Positions 1-40,676 of a stretch of 40,676 bases of DNA are shown piece by piece. Position 1 is the stretch's first letter. Every line of letters begins with the position of its first letter. Location: NCBI GenBank assembly GCA_021325475.1, contig JAJPHA010000105.1:1-40676 (forward strand), written 5' to 3'. The notes under the pieces are model-generated. The model had not been told where the DNA came from and did not search any database. It worked only from the letters and a program-made list of their open reading frames with translations. The position numbers and the translations under genes were made by a program. The DNA is from Rhodanobacteraceae bacterium (GTDB lineage: Bacteria; Pseudomonadota; Gammaproteobacteria; Xanthomonadales; Rhodanobacteraceae).

Positions 1-66
1 GCCGCCGGAGCGCAGGACCCGGAGTTTACTGGTAGTAAATGAGGAGTCCGAGCACCGCCGGCGCGC
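1..66. repeat. Candidate dispersed intergenic repeat with hairpin, cut by window edge
   Basis: Non-coding GC-rich sequence built as an imperfect inverted repeat. The centre is a perfect hairpin, TTTACT (25-30), loop GGT, AGTAAA (34-39). It is flanked by GGACCC/GAGTCC and, further out, by complementary GCCGCCGG-type arms near positions 1-8 and 55-63. The sequence continues to about 101 with a T-rich GATTTTGAGATAGG stretch. The arrangement looks like a repeat element rather than a gene, and I have the impression of similar intergenic sequences in other proteobacteria, but copy number cannot be judged from one copy. Confidence 0.4.
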
Positions 67-103
67 GAGCCGTCGAGCGCAGCAGATTTTGAGATAGGTT
101 CTA

Positions 104-237
104 GGGAGTGGGGAGTGGAAAAAGCTGTACAGCCCTCGGCCCTTGGTCCTCAGCCCTCGGAAATCGGAAGCGGTGAGCGGTGAGCGGTGAGCGGAACGAG
201 CCGCGCAGCCCTCAGCCCTCGGCCCTTTCTTCCCCCC
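104..237. repeat. Heptamer arrays at the 3' end of the HutD-like gene
   Basis: Three kinds of 7-base tandem units are packed together: GGGAGTG twice (104-117), TGAGCGG three times (174-194) and CCCTCGG/CCCTCAG-type units (132-160 and 209-225). The same modules, in a related order and sharing GGAAATCGG and GGRACGAG spacers, recur at 27273-27357. The last array overlaps the stop codon of the minus-strand gene at 212-214. On the minus strand 209-237 reads as four runs of at least three G with loops of 6, 4 and 4, which matches the G-quadruplex consensus. Confidence 0.7.
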
Positions 238-820
238 GCGGCACGAACTTGACCAGCACCAGTTCGCCGCCGCCGTCGAGCACGACACGTTCGCCGGCGG
301 CATCGGGCGCGAGCAGCAGGGCGTCGCCCGCGGTCAGCGCGCGCGTTTGCGTACCGGCCTTTGCTTCGGCGCGTCCGGCGGCGAGATAGACGAACCAGGT
401 CGCCGCGTCGGCGAAGAACACCATCGGCCCGACCAGCGGCCGGTGCAGCACCTCCGCGCTGCACGCATCGCGGCGCACGATCACGTTGAAGTCGCGCACC
501 GGACCGGACAGCAGCACGCCTTCGGTGTGCCATTCGCCGGCGAAGCGAACGAAGCGCAGGCGCTGATCCAGGCGCACCGCGGGCGCGGCGTCGAAGCGCA
601 GTTCCATGCCGATGCCTTCGAGCAGGGCGATGTAGCGATCGCAGCCAGGAAACGCGGAGAACGCGCCGTCGGCTTCGATCTCGGCGATGCTCACGCGCCA
701 GTCGAAGGTGCCGGTGGCCTCGGCCTGCGGCGGGTGCACGGCGAGTTCGGTGGTCCAGCCGCGGCCGTTCTTCCAGCGCACGCGGCGAAAATCGGAGGGA
801 CCGAGCGCGCGCAGGCGCAT
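212..820 (-). CDS. HutD/Ves family protein
   Basis: A 202-residue protein of the HutD/Ves family, cupin-fold proteins linked in some bacteria to histidine utilisation (HutD) or named as a stress-induced protein (Ves). Their biochemical role is not settled. Visible family signatures are WKNGRGWTTEL near residues 16-26, FDWRVSIAEI at 39-48 and FPGCDRY at 57-63. ATG at 820 is chosen because it sits just before the conserved N-terminal block. It overlaps the stop of a possible 30-codon ORF (TGATG). No hut genes are nearby, so a histidine role is not supported by context. The last codons and stop lie inside a heptamer repeat, so the C-terminal tail GEERAEG may be repeat-derived. Confidence 0.85.
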   Translation of the reverse strand: MRLRALGPSDFRRVRWKNGRGWTTELAVHPPQAEATGTFDWRVSIAEIEADGAFSAFPGCDRYIALLEGIGMELRFDAAPAVRLDQRLRFVRFAGEWHTEGVLLSGPVRDFNVIVRRDACSAEVLHRPLVGPMVFFADAATWFVYLAAGRAEAKAGTQTRALTAGDALLLAPDAAGERVVLDGGGELVLVKFVPRGEERAEG

Positions 821-912
821 CAGGCGGCGTCCTGCCCGCGCAGCGCGCCGATCGGCATCCGGCGCCGCGCCGGCTCGCCGGCGGCGATGGCGGCGGCGGT
901 GCCGATCGGCAT
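820..912 (-). CDS. Possible 30-aa ORF between SET gene and HutD gene
   Basis: A short ORF fills most of the gap between the SET-domain gene stop (930) and the HutD-like start (820). Its TGA overlaps the downstream ATG as TGATG, a layout typical of translational coupling. The peptide contains the tetrapeptide MPIG twice, because the DNA repeats GCCGATCGGCATCC. There is no convincing Shine-Dalgarno sequence and I recognise no family. It could be a coupling leader or chance in GC-rich DNA. Confidence 0.2.
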   Translation of the reverse strand: MPIGTAAAIAAGEPARRRMPIGALRGQDAA

Positions 913-929
913 CCTGGGCGGAAACCGGC

Positions 930-1409
930 TCACGCGAGCTCGGGCACGCGTGCGGTGAGGGCGTGCAGTTGCGCTGAGGTCTGCGCCAGGCTCTCGCTCC
1001 AGGGCAGGCCGACGATCGGCTCGCCGGTGTGCGCGTCGCGGAACTCCTCCACCTGGCCGGGCGCCAGCAGATGCCGATAGTCCACCGTGACCTCGGCGCC
1101 GGCCGGCAGATCCTCGAGCGCGAACACGAAGCCGAGATGCCACAAGCCGGTCGGCCGGAACGAATGGTTGATGTAGCACTCGTCCGGCCACTCCGGCGTG
1201 ACCGTGTAGCAATCCTCGAACCAGCGCACGGTCGCGCGCAGCGCGGCGGCGGCGTCCGGGCGGGCGCGCAGTTCGCGCCATTTGTATACTTTGCGCACAT
1301 CGTCCGGGGCGATGATGACGCGCCCGGCCGCGACCGGCTCGGCCAGGAACAGGCCGCGGCCGGCGCCGGGAATCGCGGAAGCGGCGATGCGGTAGCGGGG
1401 CAGGATCAT
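930..1409 (-). CDS. SET domain-containing protein
   Basis: A 159-residue single-domain SET protein. SET domains transfer methyl groups from S-adenosylmethionine, usually to lysine, and short bacterial versions are mostly uncharacterised. Visible motifs are GAGRGLFLAEPVAAGRVI at about 15-32, the active-site NHS at 81-83 and EVTVDYRHLL at 106-115, which supplies the catalytic tyrosine. There is no Cys-rich post-SET segment, unlike the second SET protein at 3868-4344. The gene lies just upstream of the HutD-like gene on the same strand and is divergent from the M20 peptidase gene. Codons 40-43 (KVYK) are written with an AT-rich GTATAC word that is unusual for this DNA. Confidence 0.85.
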   Translation of the reverse strand: MILPRYRIAASAIPGAGRGLFLAEPVAAGRVIIAPDDVRKVYKWRELRARPDAAAALRATVRWFEDCYTVTPEWPDECYINHSFRPTGLWHLGFVFALEDLPAGAEVTVDYRHLLAPGQVEEFRDAHTGEPIVGLPWSESLAQTSAQLHALTARVPELA

Positions 1410-1511
1410 GCGGTGTCTCGGCTTGGCCTCCCGTCACAGTCTAGCAGGCCGGGATGCGCCGCACCCGCGTCGCACGGTACACTGCCGCGATTGCAACCAC
1501 GCAGGTGTCGC

Positions 1512-2999
1512 ATGGACTCGAACCAAACCCGCGACGCGATCGCCGGCCTGTGGGACCGCGAGATCGTGGCGCAACTGGTGGACTACATCCGCATCCCGAA
1601 CAAGTCGCCGATGTTCGACGCGCAGTGGGCCGAGCACGGCCACATGGACCGGGCGGTCGAGCAGTTCGCCGCCTGGGCGCGCGCGCAGCCGGTCGCCGGC
1701 ATGCAGGTGGAGGTGGTGCGGCTGCCCGGACGCACGCCGCTGATCTTCATCGAGGTGCCCGCCGTCGGCGCCGCCGGCGAGGATTGCGTGCTGCTGTACG
1801 GTCACCTCGACAAGCAACCGGAGATGACCGGCTGGGCGCCGCATCTCGGGCCGTGGACGCCGGTGCTGGAGGGCGATCGGCTGTACGGCCGCGGCGGCGC
1901 CGATGACGGCTACGCGCTGTTCGGTTCGCTCGCCGCGATCCTGGCGCTCAGGCAGCAGGCCGTGGCGCACGCGCGCTGCGTGATCCTGATCGAGGCCTGC
2001 GAGGAATCCGGCAGCTACGACCTGCCGTACTACGTCGATCATCTGGCCGCGCGCATCGGCAAGCCGTCGCTCGTCGTCTGCCTCGATTCCGGCTGCGGCA
2101 ACTACGATCAGCTCTGGCTCACCACCTCGCTGCGCGGCATGACCGGCGGCAATCTGCGCGTGCAGGTGCTCGAGGAAGGCGTGCACTCGGGCGATGCGTC
2201 CGGCATCGTGCCGTCGAGCTTCCGCGTCCTGCGCCAGTTGCTGTCGCGGCTGGAGGACGAGGTCAGCGGCCGGATCAAGCCGGCGGAACTCTACGTCGAG
2301 ATTCCGCCGCAGCGCCTCGCCCAGGCGCGGCGCACGGCCGAGGTGCTGGGCGATGCGGTGTACTCCAAGTTTCCCTTCGTGCGCGGCATGCGTCCGGCCG
2401 CGGACGATCTCACCGAACTCGTGCTCAACCGCACCTGGCGCCCGGCGCTGGCCGTCACCGGCGTCGCCGGCATCCCGCCGCTCGAGTCCGCCGGCAACGT
2501 GCTCCGGCCCTACACCGCAGTCAAGCTCTCGCTGCGCCTGCCGCCGACGCTCGACGGCGATCGCGCCGGCGAGTTCGTCAAGGACCTGCTCGAGCGCGAT
2601 CCGCCCTACGGCTGCAAGGTGAGCTTCGAGCTGGAGAAGGCCTCCTCCGGCTGGAATGCGCCGGAGCTCGCGCCGTGGCTGGAAGCCTCGATCGAGGCCG
2701 CCTCGCGCGAATTCTTCGGCCGCCCGCCGGCGTTCAACGGCGAGGGCGGCAGCATTCCGTTCATGGGCATGCTCGGCGAGAAGTTCCCCGCGGCGCAGTT
2801 CCTCATCACCGGCGTGCTCGGGCCGCAGTCGAACGCGCACGGGCCGAACGAATTCCTGCACATTCCGACGGCCAAGCGCGTGAGCATGTGCGTGGCGCGG
2901 GTGATCGCCGATCACTGCCGCGCCAGCGCCGCCGGGTTGACCCGCGGCGCGGCGGCGAGCGCGGCGCACACCCACCGCGGCGAGCATGGCTGCTGCTGA
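1512..2999 (+). CDS. M20 family metallopeptidase (dipeptidase)
   Basis: A 495-residue zinc peptidase of the M20 family, close in layout to carnosinase-type dipeptidases. Ligand motifs are in order: YGHLDKQPE with H98 and D100, GADDGY with bridging D131, EACEESGS with E164/E165, CLDSG with D192, the dimerisation-domain GVHSG near 223-227, and HGPNE near 445 with the last His. There is no signal peptide, so it is probably cytosolic. ATG 1512 gives the usual family start (LWDREIVAQLVDYIRIPNKSP); the reading frame extends upstream without family similarity. The C-terminus ends in an unusual His- and Cys-containing tail (HTHRGEHGCC). Substrate cannot be read from sequence. Confidence 0.9.
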   Translation: MDSNQTRDAIAGLWDREIVAQLVDYIRIPNKSPMFDAQWAEHGHMDRAVEQFAAWARAQPVAGMQVEVVRLPGRTPLIFIEVPAVGAAGEDCVLLYGHLDKQPEMTGWAPHLGPWTPVLEGDRLYGRGGADDGYALFGSLAAILALRQQAVAHARCVILIEACEESGSYDLPYYVDHLAARIGKPSLVVCLDSGCGNYDQLWLTTSLRGMTGGNLRVQVLEEGVHSGDASGIVPSSFRVLRQLLSRLEDEVSGRIKPAELYVEIPPQRLAQARRTAEVLGDAVYSKFPFVRGMRPAADDLTELVLNRTWRPALAVTGVAGIPPLESAGNVLRPYTAVKLSLRLPPTLDGDRAGEFVKDLLERDPPYGCKVSFELEKASSGWNAPELAPWLEASIEAASREFFGRPPAFNGEGGSIPFMGMLGEKFPAAQFLITGVLGPQSNAHGPNEFLHIPTAKRVSMCVARVIADHCRASAAGLTRGAAASAAHTHRGEHGCC

Positions 3000-3096
3000 A
3001 TCCCGGCGCCGGCCAGCACCAGCAGGACCAGCAGGATTTTTCCGAGCCGACGAACGAACTTCGTGATACCCCCGAATGGTGCGAACCGATGCAGTG

Positions 3097-3753
3097 TCAG
3101 CGTATCGCCGGAATCGTCAAGACGCCGTCACGACAGGTGTCGCGCATGCCGCCGCCGCAGGCGCGTGGCGCGAGATCGTGCCGGTCGAGGCACACGCGCA
3201 CTTCGGCGAGCACATCGCCGTCGCGACAGGCGACATGGACCGCCGCCGCCGGCAGCGCCGGATTGACGGCGCGGAACGCCTGCACGATCCCGGCGGCGCT
3301 CAGCCGCGGTGGCCGCGTCGGTGCGATCAACGGCGGCGGAATGCGGACACTGGCGAAGGCGTGGTCGGCGAGATCGAAATAGTCCGCCGGATCGAGTCCG
3401 CTGCAACTGCCGTGCGTGCGCCATTCGTGCTCGATCAGGCGCCGGCTCGGCATGAACGCGAGCGCGCGGCGGATCGTCGCCTCGTCCGGCGCGGCGTCGG
3501 TGCGGCAATGCTGCGGCCCGCCGCCGGCGCGGTACTGCGGCCACAGGCCGTGCAGCACGAAGCCGAATCCGCGGTCGCCGCATTGCTCGGATTCGTCGGC
3601 GTGGGTCGCGCAATAGCTCGGCGACCACGACAGCGACATCAGGTACTGGTCGAAGCCGGCGCCGTCGGCGTGCGGGCGATGGTCGCGCGCGGCGGCGAGC
3701 GCGGCGAAGCCGAGCGCGAACAGGACGGCGGCGAGGCGGAGCGGGCGGCGCAT
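3097..3753 (-). CDS. Secreted ribonuclease T2 family protein
   Basis: A 218-residue RNase T2 family endoribonuclease. Members cleave single-stranded RNA through a 2',3'-cyclic phosphate intermediate. Both active-site blocks are intact: CAS1 as GFVLHGLWPQ with H68, and CAS2 as IEHEWRTHGSC with H109, E110 and H114. A signal peptide (basic start MRRPLRLAAV, hydrophobic core to about residue 22) points to the periplasm. Cysteines at 48, 58, 83, 117 and later positions could form the disulfides usual in this family. The gene is convergent with the M20 gene and divergent from the SET gene at 3868. A role in scavenging RNA is inference. Confidence 0.92.
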   Translation of the reverse strand: MRRPLRLAAVLFALGFAALAAARDHRPHADGAGFDQYLMSLSWSPSYCATHADESEQCGDRGFGFVLHGLWPQYRAGGGPQHCRTDAAPDEATIRRALAFMPSRRLIEHEWRTHGSCSGLDPADYFDLADHAFASVRIPPPLIAPTRPPRLSAAGIVQAFRAVNPALPAAAVHVACRDGDVLAEVRVCLDRHDLAPRACGGGMRDTCRDGVLTIPAIR

Positions 3754-3832
3754 GCACGGCAGACGGCGGCGACGGCGCGGCAGTTTGCCATGTGCGCGGC
3801 GCGGTGGCGAGCGCCGCGCCCGCGCGCGAGGC

Positions 3833-3838
3833 TATAAT
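3833..3838 (+). promoter_or_regulatory. Putative -10 element of the SET gene
   Basis: A perfect TATAAT lies about 30 bases upstream of the SET start at 3868, in otherwise GC-rich sequence, so a short leader of roughly 20-25 bases is expected. No good -35 hexamer is present at the usual spacing. Confidence 0.45.
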
Positions 3839-3867
3839 CGCGTTCCTTTCCGCTGCACGTGTTCCGC

Positions 3868-4344
3868 ATGTCTCGCCGCATCGTCATGCGCCGCTCGCCG
3901 ATCCACGGCAACGGCGTATTCGCCGCCCGCAACCTGCCGAAGGGCATCACCGTCATCGAATACCGCGGTCGCCGCCTCACCCACGCCCAGGCCAACCGCG
4001 TCTACGGCAACGACGTCGACAGCGGCCACACCTTCCTGTTCACCTTGAACGAGCGCTATCTGATCGACGCCAATGTCGGCGGCAACATCGCGCGCTGGAT
4101 CAATCACAGTTGCAACCCGAACTGCCATGCCTGGGTGATCGAGCATCCGGGCGGCGATCCGCGCCGCGACCGGGTGGTGATCGAGACCCGGCGCGCGATC
4201 CGGCGCGGCGAGGAGCTGACCTACGACTACGGCATCGAGCTCGAGGAACGCCACACGCCGCGGCTCAAGCGCATCTGGGCCTGCCGCTGCGGCGCGCCGC
4301 GCTGCAGCGGCACCCTGCTCAAGCCGAAGCGACGCCGGCGTTGA
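3868..4344 (+). CDS. SET domain protein-lysine methyltransferase with post-SET cysteines
   Basis: A 158-residue compact SET protein, close in layout to the catalytic end of eukaryotic histone lysine methyltransferases. It has RSPIHGNGVFAARNLPKG (9-26), the cofactor and active-site block WINHSCNPNC (77-86), ELTYDYG (116-122) and a post-SET CRCGAPRC segment (139-146). C82 with the post-SET cysteines would form the usual zinc site. ATG 3868 is preferred; GTG 3859 would add three residues. The basic C-terminus (KPKRRRR) could contact nucleic acid. The target is unknown. It is convergent with the gene at 4348, with only three bases between stops. Confidence 0.88.
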   Translation: MSRRIVMRRSPIHGNGVFAARNLPKGITVIEYRGRRLTHAQANRVYGNDVDSGHTFLFTLNERYLIDANVGGNIARWINHSCNPNCHAWVIEHPGGDPRRDRVVIETRRAIRRGEELTYDYGIELEERHTPRLKRIWACRCGAPRCSGTLLKPKRRRR

Positions 4345-4347
4345 GGC

Positions 4348-5088
4348 TCAGCGGCGGCCGTCGCCGCGCCGCATCTGCAGGAAGGTCATGCCGGCGAAGC
4401 CGAGCAGGAGGCCGGCGAGCGCCAGGCCGATGTAAAAAGTATACCCGTCCGGCGCGGCGCCGCGGCCGCCGCCCGCCGGCGGCATCGGCACGCGCTCCGC
4501 GGCACGCTGGTCGGTCTCCGTCGCCGCCGCGTTGGCATTCGCGCGCGGCGCGCTTGCGGGCGCCGGCGTGGCATTCGGCGGACCGGCGGCGGGCGCAGGC
4601 GGCGCGGCGACGGGCGGGGCCGGCGCCGGTGCGGCCGGTGCCGGTGTCGCGGTCGGCGGCGGAGGATGGTCGGGGGCGCTCGCGGTGGTCGTGCCGCCGT
4701 TGCGCCGTTTCACCACCGACACGTAATCGGGCGGCGGTGGCGGCGGCGCGGCCGGCGTCGCCGCCGCTGCGGGCGCAGCGTTGGCGGCCGGATCGTTCGG
4801 CTTCGCGCCGGCACCGTCGGCCGGGGCGTTGCCGGCGGTCGCGGCCGCGCCGGTCTTGGCGCCGCCGGCGTTGGTCGCGGCGGCGTTGGCCGGAGCGTTC
4901 TGCAGTTGCTGGTTTTCCTGCACGAAGTTGGCGGACTGCGCTTGCACGTTCGCCGACGGCGCGTTCGGATCCTGCCCGCCGACGTTGGTGGTGACGCCGG
5001 CGGAGGTCGCACCCACGCCGGCCGTGGCGAACGTCGGCAGCGCCAGGGCGATGAGCAATGGCGGGGAAAGCCAGCGGGCAGGGGGCAT
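4348..5088 (-). CDS. Hypothetical Ala/Pro-rich secreted protein with C-terminal membrane anchor
   Basis: I do not recognise a family. The 246-residue product has an N-terminal signal peptide (about 1-23), a long low-complexity Ala/Pro/Asn region (about 60-205) with runs such as PPPPPP, and one C-terminal hydrophobic segment (about 217-238) followed by a short basic tail, QMRRGDGRR. The predicted topology is a mature domain outside the inner membrane, tethered by its C-terminus, with the Pro-rich part as a flexible spacer. Codons for YTFY at the start of the membrane segment contain a 13-base AT-rich word (4432-4444) identical to one in edd. The ORF is long and open with a plausible start, so I take it as real. 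Confidence 0.65.
   Translation of the reverse strand: MPPARWLSPPLLIALALPTFATAGVGATSAGVTTNVGGQDPNAPSANVQAQSANFVQENQQLQNAPANAAATNAGGAKTGAAATAGNAPADGAGAKPNDPAANAAPAAAATPAAPPPPPPDYVSVVKRRNGGTTTASAPDHPPPPTATPAPAAPAPAPPVAAPPAPAAGPPNATPAPASAPRANANAAATETDQRAAERVPMPPAGGGRGAAPDGYTFYIGLALAGLLLGFAGMTFLQMRRGDGRR
4432..4444. repeat. AT-rich 13-mer GTAAAAAGTATAC, copy 1
   Basis: Identical to 13488-13500 although the host genes are unrelated. Here the reverse complement is read G-TAT-ACT-TTT-TAC, whereas in edd it is read in another frame. It belongs to the GTATACTTT word family discussed in the findings. Confidence 0.75.
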
Positions 5089-5120
5089 GGGACGATTCGC
5101 CTCGAGGAGTGCCGGCGATT

Positions 5121-5741
5121 CTAGCAGTCCGCCGCCGCGTTCGCCGAAGCGCGGGCGAGGCGCGCGTGGTCGGCCGGCGTGTCGATGTCCAGCGCCGCAC
5201 GCGGCATCGGCACGGCGACGACGCTCGCGGCATGGCGTTCAAGCACGGTGCGCGCACCGCCGCGACCGCGCAGCGCCGCCAGTTCCGCGAAATGACGGCG
5301 CGGGAACAGGCATGGCGGGCCGCGCACCGCAGCGTTCGCCGCGGCGACGATGCGTGCCGGCGCTGCGGCGTGCGCGGCGATCAGCGCGCGGAAGTCCGCC
5401 GCCGTGAGCAGCGCCTGATCGGCGAGCGCGACGATCAGCGCGCGCGGCGACGGCCGCAGCCGCCGCGCAAAACGCACGCCGCAGGCGATCGAGTCGCCCA
5501 AACCCTGGCGCCAGCGCGCGTTCCAGATCGGCATCACCGCCAGCCCTTCGAGTTCCGCCCGCACCGCGCGCCGATACGCGCCGGTGACGACCAGCACGCG
5601 CGCACCGCTGGCCGCGGCGGCGCGCGCCGCGCGCCGCACCAGGGACACGCCGTCGAGCCGCGCCAACTGTTTCGGTGCGCCGAAGCGCCGCGCTCTGCCG
5701 GCGGCGAGCAGCAGGACGCAGACCTCGTGATCGGATCGCAT
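5121..5741 (-). CDS. MocA/MobA-like nucleotidyltransferase
   Basis: A 206-residue nucleotidyltransferase of the MobA-like NTP transferase group. The closest layout is MocA-type molybdenum-cofactor cytidylyltransferase and xanthine dehydrogenase accessory proteins. The nucleotide-binding LLLAAGRARRFGAPKQL signature is at about 10-26, ALADQ in the middle follows the usual metal-binding Asp position, and GPPCLFPRRHFAEL, GGARTVL and DIDTPADHARL complete the family pattern. ATG 5741 starts right before the conserved strand. No molybdoenzyme or cofactor genes are in the window, so the substrate (CTP, GTP or other) is open. Confidence 0.82.
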   Translation of the reverse strand: MRSDHEVCVLLLAAGRARRFGAPKQLARLDGVSLVRRAARAAAASGARVLVVTGAYRRAVRAELEGLAVMPIWNARWRQGLGDSIACGVRFARRLRPSPRALIVALADQALLTAADFRALIAAHAAAPARIVAAANAAVRGPPCLFPRRHFAELAALRGRGGARTVLERHAASVVAVPMPRAALDIDTPADHARLARASANAAADC

Positions 5742-5819
5742 GACAGCCACGCGCACATCCCGGCGGGCTAGTCTGACCGAACCGCCGCGCGCGCTCCAGA
5801 GTCGTCGCCGGCGCGCAAC

Positions 5820-5836
5820 CGAAACTTCATCGAAAC
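5820..5836. promoter_or_regulatory. Direct repeat CGAAAC-N5-CGAAAC upstream of the phospholipase gene
   Basis: Two CGAAAC words 11 bases apart lie in the region between the divergent MocA-like and phospholipase C genes. One-turn spacing suits a tandem-bound regulator, but the words do not match the PhoB box. Function is unknown. Confidence 0.25.
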
Positions 5837-5907
5837 GCAAGCGCGCCTTCACGCCCGGGTCAAGCGCTCCGGGCACGCTGCGCGCGGTCCGGCCAACCGC
5901 GCGGCGC

Positions 5908-7821
5908 ATGGCAAGGCTCACGAGGCGCGAATTCTTCCAACTGTCCGCGGCCGCGGTGGCGGCGGCGAAGCTGTCGGCGGCGTTGCGCGTGGCGCGTGCG
6001 GTGACGCCGGCCGGGGGCTCGCCGGCGGCGGTCCGGCACGTGGTCGTGCTGATGCAGGAGAACCGCTCGTTCGATCACTACTTCGGCACGCTGCGCGGTG
6101 TGCGCGGCTTTGGCGACCGCGCGGCGCTGGCGCACGGTCGCGGTCACGTGTTCCGGCAGCGCGCGGCCGACGGCCGGACGCTGGCGCCGTTCCGCAGCCC
6201 GGCGGCCTGCGCCGCCGATCTCGATCATTCCTGGCACGGCACGCATCGCGCCTGGAATCGCGGCAACTGCGATCGCTGGATCGAAGCCAAGGGCGTCGGC
6301 GCGATGGCCCATCTCGATCGCGCGGCGCTGCCGTTCCATTACGCGCTCGCCGACGCCTTCACCCTGTGCGATGCGTATTTCTGTTCGGTGATGGGGCCGA
6401 CCAAGCCGAACCGGCTGTATCTGTGGAGCGGCACCAACGATCCGCACGGACTCGCCGGCGGACCGGTGCTCGACAACGGCCCGGAGGATCTGCGCTGGAC
6501 CACCTACCCGGAGCGCCTGGAGGCCGCCGGCGTGCGCTGGAAGATCTACCAGAACGCCGCAGACAACTACGACGACAACGCGCTCGCCTGGTTCCGCCGC
6601 TTTCGCGACGCCGCGCCCGGCACGCCGCTCCACGACCGCGGCCTGGCCTCGGTGCCGGCGGTGCACGGCGACACCTGCGCCGACATCGCCGCCGCGCTCG
6701 AACGCGACGTGCGCGCCGGCGCGCTGCCGACGGTGTCGTGGATCATCGCGCCGGAGCGCTGCAGCGAACATCCGCGCCACCCGCCGGCCGCCGGCGCCGA
6801 ATTCATCGCGCGCGTGCTCGCTGCGCTGACCGCCGATCCGGCGGTCTGGGCCGGCACCGTGCTGCTCATCAACTACGACGAGAACGACGGCTTCTTCGAT
6901 CACGTGCCGCCGCCGGTGCCGCCGCCCGGCACGCCCGACGAATTCGTCGGCGACGAACCGATCGGCCTCGGCCCGCGCGTGCCGCTGTTGGTGATCTCGC
7001 CGTGGAGCCGCGGCGGGTTCGTCTGCTCGCAGGTGTTCGACCACACCTCGGTGCTGCGCTTCCTGGAACTCGTCACCGGCGTCGCCGAGCCGAACATCTC
7101 CGCGTGGCGGCGCAGGCTGTGCGGTGATCTCACCGCCGCGTTCGATTTCACCGCCACCTCGATCGCCGTGCCGGCGCTGCGTCCTGCGCCGGTGACGGCG
7201 GCGTGCGCGGCGCCGCGCCAAGCCGGCGCCGCGGCGCAGGAACCGGGCTGGCGGCCGGCGCGGCCGTTGCCGTATCGGCCGGAGGCGACGGCGAGGCTGG
7301 ACGCGAGCGCCGGACGCCTCTGCATCGAATTCGCCAATCGCGGCACGGCGACGGTGCATTTCGCGGCCTACGCCGCTGACGAGCCCGCGCCACGGCATTA
7401 CGACGTCGATCCCGGCGCGACGCTGGCCGACGTGTTCGCCGCGTCGCCGACCTACGACGTTGCCGTGCACGGACCGAACGGCTTCGTGCGCCGGTTCGCT
7501 GGCCATCGCGACGCGGTCGGGGGCGAAGTTGCGGTGGTCTGCGATCTCGCCGTGCCGGGCGCGGCGTGCCTGCGGCTCACGCTGACCAACGCCGCGGCGA
7601 CGCCGGTTGCGTTGCACGTCATCGCCGCGTGCGGCGACGCGCAACCGCAGACGGTGACGCTCGCGCCCGGGGCGACGCGGACGCTGGTGTACGATGTGGA
7701 ATCGTATACTTCCGGCGATTACGATTTCGAGATCACCCGCGCCGACGATCCGCGCTATCTGCGGCGTCTCGCCGGACACGTCGAAACCGGCGCGGTCAGC
7801 GTGCGTGGCTCGCCGGCATGA
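5908..7821 (+). CDS. Tat-exported phospholipase C (phosphoesterase family)
   Basis: A 637-residue enzyme of the bacterial phospholipase C / acid phosphatase phosphoesterase family, related to the phosphocholine-specific PlcH/PlcN type. The start TRREFFQLSAAAVAAA is a twin-arginine signal, so a folded, metal-loaded enzyme would be exported. Family motifs are QENRSFDHYFGTLRGVRGFGD (50-70), MGPTKPNR, NYDENDGFFDHVPPP from about 322, and HTSVLRFLE near 379. The C-terminal part (about 440-630) resembles the two small beta-rich domains found at the end of these enzymes. It would cleave glycerophospholipid head groups for phosphate or lipid use. Its 3' end overlaps the convergent deacetylase gene by 26 bases. 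Head-group specificity is not determined. Confidence 0.92.
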   Translation: MARLTRREFFQLSAAAVAAAKLSAALRVARAVTPAGGSPAAVRHVVVLMQENRSFDHYFGTLRGVRGFGDRAALAHGRGHVFRQRAADGRTLAPFRSPAACAADLDHSWHGTHRAWNRGNCDRWIEAKGVGAMAHLDRAALPFHYALADAFTLCDAYFCSVMGPTKPNRLYLWSGTNDPHGLAGGPVLDNGPEDLRWTTYPERLEAAGVRWKIYQNAADNYDDNALAWFRRFRDAAPGTPLHDRGLASVPAVHGDTCADIAAALERDVRAGALPTVSWIIAPERCSEHPRHPPAAGAEFIARVLAALTADPAVWAGTVLLINYDENDGFFDHVPPPVPPPGTPDEFVGDEPIGLGPRVPLLVISPWSRGGFVCSQVFDHTSVLRFLELVTGVAEPNISAWRRRLCGDLTAAFDFTATSIAVPALRPAPVTAACAAPRQAGAAAQEPGWRPARPLPYRPEATARLDASAGRLCIEFANRGTATVHFAAYAADEPAPRHYDVDPGATLADVFAASPTYDVAVHGPNGFVRRFAGHRDAVGGEVAVVCDLAVPGAACLRLTLTNAAATPVALHVIAACGDAQPQTVTLAPGATRTLVYDVESYTSGDYDFEITRADDPRYLRRLAGHVETGAVSVRGSPA

Positions 7822-8569
7822 CGTGGGCCGGGGCGAAGTGTGTGAGCGCCTGCGCCTTGGTCAGCGCGACGCGCCGTGCGAGCAGGCGTTCGAGCAGTGC
7901 CCGCCAGCAGGTGAGGAGCTCGCGGTGGGCGACATCCGCGGGGTGCAGGCCAAGGCGCAGCAGCGGCAGGTGCGCGGTCAGCGGCTCGGCGCTGCGCAGC
8001 CACAGGCGGCTCGCCGCGCGCCGCCACGCCGAACGCGGCGAGACGGTGAGACAAGGTGCGGCGATGCGCGCCGGTCGGGCGAGCGCGACGAGCGCCGTGT
8101 GCGTGGTGGTGTAGGCGAGGCCGCTCGCCGCCAGCGCCGCGCGCGCGCCGGCGCTCGTCAGCCAGGCCGGCGGCACGAAACCCTGCACCGGCCAGCCGAG
8201 GCCGGCGAACATTTCCAGTCCGCGGGCGATGCGTTCGCGCGCCTGCGCTTCGTCGAGCGCGGCGAACTCGCCTTCGCCGGCGGTGAGCACGCGCCGCCGC
8301 CACCACGCGCGCGCGCCGCGCGGTGCCGGGGCGGCGTCACGGTGGTCGTAGCCGTGCAGCGCCAGCTCGTCGCCGCCGGCGAGCCGGCGCTCGATCGCCC
8401 GGCAGAACGCCGGGTCGCGATCGATGCGGCCGCGGCCGTGGAAGTTTGGTACGACCAGCAGCGTGAGCGGTGGCGCGCCAAGCGCGTCGAGCAGATCGAG
8501 CCAGCGCGCGCAGTGCGGCCAGGTCGCCGGCGCGACATCGTGCAGGGCGATGCACAGCGCGCCGCTCAT
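7796..8569 (-). CDS. Polysaccharide deacetylase family protein (DUF2334)
   Basis: A 257-residue protein of the DUF2334 branch of polysaccharide deacetylases. Visible features are CIALHDVAP at the start with the first His-Asp pair, DELALHGYDHRD with the second metal-binding HxxxH-like block (about 68-78), and FVPPAW and later segments of the NodB-like barrel. There is no signal peptide, as is common for DUF2334 members. Its ATG overlaps the stop of the glycosyltransferase (ATGA), so the two are translated together. This supports action on a sugar made or transferred by that enzyme, which is inference. Confidence 0.82.
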   Translation of the reverse strand: MSGALCIALHDVAPATWPHCARWLDLLDALGAPPLTLLVVPNFHGRGRIDRDPAFCRAIERRLAGGDELALHGYDHRDAAPAPRGARAWWRRRVLTAGEGEFAALDEAQARERIARGLEMFAGLGWPVQGFVPPAWLTSAGARAALAASGLAYTTTHTALVALARPARIAAPCLTVSPRSAWRRAASRLWLRSAEPLTAHLPLLRLGLHPADVAHRELLTCWRALLERLLARRVALTKAQALTHFAPAHVMPASHAR

Positions 8570-9702
8570 GGCACGCCCGGCGCATCGGCCGGCGCGGACG
8601 CGGCGGGCGATCGCCGCCGCGACAGGTGCAGATAGCGTTCGATTTGCTGCGCGAAGGTGCGCGACCAGGCGTATGTCTGCTCCACGCGGCGGCGCGCGGC
8701 GCGGCCCATCGCCTGCCGATCGCGCTCGTAGAGCGCCGCGATGGCGCGGCCGAGCGCGATGGCGTCGCTGCGCTCGGCGAGCACGCCGGTGTCGGCATCG
8801 ATCAACTCGGCCAGCGCGCCGCCGCGGATGCCGATCACCGGGCGACCGCAGGCCATGGCTTCGAGCACGATCAGGCCGAACGTTTCGTGCACGCCGGCAT
8901 GCACCAGCGCGTCGGCGCTCGCCAGCAGTCGCGCCAGCCGCACGCCGTCCTGTTCGTAGGGCAGCACGGTGACATTGGCGCGCAACGCCGCGCGGCGTTC
9001 GCCGCCGACCAGCAGCAGGTGATGGCGTGCGCCGAGCGCGGCGAAGGTCTCGAGCAGGAGCGGAATCTGCTTCTCGCGCGCCATGCGACCGGCGAAGATC
9101 AGCAAGCGGGTGTCGGCGGGGAGTCCCAGTTCCGCGCGCAGCGCCGGGTCGTGCCGGGCGGGATGAAAGACCTCGCCATCGACGCCGAGCGGTTGCACGA
9201 CGATGCGCTCGACGCCGCCGTCGGCGAGGCGCTGCGCGACCGCGCGGCTCGGCGCCAACACCAGATCGAAGCGGTTGTACAAGGATCGGAGATAACGGTC
9301 GGCGGCGGCGCCGACCAGACGTCCGCAGCGGCCGGCGAGCAGACGCGGCAGATCGGAGTGGGCGAACGCCACCGCCGGCACGCCGAGCGCATCGGCGGCG
9401 TCGAGCGCGGCGAAGGCGAGCTGATACGGATCGCCGGCCTCGATCAGATCCGGCGCGAGTTCGCATAGTGCGCGGCGGAAGCGCGCCGGCCACAGCGGCA
9501 GGCGATAGCCGCCGCCGAACGGGATGCGCGGACTGGCGAGCGTGTGGATGTCCGGTGCGATCTCGCCGTCGCGCGCGCCGGGCACCAGCAGGCTGTGACG
9601 CAGGCCGGGCTGGCGCTGGTAGTGGCGGTGCTTGGCGAGCAGATAGCGCTTCACGCCGCCGCTGTGCGGCGCGAAAAACAGTGTGACATCGGCGACGTGC
9701 AT
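8566..9702 (-). CDS. Glycosyltransferase, GT4/GT1-like (GT-B fold)
   Basis: A 378-residue retaining-type glycosyltransferase. The N-terminal half opens with FFAPHSGGVKRYL, the acceptor-side glycine motif. The C-terminal half has FAGRMAREKQIPLLLETFAAL and the donor-binding EX7E block HETFGLIVLEAMACGRPVIG. Start ATG 9702 gives a normal family N-terminus. It forms an operon with the DUF2334 deacetylase by ATGA overlap and is divergent from the flippase-like membrane protein gene at 9846. Glycosyltransferase plus deacetylase plus flippase-like protein resembles a small glycolipid pathway. Donor and acceptor cannot be told from sequence. Confidence 0.9.
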   Translation of the reverse strand: MHVADVTLFFAPHSGGVKRYLLAKHRHYQRQPGLRHSLLVPGARDGEIAPDIHTLASPRIPFGGGYRLPLWPARFRRALCELAPDLIEAGDPYQLAFAALDAADALGVPAVAFAHSDLPRLLAGRCGRLVGAAADRYLRSLYNRFDLVLAPSRAVAQRLADGGVERIVVQPLGVDGEVFHPARHDPALRAELGLPADTRLLIFAGRMAREKQIPLLLETFAALGARHHLLLVGGERRAALRANVTVLPYEQDGVRLARLLASADALVHAGVHETFGLIVLEAMACGRPVIGIRGGALAELIDADTGVLAERSDAIALGRAIAALYERDRQAMGRAARRRVEQTYAWSRTFAQQIERYLHLSRRRSPAASAPADAPGVP

Positions 9703-9845
9703 GCGCGGCCCTCGGCGGACGCGGCTACTACGCGGCAAGCCGATGACAGGCGTGTGACGACGATCGCGCTCGGCGGTCGACGAGTTGCAAGAATCCCGTT
9801 GCAGAGTGCGCGGATGCGCGCCCGCATTCGGCTGCCAGCGTGACG

Positions 9846-10847
9846 ATGAATTCCGCGACCCGCGCCGCGTCGTCGCGCCGCCGGCTGCTGATCGCGGCGG
9901 CGCTCGCGACGATGCTCGGCGCGCCGCTGCTGCTCGGCGGCCGCGGCGCGATGGCCGCGCTCGCCGCGCTGCCGGCGTCCGCATTCGCCGCCGTGCTCGG
10001 CCTGACCGCGCTGTCCTGGTTCGCGCGCGCCGTCAAGCTGCGTCTGCTGATGCGGCGGATCGGCTTGCGCTGTGGCATGGCGCACGCGCTCGGCATCACG
10101 CTCGCGTCCGAGTTCGGCTTCGCCGTCACGCCGGCCGGCGTCGGCGGTTACCTCGCCGGCGTCCACTATCTGCGCCGTGCCGGTGCCGGCGCCGCGGCGG
10201 CCGCCATGGTGACGGCGGCCGATCAACTGCTCGATGCGGCGTTCTTCGCGCTCGCGCTGCCGCTCGCCGCGCTGGTCCTGTCGGGCGGTGCGGCGAGCCA
10301 CGGCACGATCCTGCCGTGGCGCGCCGCGAGCCTTGCGCTCCTCGTCGCCGCGGGTCTGTGGCTGGCGCGCCGCCCGCTCGCGCGGCTGCGCTCGCGTCGG
10401 CTGCGGTACTGGCGAAGAACGCTCGCGGCGCACGTCGCGGCGTGGCGCGGCGAGGCGCGCCGGCTGCTCGCGGGCGGGCCGCGCTGGCTCGCCGTGCTGG
10501 TCGCACTCACTGCGTTGCAATGGCTCGCGCGCTACGGCGTGTTGCCGCTCGCGCTCGCCCTGCTCGGTCACGGCGTGCCGTTCGCGCTCGCCTTTCTCGC
10601 CCAGTCCTGCGTGCTGCACGCCGCGCAGTGGACCGGCGTGCCGGGCGGCGCCGGTGGTGCCGAGCTCGGTCTCGGTGCGGTGTTCGCTGCGGTGGTGCCG
10701 GCCGCGGACTTCGCCGCCGCGATGCTGCTGTGGCGGCTGGCGAGCTTCCACGTCTGCCTGCTCGCCGGGGCGATGGCGATTGCCGGACTCGCGCGGCATC
10801 GGCAACCGCCCGCCGCGGCGGTGGCCGATGCGCCGCGTGCCGGCTGA
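9846..10847 (+). CDS. Flippase-like membrane protein (UPF0104 / LPG synthase transmembrane-domain family)
   Basis: A 333-residue integral membrane protein with seven or eight hydrophobic segments, of the family that includes YbhN and the transmembrane part of lysyl-phosphatidylglycerol synthase (MprF). Conserved features are the WFARAVKLRLLMRRIG loop, EFGFAVTPAGVGGYLAG with the family Pro-Ala-Gly signature (about 91-107), TAADQLLD, and QWTGVPGGAGGAELGLGAVF near the C-terminus. There is no soluble aminoacyl-transfer domain, so this is the membrane module alone. ATG 9846 is chosen; GTG 9840 is two codons upstream. Divergent placement from the glycosyltransferase suggests export or flipping of a lipid, as inference. 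Confidence 0.85.
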   Translation: MNSATRAASSRRRLLIAAALATMLGAPLLLGGRGAMAALAALPASAFAAVLGLTALSWFARAVKLRLLMRRIGLRCGMAHALGITLASEFGFAVTPAGVGGYLAGVHYLRRAGAGAAAAAMVTAADQLLDAAFFALALPLAALVLSGGAASHGTILPWRAASLALLVAAGLWLARRPLARLRSRRLRYWRRTLAAHVAAWRGEARRLLAGGPRWLAVLVALTALQWLARYGVLPLALALLGHGVPFALAFLAQSCVLHAAQWTGVPGGAGGAELGLGAVFAAVVPAADFAAAMLLWRLASFHVCLLAGAMAIAGLARHRQPPAAAVADAPRAG

Positions 10848-10872
10848 GGTTCGGCTGCGCCGCGCCGGTGTC

Positions 10873-12732
10873 TCAGATCAGGCGGGCATTGCGGACGCGG
10901 CGGAAGCGGCGCGCGAACGCGCGATGGCCGCCTTCGAGGTTGACGACGAGCGTGTGGCCGCCGAAGACGACGTGGGCGAGGATGTCGTGCTGCACGCGCG
11001 TCGCCGCGCGAGCATCGTAGCGCTGCCACCAGGCCCGAGTGGTGAAACCGAGCAGATACAGTGGGCGTTCCGGCAGGTGGCGCAGACGTTTGCGCACGAG
11101 ATAGGCCTGGCGGATGCCGGCGACGCGACTGAGCTGCGCGCGCAGGGTTTCGATGGTGGCCGCGTCCAGGCCGTGTTCGTCGAAACGATCGGTGACGCGC
11201 ACGTGCCGGCGCTCCTCCGCTGCCGCTTCCTGCACACGCATCTCCGCCAGCATGCGCGCATGCCACTGATCGGCCTCGGCCTTGCGGCCGGCGCGCCAAT
11301 GAAAATCGCGCAAGGTCTGCGCGCCCGGGATCACTGCTTCCCGATCCTGCTGCATGGCGCGCACGACCAGCGCTTCGCCGGCGGCGTCGCCGCGCCACAG
11401 CAGGCGCTGGCCGAGGGCGAAGCACGCCCTGGGATCGTCGCCGGCGCGCGCGTGCAGTGCGCGCAGTTGCTCCAGCGCGCGGTCGGCGCCGGCGCCGACG
11501 CTCTCCTCGAGCAGGGCGAGCTGGCAGGCGTCCTCGATCGCCAACGTCGTCGTCTCCGCCCGGTGCCGCAGTTGTTGCAAGCGCTGGCGCTGTTCCTGCA
11601 CCTCGGTGTAGCGTCGGTTCCACTCCTGCCGGATGCCTTCGCGCCAGCGCGCATCGAGCGCCTCGATCAGGCGTTCGCGCGCGCTGCCGAGCAGGCGATC
11701 GGCCGCCGCGTCCGGTGTCGGCGGTGCCAGGTGTGGCGCCTCGCCGAGCGCGCGCAGGCGCGCGGCAAGGCTCGGGTGCGTGTCCGTCACGTCGCCGTCT
11801 TCGCCGGTGGCACCGCTCAGCCAGCGTTGCGCTTCCTCGCCCGCCAGTCGTTCGTGCACGTCGCGGCCGAGATCGGAAAACGGCAGCGCCGCCGGTTGCG
11901 GCTCGTCGCTGGCGCGCGCGAACACCGCCGGCCAGAACTGCGCGCGCAGGTAGCGGCCGATCACGGCCACGCCGGTCAGTGCCTCGGCGGCGGTGCGCGA
12001 CGAGGTCAGTTGTGCCGAGATGCGATCGGCTTCGTATTCGTTGGCGCGTGCCAGCGGAAACGAATACGCGCCGAAGTACGGGGCGTACCACGCGAAGAAT
12101 CGCTGAACCAGGAATCCGCAGACATTGCGCGAGCGCGCCAGTTCCTGGTCCAGACGCTGCCAGGTGTAACGCAACCGGTACAGCCAGTTGCCGAACCGGG
12201 CGTGGCCGCGCGCGAGATGGCCGAGCTCGTGCGCCAGTACGGCGTCGAATTGTTCCACGGTCAGGCATTTGAGCAGCGGCAGGCCGAGCAGCAGGTAATT
12301 GCGCGGCCAGCCGAACGGGCCCAGGCGCGGTACCTGGGCCACGCCGGCGTTGAAGTCGTCGTTGATGAGGACCTGGTGGAAGCGCGGTGCGCGCAGGCGG
12401 CGACGCAGTTGCTCGATCCGCGCGAACAGCGCCGGCGCCTCGTGCGGGCCGATCGAAAAGCCGACCGGCGCGGGGATGCGCACGACGAGGGCGCGCAGCA
12501 CGAGCAGCAGCAAGGCGCCGGACAGCGCGACGAACTTGAGTGCGACGAACTTGAGATACACGCACGCCAGTACGGACGCGGCGAACAAGCCGAGCAGCAG
12601 CGCCACCAGCAGGGCGAGATAGCCGTAGCCGAGCAGCGCCAGCAACACGACCCGCGCCTTGTACAGACGCGGATGGCGCTCCGCAAACCGCTCCAGCGCG
12701 GCCACGGTCTGTTCGAATTGCTGACGATCCAT
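10873..12732 (-). CDS. M48 family membrane metallopeptidase
   Basis: A 619-residue zinc peptidase with hydrophobic segments at about 26-55 and 56-85, then the M48 domain. The zinc motif is [12 protein letters not shown] with HELGH at 168-172, and NEYEADRIS further on supplies the third ligand. The part after about residue 330 is long, charged and mostly helical (for example [12 protein letters not shown]), possibly a TPR-like region, and has no clear family. ATG 12732 is preferred over ATG 12780 because GGGAGG sits a few bases upstream. Members of this group act in membrane-protein quality control, which I take only as a general guide. It stands alone between eda and the flippase-like gene. 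Confidence 0.85.
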
Positions 12733-12827
12733 CAGAGCCTCCCTGCGGGCGGCGCGAAGCACGCCGCCGGTTCGCGGCATGGCGCCCTGTTTACCGTCTT
12801 CGAATTCGCCCGGTCAAGCGCGTGGTG

Positions 12828-13475
12828 CTACCCGCGCAGCGCGGCGGCCTGGCGCGCGAGCGCCTCGATCGCGGCGAAGTCGCCGGCGGCGAGGCGATCC
12901 GGCGGCGCCAGCCACGAGCCGCCGACGGCGATCACGTTCGGCAGGGCGAGATAGGCCGCGGCCTTGCCGGCGTCGATGCCGCCGGTGGGACAGAAGCGGA
13001 TGTCGGGCAGCGGCGCGGCCAGCGCGCGCAGATACGCCACGCCGCCGGCCGCTTCGGCCGGGAAGAATTTCTGCAGGCGGAAGCCGCGTTCGTGGAAGGT
13101 CATCGCCTCGCTCGCGGTGGCGGCGCCGGGCAGGAACGGCAGCGCCGAGTTCTCCGCGGCCTGCAGCAGGCCGAGCGAGGCGCCGGGCGCGACCGCGAAG
13201 CGCGCGCCGGCGGCCTCGGCGGCGCGCAGATCGTCGGCATTGCGCACGGTGCCGGCGCCGACCACGGCGGCGCCGTCGGCGGCGATCGCCTCGATCGCCT
13301 CCAGTGCCGCGCGGGTGCGCAGGGTGACCTCGATCGCGCGGATGCCGCCGGCGACGAGCGCGCGGGCGAGCGGTGCGGCGACCTCGACGCGCTCCAGGGT
13401 GACCACGGCGATCACCGGCGCGAGGCCCAGGATGGTTTCCAGTTCGTCCTGGCGGCGCTGGGTCCAGATGCTCAT
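12828..13475 (-). CDS. eda: KDPG aldolase (2-dehydro-3-deoxy-phosphogluconate aldolase)
   Basis: A 215-residue class I aldolase that splits 2-keto-3-deoxy-6-phosphogluconate into pyruvate and glyceraldehyde 3-phosphate, the last Entner-Doudoroff step. E49 in AIEVTLRT is the catalytic glutamate, K136 in LQKFFPAE forms the Schiff base, and PTGGI at 163-167 binds phosphate. Length is normal. The ATG overlaps the edd stop as ATGA, so the two are translationally coupled at the end of the zwf-pgl-edd-eda operon. Confidence 0.96.
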
Positions 13476-15304
13476 GTCTCGGCTCCAGTAAAAAGTATAC
13501 TCGCGCCGCGATCGGCCGGACCGACGGCGGCGCGGAAGCTGGCGAACAATTCGCGGCCGAGCCCGGCGTGGTGGCCCTCGAGCGCGGCCGACGCCGGCGC
13601 GCGTGCGGCGAATTCGGCCGGATCGGCGCGGACCTCGAGCGTGCCGGCGCGCGCGTCGATGCGCACGACGTCGCCGTCGCGCACGCGCGCGATGGCGCCG
13701 CCGGCGGCGGCCTCGGGGGTGACGTGGATCGCCGCCGGCACGCGGCCCGAGGCGCCGGACATGCGGCCGTCGGTGACCAGCGCGACGCGATGGCCGCGGT
13801 CCTGCAGCACGCCGAGCGCCGGCGTGAGCTTGTGCAGTTCCGGCATGCCGTTGGCGCGCGGCCCCTGGAAGCGCACCACGGCGACGACGTCGCGGTCGAG
13901 TTCGCCGCGTTCGAACGCCGCCTGCACCTGATCCTGGTCGTCGAACACACGCGCCGGTGCCTCGATGACGAGACGGTCGTCCGGCACCGCCGAGACCTTG
14001 ATCGTGGCGCGGCCGAGATTGCCTTCGAGCATGCGCAGCCCGCCGTCGGGCCAGAACGGCTCGGCGACCGGCCGCAGCACGGCCGGATCGCGACTCTGCG
14101 CCGCCGCCGGCACGCGCTCGACCGCGCCCTCGGCGCCGAGGCGCGCCTCGGCGCGATAGGCGTCGAGGCCGTCGCCCCACACCGTGCGCACATCGCCGTG
14201 CAGCAGGCCGGCGTCGAGCAGTTGCGCGATCAGCAAGCCCATGCCGCCGGCGGCGTGGAACTGGTTCACGTCGGCGCGCCCGTTCGGGTAGACGCGCGCG
14301 AGCAGCGGCACCGCGCGCGACAGCGCATCGAAGTCCTCCCAGCGCAGATCGATGCCGGCGGCGCGGGCGATGGCGACGAGGTGCAGCAGATGATTGGTCG
14401 AGCCGCCGGTGGCGTGCAGCCCGACCACGCCGTTGACGATCGCGCGCTCGTCGATCAGGCGGCCGACCGGCCGATAGTCCGCGCCGAGCGCGGTGATCGC
14501 CGCGGCGCGGCGCACCGCCTCGACGGTGAGCGCATCGCGCAGCGCGGTGTTGGGGTGGACGAAACTCGCGCCCGGCAGGTGCAGGCCCATGATCTCCATC
14601 AGCATCTGGTTGGAGTTGGCGGTGCCGTAGAAGGTGCAGGTGCCGGATGCATGATAGGCGCGCGCCTCCGCCTCGAGCAGTTGCTCGCGGCCGACCTTGC
14701 CCTCGGCGTATAATTGTCTAATTCTGGATTTTTCCTCATTGCCGATGCCGCTCGGCATCGGTCCGGCCGGCACGAACACCGCCGGCAGGTGGCCGAAGGT
14801 CAGCGCCGCGATCAGCAACCCCGGCACGATCTTGTCGCAGATACCGAGGTAGAGCGCGGCGTCGAACATGTCGTGCGACAGCGCGACCGCGGCGGACAGC
14901 GCGATCACGTCGCGCGAGAACAGCGACAGCTCCATGCCGGCGCGGCCCTGGGTGATGCCGTCGCACATCGCCGCCACGCCGCCGGCCACCTGCGCGGTGG
15001 CGCCGGCGGTGCGCGCCGCCTCGCGGATCAGCGCGGGATAGCGCTCGTAGGGCTGGTGCGCCGAGAGCATGTCGTTGTAGGCGGTGACGATGGCGAGATT
15101 CGGCGTCTCGCCGCCGCGCAGCGCGGCCTTGTCGGCGGCCGGGCAGGCGGCGAAGCCGTGGGCGAGATTGCCGCACGACAGGCGACGCCGGCGCGGACCG
15201 TCGCCGCGCGCGGCGTCGATCCGGGCGAGATAGCGCGCGCGCGAGGCGCGGCTGCGCGCGGCGATGCGCGCGGTGACCTCGGCGACGACGGGGTGGAGTT
15301 TCAT
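13472..15304 (-). CDS. edd: Phosphogluconate dehydratase
   Basis: A 610-residue Fe-S dehydratase of the IlvD/Edd family that converts 6-phosphogluconate to 2-keto-3-deoxy-6-phosphogluconate. Family blocks are [52 protein letters not shown] with cluster cysteines, [15 protein letters not shown] and [13 protein letters not shown] 15304 gives the standard MKLHPVV start. Codons for [11 protein letters not shown] (14707-14740) are strikingly AT-rich, with two AGA and one TTA, although the peptide itself is conserved in the family. The last codons before the stop carry the 13-mer at 13488-13500. Confidence 0.96.
13488..13500. repeat. AT-rich 13-mer GTAAAAAGTATAC, copy 2
   Basis: Identical to 4432-4444. 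In the edd sense strand it is read AGT-ATA-CTT-TTT-AC, encoding SILFT at the very C-terminus. It ends about 13 bases upstream of the eda start, so a local translational effect on eda is conceivable, but copy 1 has no such context. Confidence 0.75.
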
Positions 15305-15380
15305 GGACGCGGGCCTCGCGGGGTGGATCTCAGGGAACCTGCAAACCAAAGGAGGAATCCCACTCCGGCTGGTCAAGCCC

Positions 15381-15427
15381 CCTTGAGTCAAGGAGGCGAT
15401 CAAACCCTTGCTCGGCAAGGGTTTGAT
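15381..15427. other. Two tandem hairpins in the pgl-edd spacer
   Basis: The 187-base gap between pgl and edd holds a perfect 12-base-pair stem, ATCAAACCCTTG (15399-15410) with loop CTCGG and CAAGGGTTTGAT (15416-15427). Next to it is a smaller palindrome, CCTTGA-G-TCAAGG (15381-15393). Neither is followed by a T-run on the minus strand, so this is not an intrinsic terminator. In the polycistronic RNA it could be a processing or stability element separating zwf-pgl from edd-eda. The rest of the gap shows nothing recognisable. Confidence 0.6.
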
Positions 15428-15491
15428 GGGGGTCGTGGAGGTGCGACGCGGCAGCCGAAGACAGGAACATGGGGAGGGAACCGGACCTTTC

Positions 15492-16181
15492 TCAGGGACA
15501 CCAGAATACCTGCGGCCGCACGCGGGCGTGCGCGAGCACGCGCGCGACCGGTGCCGACGCCGGCGCGGCGAGCGCGCGCGCGAGCACCGCACGCTTGGCC
15601 GCACCTTCGATGTGCAGATACAGCGCGCGCGTCGCGGTCAACGCCGGCAGGGTCAACGTCAGGCGCGGTTCCGGCACGCTCGGCGCGCGCATCGGCAGCA
15701 CGCGCGCGGCGCCGGCCGGGTCGAGCGCCGCGGCGAGGCGATCGCCGTCCGGCAGCAGCGAAGCGCAGTGGCCGTCTTCGCCCATGCCGAGCACGACCGC
15801 GTCGAACGGCAGCGGCAGCGCGGCGATGCGCGCGGCGACTTCGGCGAGCTCGGCGTCGGCATCGACGGCCGCGCCGCGCAGCGGCACGAAGCGCGCCGGC
15901 GCGACGGCGAGCAGGGTCTCGCGCAGCAGCCGTTCGTTCGACCGCGCGTCGTCGGCCGGCACGCGGCGTTCGTCGGTCAGCGTCAGCGTGACTCGTTCCC
16001 AGGCGAGCGGTTGCGCGGCGAGCGCGTCCAGGAACCGCCGCGGCGTGGCACCGCCCGGCACGGCGAGCACCGCCGCGCCGCGTGCGGCGATGCCGGCGGC
16101 GAGATCGGCCGCGACCGCGCGCGCCAGCGCCTGCGCCAGCGCGGCGCCGTCGGCGAACACGTGTTCGGCGACCGGCGGCAT
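15492..16181 (-). CDS. pgl: 6-phosphogluconolactonase
   Basis: A 229-residue DevB-type lactonase that hydrolyses 6-phosphogluconolactone to 6-phosphogluconate. Visible motifs are [14 protein letters not shown] (about 43-56), [26 protein letters not shown] and [20 protein letters not shown] 16181 is two bases after the zwf stop, so translation is coupled to zwf. The order zwf-pgl-edd-eda puts the whole route from glucose 6-phosphate to pyruvate in one operon. Confidence 0.94.
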
Positions 16182-16183
16182 GG

Positions 16184-17653
16184 TCAGTCGTCGTGCCAGG
16201 TGCGGCCGTCGCGCTCGATCAGCGCCACCGCCGCGCTCGGGCCCCAGGTGCCGGCGGTGTAGGGCTTCGGCGGTTCGCCGCTCGCCTCCCAGGCGGCGAG
16301 GATCGGATCGATCCAGCGCCAGGCGGCCTCGACTTCGTCGCGGCGCATGAACAGCGTGGGATTGCCACGCACCACGTCCAGCAGCAGGCGCTCGTAGGCA
16401 TCGGGATGACGCACGCCGAACGCCTCGGCGAAGCTCATGTCGAGCGGCACGCGGCGCAGACGCAGGCCGCCCGGACCGGGATGCTTGAGCATCAGCCACA
16501 GCTTCACGCCCTCGTCCGGCTGCAAGCGCAGCACCAGCTTGTTCGGCGCGATCGGGCCGGCGGCGGCGCCGAAGATCGAATGCGGGATGGCGCGGAACGC
16601 GACCACGATCTCGGACACGCGCTCGGCCAGCCGCTTGCCGGTGCGCAGATAGAACGGCACGCCGGCCCAGCGCCAGTTCTGCACCTCGGCGCGCAGGGCG
16701 ACGAAGGTTTCGGTGCCGGCGTCGCCGCGGCCGGATTCCTCGAGATAACCCGGCACCGGCCCGCCGGACGTGGCGCCGGCGCGGTACTGGCCGCGCACGG
16801 TCAGGCGCCCGGCGTTGGTCGCGTCGATCGGCGCGAGCGCGCGCAGCACCTTGAGCTTTTCGTCGCGGATGGCGTCGGCATCCAGCGCCGGCGGCGGTTC
16901 CATCGCCACCATGCACAGCAGTTGCAGCAGGTGGTTCTGCACCATGTCGCGCAGCGCGCCGGCGTTCGCGTAGTAGCCGGCGCGGCCTTCCACGCCGACC
17001 GTCTCGGCCACGGTGATCTGCACGTGGTCGATGTGCTCGGCGCGCCACAACGGCTCGAACAGCGCATTGCCGAAGCGCAGCGCGATCAGGTTCTGCACCG
17101 TTTCCTTGCCGAGATAGTGGTCGATGCGGAAGGTCTGCCGCTCGGCGAAGGCGCGCCCGACCGCGGTGTTGATCGCGGTGGCGCTGGCGAGGTCGCTGCC
17201 GAGCGGCTTCTCCAGCACCACGCGCACCTCGCCCGCCGTCAGTTCCAGCTCGCGCAGCCGCTCGCAGATCGGCACGTAGAGTTCGGCGCTGGTGGCGAGA
17301 TAGAACACGCGCACGCGCGGCGGGGCAGCGGCGAGCCGCGCCGCGAGGTCGCGCCAGCCGGCGACGTCGGTGGCGTCGAGCGCGTGGTATTCGACCAGCG
17401 CCAGGAAACGTTCGCGCGCGAGCGCGTCCGCCGCGACCACGGCGTTGCGATCGAGCGCCGCGCGCACGCGCTGGCGGTAGGTGGTTTCGTCGATCGCTTC
17501 GCGGCCGAGCGCGAGGATGCGGCTGCCGTCGCGGATCTGGCCGTCGGCGTAGCGGTGCCACAGCGCCGGCAGCAGCTTGCGCAGCGCCAGGTCGCCGGTG
17601 CCGCCGAAGATGACAAGATCGAACGCCTCGACCGCCTGCCCGGATCCGCTCAT
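16184..17653 (-). CDS. zwf: Glucose-6-phosphate 1-dehydrogenase
   Basis: A 489-residue dehydrogenase that oxidises glucose 6-phosphate to the lactone with NAD(P)+. The Rossmann motif IFGGTGDLALRKLLPAL lies at about 15-31, the substrate and catalytic block RIDHYLGKE at 176-184, and FRAIPHSIF and the C-terminal WRWIDPIL are typical. ATG 17653 follows a good sigma-70-like promoter (17685-17714), giving a leader of about 25 bases. It is the first gene of the Entner-Doudoroff operon and divergent from the GntR regulator, whose putative operators overlap its promoter. Confidence 0.96.
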   Translation of the reverse strand: MSGSGQAVEAFDLVIFGGTGDLALRKLLPALWHRYADGQIRDGSRILALGREAIDETTYRQRVRAALDRNAVVAADALARERFLALVEYHALDATDVAGWRDLAARLAAAPPRVRVFYLATSAELYVPICERLRELELTAGEVRVVLEKPLGSDLASATAINTAVGRAFAERQTFRIDHYLGKETVQNLIALRFGNALFEPLWRAEHIDHVQITVAETVGVEGRAGYYANAGALRDMVQNHLLQLLCMVAMEPPPALDADAIRDEKLKVLRALAPIDATNAGRLTVRGQYRAGATSGGPVPGYLEESGRGDAGTETFVALRAEVQNWRWAGVPFYLRTGKRLAERVSEIVVAFRAIPHSIFGAAAGPIAPNKLVLRLQPDEGVKLWLMLKHPGPGGLRLRRVPLDMSFAEAFGVRHPDAYERLLLDVVRGNPTLFMRRDEVEAAWRWIDPILAAWEASGEPPKPYTAGTWGPSAAVALIERDGRTWHDD

Positions 17654-17684
17654 CGCCGTTCATCGCCCGTAGGGAACCGCGCGA

Positions 17685-17714
17685 ATAATACCACTTGAAT
17701 ACCTTATCAGGCAA
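17685..17714 (-). promoter_or_regulatory. Promoter of the zwf-pgl-edd-eda operon
   Basis: On the minus strand, -35 TTGCCT (17714-17709) and -10 TATTAT (17690-17685) are separated by 18 bases. Transcription would start near 17678. The putative regulator site at 17687-17703 covers the -10 and spacer, which fits repression. Confidence 0.7.
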
Positions 17715-17754
17715 ATGGTGGCACAGTTTGCCGATCTGGTATTTTACTGGTATG
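17687..17754. promoter_or_regulatory. Paired direct-repeat operators between zwf and the GntR gene
   Basis: Site 1 (17687-17703) is AATACC-N5-AATACC; site 2 (17738-17754) is GGTATT-N5-GGTATG. They are the same tandem pair, 11 bases apart, in opposite orientation. Between them lie GGCAAA (17710-17715) and TTTGCC (17727-17732), also inverted. Site 1 overlaps the zwf promoter and site 2 overlaps the regulator promoter. The symmetry strongly suggests one regulator, probably the adjacent GntR protein, controls both directions. HexR-type operators, usual for this pathway in other gammaproteobacteria, are absent. Confidence 0.65.
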
Positions 17755-17756
17755 TT
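17728..17756 (+). promoter_or_regulatory. Promoter of the GntR regulator gene
   Basis: -35 TTGCCG (17728-17733), 17-base spacer, -10 TATGTT (17751-17756). The expected start point, 17762-17765, coincides with the ATG at 17764, so the mRNA may be leaderless. It mirrors the zwf promoter around the central inverted repeat. Confidence 0.55.
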
Positions 17757-17763
17757 AATGGAC

Positions 17764-18519
17764 ATGGATGCCGAACTGGTTCGCGAGTATCGCCGGCTCG
17801 CCCGGCACGAACGCGGCCGGCGTGCGCTCGCGTATTTGCGTCTGCGCCAGTCGCTGCGCAACCTGATCGAGCGCGGCGGTCTCGCGCCCGGGCAGGCGTT
17901 GCCGGGCGAGCGCGAGCTGGCGCGCGGCCTGGCGCTGTCGCGCGTCACCGTGCGCAAGGCCCTGGCCGGACTGGCCGCGGACGGTCTGGTCACGCAACGC
18001 CACGGCGCCGGCACGTTCGTCGCCGAGCGCATCGTCAAGTCGTTCTCGCGCCTGACCGGCTTCACCGATGATCTGCGCGCGCGCGGCCTCAAGCCGCGCG
18101 TGCGCTTTCTCGCGCGCGAGCTCGGCGAGGTGAGTCCGGAGGAGGCGCTGGCCCTGCACCTGTCGCCCGGCGCGCGCGTGGTGCGCCTGCGGCGCCTGCG
18201 CTTCGCCGGCAGCAAGCCGCTGGCGCTGGAAGACACCGCCGTGCCGCAGGCCATCCTCGCCGATCCGCACGCGGTGAAGTTGTCGCTGTACGACGCGCTG
18301 GAGCGCCTTGGCTGCCGCCCCGCCCGCGCGCTGCAGCGCCTGCGCGCGGTCGCGCTCGACGCCGAAGCCGCGCGTCTGCTCGCCCTGCCGCCGGGCAGTC
18401 CGGCGCTCGCGATCGAGCGCCGCGCCTTCCTCGACGACGGCCGGGTGGTCGAATTCACCCGCTCGCTCTACCGCGGCGACGCCTACGATTTCGTCGCCGA
18501 ATTGCACGCCGAACGTTGA
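17764..18519 (+). CDS. GntR family transcriptional regulator with UTRA domain
   Basis: A HutC-subfamily regulator of 251 residues from ATG 17764. In-frame ATGs at 17758 and 17752 would add two or four residues but lie in or beside the -10 element. The N-terminal winged helix is clear: LRQSLRNLIERGGLAPGQALPGERELARGLALSRVTVRKAL followed by DGLVTQRHGAGTFVAE. The C-terminal half, from SRLTGFTDDLRARG, is a UTRA ligand-binding domain. By position it should control the Entner-Doudoroff operon and itself. The inducer is likely a sugar phosphate or related metabolite, as inference. In many gammaproteobacteria this job belongs to HexR, an unrelated RpiR-type protein. Confidence 0.9.
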   Translation: MDAELVREYRRLARHERGRRALAYLRLRQSLRNLIERGGLAPGQALPGERELARGLALSRVTVRKALAGLAADGLVTQRHGAGTFVAERIVKSFSRLTGFTDDLRARGLKPRVRFLARELGEVSPEEALALHLSPGARVVRLRRLRFAGSKPLALEDTAVPQAILADPHAVKLSLYDALERLGCRPARALQRLRAVALDAEAARLLALPPGSPALAIERRAFLDDGRVVEFTRSLYRGDAYDFVAELHAER

Positions 18520-18562
18520 GGCGAGTGGCGCCTGCGGCGATGGCGGGCGCAACGGCGCCGGT

Positions 18563-18760
18563 TCAGCCGCCCATGTCGCCGAGGAAAATGGTGTCGCGCC
18601 GGCAGTCGCTCACGTTCACCGTGATCAGCAGATAATCGATGGCGAAGCCGGTGCTGTCGCACAGCTCGACCGAGCGGTCCACGAAGTTGAGGCGCAGGGT
18701 GTATTGCGCCGGCGCCGCGGCGCAGAACGGCAGGAGCAGCAGCGGCAGGAGTCTTCGCAT
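18563..18760 (-). CDS. Small secreted protein of unknown function
   Basis: A 65-residue product starting MRRLLPLLLLPFCAAAPAQ, a compact signal peptide with likely cleavage near residue 19. The mature part of about 46 residues has two cysteines (in VELCDST and VSDCRRD) that could form one disulfide, plus alternating hydrophobic residues suggesting a small beta structure. I do not recognise a family. It lies between the GntR gene (convergent) and the diguanylate cyclase. A longer frame upstream from 18841 lacks signal-peptide character, so ATG 18760 is chosen. Confidence 0.55.
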   Translation of the reverse strand: MRRLLPLLLLPFCAAAPAQYTLRLNFVDRSVELCDSTGFAIDYLLITVNVSDCRRDTIFLGDMGG

Positions 18761-18885
18761 GGCGGTGTCCCGAACGGCGGACGCGAGCGGCGTCGAGTCG
18801 ATGGTAAGCATGCCTGCGCCGCGGAAGGCGACCGCGGTCACAATTCCACAAAGTCACAATGCGACAACGTCGCGGCGCCGGCGCG

Positions 18886-19827
18886 TCAGACCGCGAGTGC
18901 GTAGCGGTTCTTGCCGAGCCGCTTGGCCCGGTACAGCGCACGATCGGAACTGCGCAACAGCGCCTCCGGCGTGAGCCCGTGCTGCGGATACAGGGCGATG
19001 CCGATGCTCAGCGTCGGCGACACCCGCGCGCCGTCGACGGCGACGGGCGGCCGCGCCGATTCGAGAATGCGCTCGGCGATGGATTCGATCGGCGCGGCGC
19101 CGCCGATTTCCGGCACGAGCAGGACGAATTCGTCGCCGGCGAAACGGGCGACGGTGTCGTACTCGCGCAGCGCGTGGCGCAGGCGTGTCGCGATCTCGAT
19201 CAACAGGCAGTCGCCCGAGCCGTGCCCGTGCGTGTCGTTGACCGCCTTGAAGTTGTCGATGTCGATGGTGAGCACCGCCAGCCGTTCCAGGCCGCGCGCG
19301 GCGAGCGCGATGCTTTCCTGCAGCTTCGCCAGCAACAGCGCGCGATTCGGCAGGCCGGTGAGGAAGTCGTGCGTGGCCAGACGTTCGGCCTGTTCCTTGG
19401 CCGCGCGCAGTTCCTGTTGCAGCCGCTTGAGCGGCGTGACGTCGGCCACGTGCACGAAGAGGCCCTTGACCCGCCCGCCGACGAGGTGCGGGATGTAGGT
19501 GGCGAGACTGGGGCGCACGCCGTCGCCGCCGGGAATCGGAATGTCGCGCTCGAACACCTGTTTCGCGCCGGCATACGCGGCGCGGAGGTACGGCAGATTG
19601 CGCTCGTAGAGATCCGCGCCGAGCAACTCGCGCAAGGTACTGCCCACCACCTCGGCGCGACCCTTGCCGAACCAGCTTCGGTAGGCGTGATTGGCGAACA
19701 CGCACACCTGCTCGTGGTTCCAGTACGCCACCATCGCGTCGAGGTGATCGACCAGATCGAGCGCCAGCCGGCGCAGACCCGGAGCGGGCGGGCGCTGACC
19801 GCGGCTACGCGGGCGGATCGGTTTCAT
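18886..19827 (-). CDS. Diguanylate cyclase with N-terminal PAS domain
   Basis: A 313-residue cytoplasmic protein. Residues about 20-130 form a PAS sensor (LDAMVAYWNHEQVCVFANHAYRSWFG), followed by a linker helix and a GGDEF domain from about 150. The active-site loop is AGDEF (230-234), a variant generally still active, and the metal-binding TIDIDNFKAVND is intact. RxxD (221-224) sits five residues before it and forms the product-inhibition site. It should make cyclic di-GMP from two GTP. No transmembrane segment is seen. The start ATG 19827 lies about 48 bases downstream of an FNR-type promoter, so low oxygen is the likely trigger for expression. Confidence 0.92.
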   Translation of the reverse strand: MKPIRPRSRGQRPPAPGLRRLALDLVDHLDAMVAYWNHEQVCVFANHAYRSWFGKGRAEVVGSTLRELLGADLYERNLPYLRAAYAGAKQVFERDIPIPGGDGVRPSLATYIPHLVGGRVKGLFVHVADVTPLKRLQQELRAAKEQAERLATHDFLTGLPNRALLLAKLQESIALAARGLERLAVLTIDIDNFKAVNDTHGHGSGDCLLIEIATRLRHALREYDTVARFAGDEFVLLVPEIGGAAPIESIAERILESARPPVAVDGARVSPTLSIGIALYPQHGLTPEALLRSSDRALYRAKRLGKNRYALAV

Positions 19828-19881
19828 CGATCGATCTCGACATTCGAACCGGCGGCGCAAATGCCGGGTTCCTGCGCATGG

Positions 19882-19922
19882 CGTATAGCGCATCGCCGCC
19901 GCGGCTTGTTGATGCGGATCAA
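19882..19922 (-). promoter_or_regulatory. FNR/ANR-type site and -10 element for the diguanylate cyclase gene
   Basis: 19909-19922 reads TTGAT-N4-ATCAA, a perfect match to the FNR-family consensus. On the minus strand a -10 element TATACG (19887-19882) follows. The predicted start near 19875 places the box centre about 41 bases upstream, the class II activator position. No -35 hexamer is needed in such promoters. The rest of 19828-20072 shows no other feature. Confidence 0.65.
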
Positions 19923-20072
19923 GCGCGGTGGGAATCGCGTGGCGGCGCGCCGCAAGCGACGGGGTCGCGCGGCGCGGGCGGGCGATGCGACGAGGCGCGC
20001 CGGGAGCGGACGTTACGGACAGGCCGCGGCGACGGGAGGGTTGCGATCCGACGAGACGCCGGCGCAAGTGCT

Positions 20073-20157
<85 letters not shown>

Positions 20158-20192
20158 AGGGTGTGCGACTGCGTGCGGATGCAGGGGCGCGA

Positions 20193-20222
20193 ACGATACT
20201 CAAGCGTGCCCGGCGCTGTCAA
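20193..20222 (-). promoter_or_regulatory. Promoter of tRNA-Leu
   Basis: On the minus strand a perfect -35 TTGACA (20222-20217) is followed after 18 bases by -10 TATCGT (20198-20193). The start would fall about 28 bases before the mature 5' end at 20157. Confidence 0.6.
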
Positions 20223-20287
20223 TTATAGCTTGCATTGCGGCCGATTGTCGGCCACCCTGCGGGCCCGATCATCGACGGAAACGCCAC

Positions 20288-22633
20288 GTGAAACGACGCC
20301 GCAAGACAGCAACCTCGCGCCAGCGCACACGCGCCGAGCGACCGTCCCGGCCGCCGCAGGCACCGTCGCCCGGCGCGCGCCGCGGTCGCCGCGAGGCCGG
20401 AGGGCGCGGCGTGGTCGATCCGCACGCCGGCCGCGAGGCCGCGCGCTACGAGCATCCGATCCCGAGCCGCGAGGCGATCCTCGCGTACCTGAGCGAACGC
20501 GCGCAATTGCTCACCGCCGAGGCGCTGGCGCGCGAGCTCGGCCTGACGACGCCGCGCGATCTCGAGGCGTTGACGCGCCGGCTCGCGGCGATGTTGCGCG
20601 ACGGCCAGTTGCTGCAGAACCGCCGCGGCGGCTACGGCGTGGCGGCCAAGCTCGATCTGATTCCCGGCACGATCATCGCCAATGCCGAGGGCTTCGGTTT
20701 CCTGCGCCCGGACGGTGGCGGCGACGATGTATACATTTCCCCCGCGGAGATGCGCAAGGTGCTGCATGGCGACCGCGTGCTGGTGAACCTGGTCGGCGCC
20801 GATCGTCGTGGCCGCAAGCAGGGCGCGATCGCCGAGATCCTCGAGCGCCGCCCGTCGCGGCTGGTCGGACGGGTGATGGTGGAAAACGGCGTGGTGCTGG
20901 TGGTGCCGGACGACCGCCGGCTGCACCAGGACCTGCTGATTCCGCCGGGCCGCGACGCCGGTGCGCGCGCCGGCCAGATCGTGGTCGCCGAGATCACCCA
21001 GCCGCCGACCGCGCAGCGCGGACCGATCGGCGAGATCGTCAGCGTGCTCGGCGAGCGGCTCACGCCCTCGCTGATCGTGGCGATGGCGATCGCCAGCCAC
21101 GACCTGCCGCGCGACTGGCCGGCGACGGTGCTGCGCGAGGCCGAAGCGATCGAGCCGCGCGTGACCGCCGCCGAGCGCGAGGGCCGCGTCGACCTGCGCA
21201 CGCTGCCGCTGGTGACGATCGACGGCGAGGACGCGCGCGATTTCGACGACGCGGTGTACGCCGAACCGGTCGCCGACGGCTTCCGGCTGGTCGTCGCGAT
21301 CGCCGACGTGTCGCACTACGTGCGCCCCGCCAGCGCGCTGGACGAGGAGGCGCGGCGGCGTTCGACCTCGGTGTACTTCCCCGGCTTCGTCGTGCCGATG
21401 CTGCCGGAGACGCTGTCGAACGGCATCTGCTCGCTCAACCCCGAGGTCGAGCGACTGTGTCTGGCCTGCGACATGCACGTCGATCGCGACGGCGAAGTGA
21501 TGCGGGCCAGGTTCTACCCGGCGGTGATGCGTTCGCACGCGCGGCTGACCTACACGCGCGTGTGGCAGGCGCTCGGCGAGCGCAACGCCGAGGCGCGCGC
21601 CGAGCTCGCCGATCTGCTGCCGCAGTTGCAGCAGCTGCACCGGTTGTACCGCGTGCTGGCGAAGGCGCGCCAGCGCCGCGGCGCGATCGACTTCGACAGC
21701 CGCGAGGTGAAATTCCGCCTGGCGCCGACCGGCGAGGTGGTGCAGCTCGGCGCCGAGCCGCGCAACGACGCCCACCGGCTGATCGAGGAGTGCATGATCG
21801 CCGCCAACGTGCAGGCGGCGCGCTTCCTGGTCCGCCACCGCGTGCCGGCGCCGTACCGCGTGCACGCGCCGCCGCCGGAGTCGAAGTACGACGACCTGCT
21901 CGAATTCCTGCGCGAGTTCGGCCTGGCGCTGCCGCCGCTGGCCGAGGTGACGCCGCTGGATTTTTCCACTTTGCTGAAAAAGATACGCCACCGTCCCGAG
22001 GCGATGCTGATCGAATCGGTGCTGCTGCGCGCGCAGTCGCTGGCGGTCTACAGCCCACACAATTCCGGCCACTTCGGCCTCGCGCTCGACGCCTACGCGC
22101 ACTTCACCTCGCCGATCCGACGCTATCCCGATCTGCTCGTGCATCGTGCGATCCGGCACGCGCTGGCGCGGGGTCGGGCGGAAGATTATCGCTACGGTGC
22201 CGAGGAGATGGCGCAGCTCGCCGCGCACTGCTCGCAGAACGAGCGGCGCGCCGACGAGGCCGAGCGCGATGTCGACGAGCGCTACAAGTGTGCCTGGATG
22301 GAGAAGCATGTCGGCGGTGAGTTCGACGGCATCGTCTCCGGCGTCGCCTCGTTCGGTCTGTTCGTCGAATTGACCGAGTCGCAGGTGTCCGGGCTGGTGC
22401 ACATCACCCAGTTGCCGAACGACTACTATCACTTCGATCCGATCCGGCATCTGCTGACCGGCGAGCGGCGCGGGCTGCGCTTCCGCCTCGGCGACGCGGT
22501 GCGCGTGCAGGTGTTGCGCGCGAGCCTGGAAGACCGCAAGATCGATTTCCGCCTGGTCGACGCGCATGCGACGGCGAAGCAACGCGCCGCGCGGAGCGCG
22601 GAACCGGCGCGGAGGAAACGGTCGAGCCCATGA
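20288..22633 (+). CDS. rnr: Ribonuclease R
   Basis: A 781-residue 3'-to-5' exoribonuclease of the RNB family, which degrades structured RNA. Domains are a basic Arg-rich N-terminus (1-55), a winged-helix segment (about 60-115), cold-shock/OB domains (about 125-260), the RNB catalytic core with DGEDARDFDDAV (acidic residues D312, D315, D318, D320, D321), and an S1 domain from about 677 (FDGIVSGVASFGLFVEL). The C-terminus is basic again. GTG 20288 is the start, as no ATG occurs before the conserved region. The stop overlaps the rlmB ATG (ATGA). Two AT-rich patches (20729-20739 and 21956-21987) stand out against the GC-rich codons. Confidence 0.95.
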   Translation: MKRRRKTATSRQRTRAERPSRPPQAPSPGARRGRREAGGRGVVDPHAGREAARYEHPIPSREAILAYLSERAQLLTAEALARELGLTTPRDLEALTRRLAAMLRDGQLLQNRRGGYGVAAKLDLIPGTIIANAEGFGFLRPDGGGDDVYISPAEMRKVLHGDRVLVNLVGADRRGRKQGAIAEILERRPSRLVGRVMVENGVVLVVPDDRRLHQDLLIPPGRDAGARAGQIVVAEITQPPTAQRGPIGEIVSVLGERLTPSLIVAMAIASHDLPRDWPATVLREAEAIEPRVTAAEREGRVDLRTLPLVTIDGEDARDFDDAVYAEPVADGFRLVVAIADVSHYVRPASALDEEARRRSTSVYFPGFVVPMLPETLSNGICSLNPEVERLCLACDMHVDRDGEVMRARFYPAVMRSHARLTYTRVWQALGERNAEARAELADLLPQLQQLHRLYRVLAKARQRRGAIDFDSREVKFRLAPTGEVVQLGAEPRNDAHRLIEECMIAANVQAARFLVRHRVPAPYRVHAPPPESKYDDLLEFLREFGLALPPLAEVTPLDFSTLLKKIRHRPEAMLIESVLLRAQSLAVYSPHNSGHFGLALDAYAHFTSPIRRYPDLLVHRAIRHALARGRAEDYRYGAEEMAQLAAHCSQNERRADEAERDVDERYKCAWMEKHVGGEFDGIVSGVASFGLFVELTESQVSGLVHITQLPNDYYHFDPIRHLLTGERRGLRFRLGDAVRVQVLRASLEDRKIDFRLVDAHATAKQRAARSAEPARRKRSSP

Positions 22634-23376
22634 GCGCGGAACTGATCTTCGGCATCCACGCGGTCGAGGCGGCGCTCAGCCACGATCCCGCCAACGTCGT
22701 CGAGCTGTACCTCGAGGCCGACAGCCACAACGCGCGCCTGAAGGAGCTGTCCGCGCGCGCGCGCGACGCCGGGGTGCGGCCGCACGCGCGGCCGCGCGAG
22801 GCGCTCGACCGCATGACCGGCGGCGCGCGGCATCAGGGCGTGGTGGCGCGCTACCGGTCGCCGCCGCCGCGCGGCGAGGACGAGCTGTACGGCCTGGTGG
22901 AAAAGGCGGCAAAGGATACTTTGCTGCTGGTCCTCGACGGCGTCACCGATCCGCACAATCTCGGCGCCTGCCTGCGCAGCGCCGAGGCGGCCGGCGTCAG
23001 CGCGGTGATCGTGCCGAAGGATCGCGCCGCGGGGATCACGCCGACGGTGCGCAAGGCCGCCGCCGGCGCCGCCGATCGCGTCGCCTTCTTCGCCGTGACC
23101 AATCTCGCGCGCACGCTCAAGACGCTGAAAGAGCGCGGCGTCTGGCTGGTCGGACTGACCGGCGACGCGCCGCAGGAGCTCTACGCGCTGGACCTGCGCG
23201 GCGCGCTCGCGCTCGTGCTCGGCGGCGAGGGCGAGGGCATGCGCCGGCTGACGCGCGAAGCCTGCGACCATCTCGCGCGCATTCCGCTGCGCGGCGCGAC
23301 GGAAAGCCTCAACGTGTCGGTGGCGGCCGGCGTGGCGCTGTTCGAGGCGCTGCGTCAGCGCGGGGAACGGACATGA
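22630..23376 (+). CDS. rlmB: 23S rRNA (guanosine-2'-O-)-methyltransferase RlmB
   Basis: A 248-residue SpoU-type methyltransferase that modifies G2251 (E. coli numbering) of 23S rRNA using S-adenosylmethionine. It has an N-terminal substrate-binding domain (FGIHAVEAAL) and a knotted SPOUT domain with VLDGVTDPHNLGACLRSAEAAG, VLGGEGEGMRRL and IPLRGATESLNVSVAAG. The start overlaps the rnr stop and the stop overlaps the next ATG, so three genes form a coupled operon. The rnr-rlmB pair is common in gammaproteobacteria. Confidence 0.95.
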   Translation: MSAELIFGIHAVEAALSHDPANVVELYLEADSHNARLKELSARARDAGVRPHARPREALDRMTGGARHQGVVARYRSPPPRGEDELYGLVEKAAKDTLLLVLDGVTDPHNLGACLRSAEAAGVSAVIVPKDRAAGITPTVRKAAAGAADRVAFFAVTNLARTLKTLKERGVWLVGLTGDAPQELYALDLRGALALVLGGEGEGMRRLTREACDHLARIPLRGATESLNVSVAAGVALFEALRQRGERT

Positions 23377-23621
23377 CCACGTATGACTGGATCGGCCTCG
23401 CCGGCATGGCGCTGATCCTTGGCGCCTATTTCCTGCTGCAGGCCGGGCGCATGCGCGGCCACGGACTCGCCTATCCGCTGCTGAACGCGCTGGGCGCGCT
23501 CGGCGTGCTGATTTCGCTGCGCTATGCCTTCAACCTGTCGGCGTTCGTGCTGGAACTGGCCTGGTTCGCGATCAGCATCTACGGCATCGTGCGCGCGCTC
23601 GGCCGTCGGCGCGGCGCGTGA
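23373..23621 (+). CDS. Small membrane protein (CBU_0592-like)
   Basis: An 82-residue protein with three hydrophobic segments (about 6-23, 33-50 and 54-72) and a basic end, GRRRGA. It resembles the CBU_0592-like family of short integral membrane proteins, whose function is unknown. Its ATG overlaps the rlmB stop, making it the last gene of the rnr operon. It is convergent with cysK with 12 bases between them. Confidence 0.75.
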   Translation: MTTYDWIGLAGMALILGAYFLLQAGRMRGHGLAYPLLNALGALGVLISLRYAFNLSAFVLELAWFAISIYGIVRALGRRRGA

Positions 23622-23633
23622 ACACGCAACCGA

Positions 23634-24584
23634 TCACAGGTCGGCGAGCTCGACGTCGGTGCCTTCGTTGATGCCCTCGAACAGGAAGGTGGAAAGGTAG
23701 CGTTCGCCGGTGTCCGGCAGCATCGCCAGGATCACGTCGCCGGGCTTGGCCTGCTTGGCCACCTCGAGCGCGGCGGCGAACGTGCCGCCGGAGGAGATGC
23801 CGCAGAAGATGCCTTCCTTGCGCGCCAGTTCGCGCGCCGTGTCGCGCGCCAGCACGTCGCTCACCGGAATGATCTGATCGACCACCTTGCGGTTGAGCAC
23901 CGCCGGAATCAGGTTCGGCGTCCAGCCCTGGATCTTGTGCGGCTGCCATTCCTTGCCCGACAGCATCGCCGCGCCTTCCGGTTCGGTCGCGACGATCTTC
24001 ACCTCGGGGCGTGCCAGCTTGATCATCTCGCCGGCGCCGGTGAGGGTGCCGCCGGTGCCCCAGCCGGTGACGAACCAGTCGAGGCGCCGGCCGGCGAAAT
24101 CCTGCAGGATCTCCGGGCCGGTGGTGCTGCGGTGGTAGGCCGGGTTGGCCCCGTTCTCGAACTGGCGCGCCAGGAATGCGCCGTGCTTCTTCGCGTATTC
24201 CTCGGCGCGCTGGATCATGCCGGTGGCGCGTTCGGCGGCGGGGCAGAGGATCACGGTGGCGCCGAGCGCGCGCATCAGCTTGCGCCGCTCGATCGAGAAC
24301 GAATCGCTCATGAAGGCGACGAACGGATAGCCCTTCGCCGCGCACACCATCGCGAGCGCGATGCCGGTGTTGCCGGAGGTGGCCTCGACCACGGTCTGGC
24401 CGGGCTTGAGTTCGCCCTTCGCTTCGGCGTCGAGGATGATGCCGGCGGCGAGACGATCCTTGACCGAGGACATCGGATTGAACGCCTCGATCTTGACGTA
24501 CATGTCCACGCCGCGCGGGGCGAGGCGGTTGATGCGCACGATCGGCGTGCGGCCGATGGTCTCGATGATGTTCTGATGGATCAT
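23634..24584 (-). CDS. cysK: Cysteine synthase A
   Basis: A 316-residue PLP enzyme, O-acetylserine sulfhydrylase, making cysteine from O-acetylserine and sulfide. K42 in NPMSSVKDR binds PLP, TSGNTG (69-74) binds substrate carboxylate, and GWGTGGTLTGAG binds the cofactor phosphate. Length and lack of extra domains fit CysK rather than cystathionine beta-synthase. Cysteine supply is formally relevant to the Cys-rich peptide operon at 28064-30979, but there is no direct link. Other sulfur genes are absent. Confidence 0.93.
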   Translation of the reverse strand: MIHQNIIETIGRTPIVRINRLAPRGVDMYVKIEAFNPMSSVKDRLAAGIILDAEAKGELKPGQTVVEATSGNTGIALAMVCAAKGYPFVAFMSDSFSIERRKLMRALGATVILCPAAERATGMIQRAEEYAKKHGAFLARQFENGANPAYHRSTTGPEILQDFAGRRLDWFVTGWGTGGTLTGAGEMIKLARPEVKIVATEPEGAAMLSGKEWQPHKIQGWTPNLIPAVLNRKVVDQIIPVSDVLARDTARELARKEGIFCGISSGGTFAAALEVAKQAKPGDVILAMLPDTGERYLSTFLFEGINEGTDVELADL

Positions 24585-24690
24585 GGCGCAGGCTCCGGCA
24601 CGGGGCGGAGGCCGAGCTTAGCGCCGGCCTCCGCGACCGGCAAATAACCGCGCGCCGGGTGTGGGCGCCGGCGCGGCATATGCGGCGCCG

Positions 24691-26862
<2,172 letters not shown>

Positions 26863-26950
26863 GACGAGCTCCGGGGCGGACACCAAGGCGCGATTATCGA
26901 CACCCGCAGGCGCGCCGCAACGGGCGTGAAGTCATGCGTCGCGATCGCGC

Positions 26951-27232
26951 TCACTCGTCGCCGAGGTACTGTGGCCCCTTGCCGACGGTCTTCTCGTAGC
27001 GGCCCCGGCCGACCCGCCGGTACTGGGTGAAGCCATGCTTTTCGAGATGACTTTCCTTGAGCCGGTGCGCGCCGCCCGAGACCACGCTCGGCGCGGCGAG
27101 CACGCGCACCACCGGCGCCCCGCAGCGCGGGCAGGACGCGAGCGCAGGCTCGTGCAGCTTCTGCAGCACGTCGAAATGCGCCTCGCAGTAGGCGCAACCC
27201 TTGCCCGCGGCGGCGTATTCGTGGATCGGCAT
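26951..27232 (-). CDS. FmdB family zinc-ribbon protein
   Basis: A 93-residue protein with the FmdB-type putative regulatory zinc ribbon. The ligand pairs are GCAYC (about 13-16) and SCPRC (34-37). The start MPIHEYAAAGKGCAYC matches the usual family opening MPIYEY. The tail after about 55 is charged and lacks a known domain. Function of the family is poorly defined; regulation or metal storage has been suggested. It lies between the RNase T and prolyl oligopeptidase genes on the same strand. Confidence 0.85.
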   Translation of the reverse strand: MPIHEYAAAGKGCAYCEAHFDVLQKLHEPALASCPRCGAPVVRVLAAPSVVSGGAHRLKESHLEKHGFTQYRRVGRGRYEKTVGKGPQYLGDE

Positions 27233-27272
27233 GCGGCGATGATGGGTGGGATGGGGGTGGAACTCAAGGGTG

Positions 27273-27357
27273 TGAGCGGTGAGCGGTCAGCGGTGAGCGG
27301 GACGAGCTCGCGGAAATTGGAAATCGGCAGAGCCCTCGGCCCTCGGCCCTCAGCCCT
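27273..27357. repeat. Heptamer arrays and G-quadruplex motif downstream of rnt
   Basis: TGAGCGG-type units run four times (27273-27300, third unit TCAGCGG), followed by GACGAG, GGAAATCGG and four CCCTCGG/CCCTCAG-type units (27333-27357). The same modules occur at 104-237. On the minus strand the last part is G3-N4-G3-N4-G3-N4-G3 (27356-27333), a canonical G-quadruplex motif beginning seven bases after the rnt stop. Confidence 0.75.
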
Positions 27358-27363
27358 CCACCG

Positions 27364-28011
27364 CTACGCCGCCGCGGTGTTCTGCTCGCGCCAGCAATCC
27401 CGCATGGCCTTCCAGCGGTTGACGATGTCGCAGAACAGAAGCGCAGTGCGTTCGGCGTCGTAGATGGCCGAATGCGCTTCGTTCGGGTTCCATTCGAACC
27501 CGGCGGCCTGCACCGCGCGGCTGAGCACGGTCTGGCCGTAGGCGAGGCCGGCGAGAGTGGCGGTGTCGAAACAACTGAACGGATGGAACGGGCTGCGCTT
27601 GTGCCCGGTGCGGCGGATCGCGGCGTTGAGGAAGCCGAGGTCGAACGCGGCGTTGTGGCCGACCAGGATCGCGCGCTGGCAACCGAATTCGCGCAGCGCC
27701 TTGCGCACCGGTTTGAAGATCAGGTCCAGCGCCTCGCGTTCCTCCAGCGCGGCGCGGAACGGGTGGGTCGGATCGATGCCATTGATCTCCAGCGCGCGCG
27801 GATCGATGTGCGCGCCGGGAAACGGCGCGACGTGGGTGGAGACGACCGGATCGGGTTGCACCAGTCCGCGCTCGTCCATGCGCACGACCACCGCGGCGAT
27901 TTCGAGCAGGGCGTCGCGCTCGCAATCGAAGCCGCCGGTTTCGACGTCCACGACCACCGGCAGGAAGCCGCGGAAGCGTTCGGCGTAGGGGTGCGTGCTG
28001 GTCGTCGACAT
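27364..28011 (-). CDS. rnt: Ribonuclease T
   Basis: A 215-residue DEDDh exonuclease that trims 3' ends of tRNA and other stable RNA. The start of the fold is [17 protein letters not shown], giving the first Asp and Glu. HNAAFDLGF gives the third acid and [10 protein letters not shown] the His-Asp pair. ATG 28011 is used; an upstream in-frame ATG at 28044 adds unrelated residues. Length matches the family. It follows the DoxX gene by 52 bases on the same strand and may share its transcript. Confidence 0.93.
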
Positions 28012-28063
28012 GCCGCGAGCATACGCGGCACGGCCGGCGATCACAATGCGGCGGAGGCCGCGC

Positions 28064-28720
28064 TCACGCGCGGGCGTAGCGGCCGAACAGGAACAAGGCG
28101 AGCGCGGCGAGCAGCAGGGCGATGCCGAATGCCGGCAGCAGCATCAGGAACGGCAGGCCGAGCGCGGCGAGCGCGATCGCCCAGGCGTAGGCGTCGGCGA
28201 GGGGCTCCGGCATCGGATCCGCCTTGAGCGCGCGCGCGAGCAGGTAGTCGAGGCTGATCTTGCCGGGTCCCTGGAAGATGATCGGCAGCAGCATCACGAC
28301 GAACAGCAGCGGCAGCTTGAAGTTGCCGTAGCCCATGTCGGTGATCGCGTAGCCCTTGGCGAGATCGCTCCACATCGCGATCATGTCCGGCCAGTGCACG
28401 GCCGCGGTGGCGACGAAGGTGAGCACGAGCAGGCTGAACGCGGCCAAGCGCGTGCCGAGACCGATCACGAGCAGCACCGCGCCGGCGAGTTCGGTGTAGG
28501 TCGCCATCGTCCAACTGAGGTCGGCCGGGATCTTGCTGAACGGAAACGGGAACTTGCCCTGGATGTCGGTGAACCAGTTGTCGCCGAAGTATTTCTCGCG
28601 GCCCGACTCCCAGAATTCCCAGCCCATGATCAGGCGCAGCACCACCGGCGGCAGCAGTTGGCCGATGCCGCGCAGGCGGCTGGTGAGCGATTCCCACAAC
28701 GAAATGGCATTGGCGAGCAT
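28064..28720 (-). CDS. DoxX family membrane protein of the hvf operon
   Basis: A 218-residue integral membrane protein of the DoxX family with about five hydrophobic segments. Visible family parts are [21 protein letters not shown] (26-46) and [24 protein letters not shown]. DoxX proteins commonly close MNIO peptide operons, where they may act at the membrane in redox or maturation steps; the exact role is unknown. ATG 28720 has AAGGA a few bases upstream. A 142-base spacer with a strong hairpin separates it from the DUF2063 gene. Confidence 0.88.
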
Positions 28721-28756
28721 GACGGATTCCTTGACAACGGTTCGCGAAACGAGCGG

Positions 28757-28823
28757 GCGGATCGAATCGCCTGCGCTGCGCGCCGCCGCTGGCGCGACGC
28801 GCAGGTGAGCTGGCTCGATCCGC
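28757..28823. other. Long stem-loop in the spacer between the DUF2063 and DoxX genes
   Basis: Outer arms GCGGATCGA (28757-28765) and TCGATCCGC (28815-28823) pair perfectly. Inner arms at 28770-28784 and 28791-28805 pair over 13 of 15 positions around loop GCCGCT. No T-run follows on the minus strand, so an RNA-processing or expression-setting element is more likely than a terminator. Confidence 0.6.
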
Positions 28824-28862
28824 GCGATTGGACGCCGCGGCGCACGATGCCTTGCACGCCGT

Positions 28863-29651
28863 TCAGCGCGCCGGCCGCGTGCCTAGGATCGCCTCGTTCG
28901 CCTTGAGTTCGCCGAGCACGCGCACGCCCGCTTCGCGCAGCGCCGCGTCGCCGCCGTGCTCGGCGAGCAGCGCGTCGAGGCATTGCCCGCCGGTCGCGTT
29001 CTCGTTCTGCTGCAGGCGTTCGATCAGCAGTGCGGACAGCGCGTTGATCTCGTGGAAGCGCACTTCGTCGTCGCGCCCGCGCACCAGCAACAGCACGGTC
29101 GGTTCGGCGCCGGGTTCGCGCGGCTGGAACTCCGGCCGGATGCGGTGCACCGGGTAGCGGTAGGCGAGCACGCAGGCGAGCGGCGAGACCACCGGCACGC
29201 CGGTCAGCGGATCGCCGGCCGGATCGTGCGGCACGGCGGCGATCTCGTTCTCGTCGAGGCTGAGCGCGAGTTCGGCCCACTCGTAGTGGGCGAGTTCGAG
29301 CAGGAACGGCGGATCGTCGCGACCCTGCTGCTGGCGGAACTCGAGATAACGCAGGAATTCGCGGCCGAATTCGGGAAACAGCGGCGTGTGGCAGCGGTGT
29401 TCGCGGAAGAAGTCGCGCACCAGCACATTCCACGCCGCATCGTCGTACAGCGTGCGGATCACCGGGAAGTTCGAGGCGAGGAAGCTTTCGGTGTTGCTGA
29501 AGATGAGACGGCGATAAATGCCGATGCGCCGGTCCTCGATGCCGGCCGGCGCCGGACGGCGGTCCGGGTCGCGCAGATGCGCGGTGAACTCGTATTGCAG
29601 CGCGTGGGTGCGCGGCGCGCGCACCGCGCCGGCCTCAGGCGCGGAGCGCAT
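28863..29651 (-). CDS. hvfC: DUF2063 / HvfC family protein
   Basis: A 262-residue protein of the DUF2063 family, the usual partner of DUF692 enzymes. It supports recognition and modification of the precursor peptide. The N-terminal domain shows [46 protein letters not shown] and [36 protein letters not shown]. The C-terminal domain carries an all-helical winged-helix-like end ([14 protein letters not shown]). The start overlaps the end of the DUF692 gene by 17 bases, so production of the two proteins is coupled. The symbol follows the Haemophilus naming. Confidence 0.88.
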
Positions 29652-30495
29652 GCCGGCCCTCGTCCGCGGCGTGGCGGCGCTGGATCGCGCGGATCTGCTC
29701 GACCTCCGCGATCAGCTCGGCGAGCGGCGGGAAATTGCCGTCGCGTTCGAGCAGCGTCGGCCGCACGCCGAATTCCGCATAGGTGAGATCGAGCAGTTGC
29801 CATACCGGATCGATCACGGTCGCGGCGTGGCTGTCGACGATCAGGTCGGGGGCTTCGTGGTAGTGCCCGGCGACGTGGAAATAGGCGATGCGCTCGCGCG
29901 GCATCGCGCGGATGAACTGCACCGCGTCGTAGCGGTGGTTGATGCTGTTGACGTAGACGTTGTTGACGTCGAGCAGCAGATCGCAGTCGGCTTCGGCGAG
30001 CACCGCGCAGGTGAACTCGATCTCGCTCATTTCCCGGCCCGGCGCGGCATAGTACGAAGGATTCTCGATCGCCATGCGCCGGCCGAGGATGTCCTGGGCG
30101 CGGCGGATGCGCGCGGCGACCCAGTGCACGGCTTCCTCGGTGAACGGGATCGGCATCAGATCGTACAGGTGGCCGTCGTCGGAACAGAACGCGAGGTGTT
30201 CGCTGTAGAGACGGATGCCGTGGTCGTCGAGGAAACGACGGATCTTGTGCAGCAGGGTCTCGTCGAGCGGCGCCGGACTGCCGAGCGACAGCGACAGACC
30301 GTGGCAGACGAACGGGTAGCGTTCGGTGAAGGATCGGAACGTGCGGCCGAGCTTGCCGCCGACGTTGATCCAGTTCTCGGGCGCGACCTCGAAGAAGTCG
30401 ATCGGCGCGTGCGCGGCGTCCTGCAGCGGGCCCAACAGGGCCCGCCGCAGACCGAGTCCCGCACCGTGTACCGGTTGGCGTGGACGCCGGCTCAT
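29635..30495 (-). CDS. hvfB: DUF692 multinuclear non-heme iron enzyme (HvfB/MbnB family)
   Basis: A 286-residue TIM-barrel enzyme of the MNIO family, iron-dependent oxidases that modify cysteines in ribosomally made peptides. Likely metal ligands are present in order: H65 in [10 protein letters not shown]99/H100 in YSEHLAF, E144/N145 in AIENPSYY, D176/N178/N179 in [13 protein letters not shown]207/H211 in FHVAGHYH, D221/H223 in DSHAAT and a late Glu in LLERDGNFP. All expected positions look intact. The ATG is one base after the precursor stop. Related enzymes make oxazolone-thioamide or thiooxazole groups that bind copper; which product forms here is not known. Confidence 0.92.
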
Positions 30496-30496
30496 C

Positions 30497-30979
30497 TCAG
30501 TGACCGCTGCACGAACCTTCCTTGCCCTTCTTGTCGGCCGAGCAGGAGCCTTCCTTGCCCTTCTTGTCGGCCGAGCAGGAGCCTTCCTTGCCCTTCTTGT
30601 CCGCCGAGCAGGAACCTTCCTTGCCCTTCTTGTCGGCCGAGCAGGAGCCTTCCTTGCCCTTCTTGTCGGCCGAACACGAACCTTCCTTGCCCTTCTTCTT
30701 GTCCGCCGAACACGAGCCTTCCTTGCCCTTGTGCGCGTCGGCCATGCACTTGTCCTGCGCGGCCTTGTCCTTCATGTCCATGCACTTGACGCCCTTGGTG
30801 GCGCCGCACTTGCCTTCGCCGCACTTACCTTCCGACGCCTTGTCGGCGAGCATGTAGCCCGAGTCCATCGAATTGAGCTGGAAGTTGTTGCTGGCGTTGG
30901 CGATCTGCGCCAGGGACATCGAGCCGACGAATGCGGCGCCGATGGCGAGGCTGAGCGGTTTGATGATCTTGTTCGACAT
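30497..30979 (-). CDS. hvfA: HvfA-like Cys-rich precursor peptide with tandem EGSCS repeats
   Basis: A 160-residue secreted precursor. Residues 1-29 are a signal peptide ([25 protein letters not shown]). The conserved HvfA block [15 protein letters not shown] follows, then [10 protein letters not shown], two further Cys in [18 protein letters not shown], and seven Lys-rich repeats of the unit [11 protein letters not shown], the last ending EGSCSGH. Eleven Cys in total. Related HvfA proteins have Cys in EGKCG-type motifs converted to copper-binding groups by HvfB and HvfC. Here the repeats have EGSC-Ser, so whether all are modified is open. ATG 30979 is chosen because it starts the signal peptide, with GGAG upstream. 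It is the first gene of the operon. Confidence 0.88.
30500..30727. repeat. 33-base tandem repeat array inside the hvfA-like gene
   Basis: Seven coding units, 33 bases each except one of 36 with an extra Lys codon. Third-position differences (for example GAG/GAA for Glu, TGC/TGT for Cys) separate the copies while the peptide stays constant, which argues for selection on the protein rather than very recent duplication. Copy number could change by slippage or recombination. Confidence 0.9.
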
Positions 30980-31004
30980 GCGCGTGTACTCCGTGGTTGA
31001 TGAA

Positions 31005-31020
31005 ACGGGATGATTCCCGT
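31005..31020 (-). promoter_or_regulatory. Leader hairpin upstream of hvfA
   Basis: Six-base-pair stem ACGGGA/TCCCGT with four-base loop, ending about 25 bases before the hvfA ATG. It could affect mRNA stability or ribosome access. Confidence 0.35.
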
Positions 31021-31150
31021 GGGGTTGCAAAGCCGCAGGCGCGGCGAGACCAAGCATCGGAGCGGAAAAACCCCGCCGCGCGCGATGCGAGACGCGTGCG
31101 GCACAGTGACCTCCTCCCCGAATTCCAGATTAAGCTGCGAGTCTGGCACG

Positions 31151-31167
31151 CACAAGTTGATCTTGTG
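31151..31167. promoter_or_regulatory. Inverted repeat CACAAG-N5-CTTGTG, candidate operator
   Basis: A perfect 6+6 dyad about 175-190 bases upstream of hvfA. The spacing suits a dimeric regulator. It does not match the CueR operator pattern. Function is unknown. Confidence 0.35.
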
Positions 31168-31506
31168 TTGCATCGCGCCAAACCCGGTGCATGGCAGGAA
31201 GACCCCCGCCGGCGCGCGAATCTTTCGGCAGCGCACGTGAAAGCGAAGTCAACATTGCCGGTACGGCGCGAATGGAACTCCGACGGCGCCGGCGCGGAAT
31301 ATGCACATGCGCACGCGCCGGTTGCCCGGAGCGTTGCGCGACCTCTAGCATGAGGCTCGTTTGCCGCTGCCGGGCGATGCGTGAATCGACACGAAGACCG
31401 ATCCTTCCGCCGCGCGGGCGTGTTGCCCGAGCGGCCAGCTCGACTGCGCCTGCTCCGAACCCCGGCTCTGGTTCGCGCTCGCCCGCCGGTACGGCACGCC
31501 GGGAGG

Positions 31507-32988
31507 TCAGCGGCGCGGCGGGGCGGGCGGCTCCGCGCTCGATTTCGGTCCCGCGGCAATGTTCGCAGTGACAGCAGGATCCTCGTCGGCGGACCAGCCG
31601 CCGCCGAGTGCGCGGATCAGGCCGACACTCGCTTCGAGCTGACGATCATGCAGTTCGAGGGCGTTGCGCTGCGCGGCCAGGGCGCTGGCCTGCGCGTCGA
31701 CGACCTCGAGATAGCTCACCGCGCCGTTGCGGTAACGGTCGAGCGCGAGCGTGAGCGCGCGCTCGGTCGCGGTGACCGCCGCCTCGGCGTGCCGGACTTC
31801 CGCGCCGAGGTGATGGAGCAGGGCGAGCTGATCCTCGACCTGCTGGAACGCGATCAGCACGGTGGCGCGATAGCGTTCGCTGGCCTCGGCGAAGACCGCC
31901 TCGGCGGCCCGTTCGTGCGCCCCACGCCGACCGGCGTCGAACAGTGTGAGCACGGCGCGCGGACCGATCGACCAGAAGCCGGTCGGTGCGCTTAGCCAGC
32001 TCGCGCTGCCGTCACTTTCGAAGCCGCCGGTTGCGGTCAGCGTGACGCTCGGAAAGAACGCGGCGCGGGCGACGCCGATTTCCGCGTTGGCCGCGGCGGT
32101 ACGGCGTTCGGCGGCGGCGACGTCCGGGCGGCGTTCGAGCAGGGTCGACGGTACGCCGCGGGGAATGGCGGGCACGCGCAGCTCGACCACTTCGGCGGAC
32201 AGGCGGAATTGCGATGCGGGTGTTCCGACGAGGCTGGCGATCGCATGCTCGTACAAGGCGCGGCGTGCCGCAACGTCCTCGGCCTGGGCGCGCGCGCCGT
32301 CGAGCTGCGCCTGCGCGCGCGCCACGTCGAGCTCGGAGGCGATGCCACCGCGGAAGCGGTTCTGGGTCAAGGTGAGTGCCTTGTCATAGGCCTCGACGGT
32401 ATCGGCGAGCAGCTTGGCCTCGGCGTCGAGCCTGCGCAGGACGATGTAGTCGTCGGCGAGCTCGGCGTGCAGACTGAGCCGCACCGAGGCCAGGTCCGCC
32501 GCGCTCGCCTGCGCGCCGGCGCGACCCGCGGCGATCAGGCTGCGCACGCGCCCCCACAAGTCCAGCTCGTAGCCGAGCTGCGCGCCGAGCAGCTGATCGC
32601 GATATTCATCCGGTTGGTTGGTGCCGCGCAGCGGGCGGTGATCGGACTGGCGATTGCGCGTGGTCGCGGCGGCGGCGTCCACTTCGGGGAACAGACCGGC
32701 ACGCGCCGCGGCGGCGAACGCGCGTGCTGCGGTGTAGCGGTCGGCGGCGGCGGCGAGATCCGGATTGACCCGATCCAGCCGCTCCTCCAGCGCATCCAGG
32801 GTCGGATCGCCGAAATCCCGCCACCAATCGCCGCGCAGGCTGGCGTCCGCCGGCGCGGCCGGCTGCCACGGGCCGGCTTCCTTGTAGTTTGCCGGCACGG
32901 TGACGTCCGGCCGGCGGTATTCGGGCGCGAGCGAACAGCCGGCAAGCGCGGCAAGCAAGGCCGGCATGAAGTAGCGGCCGCGACTCAT
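31507..32988 (-). CDS. RND efflux outer-membrane lipoprotein, NodT/OprM family
   Basis: A 493-residue outer-membrane factor. The signal MSRGRYFMPALLAALAGC ends in lipobox Cys18, followed by SLAPEYRRPDV, a typical NodT start. Two repeated helical-barrel halves are visible, with ELDLWGRVRSL in the first and FFPSVTLTATGGFESD, then VSYLEVVDAQASALAAQ, in the second. It would form the exit duct for the adaptor and pump encoded directly upstream. Its ATG overlaps the adaptor stop (ATGA). Confidence 0.93.
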   Translation of the reverse strand: MSRGRYFMPALLAALAGCSLAPEYRRPDVTVPANYKEAGPWQPAAPADASLRGDWWRDFGDPTLDALEERLDRVNPDLAAAADRYTAARAFAAAARAGLFPEVDAAAATTRNRQSDHRPLRGTNQPDEYRDQLLGAQLGYELDLWGRVRSLIAAGRAGAQASAADLASVRLSLHAELADDYIVLRRLDAEAKLLADTVEAYDKALTLTQNRFRGGIASELDVARAQAQLDGARAQAEDVAARRALYEHAIASLVGTPASQFRLSAEVVELRVPAIPRGVPSTLLERRPDVAAAERRTAAANAEIGVARAAFFPSVTLTATGGFESDGSASWLSAPTGFWSIGPRAVLTLFDAGRRGAHERAAEAVFAEASERYRATVLIAFQQVEDQLALLHHLGAEVRHAEAAVTATERALTLALDRYRNGAVSYLEVVDAQASALAAQRNALELHDRQLEASVGLIRALGGGWSADEDPAVTANIAAGPKSSAEPPAPPRR

Positions 32989-34190
32989 GGCGTCGCGCTC
33001 GTCGCGGCGAGCGGCTTGGCCGGAGTCGGTGCGATCGACGCGACACGCACGAGGTCGCCCTCCCCGAGCCAGTCCGGCGGACTGTCGATGACGCGATCGG
33101 CACGGGTGAGACCGGACACCACCTCGACCCGGGTGCCGTAGTCGCGGCCGATTTGTATACTTTTCAGCACGACGCGATCGCCGGGGCCGAGCGTGGCCAC
33201 CTTGAGGCCGTGGCGACGGAACAAGAGCGCGCTCACCGGCAGTTGCAACGCGCCGCTCGGCGCCGGCAAATCAAACCGCACCTCGACGTAGGAACCGGCG
33301 GTGAGCCGGCCGTCGGCGTTGTCTGCCTCGAGTTGCACCAGCAGTGTGCGCGAGGTCTCGTCGATGGCGTTCGCCGTGGCGATCACCCTTGCTGGATAGG
33401 TCTGCCCCGGCTGCTCGGGCAGGCTGAGCTGCGCGGCCATGTCGGTCCGGATCTCGGACGCGTAGGTCTGCGGCACGTGCACGTAGACACGCAGCTTGCG
33501 CGTGTCGGCGACGCGGAACAGCTCATGGCCGTTGCCGCTGCCGGCGTTGATGAGCGCGCCGACGTCGGTGCGTCGTGCGGTGACGATGCCATCGAACGGC
33601 GCGACGATGCGCTTGAACGATTCCAGTGCCTGGAGCCGCTCGACGTTGGCCCGCGCCGCCGCGGTGGCCGCCTGCTTGGCTTCGTAATCGCCGGTCTTCT
33701 CGTCGGCTTCCTGTTGCGAGACCGAATTCGACGCGAGCATGTCGCGCCAGCGCTTGGCGGTGATCGCCGCGAGCTTCTCGTGCGCCTGTGCGGTGGCGAG
33801 GTCGGCACGCGCCTGAAGCAGTTGCTGATCCAGCTCCGGCGTCTCGATTTCGGCGAGCAATTGTCCGCTCTTCACCGGCGTGCCGATGTCGGCATGCCAC
33901 TGCTTGAGGTAACCGGACACGCGTGCATAGATCGGGGCGTCGTACCAGGCGTGCACGTTGCCCGGCAGCAGCAGATCCTCGCGCGCGGCGACGCGGCCGG
34001 GTTCGACCACGCGCACGGTGGGGATCGCCTCGGTGTCGGCCCGCTGTTTCAGCAAGCGATCGTCGTGCATGCGTGCGGCGATGCCGGCGATGGCCAGCGC
34101 GGCGGCGAGAAGCAGGGCGGTGGCGCCGGCACGGCGCAGGCGGCGTGACCCCGGCGGCGGCGTGGGGAGGGGGGCGGTCGAAGCGTTCAT
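32985..34190 (-). CDS. RND efflux periplasmic adaptor (HlyD family)
   Basis: A 401-residue membrane-fusion protein. A single N-terminal membrane segment (about 22-40) anchors it. Next come the lipoyl/barrel-sandwich half AWYDAPIYARVSGYLKQWHADIGTPVKSGQLLAEIE, a helical hairpin (EKLAAITAKRWRDMLASNSVSQQEADEK), the second half IVAPFDGIVTARRTDVGALI, and beta-barrel and proximal domains. It links the inner-membrane pump to the outer-membrane channel. The codons for KSIQI contain the GTATACTTTTC word (33155-33165). It is nine bases after the pump gene. Confidence 0.93.
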   Translation of the reverse strand: MNASTAPLPTPPPGSRRLRRAGATALLLAAALAIAGIAARMHDDRLLKQRADTEAIPTVRVVEPGRVAAREDLLLPGNVHAWYDAPIYARVSGYLKQWHADIGTPVKSGQLLAEIETPELDQQLLQARADLATAQAHEKLAAITAKRWRDMLASNSVSQQEADEKTGDYEAKQAATAAARANVERLQALESFKRIVAPFDGIVTARRTDVGALINAGSGNGHELFRVADTRKLRVYVHVPQTYASEIRTDMAAQLSLPEQPGQTYPARVIATANAIDETSRTLLVQLEADNADGRLTAGSYVEVRFDLPAPSGALQLPVSALLFRRHGLKVATLGPGDRVVLKSIQIGRDYGTRVEVVSGLTRADRVIDSPPDWLGEGDLVRVASIAPTPAKPLAATSATP

Positions 34191-34199
34191 GCGGGACTC

Positions 34200-37100
34200 T
34201 CAGGCAAGCGCCGGCCGCTCGGGCACGGCGGGGGAATCGGGGGCATCGGACCGTCGCGCGCCTTCGCCGGCGTGGACGATGGTGAAGATGGTCGGCACGA
34301 ACAACAACGTGGCGACGGTGGCGAACAGCAGGCCGCCGATCACGGCGCGGCCGAGCGGCGCGTTCTGTTCGCCGCCCTCGCCGAGGCCGAGCGCCATCGG
34401 CGCCATGCCGATCATCATCGCCAGCGCGGTCATCAGCACGGGACGGAAACGGATGAAGCCGGCCTCGAGCGCCGCGCTGGCGGCGTCCGCGCCGGCGGCG
34501 AGGCGCTCGCGCGCGAAGCTCACCACCAGGATGCTGTTGGCGGTGGCCACGCCCATGCACATGATCGCGCCGGTCAGCGCCGGCACCGACAGCGTGGTGC
34601 CGGTCAGGAACAGCAACCAGACGATGCCGGCGAGCGCCGCGGGCAATGCGGTGATGATGACGAACGGATCCCGCCAGGACTGGAAGGTGACCACGATCAG
34701 GAGATAGATCAGTACCGCCGCGCCAGCCAGTCCGAACAGCAGGCTCGTGTATGCATGGCGCATGGTCTCGACTTGGCCGCGCATGACCACGGTCGAGCCC
34801 TTCGGCAGGTCCTTGGCGGTGTCGTCGAGCACGGCCTGGATCTCGCCTGCCACCGCGCCGAGATCGCGGCCCTGCACGGCGCCGAAGATGTCGATGGTCG
34901 GCTGCACGTCGTAGTGCGAGACGACGCCTTCGCCCTGGCCGCGGCTGATGCGTGCCAGGCCGCCGAGCAGCTGCGGCTGCGTCGCGCCGCCGGTGATGGG
35001 GATGTCTTCGAGCTGGCCGAGCGAATCGAGCTTGTATTGCGGCGTCTGCACCACGATCGGATAGGACACGTGGTTGCGCGGATTCACCCAGAAGGTCGGC
35101 GCGGTCTGCGCGCTGCCGGACAGGGCGACCAGCAGACTGGTGGCGACGTCGCGTTCGGTGAGGCCGAGTTCCTCGGCGCGTGTGCGGTCCACGTCGACGT
35201 GCAGCTCCGGCTGGTTGAACGTCTGCTGGATGCGCAGGTCGGTGAGGCCGGCGATGTGGCGGATGCGATTGAGCACGCGCGCGGCATAGGCGCGGTTCTC
35301 GTCGCGGCGGAAGCCGACGATCTGGATGTCGATCGGCGCCGGCAGACCGAAGTTGAGAATCTGGCTGACGATGTCGGCGGGCAGGAAGGCGAACGCGGTG
35401 CCGGGGAACTCGCGCGGCAGGCGCTCGCGCAACGCGGCGACATAGTCCGCGGTCGGGTGGTGTTTCTCGTTGAGCGAGATCAGGATGTCGGCGTCGGCCG
35501 GCCCGATCGGCGCGGAGTTGCTGTAGGTGATGTTGATGCCGCTGACCGGCAGGCCGATGTTGTCGACGACGCTCTTCAATTCGTCGGCGGGGATGACGCG
35601 ACGGATGGTCTTCTCCACCTCGCTCGCCAGTCGTGCCGTTTCCTCGATGCGCGTGCCGGTCTGCGCGCGCAGATGCAGCTTGATCTGTCCGGCGTCGATG
35701 CCGGGAAAGAAATTCTCGCCGAGCCATGGCGTCAGCAGCAGCAGCGAGAGGGCGACCACGCCGAGGAAGCCGAGCACGAACGTGCGCCGGTGCGTCAGCG
35801 CCAGGGCAAGCACTGCCCGATAGGCGTCGCGCGCATCCTCGAAGCGGCGCTCGAAGGCGCGCTGCCAGCGTGACAGGAACGACACCCCCTCGGCCATGTG
35901 TTGGGTCGGTTCCTCGCGCATGGCGTCCTCGAGCGGGTGCGCGGTCGGCGGGTGCGGATGGACGTGCGGGCGCAGCAGATACTTCGCCAGCGTCGGCACC
36001 AGTGTGCGCGACAGCACGAACGAGGCGATCAGCGCGAACACCACCGCCTCGGCCATCGGCACGAACAGGTAGCGTGCCACGCCAGTGAGGAAGAACATCG
36101 GCACGAACACGATGCAGATGCACAGCAGCGACACCAGCGCCGGCGTGACGATCTGTCTGCTGCCGTCGAGGATCGCGTCGACCACGTCCTTGCCCTGCTC
36201 GAGATGCCAGTTGATATTCTCGATCGTCACGGTGGCATCGTCCACGAGAATGCCGATCGCCAGCGCCAGGCCGCCGAGGGTCATGACGTTGATCGTCTCG
36301 CCGAGCGCCGACAGTGCCGCGATCGAGGACAGCACCGCGAGCGGGATCGAGATGGTGATGATCAGGGTCGAACGCCAGCTGCCGAGGAACAGCAGGATCA
36401 TCAGCGCGGTGAGCGCCGCGGCGATGATGCCCTCGCGGATCACGCTCGTCACCGCCGCCTTGACGAACAGTGACTGGTCGATCAGCGTGTCGAGAGTCAG
36501 CCCCTCGGGGGCGCCCGCCTGGATCTTCGGCAGCAGACGCTTGACGTGGGCGATGATGTCGAGCGTGGAGGCGTTGCCGTTCTTCTGCACGGTGGTGAGC
36601 ACCGAGCGCTGGCCGTTGACCAGCACCAGGTTCTGCTGCGGCGAATAGCCGTCGCGCACGTGGGCGACGTCGCGCAGATAGATCGTGGTGCCGTTGACCG
36701 CCCGGATCGGCAGATCGTTGAGCTCCGCGAGCTCCTTCGGGCTGCCGTTGAGCTTCACGTTGTACTCGAATTTGCCGATCTTCTCCGTACCCGAGGGCAG
36801 AATCAGGTTCTGCGCCAGGATGGCGCTGGTCACGTCCTGCGGCGAGAGGCCCTTGGCGCGCAGCTTCTCGGGATCGAGATCGACGATCACCTGGCGGTTC
36901 TTGCCGCCATACGGTGACGGAATCGCCGCGCCCTCCACCTCGGCGAGCTGCGGGCGGATGAAGTTGTTCGACAGATCGAACAGTTGCTGGTCGGTGAGCG
37001 TCTTGCTCGACAGGGCCAGTTGCAGGATCGGCACGCTCGAGGCGTTGTAGCTCAGGACCAGCGGCGGCGTGATGCCGGGCGGCAGGCGCTTGAGCACGGT

Positions 37101-37445
37101 CTGCGCCACGGCGGTGACCTGCGCGAGCGCGGCGTTGACGTCGACGTCGGGCTGGAAGAACACCTTGATCACACCCACGCCCGGCAGCGATTGCGACTCG
37201 ATGTGCTCGATGTCGTTGACGGTCGTCGTCATCTGCCGCTCGAAGTAGGTGATGATGCGGTCCGACATCTCGTCCGGCGGCAGGCCGTTGTAAGTCCAGA
37301 CGATGCCGATCACCGGCAGCCGGATGGCGGGGAAGATGTCGGTCGGCGTGCGCAGGATGGCGAGCGGGCCGACGATGAGGATGAGGATCGCCAGCACGAC
37401 GAACGTGTACGGGCGGTTCAGGGCAAGGCGGATGATTCCCAGCAT
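34200..37445 (-). CDS. RND efflux permease (AcrB-type)
   Basis: A 1081-residue inner-membrane proton/substrate antiporter with 12 predicted transmembrane segments and two large periplasmic loops. The N-terminus MLGIIRLALNRPYTFVVLAIL and GILVDDATVTIEN, with the paired Asp of the proton relay in segment 4, are diagnostic. The sequence lacks the Met-rich features of CusA-type metal pumps, so an organic substrate is more likely, but this is not proven. ATG 37445 is chosen for a typical start and a GGAG upstream; ATG 37466 would add seven residues. First gene of the pump operon. Confidence 0.94.
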   Translation of the reverse strand: MLGIIRLALNRPYTFVVLAILILIVGPLAILRTPTDIFPAIRLPVIGIVWTYNGLPPDEMSDRIITYFERQMTTTVNDIEHIESQSLPGVGVIKVFFQPDVDVNAALAQVTAVAQTVLKRLPPGITPPLVLSYNASSVPILQLALSSKTLTDQQLFDLSNNFIRPQLAEVEGAAIPSPYGGKNRQVIVDLDPEKLRAKGLSPQDVTSAILAQNLILPSGTEKIGKFEYNVKLNGSPKELAELNDLPIRAVNGTTIYLRDVAHVRDGYSPQQNLVLVNGQRSVLTTVQKNGNASTLDIIAHVKRLLPKIQAGAPEGLTLDTLIDQSLFVKAAVTSVIREGIIAAALTALMILLFLGSWRSTLIITISIPLAVLSSIAALSALGETINVMTLGGLALAIGILVDDATVTIENINWHLEQGKDVVDAILDGSRQIVTPALVSLLCICIVFVPMFFLTGVARYLFVPMAEAVVFALIASFVLSRTLVPTLAKYLLRPHVHPHPPTAHPLEDAMREEPTQHMAEGVSFLSRWQRAFERRFEDARDAYRAVLALALTHRRTFVLGFLGVVALSLLLLTPWLGENFFPGIDAGQIKLHLRAQTGTRIEETARLASEVEKTIRRVIPADELKSVVDNIGLPVSGINITYSNSAPIGPADADILISLNEKHHPTADYVAALRERLPREFPGTAFAFLPADIVSQILNFGLPAPIDIQIVGFRRDENRAYAARVLNRIRHIAGLTDLRIQQTFNQPELHVDVDRTRAEELGLTERDVATSLLVALSGSAQTAPTFWVNPRNHVSYPIVVQTPQYKLDSLGQLEDIPITGGATQPQLLGGLARISRGQGEGVVSHYDVQPTIDIFGAVQGRDLGAVAGEIQAVLDDTAKDLPKGSTVVMRGQVETMRHAYTSLLFGLAGAAVLIYLLIVVTFQSWRDPFVIITALPAALAGIVWLLFLTGTTLSVPALTGAIMCMGVATANSILVVSFARERLAAGADAASAALEAGFIRFRPVLMTALAMMIGMAPMALGLGEGGEQNAPLGRAVIGGLLFATVATLLFVPTIFTIVHAGEGARRSDAPDSPAVPERPALA

Positions 37446-37742
37446 CGGTGCGAGCTCCGTTGGCATGGCGCTGCGGCCGCGACCGCGGCCGCGGCCTTCC
37501 CGTGCACGCCGCCCCACGGGCATGCGAGGGGTGAATGACCCTCGTCCGCGTCACAAGTTCCAAAGCCGCCGTCGGCACTCCGCCGCGGTCGACGGCGCCG
37601 CACAGGATCGCTTCTACTAAGGTCTAGCTGACGCAAGTCAAGGAACTGCAATACTGCGCGCACGATCATGCGCCGGACGGATTTGCGCGGTCGCTGGCGG
37701 ACCGCGATCCACCTATGTCCCGATAATCCCCAAGGAGAAGCC
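37446..37742. other. Intergenic region between RND operon and first porin
   Basis: Divergent control region with GC-rich palindromic sequence (around 37477-37497) and a small dyad CGAGGG/CCCTCG (about 37526-37545). A strong ribosome-binding site AAGGAG precedes the porin ATG at 37743. No gene for a regulator and no clear -35/-10 pair is seen. Confidence 0.5.
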
Positions 37743-39095
37743 ATGCACACCCATCGCACGCAATCCTCGGCCCTGCGCGCCGCCGGGCTCGCGGCCCTGA
37801 CCGCCGCGGGCTTCGCTCCGGCGGTGTTCGCTGCCGACGACACCAGTCTCACCTGGAACGGCATCACGTTGTACGGCACGATCGACATCGGCATCGCCCA
37901 CCAGAACCACGGCGCGCCGCTCAGTCAGGATTTCTATCCCACGCTACAGTACATGATCGCCGCGTCCAGCAACAAATCGATCACCTCGGTGGCGTCGAAC
38001 GGGCTCAGCCAGTCGAAGATCGGCCTCAAGGGCAAGGAGCCGCTGAACGACGAGTTCGCGTTCGTCTTCAATCTCGAATCCGGTTTCAATCCGACCTCGG
38101 GCAAGCTCGCCGATGCGCCCAAGTCGCTGATCAACAACAACGGCGTGCCGCTGTCCGAACGCAAGACCGCGAGCGACGGCAGCCGCGCCGGGCAGTTGTT
38201 CAACGGCACCGCCTATGCCGGCTTCAGCTCGAAGGATTACGGCACGATCACCTTCGGCCGGCAGAACCGGCTGGCGCTCGACAACATCGTCAAGTACGAC
38301 CCGATGAATGCCTCCTATGCGTTCTCGATCATCGGCTACTCCGGCGTGGCCGGCGGTCTCGGCGCGACCGAGGACGCGCGCCTGGACGATTCGGTCAAGT
38401 ACCTCTACAGCTACGACCTGTTCCATGTCGGTGCGATGTACCAGTTCGGCAAGAGCGACAGCAGCCCCGGCGAGGCCTGGGAACTCGGCGGCGGCTTCGA
38501 CTACGCCGGCTTCTCGGTCGATGCGCTGTGGGGCAAGAAGAAGGATGCTCTGGCGGCCGCCACGCTCAGCGCGGCGCAGCTCGCCACCGGCGTGCCGCAC
38601 GATTCGCTCGCCGCGACGGTGTCCGACAACGAAGGCTGGCAGCTCGCCGCCAGCTACACCAACGGCCCGTGGAAAGCTTCCGGCGGCTACGAACACATCA
38701 ACTACTCGAATCCGTCGCTGCCGGTCGCGCCCGGTTTCTCCGGCCTCGGCGGCTACTGGATCAGCATCACCAACAACAGCGCCTTCCCGCACGACAAGGT
38801 GCTGAAGATCTCCTGGATCGGCCTCAAGTACAACCTCACCAAGGATTTCGACGTGACCGGCGCCTGGTACCACTACGACCAGAACGCCTACGGCACGACC
38901 AAGTGCTCGGACACCAGTTCGGCCACGTGCAGCGGCAACGAGGACGTGTACTCGGTACGCCTGGACTACCGCTTCACCAAGCGCTTCGACGTCTACGGCG
39001 GCGCGGCGTGGTCGCGCGTGTCGGACGGGCTGGCCGCCGGCTTCCTCAACAAGTCGGTGTTCTCGCCGATGGTGGGCGTGCGCTTCAATTTCTGA
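37743..39095 (+). CDS. Outer-membrane porin, copy 1
   Basis: A 450-residue beta-barrel porin. The signal peptide ends about residue 30 (AVFA/ADD). The mature protein opens SLTWNGITLYGTIDIGIAHQNHG, the start typical of Gram-negative porins of the Porin_4 type, and ends in GVRFNF with the C-terminal Phe needed for barrel assembly. GFNPTSGKLAD and TITFGRQNRLALD are porin-like loop and strand motifs. It would allow diffusion of small solutes; specificity unknown. AAGGAG lies just before the ATG. An intrinsic terminator follows, so it is transcribed separately from copy 2. Confidence 0.9.
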   Translation: MHTHRTQSSALRAAGLAALTAAGFAPAVFAADDTSLTWNGITLYGTIDIGIAHQNHGAPLSQDFYPTLQYMIAASSNKSITSVASNGLSQSKIGLKGKEPLNDEFAFVFNLESGFNPTSGKLADAPKSLINNNGVPLSERKTASDGSRAGQLFNGTAYAGFSSKDYGTITFGRQNRLALDNIVKYDPMNASYAFSIIGYSGVAGGLGATEDARLDDSVKYLYSYDLFHVGAMYQFGKSDSSPGEAWELGGGFDYAGFSVDALWGKKKDALAAATLSAAQLATGVPHDSLAATVSDNEGWQLAASYTNGPWKASGGYEHINYSNPSLPVAPGFSGLGGYWISITNNSAFPHDKVLKISWIGLKYNLTKDFDVTGAWYHYDQNAYGTTKCSDTSSATCSGNEDVYSVRLDYRFTKRFDVYGGAAWSRVSDGLAAGFLNKSVFSPMVGVRFNF

Positions 39096-39122
39096 CGCGC
39101 CGCCGTCGTCGCCGATCGATCG

Positions 39123-39153
39123 GCCGGAGGGCTTTTGCCCTCCGGCTTTTTTT
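39123..39153 (+). terminator. Intrinsic terminator after porin copy 1
   Basis: Perfect 10-base-pair stem GCCGGAGGGC (39123-39132) and GCCCTCCGGC (39137-39146), loop TTTT, followed by seven T (39147-39153). It lies about 28 bases after the stop codon. This is the only classical rho-independent terminator I found in the window. Confidence 0.95.
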
Positions 39154-39296
39154 GCGCGCCGAAAATCCGATCGACTGCCGTCGCCTGCGGCGTAACGCGA
39201 CTGTCACACGCGGTTCCTACCATCTCGCGGCCTTCCGGTGGTCGTCCCGCCGGCGGCCACGCTCGACCCCGCATCTACTGCCCGAGGAATCCCCAC

Positions 39297-40673
39297 ATGA
39301 AGCATTCCGTCAATTCCTTCGCGATCGGCGGCGCCGCGCGCCGGTCGGCACTGCCCGCCGCGATCCTCGCCGGCATCGCCCTCGGCGGCTTCGGCACCGT
39401 TGCGGTCGCCGCCGATGACGGCAGCCTGACCTGGAACGGCATCACGCTGTACGGCGTCGTCGACATCGGCATCGCCTACCAGAGCCACGGCGCGCCGCTC
39501 AGCCAGGATTTCTACACCGGCCTCGACTATCTGGTGTCGAAGAACGGCAACAAATCGATCACCTCGTTCGCGCCGAGCGGACTCAGCCAATCGAAGATCG
39601 GCTTGCAGGGCAAGGAGGAGCTGGTCGAAGGCGTCAACGGCATCTTCAACGTGGAGATGGGCTTCAATCCGACCTCCGGCAAGCTCGCCGACGCGCTCGG
39701 CTCGCTGGTGCACAACAACGGCGTGCCGCTCGCCAACCAGACCACCGCGTCCGACGGTTCGCGCGCCGGACAGTTGTTCAACGGCGTGGCCTATCTCGGC
39801 TTGCAGAGCAAGGACTGGGGCACGATCACGTTCGGCCGCAACAACACCCTGCTGCTCGACACGATCAACAAGTACGATCCGATGGGCGGCTCCTATGCCT
39901 TCTCCGTGATCGGCTATTCCGGCCTCACCGCCGGCGGCGGCAATACCGAGAACACGCGCCTGGACGACTCGATCAAGTACACCTACAAGTACGATCTGTT
40001 CCATGCCGGCCTGCTGTACCAGTTCGGCAAGTCCGACAGCAGTCCGGGCGAGGCGTGGCAGCTCAACGGCGGCTTCGATTACGCCGGCTTCTCGGTCGAT
40101 GCCAACTACGCGCACAAGAAGGACGCGATCGCGGCGTCGTCGCTGAGCGCCGCGCAGCTCGCCACCGGCGTGCCGCAGGATTCGCTGGCGGCGACGATCT
40201 CGGACAACACCGCCTGGAACCTCGCGGCGAGCTACACCACCGGGCCGTTCAAGTTCTCCGGCGGCTACGAGCACATCCGCTTCAAGAATCCGTCGCTGCC
40301 GATCAGCAGTCCGTTCAGCGGCCTCGGCGGCTACTACTTCAGCATCATCAACAACAGCGCCTACACGCATCCGCGCGTGACCCAGGTGTCGTGGCTCGGC
40401 GCGCGTTATGCGTTCTCGCCGAACTGGGACATCACCGGCGCCTGGTACCACTACGACCAGAACAGCTACAAGGGCAACGGCTGCCACGACACCAGCGCCG
40501 GTTCGTGCAGCGGCTCGCTCGACGCCTACTCGGTGATGACCGACTACCGCTTCACCAAGCGCCTCGACGTCTACGCCGGCGCGATGTACTCGCGAGTGGC
40601 CGACGGGCTCGCTTCCGGCTATCTGCACACCAACAACTTCTCGCCGATGGTGGGCGTGCGCTTCAAGTTCTGA
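39297..40673 (+). CDS. Outer-membrane porin, copy 2
   Basis: A 458-residue paralogue of the preceding porin, colinear along its length. Signal peptide to about residue 39 (AVAA/DDG), mature start SLTWNGITLYGVVDIGIAYQSHG, end GVRFKF. Identical or near-identical blocks include HGAPLSQDFY, GFNPTSGKLAD, FGKSDSSPGEAW and AGAWYHYDQN-like strands. Differences cluster in loops, for instance around residues 60-100 and 330-400, where pore size or selectivity could differ. The start ATG 39297 has GAGGAAT about seven bases upstream. The gene is complete, ending three bases before the window edge. Confidence 0.9.
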   Translation: MKHSVNSFAIGGAARRSALPAAILAGIALGGFGTVAVAADDGSLTWNGITLYGVVDIGIAYQSHGAPLSQDFYTGLDYLVSKNGNKSITSFAPSGLSQSKIGLQGKEELVEGVNGIFNVEMGFNPTSGKLADALGSLVHNNGVPLANQTTASDGSRAGQLFNGVAYLGLQSKDWGTITFGRNNTLLLDTINKYDPMGGSYAFSVIGYSGLTAGGGNTENTRLDDSIKYTYKYDLFHAGLLYQFGKSDSSPGEAWQLNGGFDYAGFSVDANYAHKKDAIAASSLSAAQLATGVPQDSLAATISDNTAWNLAASYTTGPFKFSGGYEHIRFKNPSLPISSPFSGLGGYYFSIINNSAYTHPRVTQVSWLGARYAFSPNWDITGAWYHYDQNSYKGNGCHDTSAGSCSGSLDAYSVMTDYRFTKRLDVYAGAMYSRVADGLASGYLHTNNFSPMVGVRFKF

Positions 40674-40676
40674 TCC

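Follow-up and report, generated by a model that had tools for sequence, protein, structure and literature searches.

A captophorin-type operon in Rhodanobacteraceae with a predominantly EGSCS precursor and an MNIO enzyme altered at predicted substrate-facing positions

An operon from a Rhodanobacteraceae genome encodes a precursor peptide in which only two of nine EGxCx motifs are the canonical EGKCG and seven are EGSCS, together with an MNIO enzyme whose residues S222, A224 and G253 differ from those of most relatives. We consider it probable, at roughly 0.62, that this is a captophorin-type operon in which the main motif has shifted to EGSCS and the enzyme pocket has been naturally re-specified for Cys-Ser sites. 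Judged from its sequence, the operon is of a known kind, the captophorins or Buf_EGKCG oxazolins; what is new here is the precursor-enzyme pair, an unusual main motif with a matching difference in the enzyme. The window, that is the whole stretch of DNA analysed, comprises 40,676 nucleotides of contig JAJPHA010000105.1 (assembly GCA_021325475.1), and other loci are designated by L and a number.

According to the list of open reading frames, four co-directional genes on the minus strand, from 30979 to 28064, encode the precursor, the MNIO, a DUF2063 protein and a DoxX protein. The genes and the segments discussed below are as follows.

30497-30979, minus strand: precursor (HvfA-like), 160 aa
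30509-30730, minus strand: 33-bp tandem array encoding 11-residue EGSCS units, 6.6 copies, 91% matches
29635-30495, minus strand: MNIO (HvfB family), 286 aa
29824-29835, minus strand: MNIO codons 221-224, D-S-H-A (D-T-H-G in most relatives), from the alignment
29734-29742, minus strand: MNIO codons 252-254, D-G-N (D-F-N in most relatives), with the catalytic base and the predicted equivalent of FonB Phe250; codon 253 is GGC
28863-29651, minus strand: HvfC-family partner (DUF2063 / PME1, NGO1945 C-terminal domain), 262 aa
28064-28720, minus strand: DoxX / HvfX-family membrane protein, 218 aa

These coordinates and the family models agree with the first-pass annotation of a complete HvfABC operon with a DoxX gene, in which one base separates the precursor and MNIO genes and the MNIO and HvfC genes overlap by 17 bases; HvfC and the DoxX gene are 142 bases apart. 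The MNIO scored 433.9 bits against NF003818 'HvfB family' (cut-off 360) and also matched PF05114, and it stayed under the MNIO_BufB cut-off (NF050167, 260.7 vs 310). The partner reached 291.4 bits against NF050145 'HvfC family' (cut-off 142), with further matches to PF09836 and PF22106, and the DoxX protein 127.9 bits against NF050144 'HvfX family' (cut-off 80), with PF07681 matched too. A structure model of the MNIO built from 47 sequences (pLDDT 90.1) gave PDB 3BWW as its first match (E 2.1e-24), followed by TglH and MbnB. The operon has the arrangement of the captophorin or Buf_EGKCG class, an HvfB-type MNIO with DUF2063/PME1 directly after it and a Cys-repeat precursor directly before it, but EGKCG, the main repeat of that class, is here outnumbered by EGSCS. 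Membership of the bufferin Buf1 (DUF2282) class is not indicated, the precursor having no Pfam match at E 0.01. Within its own genome, searches for a second copy returned no match for the MNIO at E 0.001 and none for the precursor at E 0.1.

Along the precursor, a Sec-type signal sequence (assigned by eye) is followed by the two EGKCG motifs, a Cys-Met segment and the seven EGSCS units, and the eleven cysteines fall two, two and seven in these last three parts. Codon differences among the seven units of the array are synonymous except in the last, where the protein ends, a pattern that points to selection acting on the peptide and speaks against very recent amplification; one additional Lys follows the first unit. 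The first-pass annotation had called the precursor atypical, and aptly, because it clears the cut-off of the HvfA-family domain model NF050137 (26.7 vs 19.5 bits) and falls short of that for the full-length HvfA equivalog NF050188 (29.9 vs 95); the EGSCS motif, the Ser after Cys and the altered, predicted substrate-facing positions of the enzyme had escaped it. In seven of the nine precursors found in the genus (the window, L002, L005, L007, L008, L018 and L032) the EGKCG motifs and the array are separated by a segment with two cysteines, which in most of these, the window included, is Met-rich as well. L024 has an EF-hand-like stretch in its place, and L031 has neither.

The enzyme was compared with a first set of 91 distinct other HvfB-type enzymes, in which 78 columns are at least 97% conserved. 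The window MNIO keeps all 26 of the conserved His, Glu, Asp and Asn columns, catalytic base D252 included, and the earlier statement that its ligand-type residues are intact is thereby borne out; the assignment of particular columns as ligands comes from papers and homology. The other genus enzymes likewise retain their ligand-type residues. In the nine genus enzymes 66 of the 78 columns are unchanged (71 when the masked letters of L024 are disregarded), and the most frequently changed are 222 (9/9), 254 (7/9) and 118 (4/9). Position 222, where Ser replaces Thr throughout the genus, lies between two iron-site-3 residues, D221 and H223, which correspond by way of 3BWW to D242 and H244 of HvfB, whose Ala and Ser variants are described as inactive in the available text of PMC13419390. 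The sequence of the site-3 loop is D-S-H in the window enzyme and D-T-H in 3BWW, a protein 72.4% identical to HvfB; in the larger set of enzymes described below, G224A likewise appears in all nine genus members. Most relatives have Phe-Asn directly after catalytic Asp252. The window enzyme has Gly-Asn there, L031 keeps Phe-Asn, and the other seven genus enzymes have Phe-Arg, Phe-His or Phe-Lys, so that N254 became three different residues inside the genus. F253G is confined within the genus to the window, and its codon is at least two base changes away from any Phe codon.

Because FonB carries an Asp249-Phe250 pair, G253 is probably the equivalent of FonB Phe250. The enzyme-substrate contacts considered here are those of the papers: as far as the consulted part of PMC12668002 describes it, FonB Phe250 was modelled against substrate Lys3 and Gly5, position-5 variants other than Ala were blocked, and F250A and F250D were still active, with F250D gaining one position-3 variant.

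An HvfB-type enzyme scoring above 380 bits is present in 9 of 16 genomes of the genus. This genus is probably that of Rudaea cellulosilytica; L007, from the window's genus, and L055 (Rudaea cellulosilytica DSM 22992) have the same match and the same precursor end. Ser directly follows at least one motif Cys in all nine HvfB-type loci found there. EGSCS occurs seven times in the window, five in L032, four each in L031, L002 and L005, three each in L007 and L008, and at least three in the partly masked L024, while L018 has none and carries two EGACS instead. The L031 precursor, besides its EGSCS units, contains two EGKCS, one EGSCA and no EGKCG. Searched as an exact DNA pattern across 398 genomes of the order, EGSCSADKK was found in three, each a member of the genus, a count that misses units spelt differently and comes from a sample including only part of the genus. 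A whole-word literature search, with supplements and most subscription papers outside its reach, returned no paper on EGSCS or EGSCG as peptide motifs, the EGSCS matches being judged by their titles to be other uses of these letters. A second MNIO type, 42-43% identical and with E-R-D-D for E-R-D-F, occurs in L027, L029 and L030 of the same genus; by this E-R-D-D residue it resembles the Cys-Lys group, and none was seen in the window's genome.

The residue directly after Cys (+1) was then set against the pocket across a larger sample. From 258 gathered loci, 12 of other type or too short were left out, giving 246 HvfB-type rows, and removal of 23 identical rows left 223 distinct enzymes; 184 of these have at least two EGxC motifs upstream and, with L024 read by hand, make up the 185 used, 38 being without such a precursor. 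The pocket was taken as columns 118, 222, 253 and 254, picked on the genus scan and, for 253, partly because of PMC12668002; L252, whose odd motif lies upstream of its start codon, was placed in the all-Gly group. A pocket change is present in 15 of 19 enzymes with any non-Gly +1 motif and in 4 of 166 Gly-only enzymes (Fisher 3e-15; 185 rows, relatedness ignored). Outside the genus the corresponding figures are 6 of 10 and 4 of 166 (Fisher 1e-6, again in rows with relatedness ignored), columns 118, 254 and 253 rank first to third among the 82 that are conserved, with T222 eighth (1/10), and a permutation stratified by background divergence matched the association in 0 of 20000 trials, counting rows rather than clades. 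On a tree built without the four pocket columns, seven non-Gly and seven pocket events fall outside the genus, three of them on the same branch (branch-length permutation p 0.0016). A paired sign test, with L252 counted as non-Gly, was not significant and had too few pairs: five were supported, of which on average 2.7 agree and 0.0 oppose (median p 0.25).

The data show a statistical link between the +1 residue and pocket changes, which outside the genus rests on three lineages (L216; L225 with L237; L241 with L243 and L248). Most odd motifs of these outside lineages carry Ala, not Ser. The correspondence has exceptions: L097, L141, L157 and L210 are non-Gly with an unchanged pocket, L211, L242, L250 and L252 are Gly-only with a changed one, and L031 combines EGSCS with unchanged F253 and N254; L242 also has Cys-Ser outside any EGxC motif. 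By column, the events sharing a branch with a non-Gly event number two of five for 253, two of three for 222, one of two for 118 and one of nine for 254, and columns 102 (2/8) and 38 (2/5), which had not been picked, coincide as well as 253. Columns 102, 189, 38 and 218 also show a weaker row association with the +1 residue. Variation before the Cys has no link to the pocket comparable to that of the +1 residue; in the 166 all-Gly rows a pocket change accompanies position-3 variation in 3 of 48 and is otherwise found in 1 of 118. In HvfC (143 rows), none of 21 conserved columns is changed in half or more of eight genus rows, a control that is weak because its columns are few, HvfB at the same threshold having only 2 of 67 changed. 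The precursors of L241, L243 and L248 have four EGxCA motifs and their enzymes carry Trp or Tyr at position 118, and this second lineage is worth testing for the same adaptation.

Several characterized systems resemble this operon, and the following comparisons are with the accessible portions of the respective papers. Fontiphorin (FonABC, Fontimonas thermophila; PMC12668002) likewise combines an MNIO, a PME1 (DUF2063) protein and a Cys-repeat precursor, and its enzyme shares the Arg pair (R17 and R18 here) and the catalytic Asp. FonA, however, has seven modified sites in EGKCG repeats, FonB has Phe250 where the window enzyme has Gly253, the FonA position-5 variants were blocked by FonB apart from Ala while that position is mostly Ser in the window precursor, and the fon cluster is described as MNIO, PME1 and precursor only, whereas the window operon has a DoxX gene. 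The oxazolin system HvfABC of Haemophilus influenzae (PMC13419390) has the same enzyme and partner families and the iron-site-3 D and H, but carries six thiooxazoles on EGKCG repeats. Buf_EGKCG/oxazolin precursors as a group (PMC12452194) share the signal sequence and the core set of precursor, MNIO, DUF2063 and DoxX; they are described there with EGKCG repeats or EGKCG plus EF-hands, with no mention of EGSCS arrays in that portion. Bulbicupramide (MmrABC, Microbulbifer; PMC12538549) also has a multi-Cys precursor and an MNIO/DUF2063 pair, and its product is a reported copper chelator, but its five to eight cysteines lie in EGKCG units and Ser after Cys is not described in the portion consulted.

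By analogy with these relatives, the HvfC-type partner would help to bind the precursor, and the HvfB-type iron enzyme, with a mixed-valent diiron centre, would convert precursor cysteines, probably including those of the EGSCS units, oxidatively into 5-thiooxazoles. Sec export would follow, and the resulting multi-thiooxazole peptide would bind copper, its presumed ligand. The thiooxazole, the need for a partner and copper binding are all taken from what is reported for relatives in the consulted parts of PMC12668002, PMC13419390 and PMC12452194, and the authors of PMC12538549, as far as that text was available, are hesitant in assigning copper protection. Within the genus, the main motif would have moved from EGKCG to EGSCS with the pocket altered along with it, by T222S between the site-3 iron ligands, by F253G (window) or N254 to R, H or K (sisters) after the catalytic base, and at F118 in some. 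The altered pocket would accept Ser after Cys, and on the sequence comparisons these changes may be the cause of that tolerance.

It is unlikely, in our estimate, that modification is limited to the two EGKCG cysteines and that the EGSCS array is an unmodified, metallothionein-like tail serving as a thiol-rich metal-binding segment or spacer. Such a tail would fit the block that FonBC shows for position-5 variants other than Ala (PMC12668002, in the part consulted) and the retention of two or more EGKCG in seven of nine genus precursors, with one in L024; it fits poorly with L031, which keeps the precursor, MNIO, HvfC and DoxX genes in the absence of any EGKCG, and with pocket changes that follow the +1 residue. 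Compatible with an unmodified tail, and doubtful in our view, is the proposal that the pocket differences arose by drift or a founder effect within a single genus and have nothing to do with the motif, the operon being an ordinary captophorin one. T222S and G224A could be one ancestral change each, the sign test has too few supported independent pairs, and single columns rarely coincide on the tree, but a founder effect would not readily give three different residues at position 254, the same leading columns outside the genus, or the result of the divergence-stratified permutation, which treats rows rather than clades. An improbable variant would give the enzyme a distinct specificity, with remodelling round the catalytic base and iron site 3 allowing the MNIO to oxidise Cys residues followed by Ser; the product might then differ from 5-thiooxazole, since the amide or hydroxyl of the following residue adjoins the reacting thioaldehyde.

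The surroundings of the operon bear on a further proposal, that it forms one modification-and-efflux unit with the upstream RND operon, which we regard as highly improbable. The neighbours are RND outer-membrane, adaptor and permease genes upstream and RNase T and FmdB-type genes downstream. An RND operon directly upstream on the same strand had been noted earlier, and its position stands, with the outer-membrane gene ending 527 bases before the precursor start; a functional link is weakened by synteny, adjacency not being generally conserved. Among 15 loci checked, RND genes precede the operon in L008, L054 and L055, which favours a unit, but in L031, L033, L049, L052 and L057 the 4 kb upstream showed none, the remaining loci being short. 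The permease is under the cut-off of every model, multidrug models scoring best and CusA/CzcA third. RNase T follows the operon in 6 of the 15 (L031, L032, L049, L052, L055 and L057). On this evidence the RND operon seems to be there as a local neighbour.

No sigma-factor gene was found among the scanned neighbours (RNase T, FmdB-type and the three RND genes), as previously noted, and sigma/anti-sigma control was dropped as a candidate on this ground. Its significance had been over-read: the absence is ordinary for this group, because PMC12452194, in the part consulted, reports sigma/anti-sigma genes for Buf1 clusters, most Buf_EGKCG clusters consisting of the core precursor, MNIO, DUF2063 and DoxX. 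Between 27200 and 31600 no promoter-like site was found, and terminator-like sites numbered five vs 3.1 in shuffles, four of them array repeats read on the other strand. The leader RNA fold has a z of -1.63, and 11 of 200 shuffles were as good. Ahead of the precursor start, at a distance of 25 bases, is a perfect inverted repeat (31005-31020; ACGGGA, 4 bases, TCCCGT). When up to one mismatch is allowed, the window contains a single match to it, against 0.12 expected. L031, L032 and L024 have similar stems, with a G-C outer pair in L032 and a shorter stem in L024; none was seen in L005 or L008.

The genus represents a natural experiment within the EGKCG group, in which Ser follows Cys in most motifs, few positions have changed and the enzyme is otherwise conserved. 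Residues 118, 222, 224, 253 and 254 are singled out for swaps. The role of the third iron site is called puzzling in the available text of PMC13419390, and residue 222 sits between two of its residues.
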